From Chitinophagaceae bacterium (lineage in GTDB: Bacteria > Bacteroidota > Bacteroidia > Chitinophagales > Chitinophagaceae): a stretch of DNA of 47,309 nt. The stretch spans positions 1-47,309 of the forward strand of contig CANGBH010000014.1 in assembly GCA_947451935.1 (NCBI GenBank). Direction: 5' to 3'. Below are positions 1 through 47,309 of this stretch, in pieces. A program made the position numbers and the translations under genes. Positions within the stretch are counted from its first letter, which is position 1. Each line of letters begins with the position of its first letter. The notes under the pieces were generated by a model. The model had not been told where the DNA came from. It made no database searches and saw only the letters and a program-made list of their open reading frames with translations.

Positions 1-290
1 TTACCAAAGAATGGTAACATATGATGCTCGCATAGACTATACAGTTCAATATCCTTTACGATGATCATTTCACTTACATCTTCATGAAATTTTGCAGAAT
101 TCAAAATCGCCTTAGGATCAATTTGGTATCCTTGTGTAAGAAACTGCATAGACTTAGCCATGCGTTCAGGAGTCTTTAGTAAACCTTCTCGCTGCTCATC
201 CTCCCCCAATAACTTCAGGGATTCTCTATAATGTTCAATTAAACCCGTAGTTGTATGTTCATCAAAATGTTCAACCTTCTTGTATGCCAT
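1..290 (-). CDS. folE: GTP cyclohydrolase I (5' part; runs off the window)
   Basis: The first 96 codons are present, starting at the ATG at 290-288; the 3' part lies beyond base 1. The translation begins [20 protein letters not shown] and includes [11 protein letters not shown] and, close to the edge, [12 protein letters not shown], the typical FolE segment whose Cys and His ligate the catalytic zinc. FolE converts GTP to 7,8-dihydroneopterin triphosphate in the cytosol, the first step to folate, tetrahydrobiopterin and queuosine. The gene starts only 9 bases after the stop of an upstream 6-pyruvoyl-tetrahydropterin-synthase-type gene, so the three pterin genes are probably one operon. The missing C-terminus prevents checking the remaining active-site residues. 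Confidence 0.93.
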
Positions 291-299
291 AATTAATTT

Positions 300-716
300 T
301 TAAGAAACCGGAAATTCCACGAAATTTCGTGGTGTTTCATATAAACGTATTTGAAGTGACAAATGTTCACTGATAGAAGGACGAAGTAAATTATATATGA
401 CTACAACAATATTTTCTGCCGTAGGATTAAGATCCTTGAATTCTGCCACATCTTCATTCAAATTCCGATGATCAAATCTATTCAACACTTTTTCATTGAT
501 AATATCCGAAAGTACCTTCATGTCTATCACATACCCTGTCTCAGGATCAATTTCCCCTGTCACTTTAACAATCAACTCATAATTATGCCCATGAAAATGA
601 GGCAAATTACACTTTCCGAAAATCCGTTGATTTTCAGCATCAGACCAAGATGGGTTGTGCAGTCGATGTGCCGCATTAAAATGCTCTTCACGAAAAACAG
701 ATACAAGTTGACTCAT
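300..716 (-). CDS. 6-pyruvoyl-tetrahydropterin synthase / 6-carboxytetrahydropterin synthase family protein (copy 1)
   Basis: 138 residues, the usual length for the PTPS/QueD family, which acts on dihydroneopterin triphosphate made by FolE. Zinc ligands are visible as the His of FNAAHRLHN and the HGH of HFHGHNY. The catalytic Cys lies six residues before HGH in FGKCNLPHFHGH, the Asp-His pair is in FDHRNLN, and the pterin-anchoring Glu is in LYETPRNF. The Cys-to-HGH spacing and the ETGYVIDM block resemble animal PTPS more than E. coli QueD, but sequence alone does not separate biopterin from queuosine function. It lies 9 bases before folE and 62 bases after a paralogue in the same direction. 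Family assignment is firm, exact activity is not. Confidence 0.9.
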   Translation of the reverse strand: MSQLVSVFREEHFNAAHRLHNPSWSDAENQRIFGKCNLPHFHGHNYELIVKVTGEIDPETGYVIDMKVLSDIINEKVLNRFDHRNLNEDVAEFKDLNPTAENIVVVIYNLLRPSISEHLSLQIRLYETPRNFVEFPVS

Positions 717-778
717 TTAAACAGGATTTATAAAAAAGGAATCGTTTGATTAATAAAAAATATACGGTCTCGTAAAAT

Positions 779-1195
779 CTACTCCCCAAAATACTCCACA
801 AAAATTCTAGAGGTCTCCACCAACTTGAGTCCATGCAATTTCACGCCATCCGGCATGTGAGGTTCAAGTTGAAGCCAGATTTCATAGATAAGATTTTCAA
901 TCGAGCACATTTTACCGTGCATAAAAGGAACATCTACGTTGAGATTACGGTGATCTAGTACATCAATAACGTAGGTGTTGATGATTTTACTGAGCAGCTT
1001 CGCGTCAAAAATAAAACCAGTTTCTGGAGAAGGGCTCCCTTTAACCGTAACGAACAATTCGAAATTATGCCCATGCCAATTTTCATTGGCACACTTGCCA
1101 AACACCTCATCATTTTTCTCCTTACTCCAAGCAGGGTTGTACAACTTATGAGCTGCATTAAAATGTTCCCGTCTTGTAAGATAAAGTATTGGCAT
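779..1195 (-). CDS. 6-pyruvoyl-tetrahydropterin synthase family protein (copy 2)
   Basis: 138 residues, the same length as the neighbouring paralogue and aligning to it without gaps at the N-terminus. The catalytic and metal residues are kept: His in FNAAHKLYN, Cys and HGH in FGKCANENWHGHNF, Asp-His in LDHRNLNVD and Glu in LVETSRIF. The two copies differ mostly in the region between Cys and HGH and in the C-terminal third, which suggests divergence of role rather than recent duplication. This is the first gene of the probable PTPS-PTPS-folE operon, and a TAnnTTTG promoter box lies 19 bases before its ATG. One copy may serve queuosine (QueD) and the other a pterin cofactor; that split is inference. 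Confidence 0.88.
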   Translation of the reverse strand: MPILYLTRREHFNAAHKLYNPAWSKEKNDEVFGKCANENWHGHNFELFVTVKGSPSPETGFIFDAKLLSKIINTYVIDVLDHRNLNVDVPFMHGKMCSIENLIYEIWLQLEPHMPDGVKLHGLKLVETSRIFVEYFGE

Positions 1196-1214
1196 ATTCT
1201 CCCGTTTGGGGAGG

Positions 1215-1222
1215 CAAAGTTA
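1215..1222 (-). promoter_or_regulatory. Bacteroidota -7 box before the PTPS-PTPS-folE operon
   Basis: On the minus strand this reads TAACTTTG, a full match to TAnnTTTG, 19 bases before the ATG of the first pterin gene. No clear TTG -33 element is visible at the usual distance upstream. Confidence 0.55.
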
Positions 1223-1340
1223 AGCATAGAAAGGTAATTTTAGGCCTAGATTTTGGTACTGCCCCTTTTAGGGCTAAATACTAAAAAACATGAAAAAATC
1301 AATTTTTTCACAATAGTCATTAAATGCTGAACTTTACGCT

Positions 1341-2000
1341 ATGAAAGTCATTCTAGCAGCTGCCACAGAATTAGAGCTTCATCCATTCAGATCCTTATCT
1401 AACCGGCTAAGTGATTTGCTGCTTGACTATTGGATTACTGGCGTTGGGCCAATTGCAACTACTCAATTCCTAGAAAAAAATATTAATGCAAAGAAGCCAG
1501 ATCTAATAATACAAATAGGAATAGCTGGCGCGATCAATGATCAAATCGACATAGGCAGTTCAGTTGCCGTAAAAGAGGAAATGATTTCAGATATGGGTGT
1601 TTGGGAAGCTGATGGGTATAAAGACATATTTGATATGGGATTTGCAGATAGAAATACATTTCCCTACCAACATGGAATGTTGGTGAATCCACACCAACTA
1701 TTACTTACACAATCTAAACTTCCTTTAGTAAAAGGTTTTGGAGTAAATGAAATCTCTACTTCCTCTGAAAAAATATCACTACTGAAACACCATTACAACG
1801 TAGACATTGAATCTATGGAAGGAAATGCATTCCACTATGTTTGCTTGATGAACAAGATTCCCTTTATTCAGCTCCGAGGAATTTCAAATTATGTAGGAGA
1901 TAGAGATAAAAGTAGATGGAAAATAAAAGAATCCCTTCAAACTACCTATGATGCTTGTATGACTTTGTTGGATCAAGTTAAAGAAGACAATACAAAATGA
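1341..2000 (+). CDS. mqnB: Futalosine hydrolase
   Basis: 219 residues with a nucleoside phosphorylase/hydrolase fold: the start MKVILAAATELE, the glycine-rich QIGIAGAINDQIDIG and the purine/ribose-binding ESMEGNAFHYVC block, with Glu and Met-Glu as in MTA/SAH nucleosidases. It splits futalosine into dehypoxanthine futalosine and hypoxanthine in the alternative menaquinone pathway. The assignment is supported by mqnD, which overlaps by four bases (ATGA at 1997-2000) and so is translationally coupled. The other pathway genes (mqnA, mqnC, mqnE) are not in the window. A 9-base perfect inverted repeat lies 31 bases upstream (1291-1310). Confidence 0.92.
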   Translation: MKVILAAATELELHPFRSLSNRLSDLLLDYWITGVGPIATTQFLEKNINAKKPDLIIQIGIAGAINDQIDIGSSVAVKEEMISDMGVWEADGYKDIFDMGFADRNTFPYQHGMLVNPHQLLLTQSKLPLVKGFGVNEISTSSEKISLLKHHYNVDIESMEGNAFHYVCLMNKIPFIQLRGISNYVGDRDKSRWKIKESLQTTYDACMTLLDQVKEDNTK

Positions 2001-2836
2001 ATCTGACCCTAGCTATATCTCCTTGTCCAAATGACACCTTCATCTTTGATGCAATGATTCATCAAAAAATCGATACTGAAGGACTAACATTTACTTATAT
2101 GTTGGAGGATGTAGAGACCTTAAATCAGATGGCAAAACTGTCAACCGCCGATATCACGAAAGTCAGTTACGGAGCAGTTTCAACCCTAATTGATAATTAT
2201 ACAATTCTGGATGCAGGTGGTGCCCTTGGTAAGGGTGTTGGGCCTTTATTGATTTCAAAAATAAAGCCTTCTGAAATTACCTTAGATATCTCAACAGTTA
2301 CAATAGCATTGCCTGGAATCAATACCACAGCACATCTTCTTTTCAACCTTGCATACCCTGGAGCGCAACATAAAGTCTTTATGCCATTTGATCATATTGA
2401 AGATGCTGTATTGAATGAAGAAGTTGACCTCGGAGTAATTATCCATGAAAATAGATTCACCTATGCCGATAGAGGGCTTTATAAAATAGCAGACCTGGGT
2501 GATGTTTGGGAAAAGAATACTGGACTACCCATTCCACTAGGAGGAATTATGGCCAGAAGAAGTTTTGATCAGGACTTACTTCAAAAAATAAATCGTGTTA
2601 TAAAAAAAAGCACTGCATTTGCATTCGAACACAGTGAAGAACTTCCTCCATTTGTCAAGGAAAACGCACAAGAAATGGACGAAGCCATCATGAGGAAACA
2701 CATCGATTTGTATGTGAATGAGTACTCGCTTGGACTTGGAGCGCATGGTCGGAATGCAGTAATGAGATTACTAAAAGCATCAGAGGAATTCAGCAACAAA
2801 AAGCCAACTGATCAACTTGAAATTTTTGCAGACTAA
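1997..2836 (+). CDS. mqnD: 1,4-dihydroxy-6-naphthoate synthase
   Basis: 279 residues. The start LAISPCPNDTFIFDAM is the MqnD signature, and the protein has the periplasmic-binding-protein-like fold seen in MqnA/MqnD. KVSYGAV and the LGVIIHENRFTY segment are the expected substrate-pocket blocks. It converts cyclic dehypoxanthine futalosine to 1,4-dihydroxy-6-naphthoate, a menaquinone precursor. It overlaps mqnB by four bases. The stop codon at 2834-2836 directly abuts the stop codon of the convergent kinase gene at 2837, leaving no intergenic base. Confidence 0.94.
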   Translation: MNLTLAISPCPNDTFIFDAMIHQKIDTEGLTFTYMLEDVETLNQMAKLSTADITKVSYGAVSTLIDNYTILDAGGALGKGVGPLLISKIKPSEITLDISTVTIALPGINTTAHLLFNLAYPGAQHKVFMPFDHIEDAVLNEEVDLGVIIHENRFTYADRGLYKIADLGDVWEKNTGLPIPLGGIMARRSFDQDLLQKINRVIKKSTAFAFEHSEELPPFVKENAQEMDEAIMRKHIDLYVNEYSLGLGAHGRNAVMRLLKASEEFSNKKPTDQLEIFAD

Positions 2837-3472
2837 CTAAAATAGTCCATAAAGTGCCGCATCAACTTTAGCTATTATTTCCTCCATGTCCTCTTCATTT
2901 TCAACAAACTTATTTTTGTCTACATTGATAATGAGCAACGGACCTTCTTTGTAGCCTTCAATCCATTTGTTATAAAACTCATTCAATTTCTTGAGGTAAT
3001 CTAACCTAATGTTCTCTTCGTATTCCCTTCCTCTTTTTTGTATTTGGCCAACTAGTGTGGGAACAGATGCTTGGAGATAAATCAGCAAATCTGGGGGCTT
3101 AACCATTTGGCGTAGATTTTGGAAAAAATCAAAGTAATTGTCAAAATCCCTCTTTGTCATCAATCCCATCTCTTGAAGATTGGGCGCAAAAATATATGCA
3201 TCCTCGTATATCGTTCTATCTTGGATAACCGTTTCAGTTCCTTTACTAATCTCGAGTAATTGATTCAAACGGCTATTGAGAAAATATACTTGAAGATTAA
3301 AACTCCATCGGGGCATATCCTCATAAAAGTCAAACAAATAAGGATTTTGATCAACATCCTCAAATTGAGGAATCCAACGATAGTGTTTGCTCAATAACTC
3401 GGTAAGCGATGTCTTTCCGGCCCCAATATTGCCAGCAATCGCGATGTGTTTGGGTTTTTTAATTTTAGCCAT
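2837..3472 (-). CDS. Deoxynucleoside kinase (dCK/dGK family)
   Basis: 211 residues. The P-loop GNIGAGKT is at residues 14-21. The substrate-binding and catalytic block is QDRTIYEDAYIF, with the DR(T/S) motif of deoxynucleoside kinases, and the arginine-rich lid RGREYEENIR follows. MPRWSFNLQVYFLNSR is the typical helix lining the nucleoside pocket. It phosphorylates deoxynucleosides in the salvage pathway; which base it prefers cannot be read from the sequence. It is convergent with mqnD with zero spacing. A near-match to the -7 box (GTACTTTG) occurs about 50 bases upstream. Confidence 0.9.
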   Translation of the reverse strand: MAKIKKPKHIAIAGNIGAGKTSLTELLSKHYRWIPQFEDVDQNPYLFDFYEDMPRWSFNLQVYFLNSRLNQLLEISKGTETVIQDRTIYEDAYIFAPNLQEMGLMTKRDFDNYFDFFQNLRQMVKPPDLLIYLQASVPTLVGQIQKRGREYEENIRLDYLKKLNEFYNKWIEGYKEGPLLIINVDKNKFVENEEDMEEIIAKVDAALYGLF

Positions 3473-3586
3473 TGTATTAAGAAGTTCTTTCTGGAGCTAG
3501 GTATCACAGTTCAACAAAGTACATATTCATTTTGACAAAAGAATGATGAAGTAGCTTTTTTTTGTAAGAAATCAGTCTAAGCGCTT

Positions 3587-4588
3587 TTAGTAGACTAATC
3601 CCATAGCTTCCCGCACAAGTTCCATTGTTTTTTTGGCACTTTCACGTGCCTTTTCAGCTCCTTGTTCCATAATAGTCTGCACATACCGTTCATCTTGCTG
3701 AATCGCGATTGCTTTTTGTCTGATAGGCGAAATGAATGTAACCATATCTTCAGCAAGCTGCTTTTTCATATCCCCGTAACGAATAGTACAATCGTGGTAA
3801 GCCTTTTCAAATTGATCAATTGTAGATTGCTCACTAACCAACTTCATCAATAGGAAAATATTTTCAATATAATCCGGCTTGGGCATATTTACCTCTGTAG
3901 GACCACCGTCTGTCTTGGCTTTCATCACTTTTTTTCGAATCAATTCATCATCGTCTGCTAGGTAAATTGTAGCCAATTGATTTTCACTTTTACTCATTTT
4001 ACCTGTTCCATCCAAGCTCGGCACTTTAACCAGTTCATCACCAAAATTATAAGCCATTGGCTCAGGAAAAACGTTGCCATAGCGGTGATTAAACCGTTTT
4101 ACAAAATTTCTCGACATTTCAAGATGTTGCTCTTGATCCTTGCCTACCGGAACCCAGGTAGCTCTATGCAAAATAATATCTGCCGCTTGCAGAACAGGAT
4201 AAGTCAATAATCCTGCATTAATATTGTCGGGCTGCAACCTTGCTTTATCTTTAAACGTGGTGGTTTTTTCTAGTTCGCCAAGGTAAGCGAGCATATTAAG
4301 GTAAAGGTATAATTCTGCTGTTTCGTGCACATGACTTTGACAATATAATGCCGCCTTTTCAGGATCAATACCACAAGCAATATTTTCTGCAATTACCCGA
4401 TATACATTTGATTTCAACTCTTTGGTATCAGGATGGGTTGTCAGGGCATGCAAATCAGCTACCATGAAAAAACAGGTATATTTTTCCTGGAGCTTTACAT
4501 AGTTGCGCATAGCACCAAAATAATTCCCTAGATGAAGGTACCCGGTTGGCCGGATCCCACTCATTACGATTGCATTTTCCGTACTCAT
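3587..4588 (-). CDS. trpS: Tryptophanyl-tRNA synthetase
   Basis: 333 residues, normal for bacterial TrpRS, a class I aminoacyl-tRNA synthetase that charges tRNA-Trp. The HIGH-type motif appears as PTGYLHLGNYFGAM near residues 14-27 and the KMSKS loop is at residues 197-201 within GTGKMSKSENQ. MVADLHALT and the CGIDPEKA and AYLGELEKTTTFKDK blocks are further TrpRS signatures. The ATG at 4588 lies only four bases after a perfect TAnnTTTG promoter box, so the transcript is probably leaderless or nearly so. Confidence 0.97.
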   Translation of the reverse strand: MSTENAIVMSGIRPTGYLHLGNYFGAMRNYVKLQEKYTCFFMVADLHALTTHPDTKELKSNVYRVIAENIACGIDPEKAALYCQSHVHETAELYLYLNMLAYLGELEKTTTFKDKARLQPDNINAGLLTYPVLQAADIILHRATWVPVGKDQEQHLEMSRNFVKRFNHRYGNVFPEPMAYNFGDELVKVPSLDGTGKMSKSENQLATIYLADDDELIRKKVMKAKTDGGPTEVNMPKPDYIENIFLLMKLVSEQSTIDQFEKAYHDCTIRYGDMKKQLAEDMVTFISPIRQKAIAIQQDERYVQTIMEQGAEKARESAKKTMELVREAMGLVY

Positions 4589-4592
4589 AAGG

Positions 4593-4600
4593 CAAATATA
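4593..4600 (-). promoter_or_regulatory. -7 box of trpS, four bases before the ATG
   Basis: On the minus strand it reads TATATTTG, then CCTT, then the trpS ATG. Since the box is centred about seven bases before the transcription start, transcription should begin at or next to the start codon. No -33 TTG is evident. Confidence 0.6.
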
Positions 4601-4721
4601 ATAAATGTATAGCCTGCTATTTATGGGATTAGCATATTCTTCTAAGCGATTTACCTTCCGTTCATCAATAAAAAAAAGCGGTTCCCATGATATTGGTTAA
4701 TTTTACGGCCAATTCTTAGCA

Positions 4722-5012
4722 ATGGAACTGAACAAAGAAATGGTAGACAAGCTGGCAACCTTAGCCCGACTTGAATTCAATGCAGAAGAAGCTGAATCAA
4801 TTCGAAAAGACTTACAACAAATGATCAGCTTTGTAGAAAAATTAAATGAAATCGATACCACTGGTGTTGAACCACTCACCCACATCAGCCATACCGAAAA
4901 TAGTCTTCGAGAGGATATTGTAAAAGGATCTGTAGATAATGCAACAGCCCTTAAAAATGCTCCTGCTCCCCTAAATGAATTTTTTACTGTGCCTAAAGTG
5001 ATCAAAAAATAA
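4722..5012 (+). CDS. gatC: Asp-tRNA(Asn)/Glu-tRNA(Gln) amidotransferase subunit C
   Basis: 96 residues, the standard GatC size. The start [20 protein letters not shown] and the later [19 protein letters not shown] are classic GatC blocks. GatC is the small subunit that belts GatA to GatB in the amidotransferase that makes Gln-tRNA or Asn-tRNA from the mischarged precursor. gatA and gatB are not next to it. The next gene, an ABC ATPase, begins four bases after the stop, so the two are probably cotranscribed. A box with one mismatch (TAATTTTA) lies about 16 bases before the ATG. Confidence 0.94.
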
Positions 5013-5016
5013 TTAC

Positions 5017-5721
5017 ATGTCAAATTCTGTAATCCATCTTGAGGATATTCGTAAGAGCTATTTTATGGGCAACCAAGAATTGAAAATCTTAAAGGGGCTA
5101 AACATCGATATTCTACGAAATGAATACGTTGCCTTAATGGGGCCCTCGGGCTCTGGAAAGAGTACACTGATGAACATTTTAGGATGCTTGGATTCCCCAA
5201 CATCTGGAAAATATATATTGAATGGCAATGACGTAAGTACGATGCCTGACAATGATTTAGCAGATATAAGAAACAAAGAAATTGGTTTTGTGTTCCAGCA
5301 ATTCAATTTGCTACCGCGTTTAACCGCCTTGGAAAATGTAGCGCTACCACTTGTTTATGCGGGTATATCCAAGAAAACCAGAACAGAAATGGCACAAGAA
5401 GTACTCAGAAAAGTTGATTTGATGGACAGAAGCCATCACAAACCCAATGAGCTTTCAGGAGGTCAGTGCCAACGTGTTGCTATCGCAAGAGCATTGGTCA
5501 ATAATCCTTCCATCATCTTAGCTGATGAACCTACTGGTAACTTAGACACCAAAACGTCTTATGAAATCATGAGCATTTTTGCAAAAATTCATGATGATGG
5601 GAATACGGTTGTTTTAGTAACGCATGAAGAAGATATTTCCAACTATGCCAAACGAGTCATACGACTTAGAGATGGTCTATTGGAAAGCGACAGAACGAAG
5701 GATGCTGCAAGCGCTGTATAA
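5017..5721 (+). CDS. MacB/LolD-type ABC transporter ATP-binding protein
   Basis: 234 residues forming a complete ABC ATPase: Walker [10 protein letters not shown] near residue 43, Q-loop FQQFNLLP, signature [14 protein letters not shown] (a Cys at the usually Gln second position after GGQ), Walker B IILADEPT and the H-loop THEE. The [16 protein letters not shown] segment places it with MacB/FtsE/LolD-type ATPases, which drive mechanotransmission-type permeases rather than conventional uptake. No permease is nearby, so its partner must be encoded elsewhere. It follows gatC by four bases. Confidence 0.88.
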
Positions 5722-5789
5722 AAATATCTGTATTTAAAGTGAACAATTATGTCGTTGCCACATTATCTATTAACATAATTTAGTGGCAT

Positions 5790-6353
5790 ATGGCAATGAA
5801 AATTTATACGAAGACAGGAGACAAGGGAACAACCTCATTAATAGGAGGCACTAAAGTAAGGAAATCCCATACTAGGATAGAGGCATATGGTACAGTAGAT
5901 GAGCTCAACTCCCATATCGGCTTATGTCGGGATCTCATCCAAGATAATTCAATTAAGAATGTCCTAAAAGAAGTTCAGGATAGACTTTTTACCATTGGAT
6001 CTGCTTTAGCCTGTGATCCAGAAAAAGAGGCTAAGCTTAAAATCCCCGATTTAAAAGATACGGATGTATTCTATCTAGAAGAAGAAATGGACAGAATGGA
6101 CCTTACATTACCGCCATTGCAATTCTTTATTATGCCGGGTGGACACTCAACTGTTTCTCAACTTCATATCGCAAGGTGCGTCTGCAGAAGAACTGAACGC
6201 ATTATTGTAGACCTATTGATTGAAGACGAAGACCATGAATACTTAATCATCAAATACATCAATCGATTAAGTGACTACTTATTTCTACTATCACGATATA
6301 TGGCAAAAGAATTGAATGTAGAAGAAGTAACGTGGAGACCAAGAGTTAGCTAG
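5790..6353 (+). CDS. Cob(I)yrinic acid a,c-diamide adenosyltransferase, PduO type
   Basis: 187 residues. The N-terminal [17 protein letters not shown] is the ATP-binding signature of PduO-type ATP:cob(I)alamin adenosyltransferases. [17 protein letters not shown] and the C-terminal CRRTERIIV and [14 protein letters not shown] are the conserved helical-core motifs. It forms adenosylcobalamin from cob(I)alamin and ATP. ATG is used at 5790; a second in-frame ATG at 5796 gives MKIYTKTGD, equally plausible. A promoter-like TTG-N18-TAATTTAG lies upstream. The gene overlaps the convergent lolD by eight bases. Confidence 0.93.
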
Positions 6354-7011
6354 TTGCAGGATGCATCCATCTTCCGTCTTTCAAATGCATTACTCTATCA
6401 CTCATTGAGGCGAGCTCCTCGTTATGCGTAACAATCAAAAATGTTTGATTCAACTCATCCCTGAGTTGCTTAAATAAATTGTGTAATGACGTTGCATTAG
6501 CTGAATCCAAATTTCCAGTAGGCTCATCAGCAAAAATGATACCTGGGTTATTGACCAAAGCCCTGGCTACGGCCACACGTTGTTGTTCACCCCCCGACAA
6601 TGCATTGGGTTTATGAGAAGCCCTTCCTGAAACACCAAGTCTCTCCAACAATTCCCCTGCCTTTTTCTCTAATTCACCCGTTTTCCTACCGGCTATCCAA
6701 CCTGGTACACATACATTTTCCAAGGCTGTAAATTCAGGAAGAAGGTGATGAAACTGAAAAACAAATCCAATATGATGATTACGAAAATCGGCCAACTCTT
6801 TTGACTTCATCGTATCAAGTCGTTTTTCCCCAAACCATATTTCACCCTGATCGGGATTGTCTAGGGTGCCTAAAATATGCAATAGTGTTGTTTTACCCGC
6901 ACCTGAAGAACCTGCAATACTCACAATTTCACCCTGAGAAATGGAAAAATCCACCCCCTTCAACACTTCAAGTGCACCATAAAATTTGACTATTCCTTTG
7001 GCTGCTAACAT
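6346..7011 (-). CDS. lolD: LolD-like lipoprotein-release ABC transporter ATPase
   Basis: 221 residues: Walker [11 protein letters not shown] near residue 33, Q-loop [16 protein letters not shown], signature [14 protein letters not shown], Walker B IIFADEPT and H-loop [24 protein letters not shown] is characteristic of LolD, which with LolC/E releases lipoproteins from the inner membrane for transfer to the outer membrane. No LolC/E permease lies beside it. The gene converges on the cobalamin adenosyltransferase and the last 8 bases of each overlap; the two stop codons (TAG plus, TAA minus) sit in one TTAGCTAG stretch. An MacB-like role is an alternative. Confidence 0.88.
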
Positions 7012-7106
7012 GTATGGTAATTTAAGGTGAAGGTAAACAAAGTCAATTCTCCTACAAATACTAAACTACTGAACCATAAAATCCTTTCCTTGTTGATATC
7101 TTAGGA

Positions 7107-7137
7107 TTTGGATATATCAATTTAACCATTACTTTTG
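7107..7137 (+). promoter_or_regulatory. Consensus Bacteroidota promoter before the DUF2795 gene
   Basis: TTTG at 7107-7110, a 19-base spacer, then TACTTTTG at 7130-7137. Both the -33 (TTTG) and -7 (TAnnTTTG) elements match perfectly at the canonical distance, making this the best complete promoter in the window. It leaves a leader of about 20 bases before the ATG at 7161. Confidence 0.75.
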
Positions 7138-7160
7138 CCAAAAATCAAACGCTTACCCCT

Positions 7161-7382
7161 ATGTTCTGGACACTCGAACTAGCATCATATCTTGAAGACG
7201 CCCCATGGCCTGCTACAAAAGACGAATTGATCGATTATTGTATACGCAGTGGCGCGCCTATTGAAGTAATTGAAAATCTTCAAGAGCTTGAAGATGAAGG
7301 AGACATTTATGAAGGGATCGATGATATATGGCCTGATTATCCAAGCCAAGAGGACTTCTTCTTCAACGAAGACGAATATTAA
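7161..7382 (+). CDS. Small acidic DUF2795-family protein
   Basis: 73 residues, strongly acidic, with no membrane segment. MFWTLELASYLEDAPWPATKDELIDYCIRSG matches the DUF2795 pattern of short proteins with a winged-helix-like (L/Y)LxxxxWPATKxELIxYAxxxG block; their function is unknown. The tail is very acidic and aromatic (DDIWPDYPSQEDFFFNEDEY). The gene is monocistronic, with a full -33/-7 promoter directly upstream and an intrinsic terminator 19 bases after the stop, so it is probably well expressed. The compositional match to the family is good; the function is not known. Confidence 0.85.
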   Translation: MFWTLELASYLEDAPWPATKDELIDYCIRSGAPIEVIENLQELEDEGDIYEGIDDIWPDYPSQEDFFFNEDEY

Positions 7383-7400
7383 AAAACTACGATAGATAGT

Positions 7401-7426
7401 AAAAACCACCTGAGGGTGGTTTTTTT
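7401..7426. terminator. Bidirectional intrinsic terminator
   Basis: A perfect 10-base stem, AAAAACCACC with GGTGGTTTTT, and loop TGAG, followed by T residues on the plus strand and by TTTTT in the stem arm on the minus strand. It can end the plus-strand DUF2795 transcript and the minus-strand SemiSWEET transcript, whose stop codon begins at 7427. Confidence 0.85.
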
Positions 7427-7682
7427 ATTTCTTAAAGGTTAGTTTGAAATACAACATGATGAGCGAAAGTACTAATATGATGGCATTGGCAATAATCATG
7501 GGAAGAACTCCTTTAATGGATGAGTAAAACAACCAAGTGGATACATTTCCAATCAAAATGAGTACCATCCAAATGGATAGGTCACCTACCGATTTAGTTT
7601 TCCATGCGTGCAATACCTGAGGCAAAAATGTGATGGAGGAAAGAACCACTCCAACATAGCCTACATACTCAATCCATTCCAT
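7425..7682 (-). CDS. SemiSWEET-type sugar transporter (PQ-loop/MtN3 family)
   Basis: 85 residues with three predicted transmembrane helices, exactly one triple-helix bundle, as expected of a bacterial SemiSWEET that dimerises to make a sugar pore. The PQ motif is in the first helix (SITFLPQVLHAWKTKSVGDLS), followed by the conserved loop to helix two (WMVLILIGNVSTWLFYS), including the Asn that faces the substrate in SemiSWEETs. The substrate cannot be read from the sequence. It lies 20 bases after fabI in the same direction and ends against a bidirectional terminator. Confidence 0.88.
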   Translation of the reverse strand: MEWIEYVGYVGVVLSSITFLPQVLHAWKTKSVGDLSIWMVLILIGNVSTWLFYSSIKGVLPMIIANAIILVLSLIMLYFKLTFKK

Positions 7683-7702
7683 GTGAAAAGTTAGGTGATT
7701 AT

Positions 7703-8515
7703 TTATTTTTCCATTTGCTCAATCACGGCATTGGTAACCCCTGTAAAGGAGAACCCACCATCATGAAACAGATTTTGCATCGTAACCATTTTAGTAAGAT
7801 CGGAGAAAAGGCTCACACAGTAATTTGCGCAATCTTCTCCTGATGCATTACCCAAAGGACTCATCTTTTCTGCATAGGTAACAAACCCATTAAATCCCTT
7901 TACACCACTACCAGCGGTTGTTAGTGTTGGAGATTGTGATATGGTATTTATTCTTACTTTTTTTCGAACCCCATAGTGATATCCAAAACTACGAGTTACA
8001 CTTTCCAAGAGGGCTTTAGCATCAGCCATTTCATTATAATCTGGGAATACGCGTTGTGCAGCGATATAAGTCAGTGCTACTACACTTCCATTATCATTTA
8101 ACGCATCCATATCCCATGCAGTCCTTAACACACGATGCAATGACATGGCAGATATATCGAGCGTTTTTTGATTAAATCCATAATCCATTTCTGTATAATG
8201 CTTACCCTTCCTCACATTCAAACTCATTCCAATGGAATGCAATATAAAATCCACGCCACCACCAAAATGCTTAACAGCTTCTTCAAATAACTTTTTTAAA
8301 TCATCCATGTTCACGACATCAGCACCAATCACTGGGGCATTTACAGCTTCAGCAAGTTTATTGATTTCTCCCATTCTTAATGCAACCGGAGCATTGGTAA
8401 GAACTAGTTCAGCACCTTGAGCATGGCAGGCCAGTGCAGTTTTCCATGCGATAGATTTTTCATCAAGTGCTCCGAAAATAATTCCTTTTTTACCTTTAAG
8501 TAATTGATTAGACAT
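7703..8515 (-). CDS. fabI: Enoyl-[acyl-carrier-protein] reductase (NADH)
   Basis: 270 residues, the FabI member of the short-chain dehydrogenase superfamily. The cofactor region is GKKGIIFGALDEKSIAWKTA and the catalytic block is TYIAAQRVFPDYNEMADAK, with Tyr, Tyr-x6-Lys and the intervening Met as in E. coli FabI. HSIGMS and ISQSPTLTTAGSG also fit. It reduces enoyl-ACP in the last step of each fatty acid elongation cycle and is the classic triclosan target. It is flanked by recN upstream and SemiSWEET downstream in the same direction. A one-mismatch -7 box (TATCTTCG) occurs about 20 bases before the ATG. Confidence 0.96.
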   Translation of the reverse strand: MSNQLLKGKKGIIFGALDEKSIAWKTALACHAQGAELVLTNAPVALRMGEINKLAEAVNAPVIGADVVNMDDLKKLFEEAVKHFGGGVDFILHSIGMSLNVRKGKHYTEMDYGFNQKTLDISAMSLHRVLRTAWDMDALNDNGSVVALTYIAAQRVFPDYNEMADAKALLESVTRSFGYHYGVRKKVRINTISQSPTLTTAGSGVKGFNGFVTYAEKMSPLGNASGEDCANYCVSLFSDLTKMVTMQNLFHDGGFSFTGVTNAVIEQMEK

Positions 8516-8602
8516 ATCATTCTATTTTGGATTGCGAAGATACTGAGAAAAAAGATGACAAATTACAAGACAATAGATAGTTAGCAAAGTAGAAAATATA
8601 GC

Positions 8603-10261
8603 CTAATTTCTATCCATCATCTCTTTAGCACTTGCAATAGCAGCTTCACTTGGATTTTCCCCTGCCAACATTTTGGCTACTGCCATGATACTTTCATCAG
8701 GAAGAAGTTGCTTTATGCTCGTCGTAATGATTCCATTTACTTCTTGTTTGAAAACGTACAAATGATAATCTGCCTTGGCAGCAATTTGAGGCTGATGTGT
8801 AATAGATATTAGCTGATGCGAGTCAGCTAATTCTTCCATCAATAAACCAACTTGTCTTGCCGCTTCGCCACTAATTCCCGTATCAATCTCGTCAAAAATC
8901 AACGTAGGCATTTCAAGTGAATCAGCAACCAGGGATTTTAGAATAAGCATAAGTCTACTTAACTCCCCACCACTCGCTACTTTATGAAGCGGTTCATAAT
9001 TGCCACTTTTATTTGCATCAAACAAAAAATTAATTTGATCTAGGCCAACGGCAGAGAGCTCTCCCTTCTTCACTTCTATTTTCAACGATGCATTTGGCAT
9101 TCCAACACGAGCCAGTAATTCTTTTGTGGATTTCTCAAGCACCGGTACCTGTTTAACTCTTTTTTCATGAATCAGGTTTGCCTCTTTATATGCCTGATCA
9201 TATAGTTTATTTTTTTCCTTTTCACAGGCATCCAGTTCGTCTTGAACATGCTCAAGGGTTTCTACCTCTTTATAAAATCCATTACGCAATGTCACAAGCT
9301 GATCTGCGGAAACCAATCCATGTTTTTTTACAAGACGTTGTGCGTTTGATAACCGCTCACTAATCTGATCCATTCTTTTTTCATCTACCAAAATCTTATT
9401 CATTATGGATTGCAACTCACCACTTAAATCTTTTAGGTCAAGGTAAGCAGAACCCATGCGAGTGGACATGGAGTGCAGATCAGTATGGAAAGCTGAAAGT
9501 GACTGCAACATGCTTTGCATATTCTTAAGCTGCGACAACATCGGCTGCTCCCCTTCATCTAACGTGTATGAAATTTTTGATAGCCCATCTCTAATTTGTT
9601 CAGCATGAGATAATACGTTTAACTCCTCTTCCAATTGTTTTTCTTCCCCTTCTAACCAGTTCAATTCATCCAATTCGTTCAATAGAAAGCGCTTATACTC
9701 TCGTTCTTGCTCAGCTTTTGCAATCTGCTGCTTGAGTTGTTCAATTCTCTTTAAGACCTCCGTATAGTTCGTGTAAACTACTGTATATGCCTCCATTAAA
9801 TGGAGCGATCCAGACCTGGCATCTAACAGTGTTCGTTGAAAATCTTTGTTCCCTAACTGCAGTGTATCAAATTGTTGGTGTAAATCAACCAATATAGAAG
9901 CAACAGATTGAAGCAGCCCTAAATTAACGGGAGTGTCATTTACAAAACACCTCGACTTGCCATTGGCTGCGATTTCACGGCGCAAAATCAACTCAGCATC
10001 CAGCTCAATATCAGATTCTAATAGCAATTCCTTAAGATTAGATTTTCCTTCAGATGTGAATGTTGCTTCTACAATCAGCTTTTTCGTTCTATCCCCTAAC
10101 TGTGATAAATCAGCTCGATTTCCTAATGCCAGTCCAAGTGCACCCATCAGTATACTCTTTCCGGCACCCGTTTCTCCAGTGATAATAGAAAGCTTGCTAG
10201 AGAAATCAATCTCAAGTGCGGAAATGATTGCATAATTCTGAATCAATAGGCGCTGAAGCAT
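8603..10261 (-). CDS. recN: DNA repair protein RecN
   Basis: 552 residues, an SMC-like ATPase of the usual length. Walker A GETGAGKS is at residues 29-36 in an N-terminal half starting MLQRLLIQNYAIISALEIDF. A long coiled-coil region rich in Glu, Lys and Gln occupies roughly residues 150-370. The C-terminal half has the ABC signature VASGGELSRLML, Walker B PTLIFDEIDTGISG and the His switch ITHQPQIAAKAD. RecN is an early double-strand-break repair cohesin. The ATG follows a perfect -7 box by four bases, suggesting a leaderless transcript. No LexA-type operator is recognised. Confidence 0.96.
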   Translation of the reverse strand: MLQRLLIQNYAIISALEIDFSSKLSIITGETGAGKSILMGALGLALGNRADLSQLGDRTKKLIVEATFTSEGKSNLKELLLESDIELDAELILRREIAANGKSRCFVNDTPVNLGLLQSVASILVDLHQQFDTLQLGNKDFQRTLLDARSGSLHLMEAYTVVYTNYTEVLKRIEQLKQQIAKAEQEREYKRFLLNELDELNWLEGEEKQLEEELNVLSHAEQIRDGLSKISYTLDEGEQPMLSQLKNMQSMLQSLSAFHTDLHSMSTRMGSAYLDLKDLSGELQSIMNKILVDEKRMDQISERLSNAQRLVKKHGLVSADQLVTLRNGFYKEVETLEHVQDELDACEKEKNKLYDQAYKEANLIHEKRVKQVPVLEKSTKELLARVGMPNASLKIEVKKGELSAVGLDQINFLFDANKSGNYEPLHKVASGGELSRLMLILKSLVADSLEMPTLIFDEIDTGISGEAARQVGLLMEELADSHQLISITHQPQIAAKADYHLYVFKQEVNGIITTSIKQLLPDESIMAVAKMLAGENPSEAAIASAKEMMDRN

Positions 10262-10265
10262 AGCT

Positions 10266-10273
10266 CAAATTTA
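10266..10273 (-). promoter_or_regulatory. -7 box of recN, four bases before the ATG
   Basis: The minus strand reads TAAATTTG, then AGCT, then the recN ATG, the same box-to-start spacing as at trpS, fmt and the RlmI-like gene. No -33 TTG lies at the proper distance. Confidence 0.6.
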
Positions 10274-10407
10274 ACATGATTCAAGAAAGAAAGAACATAT
10301 TTAGTAAAAGAAAAACATCAAAAATCAAAGTTGTTATCCACCATCTTAAAACAATGCCAATTTCGATTTTCGATAATTGCATTATCTTTCCATCCCAAGG
10401 CTAAATC

Positions 10408-11913
10408 ATGTCACCATTTATTTTATTTTCATTCGTAACAGGCTATTTTATCATCTTGCTTAGCGTTGCATTTTACACGTCACGGAACGCAACGAATGAG
10501 TCATTTTTCATTGGCAACAGAAACTCCAATTGGATGCTCGTTGCTTTTGGCATGATTGGAACATCATTATCTGGCGTAACATTTGTTTCGGTTCCCGGAA
10601 CAGTTGGCGACTTTGCACTCAATGGATTTAAAGGATTCGGTTATTTTCAAGTGGCTATAGGATATATCTTTGGATACTTAGTAATTGGACTGGTACTCTT
10701 ACCCCTATACTATAAGCTAAACCTAACGTCTATTTACCATTATTTAGACCAACGATTTGGAAGATCAAGCTATAAAACAGGTTCTCTTTTCTTCATCATT
10801 TCCCGGACGTTTGGCGCAACAGCAAGACTATTTCTTGTTATCAATGTTTTACAGATTTTCATTTTAGATGAAATGGGTGTTCCTTTTGCAGTAACTACCG
10901 CACTCATCTTACTCATGATTTTACTTTATACCTTCAAAGGAGGAGTTAAAACAATTGTATATACAGACACGCTACAAACTAGCTTTATGCTGTTAGGACT
11001 CGTTATCTGTTTATCCTATATTTTAACGCACATGAACCTTTCACTCAGCCAGGCATTTTCATTGATGGCAGAAAAAGGATACACCAAAATGATAGAAACA
11101 GATTACAAGAGTAAAGCGTTTCTATTCAAAAACTTAATTGGTGGTGCCGTCATAGCCATTGCTATGACAGGACTTGACCAGGAGATGATGCAAAAAAACA
11201 TCAGCGTGCGGACCGTAAGAGACTCTCAAAAAAATATGTTGAGTTTCACCATAATTATGGTCTTGGTCAACTTATTATTTCTTGTTTTAGGCGGACTACT
11301 ATACTTATATATGATAGACCAAGGAGCTGTATACGAAGGAAAGCAACTACTTCTGCAGGGCAAAAATGTAATAGGCGACGATGTGTTTCCAACCGTAGCA
11401 TTATTCCATTTGCCACCAGCCATCGGCATTATATTTATCATTGCCTTAATCTCTGCACTCTTCCCAAGCGCTGATGGTGCATTAACTGCACTTACCTCTT
11501 CGTTTTGTATTGACATATTAGGAATACGCAGAAACCCTGAGCTTTCAGAAAAAAAACAAAAAGCCATTCGTATTACAACACATATCAGTTTTGCGATACT
11601 ATTTATGTTTTGCATACTTATATTTAAGTGGATCAATAACAAATCAATCATCAATATCATCCTTGACCTTGCTGGATACACATACGGACCTTTATTAGGT
11701 CTATTTTCATTTGGTATGCTAACCAAAAGGCAACTTGGAAAGGGATATGGAGTAACCGCAGTTTGCTTGATTGCTCCGGCTATATGTTATATTCTTGGGA
11801 AAAACGCTGCAAATTGGTTCCATGGTTATCAGATTGGCTTTGAAATGCTGCTCATCAATGGAATATTTACTTTCGTAGGGCTTTGGATGATCTCAAGGAA
11901 AAAAGCCACTTAA
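10408..11913 (+). CDS. Sodium:solute symporter (SSS family)
   Basis: 501 residues, highly hydrophobic, with about 13 membrane segments as in the LeuT-fold SSS family. ESFFIGNRNSNWMLVAFGMIGTSLSGVTF is the family N-terminal signature and FPSADGALTALTSSFCIDIL in the late middle carries the Ser/Thr pair of the Na2 sodium site. Substrates in this family range from sugars, sialic acid and proline to pantothenate, and none is specified here. It is alone on its strand segment, divergent from recN, and 70 bases before the O-methyltransferase start, which has its own promoter. Confidence 0.9.
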   Translation: MSPFILFSFVTGYFIILLSVAFYTSRNATNESFFIGNRNSNWMLVAFGMIGTSLSGVTFVSVPGTVGDFALNGFKGFGYFQVAIGYIFGYLVIGLVLLPLYYKLNLTSIYHYLDQRFGRSSYKTGSLFFIISRTFGATARLFLVINVLQIFILDEMGVPFAVTTALILLMILLYTFKGGVKTIVYTDTLQTSFMLLGLVICLSYILTHMNLSLSQAFSLMAEKGYTKMIETDYKSKAFLFKNLIGGAVIAIAMTGLDQEMMQKNISVRTVRDSQKNMLSFTIIMVLVNLLFLVLGGLLYLYMIDQGAVYEGKQLLLQGKNVIGDDVFPTVALFHLPPAIGIIFIIALISALFPSADGALTALTSSFCIDILGIRRNPELSEKKQKAIRITTHISFAILFMFCILIFKWINNKSIINIILDLAGYTYGPLLGLFSFGMLTKRQLGKGYGVTAVCLIAPAICYILGKNAANWFHGYQIGFEMLLINGIFTFVGLWMISRKKAT

Positions 11914-11940
11914 TTTTTACTTTTCTACAACATAGTTGAG

Positions 11941-11971
11941 TTGTAACAGAAGCCTTAAGGGTGTAATTTTG
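11941..11971 (+). promoter_or_regulatory. -33/-7 promoter before the O-methyltransferase gene
   Basis: TTG at 11941-11943, a 20-base spacer, then TAATTTTG at 11964-11971. The ATG at 11984 follows 12 bases later. A possible upstream TTG start at 11936 would place the promoter inside the coding region, which argues for the ATG. Confidence 0.6.
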
Positions 11972-11983
11972 CAAAAAACGATT

Positions 11984-12622
11984 ATGGACATCATTCAACA
12001 AGAGGTGAATCAGTATGCGTTGCTTCATAGTACGCAACAAGATTCGTTGTTGGATGAAATCCAGAAAAACACAGAAGAAAAGCATCCAGAAGCACACATG
12101 CTCAGTGGTCCTCTTCAAGGGCAATTTCTTAGTATGATAAGCAGGATGATCAAACCTAAGATGATTTTAGAGATTGGCAGCTTTGTGGGATATAGTGCAC
12201 TCTGTCTTGTTAAAGGGTTAGCTGAACATGGAGAACTTCATACCATTGAAAAAAGAGAAAATGATGCGTTAACCGCACAGTCATATTTTGATCGAAGTGA
12301 ATATAAAAATCAACTAAGACTTCATGTCGGTTCAGCAACAGATATAATTGCTGATTTGAATAAAGATTGGGATTTGATCTTTGTAGACGCAGACAAAACC
12401 GGATACTTAGGTTACTTTCAATCACTAATTGATAAAGTCAAACCTGGTACTTGGTTTTTATTTGACAATGTGTTTTTTCATGGAGAAGTTTTGAAAGATC
12501 AACTGATTGGGAAAAATTCAAAAGCGATCCATGAATTCAATGAATATATTAAAAACGACAGTAGAGTTGAAAAAGTAATGTTAACCATCCGTGATGGACT
12601 CACTCTGTTGTATAAAAAATAA
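11984..12622 (+). CDS. O-methyltransferase, class I SAM-dependent (family 3)
   Basis: 212 residues from the ATG at 11984. HPEAHMLSGPLQGQFLSMI is the substrate-capping N-terminal helix seen in catechol/caffeoyl-CoA-type O-methyltransferases, ILEIGSFVGYSALCL is the SAM-binding motif I, and LIFVDADKTGYLGYF carries the metal-binding Asp residues. KPGTWFLFDNVFFHG supplies the third Asp/Asn ligand. The physiological acceptor is unknown. The frame is open further upstream, but that part overlaps the promoter. The next gene starts three bases after the stop. Confidence 0.9.
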   Translation: MDIIQQEVNQYALLHSTQQDSLLDEIQKNTEEKHPEAHMLSGPLQGQFLSMISRMIKPKMILEIGSFVGYSALCLVKGLAEHGELHTIEKRENDALTAQSYFDRSEYKNQLRLHVGSATDIIADLNKDWDLIFVDADKTGYLGYFQSLIDKVKPGTWFLFDNVFFHGEVLKDQLIGKNSKAIHEFNEYIKNDSRVEKVMLTIRDGLTLLYKK

Positions 12623-12625
12623 ACA

Positions 12626-13870
12626 ATGCTGAAAAGAAAATTATCTTCTACGCTTTTTATAACTATAGGCTTATTGCTTATCCTGCAGATAAACTCACGT
12701 GCACAACAAGTGACAACGCCTGCAATTGTAAGCTATATCGAGACGTATGCACAATTGGCAATTCAAGAAATGGATAGAACTGGAATTCCTGCATCAATAA
12801 AAATTGCACAAGGTATTCTGGAAACTGATGCTGGAAGAAGCGATTTGGTTCAACAGTCGAATAACCATTTTGGAATAAAATGCAAAACAAGTTGGACTGG
12901 AGACAAAGTATACCATGATGATGATGCTTCAGGAGAATGTTTTAGAAAATATAACTCAGCTGGTGATTCATATGCTGACCATTCAGACTATCTCAAATCA
13001 CAACCCCGTTATGCATTTCTATTCAACTATGACATAAATGATTATAAGTCTTGGGCATGGGGATTGAAAAAAGCAGGCTATGCCACAAACCCTATATATG
13101 CACAAACCCTCATCAAATATATTGAAACATACAACCTGAATTCTCTTAATGAGTTCAGTGATGAAGACTCAAGTGCATTACGTTCGTATTTCAATTTACT
13201 AGAAAATGATTTAGGTGCCTTGACTTCATTACCTAAACGAACTAACTTGATTGAATCAAATACGCTTCCACTTAACGAGGATGAAACACAAACTAAAGAA
13301 GTTGAGGTAGAAAAAAACACCAAGCCGTCTGAATTTCAAAAAGGCATCTTCAAGATAAATGGACTCAAGGTAGTGTTTTGCAAAGCTGATCAATCGGTGC
13401 TTTCAATTGCAAAAAAACATCATGTTCATTTATCACAGCTACTTAGCTGGAATGAACTTCCCAAATCAACTACTTTGCTAAAAGAAGATCAACTAATCTT
13501 TCTACAAAAGAAAAAAAAGCATGCAGAAAAAGACTTCCATATTGTTCAACGTGGAGAAAGTCTTTACGACATAAGTCAAAAAGAAGGCGTGCGTCTTGAA
13601 TCACTTTGTAGTCTGAATGATATAGACAGAAACAAACGATTGAAAAACAAAGAAAGAATAATCCTCAATAATGAAACATCACCTGCTCTACTTTCATTTA
13701 CCAAAAATACTCATGGTAAAAAACATATAGCCACGCATGTTGTAAAGCAAGGCGAGTCTCTTTATACCATTGCCAAAAAATACAAAACAACGATAGACTC
13801 AATCAAAGATGCAAACGATATGAAGCGCAATGAATTGCAAGTTGGACAATCTCTAAGGATTCCAAAATAA
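12626..13870 (+). CDS. LysM-repeat glucosaminidase (GH73-type peptidoglycan hydrolase)
   Basis: 414 residues. A signal peptide (hydrophobic LFITIGLLLILQINSRAQQ) is followed by a GH73-like glucosaminidase domain at about residues 30-170, with the catalytic Glu in AQGILETDAGRSDL and the typical NNHFGIKC and YNSAGDSYADHSDYL blocks. Three LysM peptidoglycan-binding repeats follow near residues 248-291 (divergent), 304-348 (HIVQRGESLYDISQKEG) and 369-414 (HVVKQGESLYTIAKKY). It should cleave glycan strands in the periplasm. It begins three bases after the O-methyltransferase and ends five bases before hpt, so the three genes are probably cotranscribed. Confidence 0.92.
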   Translation: MLKRKLSSTLFITIGLLLILQINSRAQQVTTPAIVSYIETYAQLAIQEMDRTGIPASIKIAQGILETDAGRSDLVQQSNNHFGIKCKTSWTGDKVYHDDDASGECFRKYNSAGDSYADHSDYLKSQPRYAFLFNYDINDYKSWAWGLKKAGYATNPIYAQTLIKYIETYNLNSLNEFSDEDSSALRSYFNLLENDLGALTSLPKRTNLIESNTLPLNEDETQTKEVEVEKNTKPSEFQKGIFKINGLKVVFCKADQSVLSIAKKHHVHLSQLLSWNELPKSTTLLKEDQLIFLQKKKKHAEKDFHIVQRGESLYDISQKEGVRLESLCSLNDIDRNKRLKNKERIILNNETSPALLSFTKNTHGKKHIATHVVKQGESLYTIAKKYKTTIDSIKDANDMKRNELQVGQSLRIPK

Positions 13871-13874
13871 TTCA

Positions 13875-14411
13875 ATGGACATACAAATATTGGATAAAAA
13901 ATTTGCCCCCTATATAACTGAGGAAAAAATTAATGACGCTGTTTGCAGAATAGCCTCATTAATTAATGCTGACTTTAAAGAGAAGACCCCACTTTTTATA
14001 GCTATTCTAAATGGGGCTTTCATATTTGCATCCGACCTGTATAAAGAAATTAATATCCCTTCAGAAATCACATTCGTCAAACTTTCATCCTATAGAGGCA
14101 CACAATCATCTGGTAATGTGACTACATCAATTGGAATGGATGTTTCGATTAAAGATCGAGAAATAATAATACTTGAAGATATTGTGGATACTGGTAAAAC
14201 ACTTACCACATTTATTGAAGAATTGAAAAAAGAAGAACCCTCTTCTATTCGCATCTGTGCCCTTCTACATAAACAAGAGGCAACGACTCATCCTATTCCT
14301 ATTGATTATCTCGGATTCACTATTCCCAATCTATTCGTAGTAGGATATGGGCTAGATTACAATGGATTTGGCCGAAACTTGAAAGATATTCATCAACTCC
14401 AAGAAGGCTAG
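13875..14411 (+). CDS. hpt: Hypoxanthine phosphoribosyltransferase
   Basis: 178 residues, type I phosphoribosyltransferase fold. The PRPP-binding loop is EDIVDTGKT near residues 100-108, preceded by the hydrophobic strand EIIIL. KLSSYRGTQSSG is the flexible catalytic loop with the SY pair, and DYLGFTIPNLFVVGYGLDYNGFGRNL is the C-terminal purine-recognition segment. It salvages hypoxanthine (and possibly guanine) to IMP/GMP. It is the last gene of the run starting at the O-methyltransferase and converges on dnaJ with a nine-base gap. Confidence 0.95.
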   Translation: MDIQILDKKFAPYITEEKINDAVCRIASLINADFKEKTPLFIAILNGAFIFASDLYKEINIPSEITFVKLSSYRGTQSSGNVTTSIGMDVSIKDREIIILEDIVDTGKTLTTFIEELKKEEPSSIRICALLHKQEATTHPIPIDYLGFTIPNLFVVGYGLDYNGFGRNLKDIHQLQEG

Positions 14412-14426
14412 AAAAGATTTTTAGCC
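14406..14426. terminator. Weak hairpin across the hpt/dnaJ convergent stops
   Basis: GGCTAGAAA pairs with TTTTTAGCC (nine pairs, one G-T) around a three-base loop. The hpt stop TAG (14409-14411) and the dnaJ stop TAA (minus strand, 14423-14421) both fall inside the stem. There is no clear T run after it on either strand, so termination is only possible. Confidence 0.3.
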
Positions 14427-15593
14427 AAACATTTCCTTAATCTTTGAAAAGAAACTCTTCTCGTTTTTATCTGGTTTGGGCTGAAAACTTGGCGAGTCTT
14501 TGAATTTTTCTATAATCTCTTTCTCCTCTTTCGTTACTTCTTGTGGCACCCATACATTAACATGAATTAATTGATCTCCTTTCTCATATGAATTGATAGC
14601 AGGAAATCCTTTACCCTTTAACCTGAATATTTTTCCACCTTGCGTTCCTGGGGGTATTTTTATTTTGGCCCTTCCATCGATTGTAGGCACTTCAAGATGC
14701 GCTCCAAAAACAGCATCTGCAAAAGTGATATACATATCGTAAATAACATTTAAATTATCGCGCTGCAATTCAGCATGTTGCTCTTCTTCAATCAGAACAA
14801 TCAAGTCTCCAGATGCACCACCTCGCTCTCCTGCATTTCCTTTACCGCTCAAACTAAGTTGCATTCCTTCTTGTACTCCTGCAGGAATATCAATAGACAT
14901 TGTTTCTTCTGTATACACACGACCTTCACCTTTACATGAAGTACATTTACTAGTAATAGTAGAACCTTCGCCATTGCATGTTGGACAAGTACCTACTGTT
15001 TGCATTTGACCAAGAAATGTGTTGGTCACTTTTCTAACCTGCCCATTTCCTCCACAAGTCGCACAGGTTTGCACAGAACTTTTATCTTTCGCACCAGAGC
15101 CACTACACGTAGTACATGGCGTATATTTTTTTACCTTGACCGTTTTGTTAGCGCCTTTTGCAATCTCCTCATAATTCATTTTCAACTTGATCCGCAAATT
15201 GCTTCCTCGGGTTCCTTTAGCCCTACCTCCAGAACTTCGCTGACGACCACCACCACCACCACCGCCAAAAAAGCTTCCAAATAAATCATCCCCAAAAATA
15301 TCTCCAAAATTGCTGAAGATATCATCCATATTCATTCCTTGACCACCGCCAAAACCGCCACCACGCTGATTCATACCAGCATGGCCATACTTATCATATT
15401 GAGCACGTTTTTCTTGATCACTCAATACTTCATATGCCTCAGCAGCCTCTTTGAACTTATCCTCTGCAGACTTATCGCCTGGATTACGGTCAGGGTGAAA
15501 TTGCATTGCCACCTTCCGATATGCCTTTTTAATTTCATCCGCAGTTGATGATTTTGCAACCCCAAGTATCTCGTAAAAATCTCTTTTTGCCAT
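14421..15593 (-). CDS. dnaJ: Chaperone protein DnaJ
   Basis: 390 residues. The J-domain has HPD at residues 33-35 ([11 protein letters not shown]). A Gly/Phe-rich linker (about 75-130) is followed by a zinc domain with four CxxCxGxG-type repeats ([32 protein letters not shown]) at about 160-230 and then the C-terminal substrate-binding domains. It stimulates DnaK ATPase and holds unfolded clients. It lies 27 bases after grpE, forming a grpE-dnaJ operon; dnaK is not in the window. Confidence 0.97.
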
Positions 15594-15620
15594 TTGTGTA
15601 GTTTAGATGACGCAGCTTTT

Positions 15621-16154
15621 TTATTTACCTACAACGACTTTTGAAAATCGAATAATCTTATCATTCAGGGTATACCCTTTTTCTAACTCATCAACCACTT
15701 TGCCCTTCATATCTTCTGCAACATCAATTTCAGTAATGGCCTCATGGAAGTCAGGATTGAACTCTTGTCCAACACAATTCATTTCTTTCAATCCACGTGA
15801 AGAAAGTGTATTCCTGAATTTAGAAATTACCAAGGCAATTCCTTGTCGAATTTGCGCGATATCGTCGCTCCCTTGAATTTGCTTTTCCGCCCTGTCAAAA
15901 TCATCCATCACTTCAAGCATTGACTGTATAACTTCTTTCCCAGCCGTCTGCATCATTTCAATACGCTCTTTTGCACTTCTTCGCTTAAAATTATCAAACT
16001 CCGCATATAACCTTATGAACTTATCTTTTTGCTCTGCAAGTTCAATTTTTAACCCCTCCGCCTCATTTTGAGCGATTTGCTCTGCTGAAAGAGGCTCATT
16101 ATTCACTTCTTGGGTAGATTCTTCCTGTTCTGGGTGTATTTCTTTTTCTTTCAT
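15621..16154 (-). CDS. grpE: Nucleotide exchange factor GrpE
   Basis: 177 residues. An acidic, Glu/Gln-rich N-terminal tail precedes the long dimerising helix (LAEQKDKFIRLYAEFDNFKRR), followed by the DFDRAEKQ helix and the C-terminal beta wing (GQEFNPDFHEAITEIDV ... GYTLNDKIIRFSKVVVGK). It releases ADP from DnaK. First gene of the grpE-dnaJ operon. Its upstream region has two 12-base direct repeats 30 bases apart but neither a CIRCE element nor a perfect -7 box. Confidence 0.95.
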   Translation of the reverse strand: MKEKEIHPEQEESTQEVNNEPLSAEQIAQNEAEGLKIELAEQKDKFIRLYAEFDNFKRRSAKERIEMMQTAGKEVIQSMLEVMDDFDRAEKQIQGSDDIAQIRQGIALVISKFRNTLSSRGLKEMNCVGQEFNPDFHEAITEIDVAEDMKGKVVDELEKGYTLNDKIIRFSKVVVGK

Positions 16155-16182
16155 TGTATTATAATTTGCAAAAACAATAGGT

Positions 16183-16224
16183 CAAATTTTCTGCCACCAA
16201 TCGGCAATAAGCCAAATTGTCTGC
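16183..16224. repeat. Pair of 12-base direct repeats upstream of grpE
   Basis: CAAATTTTCTGC at 16183-16194 and CAAATTGTCTGC at 16213-16224 differ at one base and start exactly 30 bases apart, about three helical turns. They lie 29-70 bases before the grpE ATG, a position suitable for regulator binding. Function is inferred only. Confidence 0.4.
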
Positions 16225-16331
16225 TTTCTGTAAAATGAAATGCAAATTTCGATTATTTCAGCGAGTTAACGCTCTTTTTGAGGAAAAAACAATGGGTTAA
16301 ATGACAAGGCTATACTAAAAAGGACAAGACG

Positions 16332-16339
16332 TACCTTTG
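16332..16339 (+). promoter_or_regulatory. -7 box of the RlmI-like gene, four bases before the ATG
   Basis: TACCTTTG followed by CAAC and the ATG at 16344. It is a perfect TAnnTTTG match with the same four-base spacing as at trpS, recN and fmt. No -33 TTG is visible. Confidence 0.6.
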
Positions 16340-16343
16340 CAAC

Positions 16344-17513
16344 ATGAAACGTGTAGTACTGAACCGAAAAATCAGCAATAGGATCATCAATGGCCATCCA
16401 TGGATCTTTGCAAATGAGATCAATCTTATGGATGACACCATCCTAGCTGGTGATGTAGCAGAAGTAGTAACCCATGATGGTAAATTTATTGGCAAGGGCT
16501 ATGTAAACCCTAGTTCCAAAATTCCAGTACGACTGCTTACTCGCGAAAAACAAGAGACCATCGACAAGGCATTCTTTCTTAGGAAGATCAAAGCTGCATG
16601 GGAGTACAGAAAAAAAATTGGCTTTACAGAAAACTGTAGGCTTGTTTTTGGTGAAGCGGATGGACTCCCTCAATTGATTATCGACAAGTTTAATGACTAT
16701 TTCGTTATTCAGTCTATGGCACTTGGCATTGACGTTTGGAAAAAAGAAATTGTTGAATCCATTGAAGAACTCTTTTCCCCTAAGGGTATTTATGAACGAA
16801 ATGATGTTGGGGTAAGAGAATTAGAAGGACTTGAACAGAAAAAAGGATTTCTGTCAGCACCATTCGATACCAGAATCATGATCAATGAAAATGGATTGAA
16901 ATTCATGGTAGACCTAGACAAGGGACAAAAGACTGGTTATTTTTTAGATCAACGAGACAATCGAAGAGCTATACAACATATCGTTAAAGGCGCGGATGTA
17001 CTTGGTGCATTTTGCTATACCGGAACATTCGAGATTCATGCAGCACATTATGGCGCGAAGCAAGTTTTAGGCTTAGACATTTCTGAGTCGGCGATTGAAC
17101 AATCCAAAGAAAATGCAAACTTAAATGGATTAACCAATTGCAGCTTTCAGGCAATCAATGCATTTGATGCATTAAAACAATGGAGTAAGGAAGACAAAAA
17201 ATGGGATGTAGTTATGCTAGATCCTCCTTCATTTACTAAGTCGAGAGAAAATATCCAAAAAGCAGTAAGCGGATATAAGGAGATAAACTTACGAGGAATG
17301 AAGCTCTTAAAACCCGGAGGATTCTTGGTTACCTCTTCTTGTACAAACTTGATTCAACCTGACTTATTTTACCAAACCATTGAAGCCGCTGCAAAAGATG
17401 CAAAACGATCACTCCGTCAAGTGGTGTTTCAAGCACAATCTCCTGACCATCCAATATTGAGAAGTTTAGAGAACACCAATTACCTTAAATTTTTGATTGT
17501 GCAGGTAAACTAG
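16344..17513 (+). CDS. Class I SAM-dependent rRNA methyltransferase (RlmI-like, PUA domain)
   Basis: 389 residues. The N-terminal PUA domain (about 1-75) contains NRIINGHPWIFANEI and GKGYVNPSSKIPVRLLTR. A central EEHUD-like segment and a Rossmann methyltransferase domain follow: DKGQKTGYFLDQRDNR, LGAFCYTGTFEIHAA (SAM motif I), LGLDISESAIEQSKENANLN and the catalytic VVMLDPPSFTKSRE. This is the architecture of RlmI, which makes m5C1962 in 23S rRNA; the DPPSF motif is typical. It is monocistronic, with a -7 box directly before the ATG and a strong terminator after it. Confidence 0.9.
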   Translation: MKRVVLNRKISNRIINGHPWIFANEINLMDDTILAGDVAEVVTHDGKFIGKGYVNPSSKIPVRLLTREKQETIDKAFFLRKIKAAWEYRKKIGFTENCRLVFGEADGLPQLIIDKFNDYFVIQSMALGIDVWKKEIVESIEELFSPKGIYERNDVGVRELEGLEQKKGFLSAPFDTRIMINENGLKFMVDLDKGQKTGYFLDQRDNRRAIQHIVKGADVLGAFCYTGTFEIHAAHYGAKQVLGLDISESAIEQSKENANLNGLTNCSFQAINAFDALKQWSKEDKKWDVVMLDPPSFTKSRENIQKAVSGYKEINLRGMKLLKPGGFLVTSSCTNLIQPDLFYQTIEAAAKDAKRSLRQVVFQAQSPDHPILRSLENTNYLKFLIVQVN

Positions 17514-17531
17514 TCTTAATTGACATAATTA

Positions 17532-17570
17532 AAAAAGCCATGATTATAACATTTATAATCATGGCTTTTT
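17532..17570. terminator. Strong bidirectional terminator
   Basis: An 18-base perfect stem, AAAAAGCCATGATTATAA with its complement, around a three-base CAT loop. The arms supply A and T tracts on both strands, so it can end both the RlmI-like transcript (plus) and the peroxiredoxin transcript (minus, stop at 17584). It occupies most of the 70-base gap. Confidence 0.9.
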
Positions 17571-17583
17571 ATATAGATGATAA

Positions 17584-18054
17584 TTAACCTAATTCAGCTA
17601 AGGTCGCTTTTATCGCATCGAAGTTTGGAACATCCCCAGCACTCTCCAACACTTCGGCATATTGAATTGTGCCAAACTGATCAACAACAAATGCCGCTCT
17701 ACGAGATACGCCTTTCATGTCGAATACAAATTCATCATAAAAAGCTCCATAGGCCTGAGACACATCTTTGTTAAAATCAGAAAGTAATGGGAAATTATAT
17801 CCCTGCTCTTCTTTGAACTTAGCAAGTGTGAAAATTGAATCAACAGAAATCCCTACTACTTCTGCGTTCAAACTAGTGTATAATCCAATGCTGTCACGAA
17901 CAGAACATAGTTCGGTTGTACATACACCGGTGAAGGCTTGAGGGAAAAATAAAATAACTAAATTCTTTCCTGCGAAATCGTGAATGCTAACTTTAGCTTT
18001 TTCGCTATTAAACAAACTAAATGACGGTGCTGGTTGTCCTTTTGATAATTGCAT
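17584..18054 (-). CDS. Peroxiredoxin (BCP/AhpE-like redoxin)
   Basis: 156 residues, thioredoxin fold of the AhpC-TSA/redoxin class. The peroxidatic Cys is C45 in PQAFTGVCTTELC, with the Pro and Thr of the PxxxTxxC signature. A second Cys at position 50 lies five residues on, as in BCP/PrxQ-type atypical two-Cys enzymes, and could be the resolving Cys. It should reduce hydroperoxides using thioredoxin. It has its own promoter (TTG-N19-TATATTTG) and ends at a strong terminator. Confidence 0.92.
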   Translation of the reverse strand: MQLSKGQPAPSFSLFNSEKAKVSIHDFAGKNLVILFFPQAFTGVCTTELCSVRDSIGLYTSLNAEVVGISVDSIFTLAKFKEEQGYNFPLLSDFNKDVSQAYGAFYDEFVFDMKGVSRRAAFVVDQFGTIQYAEVLESAGDVPNFDAIKATLAELG

Positions 18055-18092
18055 GATAATTGACTAATAAGGTTTAAAAATAAGTTGTACTA

Positions 18093-18122
18093 CAAATATA
18101 AAACAGTCGTAAATCAAAACAA
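18093..18122 (-). promoter_or_regulatory. -33/-7 promoter of the peroxiredoxin gene
   Basis: The minus strand reads TTG, a 19-base spacer and TATATTTG (complement of 18093-18100), 38 bases before the ATG. Both elements match the Bacteroidota consensus. Confidence 0.65.
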
Positions 18123-18164
18123 CTTAAACAGTCAATTGTTTATGATTTAGATAAAAAGTTAGCA

Positions 18165-19193
18165 TTAAAACTTAGGGCAAAGTATAACAGGCGCACTGTG
18201 TGGCCTTGATGTAATGTACGAGATAGAGAGCTCAAAGCCACCCCTGTTTTTCGAAGCTGGGGCCAAACTAGATACATTGATATCATAGCTTATACCAAAA
18301 GATATTTTACGCACATCAAACTTCATTACTGGAATTATAGCGTCATTATAACGATAATACACTCCAGCATGTACCGTATACAAAGGACCCTCATCCTCTC
18401 CAAGTCTTTTGGAATACAGACCGCCTAAGATATATTCCTTGAATGGAGTTTGTGTAGTCATATCCCCATTAAACGTTACATATGTAAGGTCGTCCAAATT
18501 GAGTTTCACTCCAGCAGAAAAAACCCATTTTGGGAGGTGGGATATATTTTTATAAAAAGAGTTCATTGGCTTATTAAAATGATGATAACCAACCCCCGTA
18601 AAAAAATTATGCTGCTGATTTTCTCCAAGTGTACTACTGAAGCTCATCCCAACCGACATATCTGCAAAGGAATATCCTGATAAAAATGATTCACCATCAG
18701 GCAATGACCCATTATAATAAAATCCATCATACTGACTGTTGGTGGTTACTTTAGAACGATCAAGTCTTCTATTCACCATACCACCCATAAAACCAAGTGA
18801 CAAATACGTATTACGAACTTCGCTGAGTGATTTATGAAAATTCACCAAGGGCAAAAACTGAGTTGTTCGAAGGCCAACAGTGCCCGCCTTATCATACATT
18901 ACCTGTGTACCTACTGTCAAAAAATCATTCCCCTTACCCACTCCAAACTTATACTCTGCATTAATTGATCCTGTTTCAAATGGAAATGATATGCTATTCC
19001 ATTGACTGCGATAAACGCCCTGAACACGAATGTCTCCTTCGTAAAGCCCAGCTAATGCTGGATTACGCAGGAGTGGCGCTTCATAAAATTGAGAGAAATG
19101 CAAGTCTTGTGCATACCCTTCATTAAATTGGCCAATAATCAAAATGAATAAAAACCCTAAGAGATGTTTTCTGTATAAAATCAATCGCATCAT
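18165..19193 (-). CDS. Type IX secretion outer-membrane protein, PorP/SprF family
   Basis: 342 residues. A signal peptide (LGFLFILIIGQFNEGYAQ) is followed by the family hallmark QDLHFSQFYEAPLLRNPALAGL and many short amphipathic strands expected of a beta-barrel. The protein ends CPKF, and the second PorP/SprF in this window ends CPSF. Its ATG overlaps the stop of the giant PKD protein upstream (ATGA), so the two are translationally coupled. By analogy with SprF, which is needed to export the SprB adhesin in Flavobacterium johnsoniae, it probably serves that partner specifically; this is inference. Confidence 0.92.
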   Translation of the reverse strand: MMRLILYRKHLLGFLFILIIGQFNEGYAQDLHFSQFYEAPLLRNPALAGLYEGDIRVQGVYRSQWNSISFPFETGSINAEYKFGVGKGNDFLTVGTQVMYDKAGTVGLRTTQFLPLVNFHKSLSEVRNTYLSLGFMGGMVNRRLDRSKVTTNSQYDGFYYNGSLPDGESFLSGYSFADMSVGMSFSSTLGENQQHNFFTGVGYHHFNKPMNSFYKNISHLPKWVFSAGVKLNLDDLTYVTFNGDMTTQTPFKEYILGGLYSKRLGEDEGPLYTVHAGVYYRYNDAIIPVMKFDVRKISFGISYDINVSSLAPASKNRGGFELSISYITSRPHSAPVILCPKF

Positions 19194-22100
19194 CGTATTA
19201 AGGTAACATCTCCTTTCAATGTGATTACATTTCCATTTTCACATATAAGATCAATCATATAAACATAAACATCTGGTGTTACGTATGCTCCCTTTTTTGT
19301 TCCATCCCAAGCAGCATTCAAATCATTTGCAAAAAAGTTTTCTTTTATAAAAACCATCTGTCCCCAACGATTAAATATTTTAAAGGCTTTTATTTTTTGA
19401 ATTCCTCTACCTCTTGGATAAAACAAATCATTTGATCCATCATTATTAGGAGAAAATGTATTCGGAATAAATAAATTTTCCTTTGTACACGTAGCATAAA
19501 TATGGATAACATCCTTAGACATACATCCAAACTGTGTATAGGCAAAAAGTGTGTAGGTAGTAGAATATTGAGGAGTTGATACGGGAGTTTTGCATGTTGA
19601 GCAATCCAAAAAAGTAGAAGGGACCCATTCCTGTGTTACCACATCGGCAGAATATTGAGGCCTCAACTGGAGTGGATAACCTGCCATCATCGTAGTATCG
19701 GAGCCTGCATCAACTATAGGAAGTGGATGCACAGTGACTTTTACACTGTCTTCTGTTTTGAAACAGCCAAATTGATCTTGGCCATTAACTACATAGGTTG
19801 TAGTAGTTAACGGAGTTGCTGTAGGAGATGAAATAGTTTGATCATTTAATCCAGTTGATGGAGACCAAACAAGCAAATCAGTACCCTTCGCATTCAATTT
19901 CACCGACTCCCCTGCACAAATTGCAACGTCGTTTGATGCCATAATCCGGGAGCGTTGAACAACATGAATAGCTATTGAATCAGTTGCTTGGCAGCCCAAT
20001 AATGATGTTCCCCTAACAGTATATACAGCATCAACTATTGGTGAAATGGAAGGTTGCTCACAAGCTGTACAACTCAAAGTAGGACCGGCAATCCAATCGT
20101 ATACATTTGCTCCGCTAGGCTTCAATGTCATGGGAGTACCTATACAAAGCACTGTATCATTTCCTGCATTGATGGCTGGAAGTGGGTTCACCACATAGTT
20201 AAGCACAGTAGTATCAACACAACCCTTTTGATTAGTAGTGAAAAGTTTTATGGGATAAGTACCCGCCTTTCTAAATTGCTGAGCAGGAGGTAATCCCAAT
20301 AATGAGCTTTGACCATTTGTAAAATCCCAAAAATAACTCACGATAGGTGAGCCTGTAGATCCATTGTCTTGTGCTTGAAATCTTACCATTCCTTCCTCGC
20401 ATACTTGATTTAAATCTGATAAGATTGACATATCAGGACTAGACTGCACTTCAACTAATTTTTCCCTAAGCTTCAATGAAGACCGACATCCACTAGCTGA
20501 GATGGCAGTAAATTTAACATCATACAATCCTGGACTGGTATACAAATGTGGCGATGGATTTCCTGTCCCAGTAATTCCGTCACCATAATCCCACTCCCAT
20601 CCAGTTATTGGTTCATTGGCAAGTGAGATATCTTTAAAGGTTACTAATCCCCTTTCACAAAAAAAGGGAAGTATAGGGTCGGGTTTAAATAATGGCAAAA
20701 TGGAAATTGCTTTAATGCCATGCGTTACTTGTAATGGAACCGTACAAAAATTATCATCAGTGATTGAAATCTGAGGCTGGTAAAATCCAGAATCCTTATA
20801 AACGTGTGTATAAGGCGTAGGCTTATAAGGCATTAATGTATTAAACTGACCATCTCCATAATTGATAGTTACAAATTTGGTATTGGACGATGTAATAGTG
20901 AATAATCCCGTATAATTCGGGTCACATAAAGTGTTTGCAAAATCATACGTCCCAAATGGACCTTTTACAGTGATTTTATATGGACCAAAATTACTAGTGC
21001 ATCCTCCAGGGCTAGTAACCCTGAGAAAAACATCGAATGTACCAGGCTTTGTATAAATATGTGTTGGGTTGGCTTGAAATGCACGGCCTCCATCACCAAA
21101 GGTCCATTCATAGTTTGTTGCAAAGGAACCCGTAAAATGAAATCCTGCTTGGAATGGATAACATTCTCCAACATCACTGTCAGCAATAAACTCTGCTAAA
21201 GGAGTTCCTATCTCTATATAATCCGGTTTGGTTAAACTTACTTTACACCCGTAGAAGTCTTCTGCTTGTATGGATATTGTTTTCTTTCCAACTGTATTGT
21301 AGAAAATAGGTGCCGGACTTTCTATAGATGATGTTAGGCCATTATCAAAATCCCATAGTACCGTTTTTAAACTTACATTTTTAGTAAGCTGAAATTGTAT
21401 TGGTCCACCAAGGCAACTTTGTGTTGGTGCAGTGAAATCAATTATAGGTTTTGTGATGATAACGAAAAGTGTTTGAATAGTGGAAGTACAACCAACATCA
21501 TCTTTGGAAGTTAATCGAACTGGATACCTTCCTGAGGTAGCGAAGGTATGTTGAATTGGCCCAGATAATATATTCTGTGAAGGCGTCCCATCTCCAAAAT
21601 CCCATACCCGTTCAAGAATATTATTTACTCCATCGCCAGTGGTTTTATCTTGAAAACGAACTGTTGTGTTTTCACAACCAGACAATGGCGTGATAGCAGC
21701 ATAATCAGAAGAAGGTCCACCTATAAATAAATTTTGAATAGGTGTTAAATAGGTGCAATTGTTTACATCAGTTACTTTTAACTGCGATGGATAATTTCCT
21801 CGTCCACCATTCGTTTTATATAGACAAAGCGTTTTGAAATCGACAGAATATTTAGCAGGTTTTAAAACAAAGCCACATCCTAAGTCCCATTCATATTTAC
21901 TTACCATAGCCGGATTCTCTACTTTAGCAATTAAGTCAACTTTTGAGTCGCCTACACAAATGGGATTTGCAGATGGAGAAAATGAAATATTTTGCTCGTT
22001 AGCCACTTTGATGGTAGCAGTTCTAGTATACTCACAATGGCTATCTGCAGTATCCTTTACTGTCAACGAGATATTATAAGTTCCTGTCTTGGTATAGGAG

Positions 22101-24280
22101 TAAAAGAAATTAGTTTGTTTAGTATAGAACTGTTTATCTACCTCAACGAGTTTCCACAATTCGTAATCAATTCTTCCTGTTGAATTATCTACAAATTTCT
22201 TTTGTAACGGATTTGTGCAATCATTGAGCACATCAAAATTGGCAATTACCCCTTTAGTAGTTACTTTAAATTTTCCATCTGTTGTATCCGAACAACCATT
22301 GTTATAGACTCTTAGTTTAACATAAAAATCACCAAGGTATCCAAAGGTTTTTGGGAAAGCAGAATCCTTAAATGTAGTGCCATCAGAAAATTCCCATTTA
22401 AACCCTGTGATTCCATTTCTATTTGTGCTAAAGTTGAACGCCAGATTTGCACATTTTTCAACTTGATCTACATTTATAATTGGTATACCTGGGTTTTTCC
22501 CAACCTTAACATCCCATTCAAAAGGATTGGAAACGCAACCATTACTTGTAGTAACATTGAGTGTAATATGGTATGTTCCTGAGTCACTATAAAATTGCTG
22601 TGGCGGAGATTTTCCTTTGTAAGTAAGAGTAGTAGAATTAGGATAATCTATTTTCCAATCCCATGAAGTAATTTGACTTGAAATGTCGAAATCTGCAACA
22701 GGTTGAAAATTTCGAGCGCAACCACTATCTGGCATATTCGTTGGAGGAACCAACAATTTAGGAACTTGAATTTTTATGTAATCCTTAAACAGCAAATTAT
22801 CCGTAGTATCTGAGCAACCAAATCCGTTTATGGCGATCAACGTAACTGTAAAATTTCCAGCTTTAGTATAGGTATGTGATGCTGCACTACTACTGGGCTC
22901 TATGACAGCGGCAGAGCCATCCCCGTAATTAAAAATTCGTTGTGTATTTCCAATTGACAAATCAGTAAAATTGACATCAAAGGGAGTCTTACAACTAGAA
23001 CGCTCAGCAGCTAACACATCAAAATTTGCCACCGGAGCTCTGTTCACATTAATTGTATATGATTTAGAGGATACACACCCACCATTATAACTAGCTGTTA
23101 GCATAATAGTATGTGAACCAGCGGTGGCAAATGAATAAACAAGATTTTTATTATTGGAAGTAGCATCTAATACACCATCCACATACCATTGATAACTGGT
23201 TGGTGTAGCAGGTGTATTTTTCCGCACAAACGCAAAAGAGGTATTCTGACATGCCGCTAAACCAGTAGGAGTTGAAAAATCAGTTGTATTAGAAATAGGT
23301 GGTACAATAATAGATTTCGTAATAGTGTTTTCGCAACCATTTACAGAAATCACTTTTAATGTAAGGTTATATGTACCTTCTTTTGGGAAGGTAATGTTGG
23401 GGTACTGACTAGTACTGTTTGTAATAGTTGCACCACCATCTATCGTCCAAAAATAGGCATTGGCCGCACCAACATTAGTAGGCTGAATTGATGTTGTCGG
23501 AAATTGACATGCAATTGATAACACTGGTGGATTAAAAGATGCCAAAACAGCAGGATCAACTGTAATCATATCAGTGAACATAAAACTAGCGGTACATCCC
23601 GCTTTTGTTGTTACAATCAACGTTGGAGAATATGTTGCCGCAACATTATAGGTATGACTAGTTGATTTTAGCGATGGCCCTGAAGTTGTAATACCATCGC
23701 CAAAATCCCAGGTTCTATTGAGGATGGTATCAACATTATTCACATTCGAAACTCTATCTAAACTAGAATACGGCGCTGTATTATCAGTAAATACAACACC
23801 CAAAGGCATACATCCTCTATATTTATTAGAAGTAAATTGAATAGTAGGATTGTCAGCCACAAAAATCATCCCAGTCTTTGAAGCTAGATTACCATTATAA
23901 ACTACATCTAATGTAATTTGCCAGACACCCCCAGTTGGAAAGATCATTTGGGGATTTTTAGTATTGGTTGGAGGAGAAAGTTTATGTCCTGCACCATCAT
24001 CAAATGTCCAAGTATAAACTGGAGTCTGTAAAGGATCTAAGGGAACATTATTGAATTTTGATTGATCAAAAAAATATGCAGGCGCATTTACGCAAACTGA
24101 TGATTGTGTAGGATTAAAGTTAGCAACAAGTTGAGCTTGCGAAAAATGAAAAGACAGCAAAGCTGCGAAGAAAATGATTCCTTTTTTATACTGTGCGGTT
24201 AGTATAGAAATGGATGGTCCTATTTCACCTTTTAAGGCATCCACTTGCTGGTTGATTATTTTTTTAAACACCGCATTCAT
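19190..24280 (-). CDS. Giant PKD-repeat surface protein with T9SS type B sorting domain
   Basis: 1696 residues from the ATG at 24280; the frame is also open to a TTG at 24301. The secretion signal's hydrophobic core (GIIFFAALLSFHFSQAQ) starts only about 35 residues in, an unusually long n-region. The body is a chain of PKD-like beta-sandwich repeats of about 80-90 residues with motifs such as TWDFGDG, VWDFGDGTPS, YEWTFGDGG and WEWDYGDG. Three Ig-like repeats follow near the end (AGNDTVLCIGTP, SNDVAICAGES, AGSDTTMMAGYP). The C-terminal 90 residues (FIPNTFSPNNDGSNDLFYP ... FNRWGQMVF ... GDVTLIR) are the gliding-motility/T9SS type B sorting domain. It is probably a cell-surface adhesin exported with the downstream PorP/SprF. 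Confidence 0.92.
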   Translation of the reverse strand: MNAVFKKIINQQVDALKGEIGPSISILTAQYKKGIIFFAALLSFHFSQAQLVANFNPTQSSVCVNAPAYFFDQSKFNNVPLDPLQTPVYTWTFDDGAGHKLSPPTNTKNPQMIFPTGGVWQITLDVVYNGNLASKTGMIFVADNPTIQFTSNKYRGCMPLGVVFTDNTAPYSSLDRVSNVNNVDTILNRTWDFGDGITTSGPSLKSTSHTYNVAATYSPTLIVTTKAGCTASFMFTDMITVDPAVLASFNPPVLSIACQFPTTSIQPTNVGAANAYFWTIDGGATITNSTSQYPNITFPKEGTYNLTLKVISVNGCENTITKSIIVPPISNTTDFSTPTGLAACQNTSFAFVRKNTPATPTSYQWYVDGVLDATSNNKNLVYSFATAGSHTIMLTASYNGGCVSSKSYTINVNRAPVANFDVLAAERSSCKTPFDVNFTDLSIGNTQRIFNYGDGSAAVIEPSSSAASHTYTKAGNFTVTLIAINGFGCSDTTDNLLFKDYIKIQVPKLLVPPTNMPDSGCARNFQPVADFDISSQITSWDWKIDYPNSTTLTYKGKSPPQQFYSDSGTYHITLNVTTSNGCVSNPFEWDVKVGKNPGIPIINVDQVEKCANLAFNFSTNRNGITGFKWEFSDGTTFKDSAFPKTFGYLGDFYVKLRVYNNGCSDTTDGKFKVTTKGVIANFDVLNDCTNPLQKKFVDNSTGRIDYELWKLVEVDKQFYTKQTNFFYSYTKTGTYNISLTVKDTADSHCEYTRTATIKVANEQNISFSPSANPICVGDSKVDLIAKVENPAMVSKYEWDLGCGFVLKPAKYSVDFKTLCLYKTNGGRGNYPSQLKVTDVNNCTYLTPIQNLFIGGPSSDYAAITPLSGCENTTVRFQDKTTGDGVNNILERVWDFGDGTPSQNILSGPIQHTFATSGRYPVRLTSKDDVGCTSTIQTLFVIITKPIIDFTAPTQSCLGGPIQFQLTKNVSLKTVLWDFDNGLTSSIESPAPIFYNTVGKKTISIQAEDFYGCKVSLTKPDYIEIGTPLAEFIADSDVGECYPFQAGFHFTGSFATNYEWTFGDGGRAFQANPTHIYTKPGTFDVFLRVTSPGGCTSNFGPYKITVKGPFGTYDFANTLCDPNYTGLFTITSSNTKFVTINYGDGQFNTLMPYKPTPYTHVYKDSGFYQPQISITDDNFCTVPLQVTHGIKAISILPLFKPDPILPFFCERGLVTFKDISLANEPITGWEWDYGDGITGTGNPSPHLYTSPGLYDVKFTAISASGCRSSLKLREKLVEVQSSPDMSILSDLNQVCEEGMVRFQAQDNGSTGSPIVSYFWDFTNGQSSLLGLPPAQQFRKAGTYPIKLFTTNQKGCVDTTVLNYVVNPLPAINAGNDTVLCIGTPMTLKPSGANVYDWIAGPTLSCTACEQPSISPIVDAVYTVRGTSLLGCQATDSIAIHVVQRSRIMASNDVAICAGESVKLNAKGTDLLVWSPSTGLNDQTISSPTATPLTTTTYVVNGQDQFGCFKTEDSVKVTVHPLPIVDAGSDTTMMAGYPLQLRPQYSADVVTQEWVPSTFLDCSTCKTPVSTPQYSTTYTLFAYTQFGCMSKDVIHIYATCTKENLFIPNTFSPNNDGSNDLFYPRGRGIQKIKAFKIFNRWGQMVFIKENFFANDLNAAWDGTKKGAYVTPDVYVYMIDLICENGNVITLKGDVTLIR

Positions 24281-24320
24281 GTAATATAAAGGTTGCCTCA
24301 ATTAGTGAATTATAATTCTA

Positions 24321-24352
24321 CAAAACTACCAAGTTAATGACAAATAAGTCAA
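24321..24352 (-). promoter_or_regulatory. Promoter of the giant PKD/PorP operon
   Basis: The minus strand reads TTG, a 21-base spacer and TAGTTTTG (complement of 24321-24328), 40 bases before the ATG at 24280. It lies before the TTG at 24301, so it does not by itself decide between the two starts. Confidence 0.5.
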
Positions 24353-24354
24353 GC

Positions 24355-25161
24355 TTATTCTGCAACCGGTGCCCAACCCTCATACTTACCATTATACCGT
24401 TTTGATGCTTTGTATAATGGAACAACAAATTGATCAATCCACTCTAGTGATAGTACCGCCTTACGTTGCATCTCTAACGTAAATTTATTGGTTTTGGTAT
24501 CAGGCAATAAAGGCAGGTATAAAATTTCAAAACCTGTCCATTCTAAATTTTTTAAAAAACCTTCCCTGTCTTTCAACGTGGGGAATGTGAAAGTATGATG
24601 GACCATCTTCGACTCATTCTGTTTTGTGTCGTCTTTCAAAATAAGCTCAATTTGCCGTCTTCCCTTAATTCTTAGCAATTCAAATTCAGAAGGATACAAA
24701 ACCGTAAAAAAATTATCCCACTGTGGATCAGATTTGGCCTGACTCAACCACTCATAACCCGAAAAACTTGCCATTGCAGCAGTTACACTTTTTTGAAATC
24801 CTATCGTATCTGGGGCATAAAAATAAAACTCTCTTAATCCACGTTGAGTAAACCGCCCTGTGAAAATCGCTCCAGTTTCCTTTCCTAAATTATAAATTAA
24901 TGAGTCTTCCATGCTTAATAAAGGGGCATATTCCTCTGGATACGGCATTCCTTGGGTATCTGGATTCTTGATTTTTGTTCTTAAGATAATAACAAAGGGC
25001 CTCTCCTTAATTGGTGCTTTGGAAAACAACCCTAGATCAACATTAATAGAAACAGGCCTTCCGTCTACGGCTAGCACGTAATTCTCCCAATCGTGTTGAA
25101 TTTTCTGGGATTGAGAGAAAAGAGATAAGTGTAAAAAGGCAACGATCAAATATCTTCGCAT
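24355..25161 (-). CDS. Secreted DUF695-domain protein with RraB-like C-terminal region
   Basis: 268 residues. The short signal sequence RRYLIVAFLHLSLFSQSQ precedes a DUF695-like domain (WENYVLAVDGRPVSINVDLG ... PFVIILRTKIKNP, about residues 22-140). A C-terminal part resembles RraB-type domains (HHTFTFPTLKDREGFLKNLEWTGFEI, about residues 185-225). RraB regulates RNase E in enterobacteria; that role is unlikely for an exported protein. Function is unknown. It is transcribed towards the giant gene but ends 74 bases before it, and the giant gene has its own promoter there. Confidence 0.65.
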   Translation of the reverse strand: MRRYLIVAFLHLSLFSQSQKIQHDWENYVLAVDGRPVSINVDLGLFSKAPIKERPFVIILRTKIKNPDTQGMPYPEEYAPLLSMEDSLIYNLGKETGAIFTGRFTQRGLREFYFYAPDTIGFQKSVTAAMASFSGYEWLSQAKSDPQWDNFFTVLYPSEFELLRIKGRRQIELILKDDTKQNESKMVHHTFTFPTLKDREGFLKNLEWTGFEILYLPLLPDTKTNKFTLEMQRKAVLSLEWIDQFVVPLYKASKRYNGKYEGWAPVAE

Positions 25162-25223
25162 AAGGGTATGAGGAGGAGGTTAAAAAAGTAAAGTAATTTC
25201 AATTCCAACAAACAACGAAATAA

Positions 25224-26324
25224 ATGCAAAGCCTTCAACAGATAATTAACGTTTTAGAAACAGTTGCTCCATTGTCATTACAGGAATCATACGATAATAG
25301 TGGACTTGTTTATGGCGATCCTACTAAAATGATTAATAAGGCAATTGCCGCCCTGGATTTAACTGAAGAGGTACTCCAGGAAGCCTTAACACTAAAAGCA
25401 GAACTCATCATTCTGCATCATCCCCCTATATTCAAGCCCATTAAGCGGCTCTCTTATCACGACATCACATCGCAATTAATCATTCAAGCCATTAAAACGG
25501 ATATTGCAATATATGCTTGTCATACGAACTTAGACAATGTATTATGGGGCGTGAATGGAGAAATTGCTAATAGACTTGGCATAAAAGAATATGAAGTCTT
25601 AGCTCCGATGAATGGCACTCATCAAAAATTGATCACATTCGTTCCTGTCGAAAACCTTGAAGCTGTTCGAGATGCTTTATTTTCGATTGGGGCAGGCGCA
25701 ATTGGAAACTATCATGAATGCAGCTTCATAATATCAGGAGAGGGAACATTTCTTCCACTGGAAGGAGCTAATCCATGGATAGGTAAAATAGGACAGCGCC
25801 ATACAGAAAAGGAGAGTCGACTAGAGCTACTCTTTCCAATCCATTTAAAACAACAGATCTTGGATACCTTACATAAAGCACATCCCTACGAAACAGTTGC
25901 GTACGATCTTGTATCTCTTGACAATACTTTTTCCCAATTTGGGGCAGGGGTTATTGGTAATTTGCCAGAATCTGTAGAGGAAGAGCAACTTTTAGAAATC
26001 CTTAAATTGACATTCAAGACCGGCACCATCAGGCATAACCCACTAACCAAACGTACTATCAGAAAAATTGCCCTATGCGGCGGATCAGGCAAATCATTGA
26101 TTAACAATGCATTAAGCAAAAAAGCAGACGCATATATAACGGCTGACTTAAGTTATCATGATTTTTTTATCCCAGGAAACCGGATGCTTTTGGCAGATAT
26201 TGGGCATTATGAAAGCGAACAATTTACATCCGACAGGCTTGTAGCCATTCTAAATGAAAAATTCCCTAACTTTGCCGTCCTTAAATCAGGTGTAAATACC
26301 AATCCAGTCAATTACTTTTTATAA
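25224..26324 (+). CDS. Nif3-like dinuclear metal centre protein
   Basis: 366 residues, the longer NIF3/DUF34 form with a central PII-like insert (about residues 130-230, with FVPVENLEAVRDALFSIGAGAIGNYHECSF). Metal ligands are visible in LIILHHPPIF, YACHTNLDN and ADIGHYESEQF. ESYDNSGLVYGDP and the ALCGGSGKSLINNA block are family signatures. The family is universal and hexameric; a GTP cyclohydrolase-like or metal-handling role has been suggested but is not settled. It is followed after six bases by the zinc-ribbon gene. Confidence 0.92.
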   Translation: MQSLQQIINVLETVAPLSLQESYDNSGLVYGDPTKMINKAIAALDLTEEVLQEALTLKAELIILHHPPIFKPIKRLSYHDITSQLIIQAIKTDIAIYACHTNLDNVLWGVNGEIANRLGIKEYEVLAPMNGTHQKLITFVPVENLEAVRDALFSIGAGAIGNYHECSFIISGEGTFLPLEGANPWIGKIGQRHTEKESRLELLFPIHLKQQILDTLHKAHPYETVAYDLVSLDNTFSQFGAGVIGNLPESVEEEQLLEILKLTFKTGTIRHNPLTKRTIRKIALCGGSGKSLINNALSKKADAYITADLSYHDFFIPGNRMLLADIGHYESEQFTSDRLVAILNEKFPNFAVLKSGVNTNPVNYFL

Positions 26325-26330
26325 CTCAAT

Positions 26331-27077
26331 ATGGCAACCGCAAAAGAATACTCCGTAGAAGAAAAGCTCAGTTCCCTTCTTAACTTGCAAAAAGTTGAAA
26401 GTAAACTTGATGAAATCAGCATCTTAAAAGGCGAATTGCCGATTGAAGTGGCTGATTTGGAAGACGAAATACAAGGTCTTCATGCAAGGGAAACCAGAAT
26501 TGAAGAAGAGATCAATGGAATTAATGAGTTTATCGAGCAAAAGAAACAACTCATAGCCACATCTTCAGAGCTCGTCAAGAAGTATGAGAAACAAAGCGAT
26601 AATGTAAAAAACAATCGCGAGTACGAGGCTATTACTAAAGAACTTGAAATGCAAACCCTAGAGGTTAAACTTGCAGAAAGGCATATCAAGGATGCAAATG
26701 AAGAAATTTCAGATAAAGCAAGAGTACTCGATGCTGCTAAAAAGAATATTGCAACAAAAGAAGCAAACCTTAAAGTAAAAAAAGGGGAACTTGATAAAAT
26801 CATTGCTGAAACTGAAAAAGAAGAAGCTGCTCACAAAGTACTTGCAGATAAAGCACGTGCATCAGTTGACCCAAGACTACTAGCATCATTTGATAAGATT
26901 AGAAATAATTTTAGAAATGGACTTGCTGTCGTTCCTGTTGTAAGAGATGCTTGTGGCGGATGTTTCAACGCAATCCCTCCTCAACGTCAAAGTGAAATTC
27001 GTCAACACAAAAAGATTATCGTTTGTGAAAACTGTGGTCGTATTTTAGTAGACGAAGAAGCAGCTACTGCAAAATAA
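26331..27077 (+). CDS. Coiled-coil C4 zinc-ribbon protein
   Basis: 248 residues. The first ~190 are a charged, helical, heptad-rich coiled coil (for example VKLAERHIKDANEEISDKAR). The C-terminal zinc ribbon has two Cys pairs: CGGCFNAIPPQRQSEIRQHKKIIVCENC, split between residues about 207 and 237. The arrangement matches the C4 zinc-ribbon family that includes HP0958/FlgZ of Helicobacter pylori, proposed to bind nucleic acid or RNA. It is six bases behind the Nif3-like gene, a pairing often seen in bacteria, and ends at a strong terminator. Confidence 0.88.
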   Translation: MATAKEYSVEEKLSSLLNLQKVESKLDEISILKGELPIEVADLEDEIQGLHARETRIEEEINGINEFIEQKKQLIATSSELVKKYEKQSDNVKNNREYEAITKELEMQTLEVKLAERHIKDANEEISDKARVLDAAKKNIATKEANLKVKKGELDKIIAETEKEEAAHKVLADKARASVDPRLLASFDKIRNNFRNGLAVVPVVRDACGGCFNAIPPQRQSEIRQHKKIIVCENCGRILVDEEAATAK

Positions 27078-27096
27078 TCAACGAATTAATACATAG

Positions 27097-27131
27097 AATA
27101 AGCGATCCAGCCTCAGGCTGGATCGCTTATT
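27097..27131 (+). terminator. Terminator of the Nif3/zinc-ribbon operon, overlapping the end of the YigZ gene
   Basis: A perfect 16-base stem, AATAAGCGATCCAGCC with its complement, and a loop TCA, followed on the plus strand by TTGTTTTAT. The three loop bases are the stop codon (TGA, minus strand) of the convergent YigZ-like gene, and the right arm encodes its last residues. Confidence 0.88.
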
Positions 27132-27730
27132 TGTTTTATACTACATCCACTAATATCTTTAAATACCTCAACGCATTCTGCTTCGGTTGATTTCTGTATG
27201 CCAATTTCATATCGACAAAATAACTGCATCTCCTGGGCTTGAATAGAACACCCAAATCTCCTGATGGTCTTTAACACTTCATTGACCATCGTATAATCAA
27301 ATTCAAGTTCATATAAAATTTCAACTGGCTTTTTCACTAAAGGGGTTAGCTGCAACGCCATAGAGGCAGAGCTCTTATACGCATTAATCAATCCAGGAAT
27401 ACCAAGCAATGTTCCTCCAAAAAATCGAATGACAATAACACATACATTCGTCAATTCCTTTGAATCAATTTGTCCAAGTATAGGACGTCCTGCAGAACCC
27501 GATGGCTCACCAGCATCTGATACACGATAAGTTTGTCTATCTGCACCAATTCTATAGGCAAAGCAAAAATGAGATGCTTTAGGCTGCTCTTTTTTTAATT
27601 GCTGTAATATTTTTTTAAATTCATCGATAGAGTGCACGGGAAATGCATAGGCTATAAAACGACTTCCTCGATCAGAAAATTCTGCAGAAGTAGCTTTTTC
27701 AATAGTCTGAAAAAAATTGGGATCCACCAT
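27113..27730 (-). CDS. YigZ/IMPACT family protein
   Basis: 205 residues. The UPF0029 core is present: KATSAEFSDRGSRFIAYAFPV, the signature AGEPSGSAGRPILGQIDS and RFFGGTLLGIPGLINAYKSSA, followed by a C-terminal ferredoxin-like domain (FDYTMVNEVLKTIRRFG). IMPACT relatives bind translation factors in eukaryotes, and the bacterial role is not established. It lies three bases after ribD in the same direction. Its final codons and TGA form one arm and the loop of the terminator used by the facing gene. Confidence 0.9.
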   Translation of the reverse strand: MVDPNFFQTIEKATSAEFSDRGSRFIAYAFPVHSIDEFKKILQQLKKEQPKASHFCFAYRIGADRQTYRVSDAGEPSGSAGRPILGQIDSKELTNVCVIVIRFFGGTLLGIPGLINAYKSSASMALQLTPLVKKPVEILYELEFDYTMVNEVLKTIRRFGCSIQAQEMQLFCRYEIGIQKSTEAECVEVFKDISGCSIKQISDPA

Positions 27731-27733
27731 CCG

Positions 27734-28783
27734 TTATATTGATCTATAATAATAGTGTAATCGACTATCGCCTATAACAATCTCTGCAGAAGGCTGAATT
27801 TGATTTGGCATGCTTGGTGAAGCTAACCCTTTTCCTAACAACATAGATTCGTTTGTGATGACGCGCATCTCATCCCATAATTCTTCCTGAATAAAAGAGG
27901 CTAATAACTTAGCACCACCCTCCACCAATACACTTTGAATATTCAATGCATAAAGTCGACTCAATACATCTGTCATAGAATTCTTTTCTTTCGGCATTTT
28001 AATATACCGCACTGAACCTGAGGTATCATCACGCTCATGATTTATAACTAAGGTTGGTAAACCATCTTGAAATAGATGCAGACTTAATGGCAATCTTGAG
28101 TTAAAATCAAGCACAACTCGGAGTGGACTTTTACCAGGAGCGAGTCTATTGGTCAGTAAGGGATCATCCTTTAATGCCGTATCAGTTCCAACAAGAATTG
28201 CTTGTTCTTCAGCTCTCCATTGGTGAACCAGTTTGTTCGCCTCCTGATCAGTTACCAACAAACGTGTTGAATCAACATTCCCGATAAAACAATCAGCTGT
28301 CTGGGCCCACTTTAAAATAACATATGGCCTATTTTGTTCATGAAAACTAAAAAATCGCCTATTTTGAAAACGAGCTTCTGCCTCTAGAATCCCCAACTTT
28401 ACTTCAATGCCAGCATCAATGAGCTGCTGAATTCCTTTACCATCAACTTTACTATGAGGATCCTGAACAGCCACCACCACTCGCTTAATTCCCTCGTTAA
28501 TTATCCTATCTGAACAAGGGGGTGTTTTACCATGATGCGAACAAGGCTCTAGCGTTACATAAAGTGTTGATTTAGGAATCAAATATTTTTGATCATCCTG
28601 AACTGAGTTGAAACAATTCACTTCTGCATGGGCTTCTCCGTACTGTTGATGATAGCCTCTTCCGATAACCACCTCCTTATAGACAAGCAATGCCCCGACC
28701 ATAGGATTTGGAGCTACATGTCCAATCCCACCCTCTGCAAGCAACAGCGCTTGAGCCATAAATATTTCATCGCTTAATTCCAT
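27734..28783 (-). CDS. ribD: Riboflavin biosynthesis protein RibD (deaminase/reductase)
   Basis: 349 residues with both domains. The N-terminal deaminase has the zinc site HAEVNCF and PCSHHGKTPPCSDRII near residues 50-95. The C-terminal reductase has VDSTRLLVTDQEANKLVHQWRA, ILVGTDTALKDDPLLTNR and VLVEGGAKLLASF. It performs two successive riboflavin steps, deamination of the pyrimidine and reduction of its ribosyl chain. It is the first of a two-gene unit with the YigZ-like gene. The other rib genes are not in the window. Confidence 0.96.
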   Translation of the reverse strand: MELSDEIFMAQALLLAEGGIGHVAPNPMVGALLVYKEVVIGRGYHQQYGEAHAEVNCFNSVQDDQKYLIPKSTLYVTLEPCSHHGKTPPCSDRIINEGIKRVVVAVQDPHSKVDGKGIQQLIDAGIEVKLGILEAEARFQNRRFFSFHEQNRPYVILKWAQTADCFIGNVDSTRLLVTDQEANKLVHQWRAEEQAILVGTDTALKDDPLLTNRLAPGKSPLRVVLDFNSRLPLSLHLFQDGLPTLVINHERDDTSGSVRYIKMPKEKNSMTDVLSRLYALNIQSVLVEGGAKLLASFIQEELWDEMRVITNESMLLGKGLASPSMPNQIQPSAEIVIGDSRLHYYYRSI

Positions 28784-28837
28784 ATATACATCACGATGGT
28801 GAAAATTACATCATAAATCATTTTTGAAAGAGGTTGT

Positions 28838-29764
28838 ATGATTCTGATGACGAACGCAAAGTTAATTGATTTACATTTGGGCGTGCACATAAAACAAGCA
28901 TATCATCAACTTAGCGAAGACATTAGCACCTTGTATGACATCAGGGAAGCAAAAAATATTGCCGATTGGATTATGGAAGAGCTAACTGGGTGGGATCGAT
29001 CAAAACGCCTCATACATCAAGATACCTTACTCAGCGAAAGTCAATTAGAAAAATTAAATACATACAAAGAAGAACTCCTTTCGGGCAAACCCATTCAATA
29101 TATTTTAGGCAAGGCATGGTTTATGGGAAGCCCTTTTTACGTAGATGAACGAGTACTTATTCCAAGACCAGAAACGGAAGAGTTGGTTGATCTAATTAAA
29201 CAAAAAAGCCACAACCTAAAAAAATCAGAAGATCATCAAATTAAAGCAATCGATATTGGCACGGGTAGTGGATGCATTGCCATATCCTTAAAAAAAATAT
29301 TTCCTGATTGGGAAATCTGGGCTGTTGATGAAAGTATTGGTGCATTGGATGTAAGTATCAAAAACGCAAAGGCACAAGAAGTGGAAGTCTTATGTAAAAG
29401 GCTTGATATTTTAAGTGATTCAAGAAATGATTCAATACCAGCATTTGATATCATGGTAAGCAATCCACCCTATATTCCAGAAACGGATAAAATAGATATG
29501 GCAGATCATGTATTAATGCATGAGCCTCATCAAGCATTATTTGTAACCAACAATGACCCCTTGCAATTTTATAAATCAATCATTGATTTCTCTAGTCATC
29601 ATTTGAAACGAGGAGGCATGATTTTTTTTGAAAGCCATCATGACTATGCTACAGAAGTCGCTAACCTGCTAGAGGAAAATGATTTCGAAGAGGTAATCAT
29701 TAAAAAAGACTTTCAAGGAAAAGACAGAATGATTTCAGGAATAAAGTTGGGGTCCTCTCTTTAA
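28838..29764 (+). CDS. prmC: Peptide chain release factor N5-glutamine methyltransferase
   Basis: 308 residues. The N-terminal helical domain (about 1-90, ending LLSGKPIQYILGKAWFMG) precedes the methyltransferase domain: IDIGTGSGCIAISL (SAM motif), WAVDESIGALDV and the catalytic NPPYIPE at residues 209-215. PETEELVDLI is also diagnostic. It methylates the GGQ glutamine of RF1/RF2. An ATG at 28847 is an alternative start. A one-mismatch -7 box (CATTTTTG) lies 11 bases before 28838. It converges on exbD with a six-base gap. Confidence 0.94.
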   Translation: MILMTNAKLIDLHLGVHIKQAYHQLSEDISTLYDIREAKNIADWIMEELTGWDRSKRLIHQDTLLSESQLEKLNTYKEELLSGKPIQYILGKAWFMGSPFYVDERVLIPRPETEELVDLIKQKSHNLKKSEDHQIKAIDIGTGSGCIAISLKKIFPDWEIWAVDESIGALDVSIKNAKAQEVEVLCKRLDILSDSRNDSIPAFDIMVSNPPYIPETDKIDMADHVLMHEPHQALFVTNNDPLQFYKSIIDFSSHHLKRGGMIFFESHHDYATEVANLLEENDFEEVIIKKDFQGKDRMISGIKLGSSL

Positions 29765-29770
29765 TAAGTA

Positions 29771-30166
29771 TTACTTCTGAACAGACAATACACTTTTCGC
29801 CCCAAGCTCCTTTGCTATTCGCATAACATTTACAACAGCATCGATACTGACCGACTTATCTGCATTAATCACGATGGTAGGCACTTCAGTTTTTTCTTTG
29901 CCGATGATTGGGATCAACATAGCATTTAATGAATCTAATGCAACAGGTGTAGTACCAACATAGTATTGGGATAAAGAATCAATTGAAACGACAACATTTT
30001 GTTTGGCCTTAGTATCTCCTGTGGACTTAGGCTGCGAAAGTTTAATAACATTGGGGTTTGCTAACGTTGATACTATCAAGAAAAACATGAGTAAGATGAA
30101 CAAAATATCATTCAATGCTTCCGTAAAGACCTCAGCCTCACCTCTATATTTTTTTCTAATCTGCAT
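29771..30166 (-). CDS. exbD: ExbD/TolR family biopolymer transport protein
   Basis: 131 residues. The single N-terminal membrane helix carries the conserved Asp (EALNDILFILLMFFLIVSTL), which conducts protons in the ExbB-ExbD motor. A periplasmic domain follows (IVINADKSVSIDAVVNVMRIAKELGAKSVLSV), the usual TolR/ExbD fold. It lies nine bases after exbB, and together they should energise outer-membrane transport through TonB or TolA; no such energy-coupling partner is adjacent. Confidence 0.93.
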   Translation of the reverse strand: MQIRKKYRGEAEVFTEALNDILFILLMFFLIVSTLANPNVIKLSQPKSTGDTKAKQNVVVSIDSLSQYYVGTTPVALDSLNAMLIPIIGKEKTEVPTIVINADKSVSIDAVVNVMRIAKELGAKSVLSVQK

Positions 30167-30175
30167 CGAGTTATC

Positions 30176-30880
30176 TTATTGAGTTGGTTCCTGTAAAATA
30201 TCAAGAAAATCGGCTGCAGCTACTTCCATTTTATTGGCAACTTTATCTATTTGTGTATGCAGATAACTATACCCTAAAAACGACACAAGCCCAATAAGTA
30301 ATCCTGAAATTGATGTAACCAATTTTACATACAATCCACCAGCTATCGTGTTCAATACAAATTCACCTGTTGTGTTGATATCAAAAAATAACTGCATTAG
30401 TCCAGCTAGTGTTCCAACAAATCCAAAAATAGGTGCTGCTCTAGAGATCACACTCAGCACGCTTAAATTACGTTCTAGTTTATACATTTCTAGGCGTGCG
30501 ATATTTTCCATACTACGCTCAATGGCATCAATTGGCTTTCCAACGCGTTGTATTCCCTTATCAATTATTCGAGCAACTGGATTATCTGTATTCCGAGTCA
30601 TCGACCTCGCTGCTACCATATTTCCAGAAATAATATGATCTCGAATAATCAATAAAAAATTACTGTCAATTCGCCCTGCTTTTCGAATTGCAATATGCCT
30701 TTCAAAAAAGAAGAAAATGGCAAGAACAAACAATAAACCAAGCGGTATCATCAATGTTCCACCGGACTGAAGGATATCCCATAGATGCATCACTTTTGAT
30801 GAAGCTTGAACTGCATGAACAGAAGTAGAATCTGTCATCACCTGTCCGAAGGGATTAATTTGTAAAAATGCTAACAACAT
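30176..30880 (-). CDS. exbB: MotA/TolQ/ExbB proton channel family protein
   Basis: 234 residues. Three membrane helices are visible, the first at about 42-62 (TLMIPLGLLFVLAIFFFFER), the second and third at about 145-205 (SRAAPIFGFVGTLAGLMQLF and SISGLLIGLVSFLGYSYL). The MotA/TolQ core GFVGTLAGLMQLFFDI is clear. A ~35-residue segment, with a short hydrophobic start, precedes helix one, as in many Bacteroidota ExbB proteins. It forms the motor with the downstream exbD. Confidence 0.92.
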   Translation of the reverse strand: MLLAFLQINPFGQVMTDSTSVHAVQASSKVMHLWDILQSGGTLMIPLGLLFVLAIFFFFERHIAIRKAGRIDSNFLLIIRDHIISGNMVAARSMTRNTDNPVARIIDKGIQRVGKPIDAIERSMENIARLEMYKLERNLSVLSVISRAAPIFGFVGTLAGLMQLFFDINTTGEFVLNTIAGGLYVKLVTSISGLLIGLVSFLGYSYLHTQIDKVANKMEVAAADFLDILQEPTQ

Positions 30881-30985
30881 AAGCGTTCGTTTGAACTAAT
30901 GTTTAAATAAAATGTCTATTCACTTTGGCTCCGTACATGAAGTTGCAACAATAATTACTAATAAGATGATAAATTTCTCAATTTG

Positions 30986-32218
30986 TTAGTCACATTTTTC
31001 CCATTCTTTAACAAGCTCTATTAAAACTGCGAGTGATTTTTCCATATCCTGAACACTCACATATTCTTGTTTAGAATGAAAGGCCATTTCACCTGTAAAA
31101 ATATTCGGACAAGGTAGTCCCATAAATGACAGCCTCGATCCGTCTGTACCACCCCGAACAGGGATTGAATGTAAGGGTAGCCCACAAGCTAGAATGGCCT
31201 TCTCGGCTTTTTGAATAATTTCTGGATGGTTATCAAGCACCACCTTCATATTCTTATACTGCTCTTTTACAGTATACTCATAGGATGCTTTTGGATGACG
31301 CTCAAGTACTTTTTTTACAATGGATTCAAGAAGCATTTCATGTTCTATCAAATTCTGTTTTGAAAAATCACGTAGAATGAAATCAATAGTAGCCTTTTCT
31401 GCATTGCCGTTTATATCAACTGGATGGAAGAACCCTTCACGACCTGATGTTGTTTCAGGTGATAACGATGTTTTGGGTAATGCATCTAGAAACTCGCCAG
31501 CAATTTTAATGGCGTTAACCAACTTACCCTTTGCGTATCCTGGATGTGCACTCACTCCATGAATAACTACCCTTACCCCATCCGCTGAAAAATTCTCCGT
31601 TTCTAACGCCCCAAGTTCTCCTCCGTCGAGGGTATATGCCACCTGAGCACCGAGCTTGTTCATATCAACATGATCCACTCCCCTTCCAACTTCTTCGTCT
31701 GGTGTGAATAAAATTTTAATAGGCCCGTGTAAAATAGAAAGGTCATTCATCAAGACATTAGCTAACTCCATGATGATGGCAACACCCGATTTATCATCTG
31801 CTCCAAGCAATGTTAAACCACTTGCAGTGATGATGTCATCACCAATTTTTTTTTGCAAATAGGGATGATCTTGAATAGAAATAATTTGTTCATGATCATC
31901 AGGTAAAACGATAGGTTCGCCCTGATAATTTTCATGTAAAATTGGCTTAACATCTGTCCCACTGCAGTCAGGTGCCGTGTCAACATGAGCACAAAAACAG
32001 ACTACTGGAACATCATGATTTGTAGTAGATGGTATTGTAGCATATACATATCCAAATTCATCCATATGTGCATCTAAGATACCAATAGCCAAAAGCTCAC
32101 TAACAAGCAAGCGCGATAGATTTTTTTGCTTTTCAGTAGAAGGGAAAGTTATACTATGGGGATCACTCTGTGTATCCATTTTAGCATATCGAATAAACCG
32201 CTCAGCAATCTGTTTCAT
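30986..32218 (-). CDS. pepT: Peptidase T (tripeptide aminopeptidase)
   Basis: 410 residues, M20 family, usual PepT length. Zinc ligands and catalytic residues can be read in CFCAHVDTAPDCSG, LLGADDKSGVAI, ILFTPDEEVGRGVDH and the dimerisation-domain HGVSAHPGYAKGKLVNAI; RGGTDGSRLSFMGLPCPNIFTG is the PepT C-terminal signature. It removes the N-terminal residue of tripeptides in the cytosol. It is transcribed in the same direction as fmt, 69 bases after it. Confidence 0.95.
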   Translation of the reverse strand: MKQIAERFIRYAKMDTQSDPHSITFPSTEKQKNLSRLLVSELLAIGILDAHMDEFGYVYATIPSTTNHDVPVVCFCAHVDTAPDCSGTDVKPILHENYQGEPIVLPDDHEQIISIQDHPYLQKKIGDDIITASGLTLLGADDKSGVAIIMELANVLMNDLSILHGPIKILFTPDEEVGRGVDHVDMNKLGAQVAYTLDGGELGALETENFSADGVRVVIHGVSAHPGYAKGKLVNAIKIAGEFLDALPKTSLSPETTSGREGFFHPVDINGNAEKATIDFILRDFSKQNLIEHEMLLESIVKKVLERHPKASYEYTVKEQYKNMKVVLDNHPEIIQKAEKAILACGLPLHSIPVRGGTDGSRLSFMGLPCPNIFTGEMAFHSKQEYVSVQDMEKSLAVLIELVKEWEKCD

Positions 32219-32287
32219 ACATTATTATTTTTCAAAAAATCATGAGTAAAACTCAGAGGTCGTTAACTAGATGAATACATAAAATGT

Positions 32288-33229
32288 TTAGGCGAATCTG
32301 TAGCCCCTCAAAAATGATGAGATGTCCATTTTTTTCTTCCCTTCTAATTGCAGCTCAAGTATATTAATCCAACCATTTAATGCCCTAAATCGCAAATATG
32401 ATTTTCCGTCTGTGTCATAATTTCCAGGAGTAATTGTAGAGGTTGCAACTTCATATGTTGCTTTATATATTTTCAACATCTTACCTTCTAACGATGTAAA
32501 TGCAGCTGGATAAGGAGAGAGGCCGCGAATCAAATTATATACTTCGCTGGCAGAAGATTGCCAATTAATTCGGGCAGTATCAGTCGTCAATTTTGGCGCA
32601 ATGGGAATAATATCCTTGATATCCCTTTGGGCATCTTGTGGAAGTAGTTTTATACCATTTCCACAATACCCTTCTAACGTTTTATGCATCAAGTTTGCCC
32701 CAATCAACTTCATCTCATCATGCAATTCCCCGGCAGTTTCATCGTCTCTAATAGGAATTACCTCTTGCAATAATATATCACCTGTATCAATTTCTTGTTT
32801 CAATTTAAAGGTGGTAACGCCAGTTTGCTTTTCTCCATTAATGATTGCCCAATTGATGGGCGCCGCCCCTCGGTAGGAAGGTAATAGTGATCCATGAAGG
32901 TTCAACGTTCCCATTGGAGGCATATTCCATACAATTTCAGGAAGCATCCGAAATGCCACAACAACTTGTAGATCGGCCTTCAATCCACTAAGCTCTGTTA
33001 GAAATTTTGGGTCTTTTAATTTAACTGGCTGTAAAAGATGGAGATTATGTTCAATAGCATATTTCTTAACCGCACTTTGCGAAAGCTGCATCCCTCTTCC
33101 TGCAGGCTTATCCGGTGCAGTAACCACGCCAACGATACTACATCCTTCCTGGGCTAGCTTGTCTAATGTCGCCACCGCAAACTCTGGCGTTCCCATAAAA
33201 ACAATACGAAAATCTTTTAAAAATGGCAT
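32288..33229 (-). CDS. fmt: Methionyl-tRNA formyltransferase
   Basis: 313 residues. The N-terminal Rossmann domain has FMGTPEFAV and VVTAPDKPAGRGMQL, and the catalytic block NLHGSLLPSYRGAAPINWAI carries the Asn, His and later Asp (QEIDTGDIL). The C-terminal OB-like domain completes the protein. It formylates initiator Met-tRNA. The ATG follows a perfect -7 box by four bases, and the intergenic region upstream holds the heptad inverted repeat. def is not in the window. Confidence 0.96.
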   Translation of the reverse strand: MPFLKDFRIVFMGTPEFAVATLDKLAQEGCSIVGVVTAPDKPAGRGMQLSQSAVKKYAIEHNLHLLQPVKLKDPKFLTELSGLKADLQVVVAFRMLPEIVWNMPPMGTLNLHGSLLPSYRGAAPINWAIINGEKQTGVTTFKLKQEIDTGDILLQEVIPIRDDETAGELHDEMKLIGANLMHKTLEGYCGNGIKLLPQDAQRDIKDIIPIAPKLTTDTARINWQSSASEVYNLIRGLSPYPAAFTSLEGKMLKIYKATYEVATSTITPGNYDTDGKSYLRFRALNGWINILELQLEGKKKMDISSFLRGYRFA

Positions 33230-33233
33230 GATG

Positions 33234-33241
33234 CAAAGGTA
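33234..33241 (-). promoter_or_regulatory. -7 box of fmt, four bases before the ATG
   Basis: On the minus strand TACCTTTG, then CATC, then the fmt ATG. It is a full match to TAnnTTTG. It lies 12 bases from the edge of the heptad repeat. Confidence 0.6.
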
Positions 33242-33253
33242 GGGAAGAAATTT

Positions 33254-33344
33254 GTTAGGGGTTAGATGAGAGACGTTAGATGTTAGGAGTTAGACGTTAG
33301 GTGTTAGGAGTTAGATGAGAGATGAGAGATGAGAGATGAGAGTA
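33254..33344 (+). repeat. GTTAGNN heptad tandem repeat, left arm of an inverted repeat
   Basis: Thirteen consecutive seven-base units without a break: eight begin GTTAG (GTTAGGG, GTTAGAT, GTTAGAT, GTTAGGA, GTTAGAC, GTTAGGT, GTTAGGA, GTTAGAT) and five are GAGAGNN (one GAGAGAC, three GAGAGAT, one GAGAGTA). The same units occur in reverse complement at 33412-33451, so the two arms can fold together. Confidence 0.9.
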
Positions 33345-33411
33345 ATCAAATATTAATTATAAAATTTATATGAGTATATTTTTTAATACAAATCATTTAC
33401 TATTTCCTCAC
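33345..33411. other. AT-rich spacer between the heptad repeat arms
   Basis: 67 bases, very AT-rich, with no credible ORF or promoter. Folding of the flanking arms would place it in the loop. Confidence 0.5.
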
Positions 33412-33451
33412 TACTCTCATCTAACACCTAACGTCTAACTCCTAACGTCTC
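33412..33451 (-). repeat. Heptad repeat, right arm (reverse complement of the left arm)
   Basis: Read on the minus strand it is GAGAC, GTTAGGA, GTTAGAC, GTTAGGT, GTTAGAT, GAGAGTA, the left-arm order with several units missing. Its outer end overlaps the stop codon of the DUF1343 gene (TGA of TGAGACG). Confidence 0.88.
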
Positions 33452-34670
33452 AATAAATCAAATACCTCTTCCTAATCACCTTAAACTCACTCAACATTGG
33501 CTCCCAAGATTTTCGGATGGACTCTTCTGATTCTCCAGCTATAATCTGCAACATCAGTTCTTCATTGCCAGCAAGTTTATTAAAAAAAGCATCTTTGATT
33601 TCTCCAGATTTTGGAAGAATAAAAAAGTGTTCCTTGTCTGCGTAAAATTTATAGGCATTGATTAAATACGAAAGTTGAATCCTAGTACCCATTTTCTTCT
33701 TCACTTCTTCAGCAGATCCAGTTATCCTCCAGCCATAACATTGTTGATCTGCAAACTTCGGAAACAGAGCGCCAGGCATAGCTTTGGGCATAAAGCTATA
33801 TAAATCCTTGGGTAAAGATGGATGTCCAAATACCTGAAACGGCGTAGCTGTTCCACGCCCCTCACTTAATACAGTGCCCTCAAAAAAACAGATCGATGGA
33901 TAACAATATATCGAAGACATCGTGGGCAAATTGGGCGAAGGCTTCACCGGCAAACTATAAACAGTTTGATGTGTATAGTTTTTACACGGAATGACCTTGA
34001 GTAAATTCTTACCTTTTTTTAAAAGACTATCATAAACTTGTTGCGTTGAAGATGAAATCCATTTTTCTCCTATCAACATGCGGGCATATTCACCAATAGT
34101 CATCCCATATACAACTGGTACAGGCTGCATGCCAACAAACGATTTATAGGATGGGTCTAATACTGGACCATCTACATAATGTCCGTTTGGATTTGGCCTA
34201 TCTAAAATCAACAATTGTTTTTTTGCGCTAATTACTCCCTCCATTAACTCTTCAAGCGATGAAATAAACGTATAAAATCGAACCCCTACATCTTGAATAT
34301 CAAACAAGACAATATCAACCCCTTCAAGATCTTGAGACGACGGCCTTCGCTTACTGCCATATAACGAAATAACAGGTATCCCTGTCTTTTCATCAACATA
34401 ATTACCTACTTTCTCGCCTGCATCTGCAGTGCCTCTAAACCCATGCTCTGGGCCAAAAATGACTTTAATGTTGATGCCTTTACTCAACAGAGTATCCACC
34501 AGGTGAGTTTCTCCTAACGTTGACGTCTGATTTGCAAAAACAGCTACTTGCTTGCCTTTGAGCAAGGGTAAATACTGAGGTAGGCTATTTGCCCCTGGCA
34601 AAACATGCTGAGCCTTTGCAAAAAAAATGCCGAATACCAAAACCAATGAAAAAACGAATGCTTTTGACAT
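33450..34670 (-). CDS. DUF1343 protein, NamZ-type exo-beta-N-acetylmuramidase
   Basis: 406 residues. The signal peptide is AFVFSLVLVFGIFFAKAQ. The DUF1343 core has VFANQTSTLG, FGPEHGFRGTADAGEKVGNY, VDIVLFDIQDVGVRFYTFISSL, LILDRPNPNG and SEGRGTATPFQVFG. In Bacillus subtilis the DUF1343 protein NamZ releases N-acetylmuramic acid from peptidoglycan ends, and this homologue probably acts in the periplasm on turnover fragments. The stop codon overlaps the heptad repeat, but the length is normal for the family, so truncation is not evident. Confidence 0.9.
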   Translation of the reverse strand: MSKAFVFSLVLVFGIFFAKAQHVLPGANSLPQYLPLLKGKQVAVFANQTSTLGETHLVDTLLSKGINIKVIFGPEHGFRGTADAGEKVGNYVDEKTGIPVISLYGSKRRPSSQDLEGVDIVLFDIQDVGVRFYTFISSLEELMEGVISAKKQLLILDRPNPNGHYVDGPVLDPSYKSFVGMQPVPVVYGMTIGEYARMLIGEKWISSSTQQVYDSLLKKGKNLLKVIPCKNYTHQTVYSLPVKPSPNLPTMSSIYCYPSICFFEGTVLSEGRGTATPFQVFGHPSLPKDLYSFMPKAMPGALFPKFADQQCYGWRITGSAEEVKKKMGTRIQLSYLINAYKFYADKEHFFILPKSGEIKDAFFNKLAGNEELMLQIIAGESEESIRKSWEPMLSEFKVIRKRYLIY

Positions 34671-34819
34671 GGATTTATAAATATATTTTCAATAAAAATA
34701 AAAGATTAAGATTAATTTAGCACCGTTTTTATGCTGTACTATCTCCCTCCAAAAACAACAACACTGTTGAATACAAGGTAGGTCCAATCAGTGAGAGAAT
34801 AATCATTAAAATTCAAATT

Positions 34820-35248
34820 ATGCAAGTAAAAAAAGGTGATGTAGTACGTGTTCACTACACAGGCACACTAACAGATGGATCACAATTTGACAGTTCAGTA
34901 GGAAGAAATCCACTTGAATTTACCGTTGGGGCAGGACAAATGATTGCTGGTTTCGATGCTGGTGTATTAGGCATGGTTGTTGGCGAAAAGAAAACACTGC
35001 AAATTGATCCTGACAATGGATATGGACAATCTAATCCTGAGGCGATTATTGAATTCCCAAAAACAAATGTTCCAGAAGGAATGCAACTAGAAATTGGAAT
35101 GCAACTTAACCTTCAAAACGAATATGGCCAACCCGTTCCAGTAGTGATCATAGAACTTAGAGAAGATGTAGTGGTAATGGATGCCAACCATTCTCTTGCT
35201 GGCAAAGACCTTATTTTTGAAGTAGAATTGGTTGAAATCGTAAACTAA
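34820..35248 (+). CDS. FKBP-type peptidyl-prolyl isomerase, SlyD-like
   Basis: 142 residues. The split FKBP domain has VRVHYTGTLTDGSQFDSS, GAGQMIAGFDAGVLGMVVGEK and the C-terminal DANHSLAGKDLIFEVELVEI, with an insert-in-flap domain between, as in SlyD. It lacks the His/Cys-rich metal-binding tail of E. coli SlyD. It should be a cytosolic foldase/chaperone. A 99-base leader follows a one-mismatch -7 box (TAATTTAG at 34713-34720); the leader has a small CAACACTGTTG palindrome but no recognised riboswitch. Confidence 0.92.
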   Translation: MQVKKGDVVRVHYTGTLTDGSQFDSSVGRNPLEFTVGAGQMIAGFDAGVLGMVVGEKKTLQIDPDNGYGQSNPEAIIEFPKTNVPEGMQLEIGMQLNLQNEYGQPVPVVIIELREDVVVMDANHSLAGKDLIFEVELVEIVN

Positions 35249-35251
35249 TCC

Positions 35252-36196
35252 TTAGACCAATACGATTCTATAACACCACCGCAGCAATTTCCCCTTGAAA
35301 TCAAATGGCGTTGTTGCGGTGGTTATATCAGTTACACTCCCCTTTATAGAATCGATCTCCAAACTAAATTTCCTTGCGTTTGTGCTAAAATAAAGGACTC
35401 CCCCTGGAGTAAGCTTTGAAAGACATTCATTTATCAATTCTACATGCATCTGTTGAATATCAAATACTTCTTTCATCGCTTTGCTATTACTAAATGTAGG
35501 AGGATCTAGAATAATCAAATCAAAAGAAGCAGGAGGTATTGTGGGCAAGTATTGTAACACATCAGCCCGTTCAAAATAATACTCATCTCCAAGAAATTCA
35601 TTCAATTCCATATTGCGTTCTGCCCAGGCTAGATAAGTATTAGAGAGATCAACTGAAATCACTTCTTTAGCACCCCCAGCAGCTGCATACACTGAGAATG
35701 CCCCTGTATAACAAAAGAGATTTAACACTCGTTTGCCTTCAGATTCTTTACGAACCATATTGCGTGTAATGCGATGATCAATGAATAAACCTGTATCCAA
35801 ATAATCATTGAGATTCACATAAAAGATCAAGCCACCTTCATTCACCTCGATAAACTCCTTTCTATCGTCAGCTTTCTGATATTGGTCGGTTCGACCTTCT
35901 TTACGCTTGCGCTCCTTTAAATGCACTTGATCAGGAGTTTTAGAAAGCACCTTCATAATCACTCCTACACTCTGTGTAAGCCATGTATCATATTCTTCGT
36001 CAGATAATTTATGATTGCTTCTGTATTCTGTAATTTGAACATCATCTTCATACAAGTCAATAATCAATGGAAACTCAGGAAGGTCACGATCATATAATCG
36101 ATAACATGTAATTTTCTGTTGCAAAGCACGCTGCCGAAGGGTCTTATATACTTTCTTCAACCTATTTTCAAACATGCCTAATTTCTCATCCAACAT
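35252..36196 (-). CDS. Stand-alone RlmK-like 23S rRNA methyltransferase
   Basis: 314 residues, matching end to end the C-terminal half (RlmK, m7G2069) of E. coli RlmKL: MFENRLKKVYKTL, CYRLYDRDLPEFPLIIDLY, NLNDYLDTGLFIDHRITR, LNLFCYTGAFSVYAAAGG, VDLSNTYLAWAERNM and the catalytic DLIILDPPTFSNSKAM. The RlmL half (THUMP plus m2G2445 domain) is absent. ATG 36196 follows a one-mismatch box (TTAATTTG) by five bases; ATG 36175 would start exactly at the MFENR homology. It is convergent with the FKBP gene with a three-base gap. Confidence 0.88.
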   Translation of the reverse strand: MLDEKLGMFENRLKKVYKTLRQRALQQKITCYRLYDRDLPEFPLIIDLYEDDVQITEYRSNHKLSDEEYDTWLTQSVGVIMKVLSKTPDQVHLKERKRKEGRTDQYQKADDRKEFIEVNEGGLIFYVNLNDYLDTGLFIDHRITRNMVRKESEGKRVLNLFCYTGAFSVYAAAGGAKEVISVDLSNTYLAWAERNMELNEFLGDEYYFERADVLQYLPTIPPASFDLIILDPPTFSNSKAMKEVFDIQQMHVELINECLSKLTPGGVLYFSTNARKFSLEIDSIKGSVTDITTATTPFDFKGKLLRWCYRIVLV

Positions 36197-36284
36197 AGCA
36201 GCAAATTAAGTACACCAAGGAGAAATAAGAAGTTTATTTTTTTGATGTTCAAACGTTGATTAATTTTATTACATAAATTAAATC

Positions 36285-36998
36285 ATGAAAAAAATCATCC
36301 ACCGAGATAAAAGCAGGGGTTACGCAAATCATGGATGGCTTGAGAGCTATCATACATTCAGTTTTGCAGGATACCACGATCCATCGCGAATACATTTTGG
36401 CGCACTCAGGGTATTGAACGACGATAGAGTTGATGGAGGAATGGGCTTTGGCATGCATCCTCACGACAATATGGAAATCATTACCATCCCTCTTTCTGGC
36501 GCATTACAACATAGGGATTCAATGGGATTCAATTCCATCATAAAAGAAGGCGATGTTCAGATCATGAGTGCAGGAACAGGAATCAGGCATTCAGAAATGA
36601 ATCCATCACCTTCGGAAGCCGCAAGGTTTCTTCAAATTTGGGTTTTCCCTAGAGAAAAAAATAGTGAACCACGCTATGATCAACAATACTTTGAAATTGA
36701 AGAACGAAAAAATAAACTTCAATTAATTGTTGCCCCTGTCAAAATCGGTAAAGAAGTACAAATTATGCAAGATGCCTGGTTTTGGTTAACGAATCCAGAA
36801 AAAGGCTTTTCTCAACAGTATTCACTTCAAGATAAACAACATGGTATTTATCTCTTTGTAATTGAAGGTCAAATCACCATTGCAGGTGAAGTATTGAATA
36901 GAAGGGACGCTATAGGCTTGAACGACATAGAGGAATTCACGTTCACTGCAGAAGAGGAAGCGAAAATACTCATTATGGAATTGCCGATGAATTGGTAA
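36285..36998 (+). CDS. Pirin family protein
   Basis: 237 residues, bicupin. The N-terminal cupin carries metal ligands in GFGMHPHDNMEII and GTGIRHSEMNPS (His-x-His, His, Glu). HTFSFAGYHDPSRIHFGALRVLNDD is the pirin signature. Bacterial pirins such as YhhW can act as quercetin 2,3-dioxygenases, but their physiological roles vary. It has a one-mismatch -7 box (TAATTTTA) about 15 bases upstream and is followed by the rhodanese-thioredoxin gene after 50 bases. Confidence 0.93.
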   Translation: MKKIIHRDKSRGYANHGWLESYHTFSFAGYHDPSRIHFGALRVLNDDRVDGGMGFGMHPHDNMEIITIPLSGALQHRDSMGFNSIIKEGDVQIMSAGTGIRHSEMNPSPSEAARFLQIWVFPREKNSEPRYDQQYFEIEERKNKLQLIVAPVKIGKEVQIMQDAWFWLTNPEKGFSQQYSLQDKQHGIYLFVIEGQITIAGEVLNRRDAIGLNDIEEFTFTAEEEAKILIMELPMNW

Positions 36999-37048
36999 AT
37001 AACAAGTCGTATTAGAGAATATTAGTAATTTCAACTAAATCATTATTC

Positions 37049-37738
37049 ATGAAATACATTTCGCTCGGCCTCCTATTGCTTTTTTTGGCATGTGCAACTA
37101 ATGGTCAGAAAAATCTGACAGCAACCCCAGAGAAATTTTCTACAGCAATACAAGCCGATAATATACAACTGCTTGATGTCAGAACTGCAGATGAGTACAA
37201 AAGTGGTCATATAAAGAATGCGCTTCAAGCAAACTGGCTTAATAGAGCAGAGTTTGATGACAGAACATCTCATCTAGATAAACAAAAACCAATTTTTATC
37301 TACTGCCTTAGTGGAGGCAGAAGCGGAGCAGCGGCTCAAGCATTGACTGCACTAGGATACACAGTAACGAATCTTGAAGGTGGAATCAATGCATGGAAAA
37401 GAGAAAACATGCCATTAGAAGGCGTTGACCCCAATGCTCCTCAAACAAGCATGAAAACCTTTGAAGGACAAATCATGAGTAAAGAAATTGTACTGGTCGA
37501 TTTTGGAGCCGTATGGTGTCCTCCATGTAAAAAAATGGAACCCGTTTTACAAGAATTTATGGCCGAGAACAACAGCAAATTAATGTTGCTAAAAATGGAT
37601 GGAGGTATAGAAACAAAATTGATGAAGAGCCTTAATGTAGAAGCCCTGCCAACTTTTATCCTCTTTGTTCATGGCAAAGAAGTTAAAAGAAAACAGGGCC
37701 TCGTATCAAAAGAAGAATTTAACGCTTGGATCAACTAG
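37049..37738 (+). CDS. Rhodanese-thioredoxin fusion lipoprotein
   Basis: 229 residues. The N-terminus SLGLLLLFLACATNG has a lipobox (FLAC) for lipid anchoring. A rhodanese domain spans about residues 25-125 with the active Cys at 86 in YCLSGGRSG. A thioredoxin domain spans about 130-229 with the redox pair C157-C160 in AVWCPPCKKM and the cis-Pro in ALPTFILF. The joined domains suggest that a sulfane sulfur or persulfide formed on the rhodanese could be reduced by the thioredoxin in the periplasm; this is inference. Its stop overlaps that of the convergent M1 peptidase by four bases (CTAG). Confidence 0.9.
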   Translation: MKYISLGLLLLFLACATNGQKNLTATPEKFSTAIQADNIQLLDVRTADEYKSGHIKNALQANWLNRAEFDDRTSHLDKQKPIFIYCLSGGRSGAAAQALTALGYTVTNLEGGINAWKRENMPLEGVDPNAPQTSMKTFEGQIMSKEIVLVDFGAVWCPPCKKMEPVLQEFMAENNSKLMLLKMDGGIETKLMKSLNVEALPTFILFVHGKEVKRKQGLVSKEEFNAWIN

Positions 37739-40077
37739 TTTTGTTGCTTTGCTTTCTGCATCGCATTAGCAGCTCCACCAGTTGCGCGTGCTGCTCCAGG
37801 ACCGGAAAAACCAAGACCTTCCTTCTTAAATAATTGGAATCTACTTGGCATTTCTTTCAATGGCCACATTCCATTTGCTTCATTGATATCAGCAGTTTCC
37901 CTCATTGGATCAAGCTTTATCGATGCAACTTCTTTATTTTTTAAGAATAGCTTAGTAACTTCTTTTTCATTTAATCTCCAAATAGTAACAGGAATACGAT
38001 CCACTTCTTTAGTTCCATCTTTAAATGTCCACTCAATAATAATTGGCATCACTAACCCACCTTCATTCTTAAATTTCAGCTGATAAATATTCTTATCTTC
38101 CCATGCAGCATAGTTTGCCTTATCGATTTGAGCTTCTTGTTGCTTCTGGATATTTTCTTCCTTCATTTTTGCATCAGCACCTCTATTATAATAATAGAAA
38201 TCACGGAGTGTTGTATCTGCATCGGTATAGAATTCAATCTTCTTCTCTGATCTATTGCGTTGTTTGCTGATTGATTCAAATGCAGGAGATTTCATCGCCG
38301 AGATATTTTTATCAGCATCCAACTTAAACCACTTCACCTCTTCTAAAGCAATGTCTACAGGATCTACACCAAAATACCATCCTCTCCAAAACCAATCTAA
38401 ATCAACAGCACTAGCATCTTCTAAAGTCCTGAAAAGATCTGCAGGTGTGGGGTGCTTGAATGCCCAACGTTTTGCATATTCTCCAAATGCAAAATCAAAC
38501 AACTCTCTTCCCATGATGGTTTCGCGAAGGATATTCAATCCAGTTGCTGCTTTAGCGTAAGCATTTGCACCAACATCAGCCACGTTATCTCCCTTAGTCA
38601 TGATAGGCTCCAATTCATCCTTGGGCAACTTCATATAATCAGTAATCAAATGAGCTGGACCTCTTCTAGAAGGATAATTATTATCAAACTCTTGCTCTGT
38701 TAGAAATTGACAAAATGTATTCAATCCTTCATCCATCCACCAATATTGTCTCTCATCAGAATTGACAATCATTGGAAAAAAGTTATGACCCACTTCATGT
38801 ATGATAACACCAATTGCACCATACTTAGTGGACTCACTGTATGTACCATCTTTTTCAGCTCTTCCATAATTCATGGCAAGCATCGGATATTCCATACCAA
38901 TAGCCGCTTCAACTGATTGTGCAACAGGATATGGATAGGGAATAGTGTATTTTGAATATGTCTTGATGGTATGAGCAACCGCTTTGGTTGAATATTTTTT
39001 ATAAATAGGATAAGCCTCTTTGCCATAGAAACTCATGCACATGATTTTTTTCCCATTTACTGTAACAGGCATGGCATCCCATACTAATCGTCTTGATGAG
39101 TTGAATGCAAAGTCCCTCACATTAGTTGCCTCAAAAACCCAAGTCTTTCTTTTTGTTGATTTTTCCTTTGCATTCTCCAATGCCTCATCCAATGTTACTA
39201 CCTCAATTGGCTCTGTTGCGGTTTGTGCCTGCTGCCAACGGGCTAACTGTGCTGCACTTAGCACTTCATTGATATTCCTACATTCACCCGTAGAAGCGAC
39301 TATATGATCTTCTGGAACATTGATATTGACTTTAAAATTTCCAAAGGTAACTGCGAACTCAGAGCCTCCTGCAAATTGCATATTTTGCCAGCCCTGAAAA
39401 TCACTATACACCGCTAAACGAGGATACCATTGTGCAATAGAATATAAATTATTACCATCTTCAGCAAAGTACTCATATCCACCCCTGCCGTAGCGTGTTA
39501 ATTTATCAGGAATCTTATAATTCCAATTTACTTTAAACGAAAATTTTTGACCAGCCTTTAATGGAGTGGGCAAATCAATTCTCAACATCGTATGATTAAT
39601 GATATATGGCAATGATTTACCAGACGCATCGGTTAATTGGGTAATATTCAATCCATAGCCATTTAAATAGTCCTTTGGCGTCATTTTGAGTAGATCCAGA
39701 TTGGTCATCTTTTCCTGCATAGTAGACTGCCTATCGTAATTATTATCACTTTCGGGATGATGAATATTTTCATCGAGCTGCAACCAGAGGTAAGTCAATA
39801 CATCAGGAGAATTGTTGAAATAGGTAATCGATTCAGATCCAGTTAATACATTAGCAACCTCATCCAAATTGGCATTGATATCGTAATCAACACGTTGCTG
39901 CCAATACTTTGGACCAGGTGCTCCGCTTGCAGTCCTGTATTCATTTGGAGTTGGAAGAAGATAATCCAATTGCTCGAATGAATTACCATGGTTTGAACCT
40001 GCATTACGCAAAGGTTGTGCTACTGTAAAATTTGATACAGCCACTAACAGAAGAATGATAAAAGAAAACTGCTTCAT
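37735..40077 (-). CDS. M1 family zinc metallopeptidase, secreted
   Basis: 780 residues. The signal peptide is FSFIILLLVAVSNFTVAQ. The zinc site HEVGHN is near residues 427-431, with the third ligand Glu 18 residues after the second His (WWMDEGLN). The exopeptidase motif is GMEYP instead of the usual GAMEN, as in the Bacteroidota subfamily. A beta-rich N-terminal domain precedes it, and a Gly/Ala/Gln-rich low-complexity tail ends the protein. It probably trims peptides in the periplasm or outside. It follows the HupE-like gene by six bases, so the two are likely one operon. Confidence 0.92.
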   Translation of the reverse strand: MKQFSFIILLLVAVSNFTVAQPLRNAGSNHGNSFEQLDYLLPTPNEYRTASGAPGPKYWQQRVDYDINANLDEVANVLTGSESITYFNNSPDVLTYLWLQLDENIHHPESDNNYDRQSTMQEKMTNLDLLKMTPKDYLNGYGLNITQLTDASGKSLPYIINHTMLRIDLPTPLKAGQKFSFKVNWNYKIPDKLTRYGRGGYEYFAEDGNNLYSIAQWYPRLAVYSDFQGWQNMQFAGGSEFAVTFGNFKVNINVPEDHIVASTGECRNINEVLSAAQLARWQQAQTATEPIEVVTLDEALENAKEKSTKRKTWVFEATNVRDFAFNSSRRLVWDAMPVTVNGKKIMCMSFYGKEAYPIYKKYSTKAVAHTIKTYSKYTIPYPYPVAQSVEAAIGMEYPMLAMNYGRAEKDGTYSESTKYGAIGVIIHEVGHNFFPMIVNSDERQYWWMDEGLNTFCQFLTEQEFDNNYPSRRGPAHLITDYMKLPKDELEPIMTKGDNVADVGANAYAKAATGLNILRETIMGRELFDFAFGEYAKRWAFKHPTPADLFRTLEDASAVDLDWFWRGWYFGVDPVDIALEEVKWFKLDADKNISAMKSPAFESISKQRNRSEKKIEFYTDADTTLRDFYYYNRGADAKMKEENIQKQQEAQIDKANYAAWEDKNIYQLKFKNEGGLVMPIIIEWTFKDGTKEVDRIPVTIWRLNEKEVTKLFLKNKEVASIKLDPMRETADINEANGMWPLKEMPSRFQLFKKEGLGFSGPGAARATGGAANAMQKAKQQN

Positions 40078-40083
40078 GCTTAC

Positions 40084-40671
40084 TTAATTTATAAAAAAAG
40101 GAAATCGCTCTATTGCCATTTGAAATGAAAGTCCAAAAATAACTGAAGAAAAAATCAATACCCAATCTCGTTGCGAAAATAGTTTCATTCTTTGCACAAA
40201 CCACCCAACAAATAACACAAACAATACTACGAATATTTGTCCGCTTTCCAATCCAATGTTAAAGCTTAACAGGCTGCTAAATATATGCTGATCGCTGGAT
40301 AGCATAAATCGTATAGCGTTTGCATATCCCATACCATGAACTAGCCCAAAAAACAACGCTAAAAAATACTGGACCCTTCCAGCTTTAACTAAACCATCTC
40401 TTCGCCAAAGGTTAACCGCAGCAGAAATAAAAATCGTACAGGGTATAGCGAATTCAACATATCGATCATTAAATCGAAGTAAATCTAAGGCACTTAAAAA
40501 CAGGGTGCAAGCATGACCAATAGTAAAGGCAGTAATCAAAACCAATACCCTTTTCCAAGATGAAAATGTATATATGATGGTTAAAACGGCAATAAAGTAA
40601 AGGTGATCCAACGCGTCTAGGCTAAGAATATGAAACCACCCTAATTTAAAATAAAATATAAAATCTGTCAT
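40084..40671 (-). CDS. HupE/UreJ-like membrane protein
   Basis: 195 residues, six predicted membrane segments. The conserved His/Asp motifs of the HupE/UreJ class are visible: GWFHILSLDALDHLYFI in the first helix, FTIGHACTLF in the second and FFGLVHGMGYA in the fourth. HupE and UreJ permeases move nickel or cobalt; whether this branch does so is not known. It is only six bases before the secreted M1 peptidase and is divergent from the DUF6702 gene with a 42-base gap between starts. Confidence 0.85.
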   Translation of the reverse strand: MTDFIFYFKLGWFHILSLDALDHLYFIAVLTIIYTFSSWKRVLVLITAFTIGHACTLFLSALDLLRFNDRYVEFAIPCTIFISAAVNLWRRDGLVKAGRVQYFLALFFGLVHGMGYANAIRFMLSSDQHIFSSLLSFNIGLESGQIFVVLFVLFVGWFVQRMKLFSQRDWVLIFSSVIFGLSFQMAIERFPFFIN

Positions 40672-40699
40672 AATCGTTCACAGCGTTGAAAATTAATCA

Positions 40700-40707
40700 G
40701 ACTTTTG
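40700..40707 (+). promoter_or_regulatory. Near-consensus -7 box before the DUF6702 gene
   Basis: GACTTTTG, one mismatch from TAnnTTTG, six bases before the ATG at 40714. It overlaps a possible TTG start at 40705 and so argues for the ATG. Confidence 0.4.
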
Positions 40708-40713
40708 CGTAAG

Positions 40714-41211
40714 ATGAAACACAAAATTCTATTGTATTGCCTTATTGTTATGCCCTTCTTATTTGGCTTTAAACATCCCTTTTATGTATCTGTCACTGAG
40801 GTTGAATATACCACCAACACCAAAGAGCTAGGAATAACCTGCAAAATATACCAGGATAATTTACAGGAAGCCCTTAGACCATCCACATCAACTAAAATCG
40901 ACTTAGAACAAGGCAACAAGGGCGAAAATAATAAATTGATCGAAGCCTATATCAGAAAACATTTATCTATTATAATCAATGGGCAAAAAAAAGGCATTCA
41001 ATACCTGGGTTATGAGAACGATAATGAAGCTACCTGGATTTTCTTCACGATTTCTTCATTAAAGAATGTCAAATCAATTGGGGTATCCACTGATCTATTA
41101 TACGAGTACAAAAAAGAATTCACCAACATCATTCATATTACCATAGATGGTAAACGAAAAAGTTTCAAATTGAATAGTCCTGAAACAGAGGTAAGTGCTA
41201 TGAGGGAATGA
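40714..41211 (+). CDS. DUF6702 family exported protein
   Basis: 165 residues from the ATG at 40714. The hydrophobic start HKILLYCLIVMPFLFGFKH is a signal sequence, followed by HPFYVSVTEVEYTTNTKELGITCKIY, a beta-strand-rich pattern typical of DUF6702 with His-Pro-Phe/Tyr at the mature N-terminus. IFFTISSLKNVKSIGVSTDLLYE and QTNIIHI-like strands complete a small beta-sandwich. Function unknown. It faces away from the HupE-like/M1 peptidase pair and could share their role; that is inference from position. Confidence 0.75.
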   Translation: MKHKILLYCLIVMPFLFGFKHPFYVSVTEVEYTTNTKELGITCKIYQDNLQEALRPSTSTKIDLEQGNKGENNKLIEAYIRKHLSIIINGQKKGIQYLGYENDNEATWIFFTISSLKNVKSIGVSTDLLYEYKKEFTNIIHITIDGKRKSFKLNSPETEVSAMRE

Positions 41212-41288
41212 TTGATTTCACTCATTCATATCGCAATACTGTCAATTCCAATATTTAACCAATCTAGAACAGTAAACCTAATTGAGTA

Positions 41289-42368
41289 TTAGGCCCCGGC
41301 AGATTCTTTAGCGGCATTTGCCACAGCAACAGCACGAATGGTATCAGAGGCAAAGGACAAAAATGCTTCTTTTGTAACAAGATCATCGCCGATCATTGCA
41401 GGCATCCCTTTATCTCCACCTTCTCGTATGCTTTGTACAATAGGAATTTGTCCGAGGAAATTTAGATCAAATTGATCGGCCAAGTTTTTCCCTCCATCCT
41501 TTCCAAATATGTAATACTTATTCTCCGGCAATTCAGCAGGGGTAAACCAAGCCATGTTTTCTACTAGACCAATGATGGGCACTTTAATCTGTGCCTGTCC
41601 AAACATCGCTATAGCCTTCTTTGCATCTAATAAAGCAACATCCTGTGGAGTAGTGACAACGATTGCTCCTGTAACGGGTATGGTTTGCACTAAAGTCAAA
41701 TGAATATCTCCAGTGCCAGGTGGCATGTCAATCACTAAATAATCAAGCTCACCCCAATGAACATCTGTTACAAACTGCTTGATGGCACTGCTTGCCATGG
41801 GACCTCTCCAAACAACGGCACTCTTTTCGTCAACCAATAGTCCGATGCTGATTAATTTGATGCCATGACTTTCTAATGGAACAATTTTGTCCTTTCCATC
41901 AATATCCATCATTAGTGGCCGTTGTCCTCGAACACCGAACATAATCGGAATACTTGGGCCATAAATATCAGCATCCATTAACCCGACCGAAGCCCCTTTT
42001 TGTGCTAAGGCTAAAGCAAGATTTGAAGCGACAGTTGACTTTCCAACACCGCCTTTACCGCTAATCACGGTGATGATGTTTTTCACTCCAGGTAAGACTG
42101 ACTGTCCATCCGCCCTCAATGAAGTAGTATTGGAGGTAAATTTAACGTCTACATCCAAATCACTGCCTACATGCTCAATAATTGCCTTTATACAATCCCG
42201 CTTAATTAATTCCTTCATTGGACAGGCAGGAGTGGTTAAAACAACCGTAAACGAGACATTTTTGCCATCAATATGAATATCCTTCACCATATTGAGGGTT
42301 ACGAGGTCTTTTTTCAAGTCAGGCTCCTGCACGGTACTCAACGCCTTCAAAATATCTTCTGTATGCAT
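41289..42368 (-). CDS. mrp: Mrp/NBP35-type P-loop ATPase with MIP18 domain
   Basis: 359 residues. An N-terminal MIP18/DUF59 domain (about 1-85, with the reactive Cys in TTPACPMKELI) precedes the deviant Walker A GKGGVGKST at residues 104-112. DADIYGPSIPIMFG, VIDMPPGTGD and VTTPQDVALLDAKKA follow, all typical of Mrp/ApbC, an iron-sulfur carrier. The usual C-terminal CxxC that bridges the cluster between subunits is absent: where others read CPxC, this reads AWFTPAELPENKYYIFG. It has a perfect -7 box 31 bases upstream, overlapping the divergent promoter of the next gene. Confidence 0.93.
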   Translation of the reverse strand: MHTEDILKALSTVQEPDLKKDLVTLNMVKDIHIDGKNVSFTVVLTTPACPMKELIKRDCIKAIIEHVGSDLDVDVKFTSNTTSLRADGQSVLPGVKNIITVISGKGGVGKSTVASNLALALAQKGASVGLMDADIYGPSIPIMFGVRGQRPLMMDIDGKDKIVPLESHGIKLISIGLLVDEKSAVVWRGPMASSAIKQFVTDVHWGELDYLVIDMPPGTGDIHLTLVQTIPVTGAIVVTTPQDVALLDAKKAIAMFGQAQIKVPIIGLVENMAWFTPAELPENKYYIFGKDGGKNLADQFDLNFLGQIPIVQSIREGGDKGMPAMIGDDLVTKEAFLSFASDTIRAVAVANAAKESAGA

Positions 42369-42399
42369 AAGTATGATTTGTTAAAAAATGTAAGAACTG

Positions 42400-42407
42400 C
42401 AAAAATA
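42400..42407 (-). promoter_or_regulatory. -7 box of mrp
   Basis: TATTTTTG on the minus strand, 31 bases before the mrp ATG. No -33 TTG is seen at the usual distance. It lies close to the divergent promoter at 42424-42453. Confidence 0.5.
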
Positions 42408-42423
42408 ACCATTCATATCCGAC

Positions 42424-42453
42424 TTTGTTTATCGAAAAGATGCACTTAATTTG
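42424..42453 (+). promoter_or_regulatory. Promoter of the carboxypeptidase-regulatory-domain gene
   Basis: TTTG at 42424-42427, an 18-base spacer and TTAATTTG at 42446-42453 (one mismatch from TAnnTTTG). ATG codons follow at 42461 and 42470. Confidence 0.5.
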
Positions 42454-42469
42454 TGCAAGAATGCATCTG

Positions 42470-43108
42470 ATGAAAAAATTAGCCCTTTTTATACTTATCC
42501 TATCAGCCATAAAGCCTTTTTCTGCTCAAGCTCAGTTTGAGAATTTCAAAGACTCTGTTGTTCAATTATACGGTGTGGTAATGACGGCAGATAGCCTACA
42601 AGGCCTTCCAGCAGTGAGTATTATCGTAAAAGGGACCGGAAGAGGAACACTCACAAACAATCAAGGGGTTTTCTCGATTGTTGCTTTAAAAGGGGACAAT
42701 ATTGAATTCAGTTGCATTGGGTTTAAGAACAAAATCACGCTCATACCAACAGATTTAGTAGGAAACCAATTTAGCATCATTCAGTTGATGATTAACGATA
42801 CCACCTACTTACCCGCAGCCATCATCAAACCAAGGCCATCAAGGGAGCAATTTGAACGTGATTTCGTGAATACAGACGTACCTGATGATAATATTGAATT
42901 GGCCAGGAAAAACACGGATATGGCTACACGACGCATTCTCATGCGATCACTTCCAAGAGATGGAAAAGAATCAGTGAATTTGACGCTGGCCAAGAATGCT
43001 CAAAAATATTATTATACAGGACAAGCACCACCAATGAACATTTTCAATCCATTTGCATGGGGCGAGTTCATTCGTTCTTGGAAACGAGGTGACTATAAAA
43101 GAAAATAG
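42470..43108 (+). CDS. Exported protein with carboxypeptidase-regulatory-like domain
   Basis: 212 residues from the ATG at 42470; 42461 adds three residues. The signal peptide KKLALFILILSAIKPFSAQAQ is followed by a CarboxypepD_reg-like domain (about 30-115): YGVVMTADSLQGLPAVSIIVKGTGRGTLTNNQGVFSI and the SCIGFK strand. The C-terminal 100 residues are basic and unrecognised. In Bacteroidota this domain is common in TonB receptors and surface proteins; here it is alone. It is divergent from mrp. Confidence 0.8.
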   Translation: MKKLALFILILSAIKPFSAQAQFENFKDSVVQLYGVVMTADSLQGLPAVSIIVKGTGRGTLTNNQGVFSIVALKGDNIEFSCIGFKNKITLIPTDLVGNQFSIIQLMINDTTYLPAAIIKPRPSREQFERDFVNTDVPDDNIELARKNTDMATRRILMRSLPRDGKESVNLTLAKNAQKYYYTGQAPPMNIFNPFAWGEFIRSWKRGDYKRK

Positions 43109-43143
43109 GCTTCAGTAACTCAAGACTATTTCTTACGTAAAAA

Positions 43144-44547
43144 TTAATCAAATATCTTTCCTGCGTTTAAAATGTTATTGGGATCAAATACCTTTTTGAT
43201 TTCTTTCATGATGCGAATTTGCGTTTCATTGAATATGATATCCATGTAGCCCTTTTGAATCAATCCTACGCCATGCTCTCCACTTATTGTTCCACCAAGG
43301 TTCTTAACAATCAAAAAGAGCTCTCTAAGTATAGAAGTCATTTCGGTATCACCATGGCTATTCACTGTTCCAGGCTTATGTATTCGAATGTGCAGATTTC
43401 CATCTCCTGCATGTCCATAACAAGCAACTTCAAAATCATGCTTCTTCCCTAATTCTTTCACGCCCCTTATCAACGCCGGCAATTCAGCACGAGGAACTAC
43501 GGTATCTTCTTCAATAGTATATCCAGACAATTTCACTGCCTCTGCAACACGTCTCCTTAATTTCCACAACTCATTTTTTTGTTGTGCATCTTCTGCGAAA
43601 TAAATTTCACCACAATCAAATTGAGTGAGTACTTCACTGATTGATTCCATTTCAGCCATCAAGGTCTCAAGATGATTACCATCTACTTCAATAATGAGAT
43701 GAGCTTCTGTTTCATCTGTAACAGGTACTGCTGAAGAATCAACAAATTTGCTAACTATTTGCAACGCGTTTAGTTCAACCAACTCCATGGCAGATGGTGT
43801 AAAGCCTGCCCTAAATATAGCGCTCACGGCTGCTCCAGCCTTTTCTAAAGAGTTGAATGGAACCAACATCAACAAATCAAATGTTGGATGCGGAATTAAT
43901 TTCAACACTATTTTAGTTACAACAGCTAGCGTGCCTTCACTTCCAATAACCAAATGGGTCAGATTATACCCCGTTGAATTCTTCAACACATTACATCCTG
44001 TCCACATTACTTCACCAGTGGGCAAAACGACTTCTAAATTCAATACATAATCCCTTACTACGCCATATTTTACGGCCTTCGGGCCACCACTATTCTCTGC
44101 AATATTTCCACCAATGAAACAGGAACCACGACTGCTCGGATCAGGTGGATAAAACAGACCTTTTTCTTTTACTGCATTTTGAAGTACTTCTGTTATTACG
44201 CCAGGCTCAGTTGTGACCTGCAAATTTTGTTCATCAATGTCAAGAATAGCATTCATCCGATCTGTAGAAAGAAGTACACCCCCTAAATGCGGCAATGCAC
44301 CTCCACTGAGTCCCGTGCCTGCACCCCTTGGGGTAACCGGTATTAAGTGCTCATTACAAATCCTCATAATCCGACTAATTTCATCTGTAGTGCGCGGTCG
44401 AAGTACCACTTGAGGAAGAAATAGCAAATGCTCTGTTTCATCATGTCCGTGCTTTTCCAACGACTCAGCATCGGTCAGTACAAATTCTTCACCGAGTATT
44501 GATTTAAACTCCTGATACACTTCAAAGGGAATTGGCTTCTGTGCCAT
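43144..44547 (-). CDS. FAD-binding oxidase (GlcD/D-lactate dehydrogenase-like)
   Basis: 467 residues. The FAD-binding PCMH domain has VTPRGAGTGLSGGALP, PPDPSSRGSCFIGGNIAENSGG and LVIGSEGTLAVVTKIVLKL. The C-terminal FAD-oxidase domain has GHAGDGNLHIRI and GTISGEHGVGLIQKGYM, with conserved His residues for metal and substrate. It oxidises a 2-hydroxy acid such as glycolate or D-lactate to the keto acid; which one is not clear. No GlcE/GlcF-type partner is adjacent. Confidence 0.93.
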   Translation of the reverse strand: MAQKPIPFEVYQEFKSILGEEFVLTDAESLEKHGHDETEHLLFLPQVVLRPRTTDEISRIMRICNEHLIPVTPRGAGTGLSGGALPHLGGVLLSTDRMNAILDIDEQNLQVTTEPGVITEVLQNAVKEKGLFYPPDPSSRGSCFIGGNIAENSGGPKAVKYGVVRDYVLNLEVVLPTGEVMWTGCNVLKNSTGYNLTHLVIGSEGTLAVVTKIVLKLIPHPTFDLLMLVPFNSLEKAGAAVSAIFRAGFTPSAMELVELNALQIVSKFVDSSAVPVTDETEAHLIIEVDGNHLETLMAEMESISEVLTQFDCGEIYFAEDAQQKNELWKLRRRVAEAVKLSGYTIEEDTVVPRAELPALIRGVKELGKKHDFEVACYGHAGDGNLHIRIHKPGTVNSHGDTEMTSILRELFLIVKNLGGTISGEHGVGLIQKGYMDIIFNETQIRIMKEIKKVFDPNNILNAGKIFD

Positions 44548-44628
44548 GACTAGAATTATTTTTACAAACTTCGCCTTTTGTAATCAGCTAATGAAATTAA
44601 AGTTTGGATAGAAGGACGGTAGCACGAA

Positions 44629-45687
44629 TTAAAAACTTGGACAAAAGCTTTGACGTCGATCGCCATTGTAATTACTATACATACCATCATATTGTAATGA
44701 AAGTTCTGTTGCACCTTGACTTCCATTAAAGTATTTCAACGGAGATGATGTTACGTCATAACTAAACATGAATTTAAAACTTCGCCACTGGTATCCCACC
44801 ATAGGAATGAATGCTTCATTAGGTCTAAAATAGACTCCAGCGATCAATTGATGTTCTCCTTTCTCTTTTATATTATAATTCAGGTGAATACCTCCAACAA
44901 ATTCAGCTGACTTTGCTTGGCTAGTATAATAAATGGATGGAGAAAGAATAATACGATCATTGATCTTAATCATGGCATCAGCAAAAAATATGGACCTCGG
45001 CTTTATCTGATTATCATGACCACTTGAATCTAAAAAGAATGACTCAGTAGGTTTATTCAGATGATGTAAACTGAAACCGCCATGCACATAAATATTATCC
45101 GTAGGGAACATAGCATAGTTTAAGCCTGCTTGCATATCAAAATAACCAATAGAAGAACTCGACAAATATTGTATACCATCCGATCTAGAGCCATCGAAAA
45201 ACTGCCCGTTCCATTGACTATTGAAAGTAAGCTTTGTCAAATCAATTTGTTTACTGGCATATCCCAAATTAAATCCAGCAGACAGTAATCCTGTATTGCC
45301 TAACATCTGATGATACGCTATAGAACTATACACTTTGGTAGATCGTAAATTTCCACTTCCTGCAACATCTTGTAAAATTAAGCCTCCTAACCCTAACCAT
45401 CCGCCAGGTATACGATCGCGCCACACTTGCGCATCACCCCAAATGCTATTCGTCTTATAGGGAACTGGGATGCTAGTCCATTGACTTCTGACATTTGCGC
45501 CAATCCTAAAATCAGAGCTTGGAATAAAGCCTGTATTAGCAGGATTTGTTGAAAGAGGTGAATTGAAAAACTGTGAGAAATGTAAATCTTGCGAGTAGGC
45601 AACATCAACCAACATCATCACAGACAATATTGCTGTAATAATTAGCTTATGCTTAACTGGCATGTTTATATTTACCCTTTTACTCAT
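44629..45687 (-). CDS. Type IX secretion outer-membrane protein, PorP/SprF family (second copy)
   Basis: 352 residues. The signal region KLIITAILSVMMLVDVAYSQ precedes the family hallmark QDLHFSQFFNSPLSTNPANTGF, nearly identical to the first copy. The protein ends CPSF, as the first ends CPKF. ATG 45687 is used; ATG 45663 (MPVKHKL) is an alternative just before the signal core. It begins six bases after the stop of the PKD/type B protein, so the pair is probably cotranscribed. Confidence 0.92.
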   Translation of the reverse strand: MSKRVNINMPVKHKLIITAILSVMMLVDVAYSQDLHFSQFFNSPLSTNPANTGFIPSSDFRIGANVRSQWTSIPVPYKTNSIWGDAQVWRDRIPGGWLGLGGLILQDVAGSGNLRSTKVYSSIAYHQMLGNTGLLSAGFNLGYASKQIDLTKLTFNSQWNGQFFDGSRSDGIQYLSSSSIGYFDMQAGLNYAMFPTDNIYVHGGFSLHHLNKPTESFFLDSSGHDNQIKPRSIFFADAMIKINDRIILSPSIYYTSQAKSAEFVGGIHLNYNIKEKGEHQLIAGVYFRPNEAFIPMVGYQWRSFKFMFSYDVTSSPLKYFNGSQGATELSLQYDGMYSNYNGDRRQSFCPSF

Positions 45688-45693
45688 TATTTT

Positions 45694-47309
45694 TTATCGT
45701 ATCAACGTTATGTCGCCTTTCTTCGAAACTTGTGTTCCATCACTAAACATGACTTGCAATGTATATGCATAGGCATCCATTGGCTGAAGTACCCCTTTAT
45801 ACATTCCATCCCATCCATAGCTTGGAGATGAAGAAGCAAAGACCAATTGACCCCATCGATTATATATTCTAAAATCCATTTTTGCGATGCCAAATCCTTG
45901 AACCTTAACTGTTCTATTTATGCCTTCACTATTCGGTATAAAAGCATTAGGTACATCCACAATCGATCTAATCAGTGCCGCAACCGGCTTGCAAAGGGTA
46001 TCTACACAACCAAAATCATTATAGGCTAATAAACACACATTAAACGTATCGGTTCGTTGGAAAAGATGTATTGGATTAGCTAATGCCGACGTATCAAAAT
46101 CACCAAAATCCCAACTATAGCGTGTTGCATTTTGTGAAAAATTCAAAAATTGTACTGCAGTGTTTTCCACTGGAGGATTTGGCGAAAATGTAAAGTTTGC
46201 TAAAGGACCTTGCTTGACAGAAATCGTGTCTTTGTATACATCTGTAACGTTACATGTAGTAATATCCGTTGCAGTCAAGGTAACGGTATAATCTCCTGGA
46301 GCATTATATGGATGAGCAGGAGGTGTTATCCCAACATACTGTCCTGATCCATCTCCAAAATTCCATGCAAAAATTTGCCCTGCTACACTCGTATTTTTAA
46401 AGACTGCGTTGTAAGGTGAACACCCAACTTGAGGAGTTGTAAATAATGCTTTTACATTAGGAGAGAGATAAATAGGAATATCAATAACATCAAATGCATT
46501 GCAATAGGCTGTGTCATTCAAATACAACTTAGCTTTATAACTACCTACTGCTGGATAAGTATGCAATGGTGGATCCTGTACACCTGTTTTTAATAATGGC
46601 GAATTATCTCCAAAATCCCAAACGAATGAAGTATCAGAAAAAACTCCCCCAGATGGTGGAATTGATGCATTACTAAATGCCACTTGAAGTCCGTCACAAG
46701 GCGGAACCTTCCCCCCCGATGCCGATAAAATGGCTTTATCAGTCCGAACTCGTATAGTTACATAAGAAGTATCCCTTGGTATACACCTACTATTATCAAT
46801 TGAAATAAGCCTTGCCTTAAAATCTCCTGGAAAAGTGTAAGTATGTCTTAAGGAAGGATTTACAACAATCGAATCTGGTGATCCATCTCCAAAATTCCAT
46901 TCATATGTTTTACCTAAACCGATACTATCTGTAAAATCTACCGTTAAAGGAAGGCAGCCCGCTGTGTCGTGTGCAATACCACCAATGGCAGTTTTTGCAC
47001 CAGCTTTCACGCCATCGAATTCAAAATTGATTTTAAAGGCAGCAAGATTACATTCACCTGCACTTCCAGTTCCAAGTGAACCATTAGCAGGGCCAACAAC
47101 ACCACGAGTAATGAGCAAAGGACTTTTGATAGGATCATTCGAACAAGCATTGCTTCCACCGCAATTAGCACATACAGCTTGGTAAATAGCCCCTTTATTA
47201 TCAAAACGTGAGGTGCCTCCATCAACATGATCGCCTTCACCACCTTGTTGACCAAAAAAAGATCCATACAATTGTGCAGTGGCATCTTTTTTCATCACAA
47301 AGAAATAAA
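45694..47309 (-). CDS. PKD-repeat protein with T9SS type B sorting domain (5' end missing)
   Basis: At least 538 residues are in the window, and the frame stays open to base 47309, so the N-terminus is outside. The visible start (VMKKDATAQLYGSFFGQQ, DHVDGGTSRFDNKGAIYQAV) is the repeat type often found before PKD domains in gliding proteins. Four PKD-like repeats follow (YEWNFGDGSPD, FVWDFGDNSPL, FAWNFGDGSGQ, YSWDFGDFDTS). The end (VPNAFIPNSEGINRTVKV ... IYNRWGQLVF ... GDITLIR) is the type B sorting domain. Probably a surface adhesin exported with the adjacent PorP/SprF. Confidence 0.9.
   Translation of the reverse strand, partial: YFFVMKKDATAQLYGSFFGQQGGEGDHVDGGTSRFDNKGAIYQAVCANCGGSNACSNDPIKSPLLITRGVVGPANGSLGTGSAGECNLAAFKINFEFDGVKAGAKTAIGGIAHDTAGCLPLTVDFTDSIGLGKTYEWNFGDGSPDSIVVNPSLRHTYTFPGDFKARLISIDNSRCIPRDTSYVTIRVRTDKAILSASGGKVPPCDGLQVAFSNASIPPSGGVFSDTSFVWDFGDNSPLLKTGVQDPPLHTYPAVGSYKAKLYLNDTAYCNAFDVIDIPIYLSPNVKALFTTPQVGCSPYNAVFKNTSVAGQIFAWNFGDGSGQYVGITPPAHPYNAPGDYTVTLTATDITTCNVTDVYKDTISVKQGPLANFTFSPNPPVENTAVQFLNFSQNATRYSWDFGDFDTSALANPIHLFQRTDTFNVCLLAYNDFGCVDTLCKPVAALIRSIVDVPNAFIPNSEGINRTVKVQGFGIAKMDFRIYNRWGQLVFASSSPSYGWDGMYKGVLQPMDAYAYTLQVMFSDGTQVSKKGDITLIR

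What the first reader, a model, noticed from the sequence alone, without database searches (positions are those of the whole stretch)
33254..33451. Seven-base-period inverted repeat (GTTAGNN) upstream of fmt
Thirteen unbroken heptads at 33254-33344 and their reverse-complement units at 33412-33451 flank a 67-base AT-rich spacer. Each unit varies only in its last two bases or switches to GAGAGNN. A strict 7-base period, ordered units shared by both arms and different copy numbers per arm suggest a replicating or slippage-prone element (MITE- or REP-like) rather than random low complexity. RNA through it would fold into a long hairpin directly before the fmt promoter. The GG-containing units also resemble telomere-type repeats.
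Basis: seen in the sequence. Interest (0 to 1): 0.6.

Follow-up and report, generated by a model that had tools for sequence, protein, structure and literature searches.

The report
Seven-base repeat tracts capping gene edges
Next to the fmt gene sits a mirror-image pair of seven-base repeat tracts; some related bacteria carry such tracts in the same gap but spelled with a different seven-letter word, which points to a general process that fills gaps between genes rather than to a switch for this one gene.

Summary
In detail: 13 heptads (33254-33344) and six inverted heptads (33405-33446, plus a partial unit reaching the stop codon of the namZ-like gene) flank an AT-rich core. They are not unique: 24 overlapping matches at 11 sites in this draft genome, none for the reversed pattern. 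In relatives the same namZ-fmt gap holds heptad arrays in 8 of 23 readable cases, spelled GTTAGNN, GTTGGGA, GGCACAN, GGGACNA or TCTGANT-like; array gaps are 87-382 bp, array-free ones 11-73 bp. Period and place persist; the word changes.

Placement follows a rule: the G-rich strand starts at a gene edge and runs into the gap, so close opposite-strand neighbours are ordered G-rich then C-rich 46 to 1 in the genus (39 to 1 by distinct site) and 32 to 3 in named genomes of several phyla. Rehm et al. 2015 reported this placement for GGGAATC repeats and linked it to G-quadruplexes; here it also holds where no quadruplex motif is found.

Best reading: slippage-prone heptad tracts of a known kind, with unexplained polarity. 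MITE/REP, reverse-transcriptase and fmt-hairpin readings found little support.

The parts
33254..33344 (+). Arm 1: 13 heptads GTTAGNN/GAGAGNN, G-rich strand on +, beginning 24 bases upstream of the fmt ATG
33345..33404 (.). AT-rich core (60 bases); not alignable to the cores of G183, G177, G170, which resemble each other
33405..33446 (-). Arm 2: six heptads read on -, followed outward by a partial unit to 33451
33450..34670 (-). Upstream gene, NamZ-like (DUF1343, exo-beta-N-acetylmuramidase domains); its TGA stop 33450-33452 overlaps the outer end of arm 2
32288..33229 (-). Downstream gene fmt (Formyl_trans_N and Formyl_trans_C)
33234..33241 (-). TACCTTTG box between array and fmt ATG, possible Bacteroidota-type -7 element (motif recalled)
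   Evidence: sequence; a TAnnTTTG-like box is visible at this place in several relatives (by eye)

Best explanation
The feature is a pair of intergenic heptad tracts of the kind known as heptameric repeats in Xanthomonas, Nostoc and Beggiatoaceae. Such tracts occupy the unconstrained DNA between a stop codon and the next constrained element (a terminator or a promoter). SHOWN here: period 7; G-rich strand beginning at a gene edge and running into the gap; cores that can be conserved while arms change; length differences enriched for whole heptads; change of the word at one orthologous gap; word sets shared by unlinked sites within a clade. INFERRED: tracts are born and enlarged by strand slippage or unequal exchange, units mutate and are re-amplified so that the word drifts, and growth stops at gene edges because going further harms the gene. 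The polarity is a real constraint on how they form or are tolerated, and its cause is unknown. Most tracts, this one included, probably have no specific regulatory job for the neighbouring gene.
For: 24 matches at 11 sites, reversed control 0. Word-free scan: lag 7 stands above other lags that are not its multiples in G139 (29 against at most 10 at lag 8) and G170 (42 against at most 3); two rough resamplings per genome gave 0. Same gap, five vocabularies, 8 of 23 occupied, gap lengths 87-382 against 11-73. Orthologous arms differ by 7, 14 or 21 in simple cases. Conserved cores with changed arms. Non-orthologous arrays are more alike within the G000/G170/G183/G177 clade (means 0.24-0.35) and within G139 (0.27) than between them (0.20-0.21).
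Against: Slippage alone does not explain the strand polarity (46 to 1; 36 of 43 unpaired arrays), shared vocabularies between unlinked sites, matched arms in G139, the seemingly wholesale change of arms and core in this genome against G183 with 96/91% identical flanks, or the AACAGCC motif at inner ends. 82 of the 121 gaps of 5 nt or more are not multiples of 7. In the unselected 447 kb of this genome lag 7 (5 arrays, two of them the window's arms) does not exceed lags 12, 18 or 21.
Confidence: 0.5

Rival explanations
1. Directional transcription insulators: any transcript about to enter a gene from the gap, sense or antisense, first passes a C-rich, G-poor stretch, the composition of a Rho loading site (C-over-G bubble, recalled), so read-through is cut off at gene edges.
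For: The polarity rule is the one required. Inverted pairs are enriched between convergent genes (13 of 35 placed pairs against 89 of 586 gaps of this genome, p 0.002) and fewer between divergent ones (2 of 35 against 101 of 586, p 0.10).
Against: In gaps between same-direction genes it predicts mostly tracts that are C-rich on the sense strand; unpaired arrays are 14 that way and 10 the other, all arrays in named loci 45 and 54. In Xanthomonas no regulatory role was found (PMC4692102). No expression data here.
Confidence: 0.15
2. Mobile element of MITE or REP type, perhaps moved by a Y1 (RAYT-type) transposase.
For: Inverted repeats in intergenic sites. Y1_Tnp is present in 10 of 10 array-rich genus genomes against 13 of 31 others (p 0.002) and in 24 of 26 against 83 of 121 in the family sample (p 0.014). 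One identical 29-bp core at two G139 sites. AACAGCC at the inner end of 11 of 159 arrays, 0.29 expected.
Against: Cores otherwise not shared within a genome; Y1 genes not flanked by arrays (4 of 21 neighbourhoods); G042 (98% complete) and G122 (85%) have arrays and no Y1 match; the association is not corrected for kinship or genome size.
Confidence: 0.09
3. A selected RNA hairpin, terminator or attenuator formed by the two arms.
For: Strong fold in the window; arms match in G139 (12 pairs, 0 of 5000 permutations as good).
Against: No arm matching beyond permutation in G000 (p 0.40) or G170 (p 0.13); 13 of 46 pairs poorly matched; many arrays have no partner within 200 bp; two sites have a separate terminator-like hairpin between the arms; 15 of 23 orthologous gaps lack arrays.
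Confidence: 0.1
4. G-quadruplex function, as proposed for the Xanthomonas and Nostoc repeats.
For: GTTGGGA and GTTAGGG words carry G runs; 16 of 159 arrays have four G3 runs.
Against: 99 of 159 arrays lack even a G2 motif, and 37 of the 46 G-then-C pairs have no arm with four G3 runs.
Confidence: 0.05
5. End extension at breaks: both 3' ends of a break in the gap receive G-rich heptads before rejoining, as at fused telomeres.
For: Predicts the polarity regardless of transcription direction, matched arms at young sites and one-step replacement.
Against: Conserved cores, terminators among them, between the arms do not fit a break in the middle. The reverse-transcriptase form is not supported: PF00078 is missing in 9 of 10 array-rich genus genomes. 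Other polymerases were not tested.
Confidence: 0.06

Closest known systems
GGGAATC / GGGGA(C/T)T heptameric repeats of Xanthomonas and Nostoc (Rehm et al. 2015, PMC4692102; abstract, sections 10, 15 and 16 and passages seen)
   Different: Words here are many and mostly without G3 runs; the word changes at an orthologous gap; AT-rich Bacteroidota-like genomes.
TAACTGA heptamer repeats of Beggiatoaceae, Cyanobacteria and five Bacteroidetes (MacGregor 2015, PMC4679880; abstract and section 10 read)
   Same: Intergenic heptamer arrays near ORFs, mixed with other heptamers in some Bacteroidetes, absent from the same gap in close relatives.
   Different: One fixed word, mostly direct repeats upstream of start codons in Beggiatoaceae; no inverted-pair rule described in what I read.
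REP/REPIN-RAYT elements and MITEs (titles and abstracts in listings only, PMC3116915, PMC2817692, PMC4596501)
   Same: Intergenic inverted repeats; Y1 genes present in the array-rich genus genomes.
   Different: No constant element found, cores site-specific, Y1 genes not flanked by arrays.
Telomere-like repeat synthesis by DRT10 reverse transcriptase (PMC12632851, abstract start and passages)
   Same: Tandem repeat DNA in bacteria.
   Different: 9-nt repeats made as cDNA; no PF00078 match in this genome.

Membership tests
Intergenic heptameric repeats (Rehm 2015 type) | tandem units of 7 bases | tested here: met
[quoted passage not shown] convergent pairs | tested here: met
Intergenic heptameric repeats (Rehm 2015 type) | G runs able to form quadruplexes | tested here: not met
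   16 of 159 arrays have four G3 runs, 44 more only four G2 runs
MITE | same core and ends at several places in one genome | tested here: not met
   one sharing among 46 pairs
MITE | target-site duplication | not tested
   no clean empty site was compared base by base
REP/RAYT | repeats flank a RAYT gene | tested here: not met
   4 of 21 neighbourhoods hold any array
Telomere-type repeats made by a reverse transcriptase | reverse transcriptase in the genome | tested here: not met
   PF00078 only: 0 in this genome, 5 of 41 in the genus
Intrinsic terminator | hairpin followed by a U run | tested here: not met
   The window core has no such hairpin by the script's rule; the arm 1 side of the hairpin is followed by AAATTTCTTCCC on the transcript strand. 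The rule missed one A/T-flanked hairpin seen by eye elsewhere, so it is not sensitive.

The most novel reading that the evidence does not exclude
Bacteria of several phyla share a word-independent process, or a shared function, that caps gene edges with period-7 tracts whose G-rich strand points into the gap. The spelling is free to change, even wholesale at one orthologous gap between close relatives, while period, place and polarity are kept. The unit of conservation would be geometry, not sequence, and the quadruplex explanation offered for the Xanthomonas case would be a special case.
Probability: 0.3. Interest if true: 0.75.

Novelty: new variant of a known kind. Interest (0 to 1): 0.48.

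Why it matters
The reports of heptameric intergenic repeats that I could read treat one word at a time, with explanations tied to that word. One orthologous gap holding five heptad vocabularies, with the same placement in words with and without G runs, separates what is conserved (period, place, polarity) from what is not (sequence). That makes the old question of why seven bases, and why this orientation, testable with sister genomes and long reads.

Tried and rejected
Chance or low complexity: rejected. Assembly artefact: the same gap carries arrays in separately assembled relatives. Mobile MITE/REP and RAYT link: association found, architecture not met. Reverse-transcriptase (telomere-like) link: no PF00078 in 9 of 10 array-rich genus genomes. 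Quadruplex: not general. Conserved hairpin for fmt: not general. Inherited base composition: array-free gaps show no G over C at gene 3' ends in this genome (G 0.155, C 0.157) and a mild excess at 5' ends (0.161 v 0.115), against G 0.34 and C 0.10 in its arrays. Rho insulation: kept as a rival.

Limits. Pairs and arrays in G000, G170, G177 and G183 include orthologous sites; grouped by orthology the 46 pairs are 39 distinct sites. Of the G000 stretches, those were unselected; some (C8, C12, C18, C31, C33, C34), all of G183 and G177, half of G170 and a few of G139 were chosen because they held known matches, so densities are biased upward. In the unselected G000 stretches only 3 arrays were found by the rule. 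Arrays with G equal to C, fewer than six G+C, or strong period 1-3 were dropped before counting; the G-rich strand was chosen as the strand with more G than C, so low C is partly by construction (C 7-14%), while the polarity is not. The resampling control applied one filter to the unshuffled letters and is rough. Genes were called by a simple ORF script. Family tallies for Y1_Tnp were made by hand (matches to GTTAGNN, its reversal and GGCANNA summed, 5 or more); reversed GGCANNA matches (28 in G021, which has Y1) were not counted. One search ended in an error after its main counts; the core comparison was redone. Papers PMC4666352 and PMC4060949 were seen as passages only and gave nothing specific. 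Taxonomy of the genome was not established; Bacteroidota is inferred. Viral, plasmid and E. coli collections were not searched, no structure was predicted.

Full report
OBSERVATION. The window holds 13 heptads at 33254-33344 and six inverted heptads at 33405-33446 with a partial unit to 33451. The core is 60 bases. The array lies between two genes read in the same direction: a NamZ-like (DUF1343) gene whose TGA stop (33450-33452) overlaps the end of arm 2, and fmt, whose ATG (33229-33227) and TACCTTTG box (33241-33234) lie beyond arm 1. The region folds as RNA at -67.3 kcal/mol, z -9.1. The run of three units shared by the arms is reached by 201 of 5000 unit shuffles.

NOT UNIQUE. Three units of GTTAGNN occur at 24 overlapping places, 11 sites, in this 2.56 Mb draft genome; the reversed pattern gives 0. 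Of 41 genomes searched in the genus, 11 match, with counts up to 155; of 147 in the family, 26 match. There the reversed 'control' pattern is itself common in some genomes (49 in G071), so other genomes use other words. A second word, GGCANNA, matches 12 of 41 and 27 of 147. A word-free scan by period (lags 4-14) finds lag 7 above the lags that are not its multiples in G139 (29 against at most 10, at lag 8) and G170 (42 against at most 3), and almost nothing in G053 (1 in 322 kb). In the unselected 447 kb of this genome the signal is thin: 5 arrays at a 0.65 threshold, two being the window's arms, the same number as at lags 12, 18 and 21.

SAME GAP, DIFFERENT WORD. The namZ-fmt gap could be read with both genes in order in 23 of 31 loci. 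Eight carry heptad arrays (gaps 87-382 bp) and 15 do not (11-73 bp); the ranges do not overlap. The words are GTTAGNN here, GTTGGGA in G183 and G177 (and in G170, whose contig ends inside the array and which is not among the 23), GGCACAN in G139, GGGACNA in G165, G151 and G159 (one arm each), and a TCTGANT-like word in G175. G139 has the same inverted plan around an AT-rich core. The cores of G183, G177 and G170 resemble each other (0 of 500 shuffles as good); the core of this genome does not resemble them (109 to 255 of 500) although its flanks are 96/91% identical to those of G183. So in this lineage the whole gap content seems to have been replaced.

ANATOMY ACROSS SITES. In 159 arrays from six genus genomes, neighbours within 200 bp on opposite strands are ordered G-rich then C-rich 46 times (39 distinct sites) and the reverse once; six close neighbours share a strand. 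Arrays that follow a same-strand gene begin between -25 and +12 of its stop codon in 60 of 72 cases; array borders are fuzzy by about ten bases. In unpaired arrays the 5' end of the G-rich strand is nearer a gene than the 3' end in 36 of 43. In 80 loci from named genomes the order is 32 to 3, namely 16 to 1 in Cyanobacteria, 11 to 2 in Bacteroidota and relatives, 5 to 0 elsewhere, and the edge rule holds in 103 of 143 arrays, with 17 inside ORFs and 37 at locus ends set aside. Array-free gaps of this genome have no G over C at 3' edges and a mild excess at 5' edges. Pairs are enriched between convergent genes (13 convergent, 20 same-direction, 2 divergent of 35; 11 more had a gene missing at a locus end).

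CORES AND ARMS. Cores are conserved between orthologous sites while arms differ. At two sites the core holds a terminator-like hairpin: at one (G000 L187, G170 L152, G183 L214) an inverted repeat between A and T runs seen by eye, which the script's rule did not flag; at the other (G170 L169, G177 L228) one that the script flagged. Length differences between orthologues are multiples of seven in 39 of 121 alignment gaps of 5 nt or more, repeated comparisons included; simple cases differ by 7, 14 or 21, messy ones do not. Arms match their own partners beyond permutation in G139 (0 of 5000 as good) and weakly in G183 (p 0.04), not in G000 (p 0.40) or G170 (p 0.13). Thirteen of 46 pairs have poorly matched arms.

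MECHANISM. Slippage or unequal exchange acting on period-7 tracts, limited by gene edges, explains length changes, the fit to the gap and word drift. It does not explain polarity, shared word sets, or the inner-end motif AACAGCC (sense at the inner end of 11 of 159 arrays, antisense at 3, none at outer ends, 0.29 expected). A Rho-insulator function would explain polarity but predicts a bias in same-direction gaps that is not seen. Reverse transcription is not supported: PF00078 is in 5 of 41 genus genomes and missing in 9 of the 10 array-rich ones, this genome included. Y1 transposases are more common in array-rich genomes (10 of 10 against 13 of 31 in the genus; 24 of 26 against 83 of 121 in the family, tallied by hand; tests), but arrays do not flank them and G042 has arrays without one. 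Quadruplexes are not general: 99 of 159 arrays lack even a G2 motif.

KNOWN OR NEW. Rehm et al. 2015 (PMC4692102; abstract, sections 10, 15, 16 and passages seen) described GGGAATC repeats in Xanthomonas and similar ones in Nostoc with the same placement and convergent pairs, saw quadruplex formation in vitro and found no regulatory role. MacGregor 2015 (PMC4679880; abstract and section 10) described TAACTGA repeats, including Bacteroidetes with mixed heptamers and relatives without them. Eight searches of the held library listed nothing that I recognised as an account of word replacement at an orthologous gap or of this polarity in words without G runs; I judged most entries by title and abstract start, and subscription journals are mostly missing there. 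I file the finding as a new variant of a known kind.

Noticed in passing
inner ends of arrays, e.g. L133, L134, L135, L137 (G139), L189 and L063 (G000): The 7-mer AACAGCC sits at the inner (3') end of the G-rich strand in 11 of 159 arrays (0.29 expected, none at outer ends), next to different heptad words.
   Followed up: partly
L135:2220-2330 and L137 from 15486 (G139): Two separate array sites share an identical 29-bp core, the only within-genome core sharing among 46 pairs.
   Followed up: no
L133:4141-4360, L135:639-830 (G139): Arrays of period 8 (GGCAAAGA / GGCAAGGA words) exist beside the heptads, also as inverted pairs by eye; 10 at lag 8 in G139.
   Followed up: no
G153 (genus member): The strongest GGCANNA carrier (304 matches) also has the most Y1_Tnp matches in the genus (7).
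   Followed up: partly
L065:4363-4698 (G000:C4): Single Y1 transposase-like gene with no heptad array found in the surrounding 20 kb.
   Followed up: partly
L187 5011-5337 (G000) and orthologues L152, L214: Heptad arms on both sides of a conserved inverted repeat between A and T runs, like a two-way terminator, in a convergent gap.
   Followed up: partly
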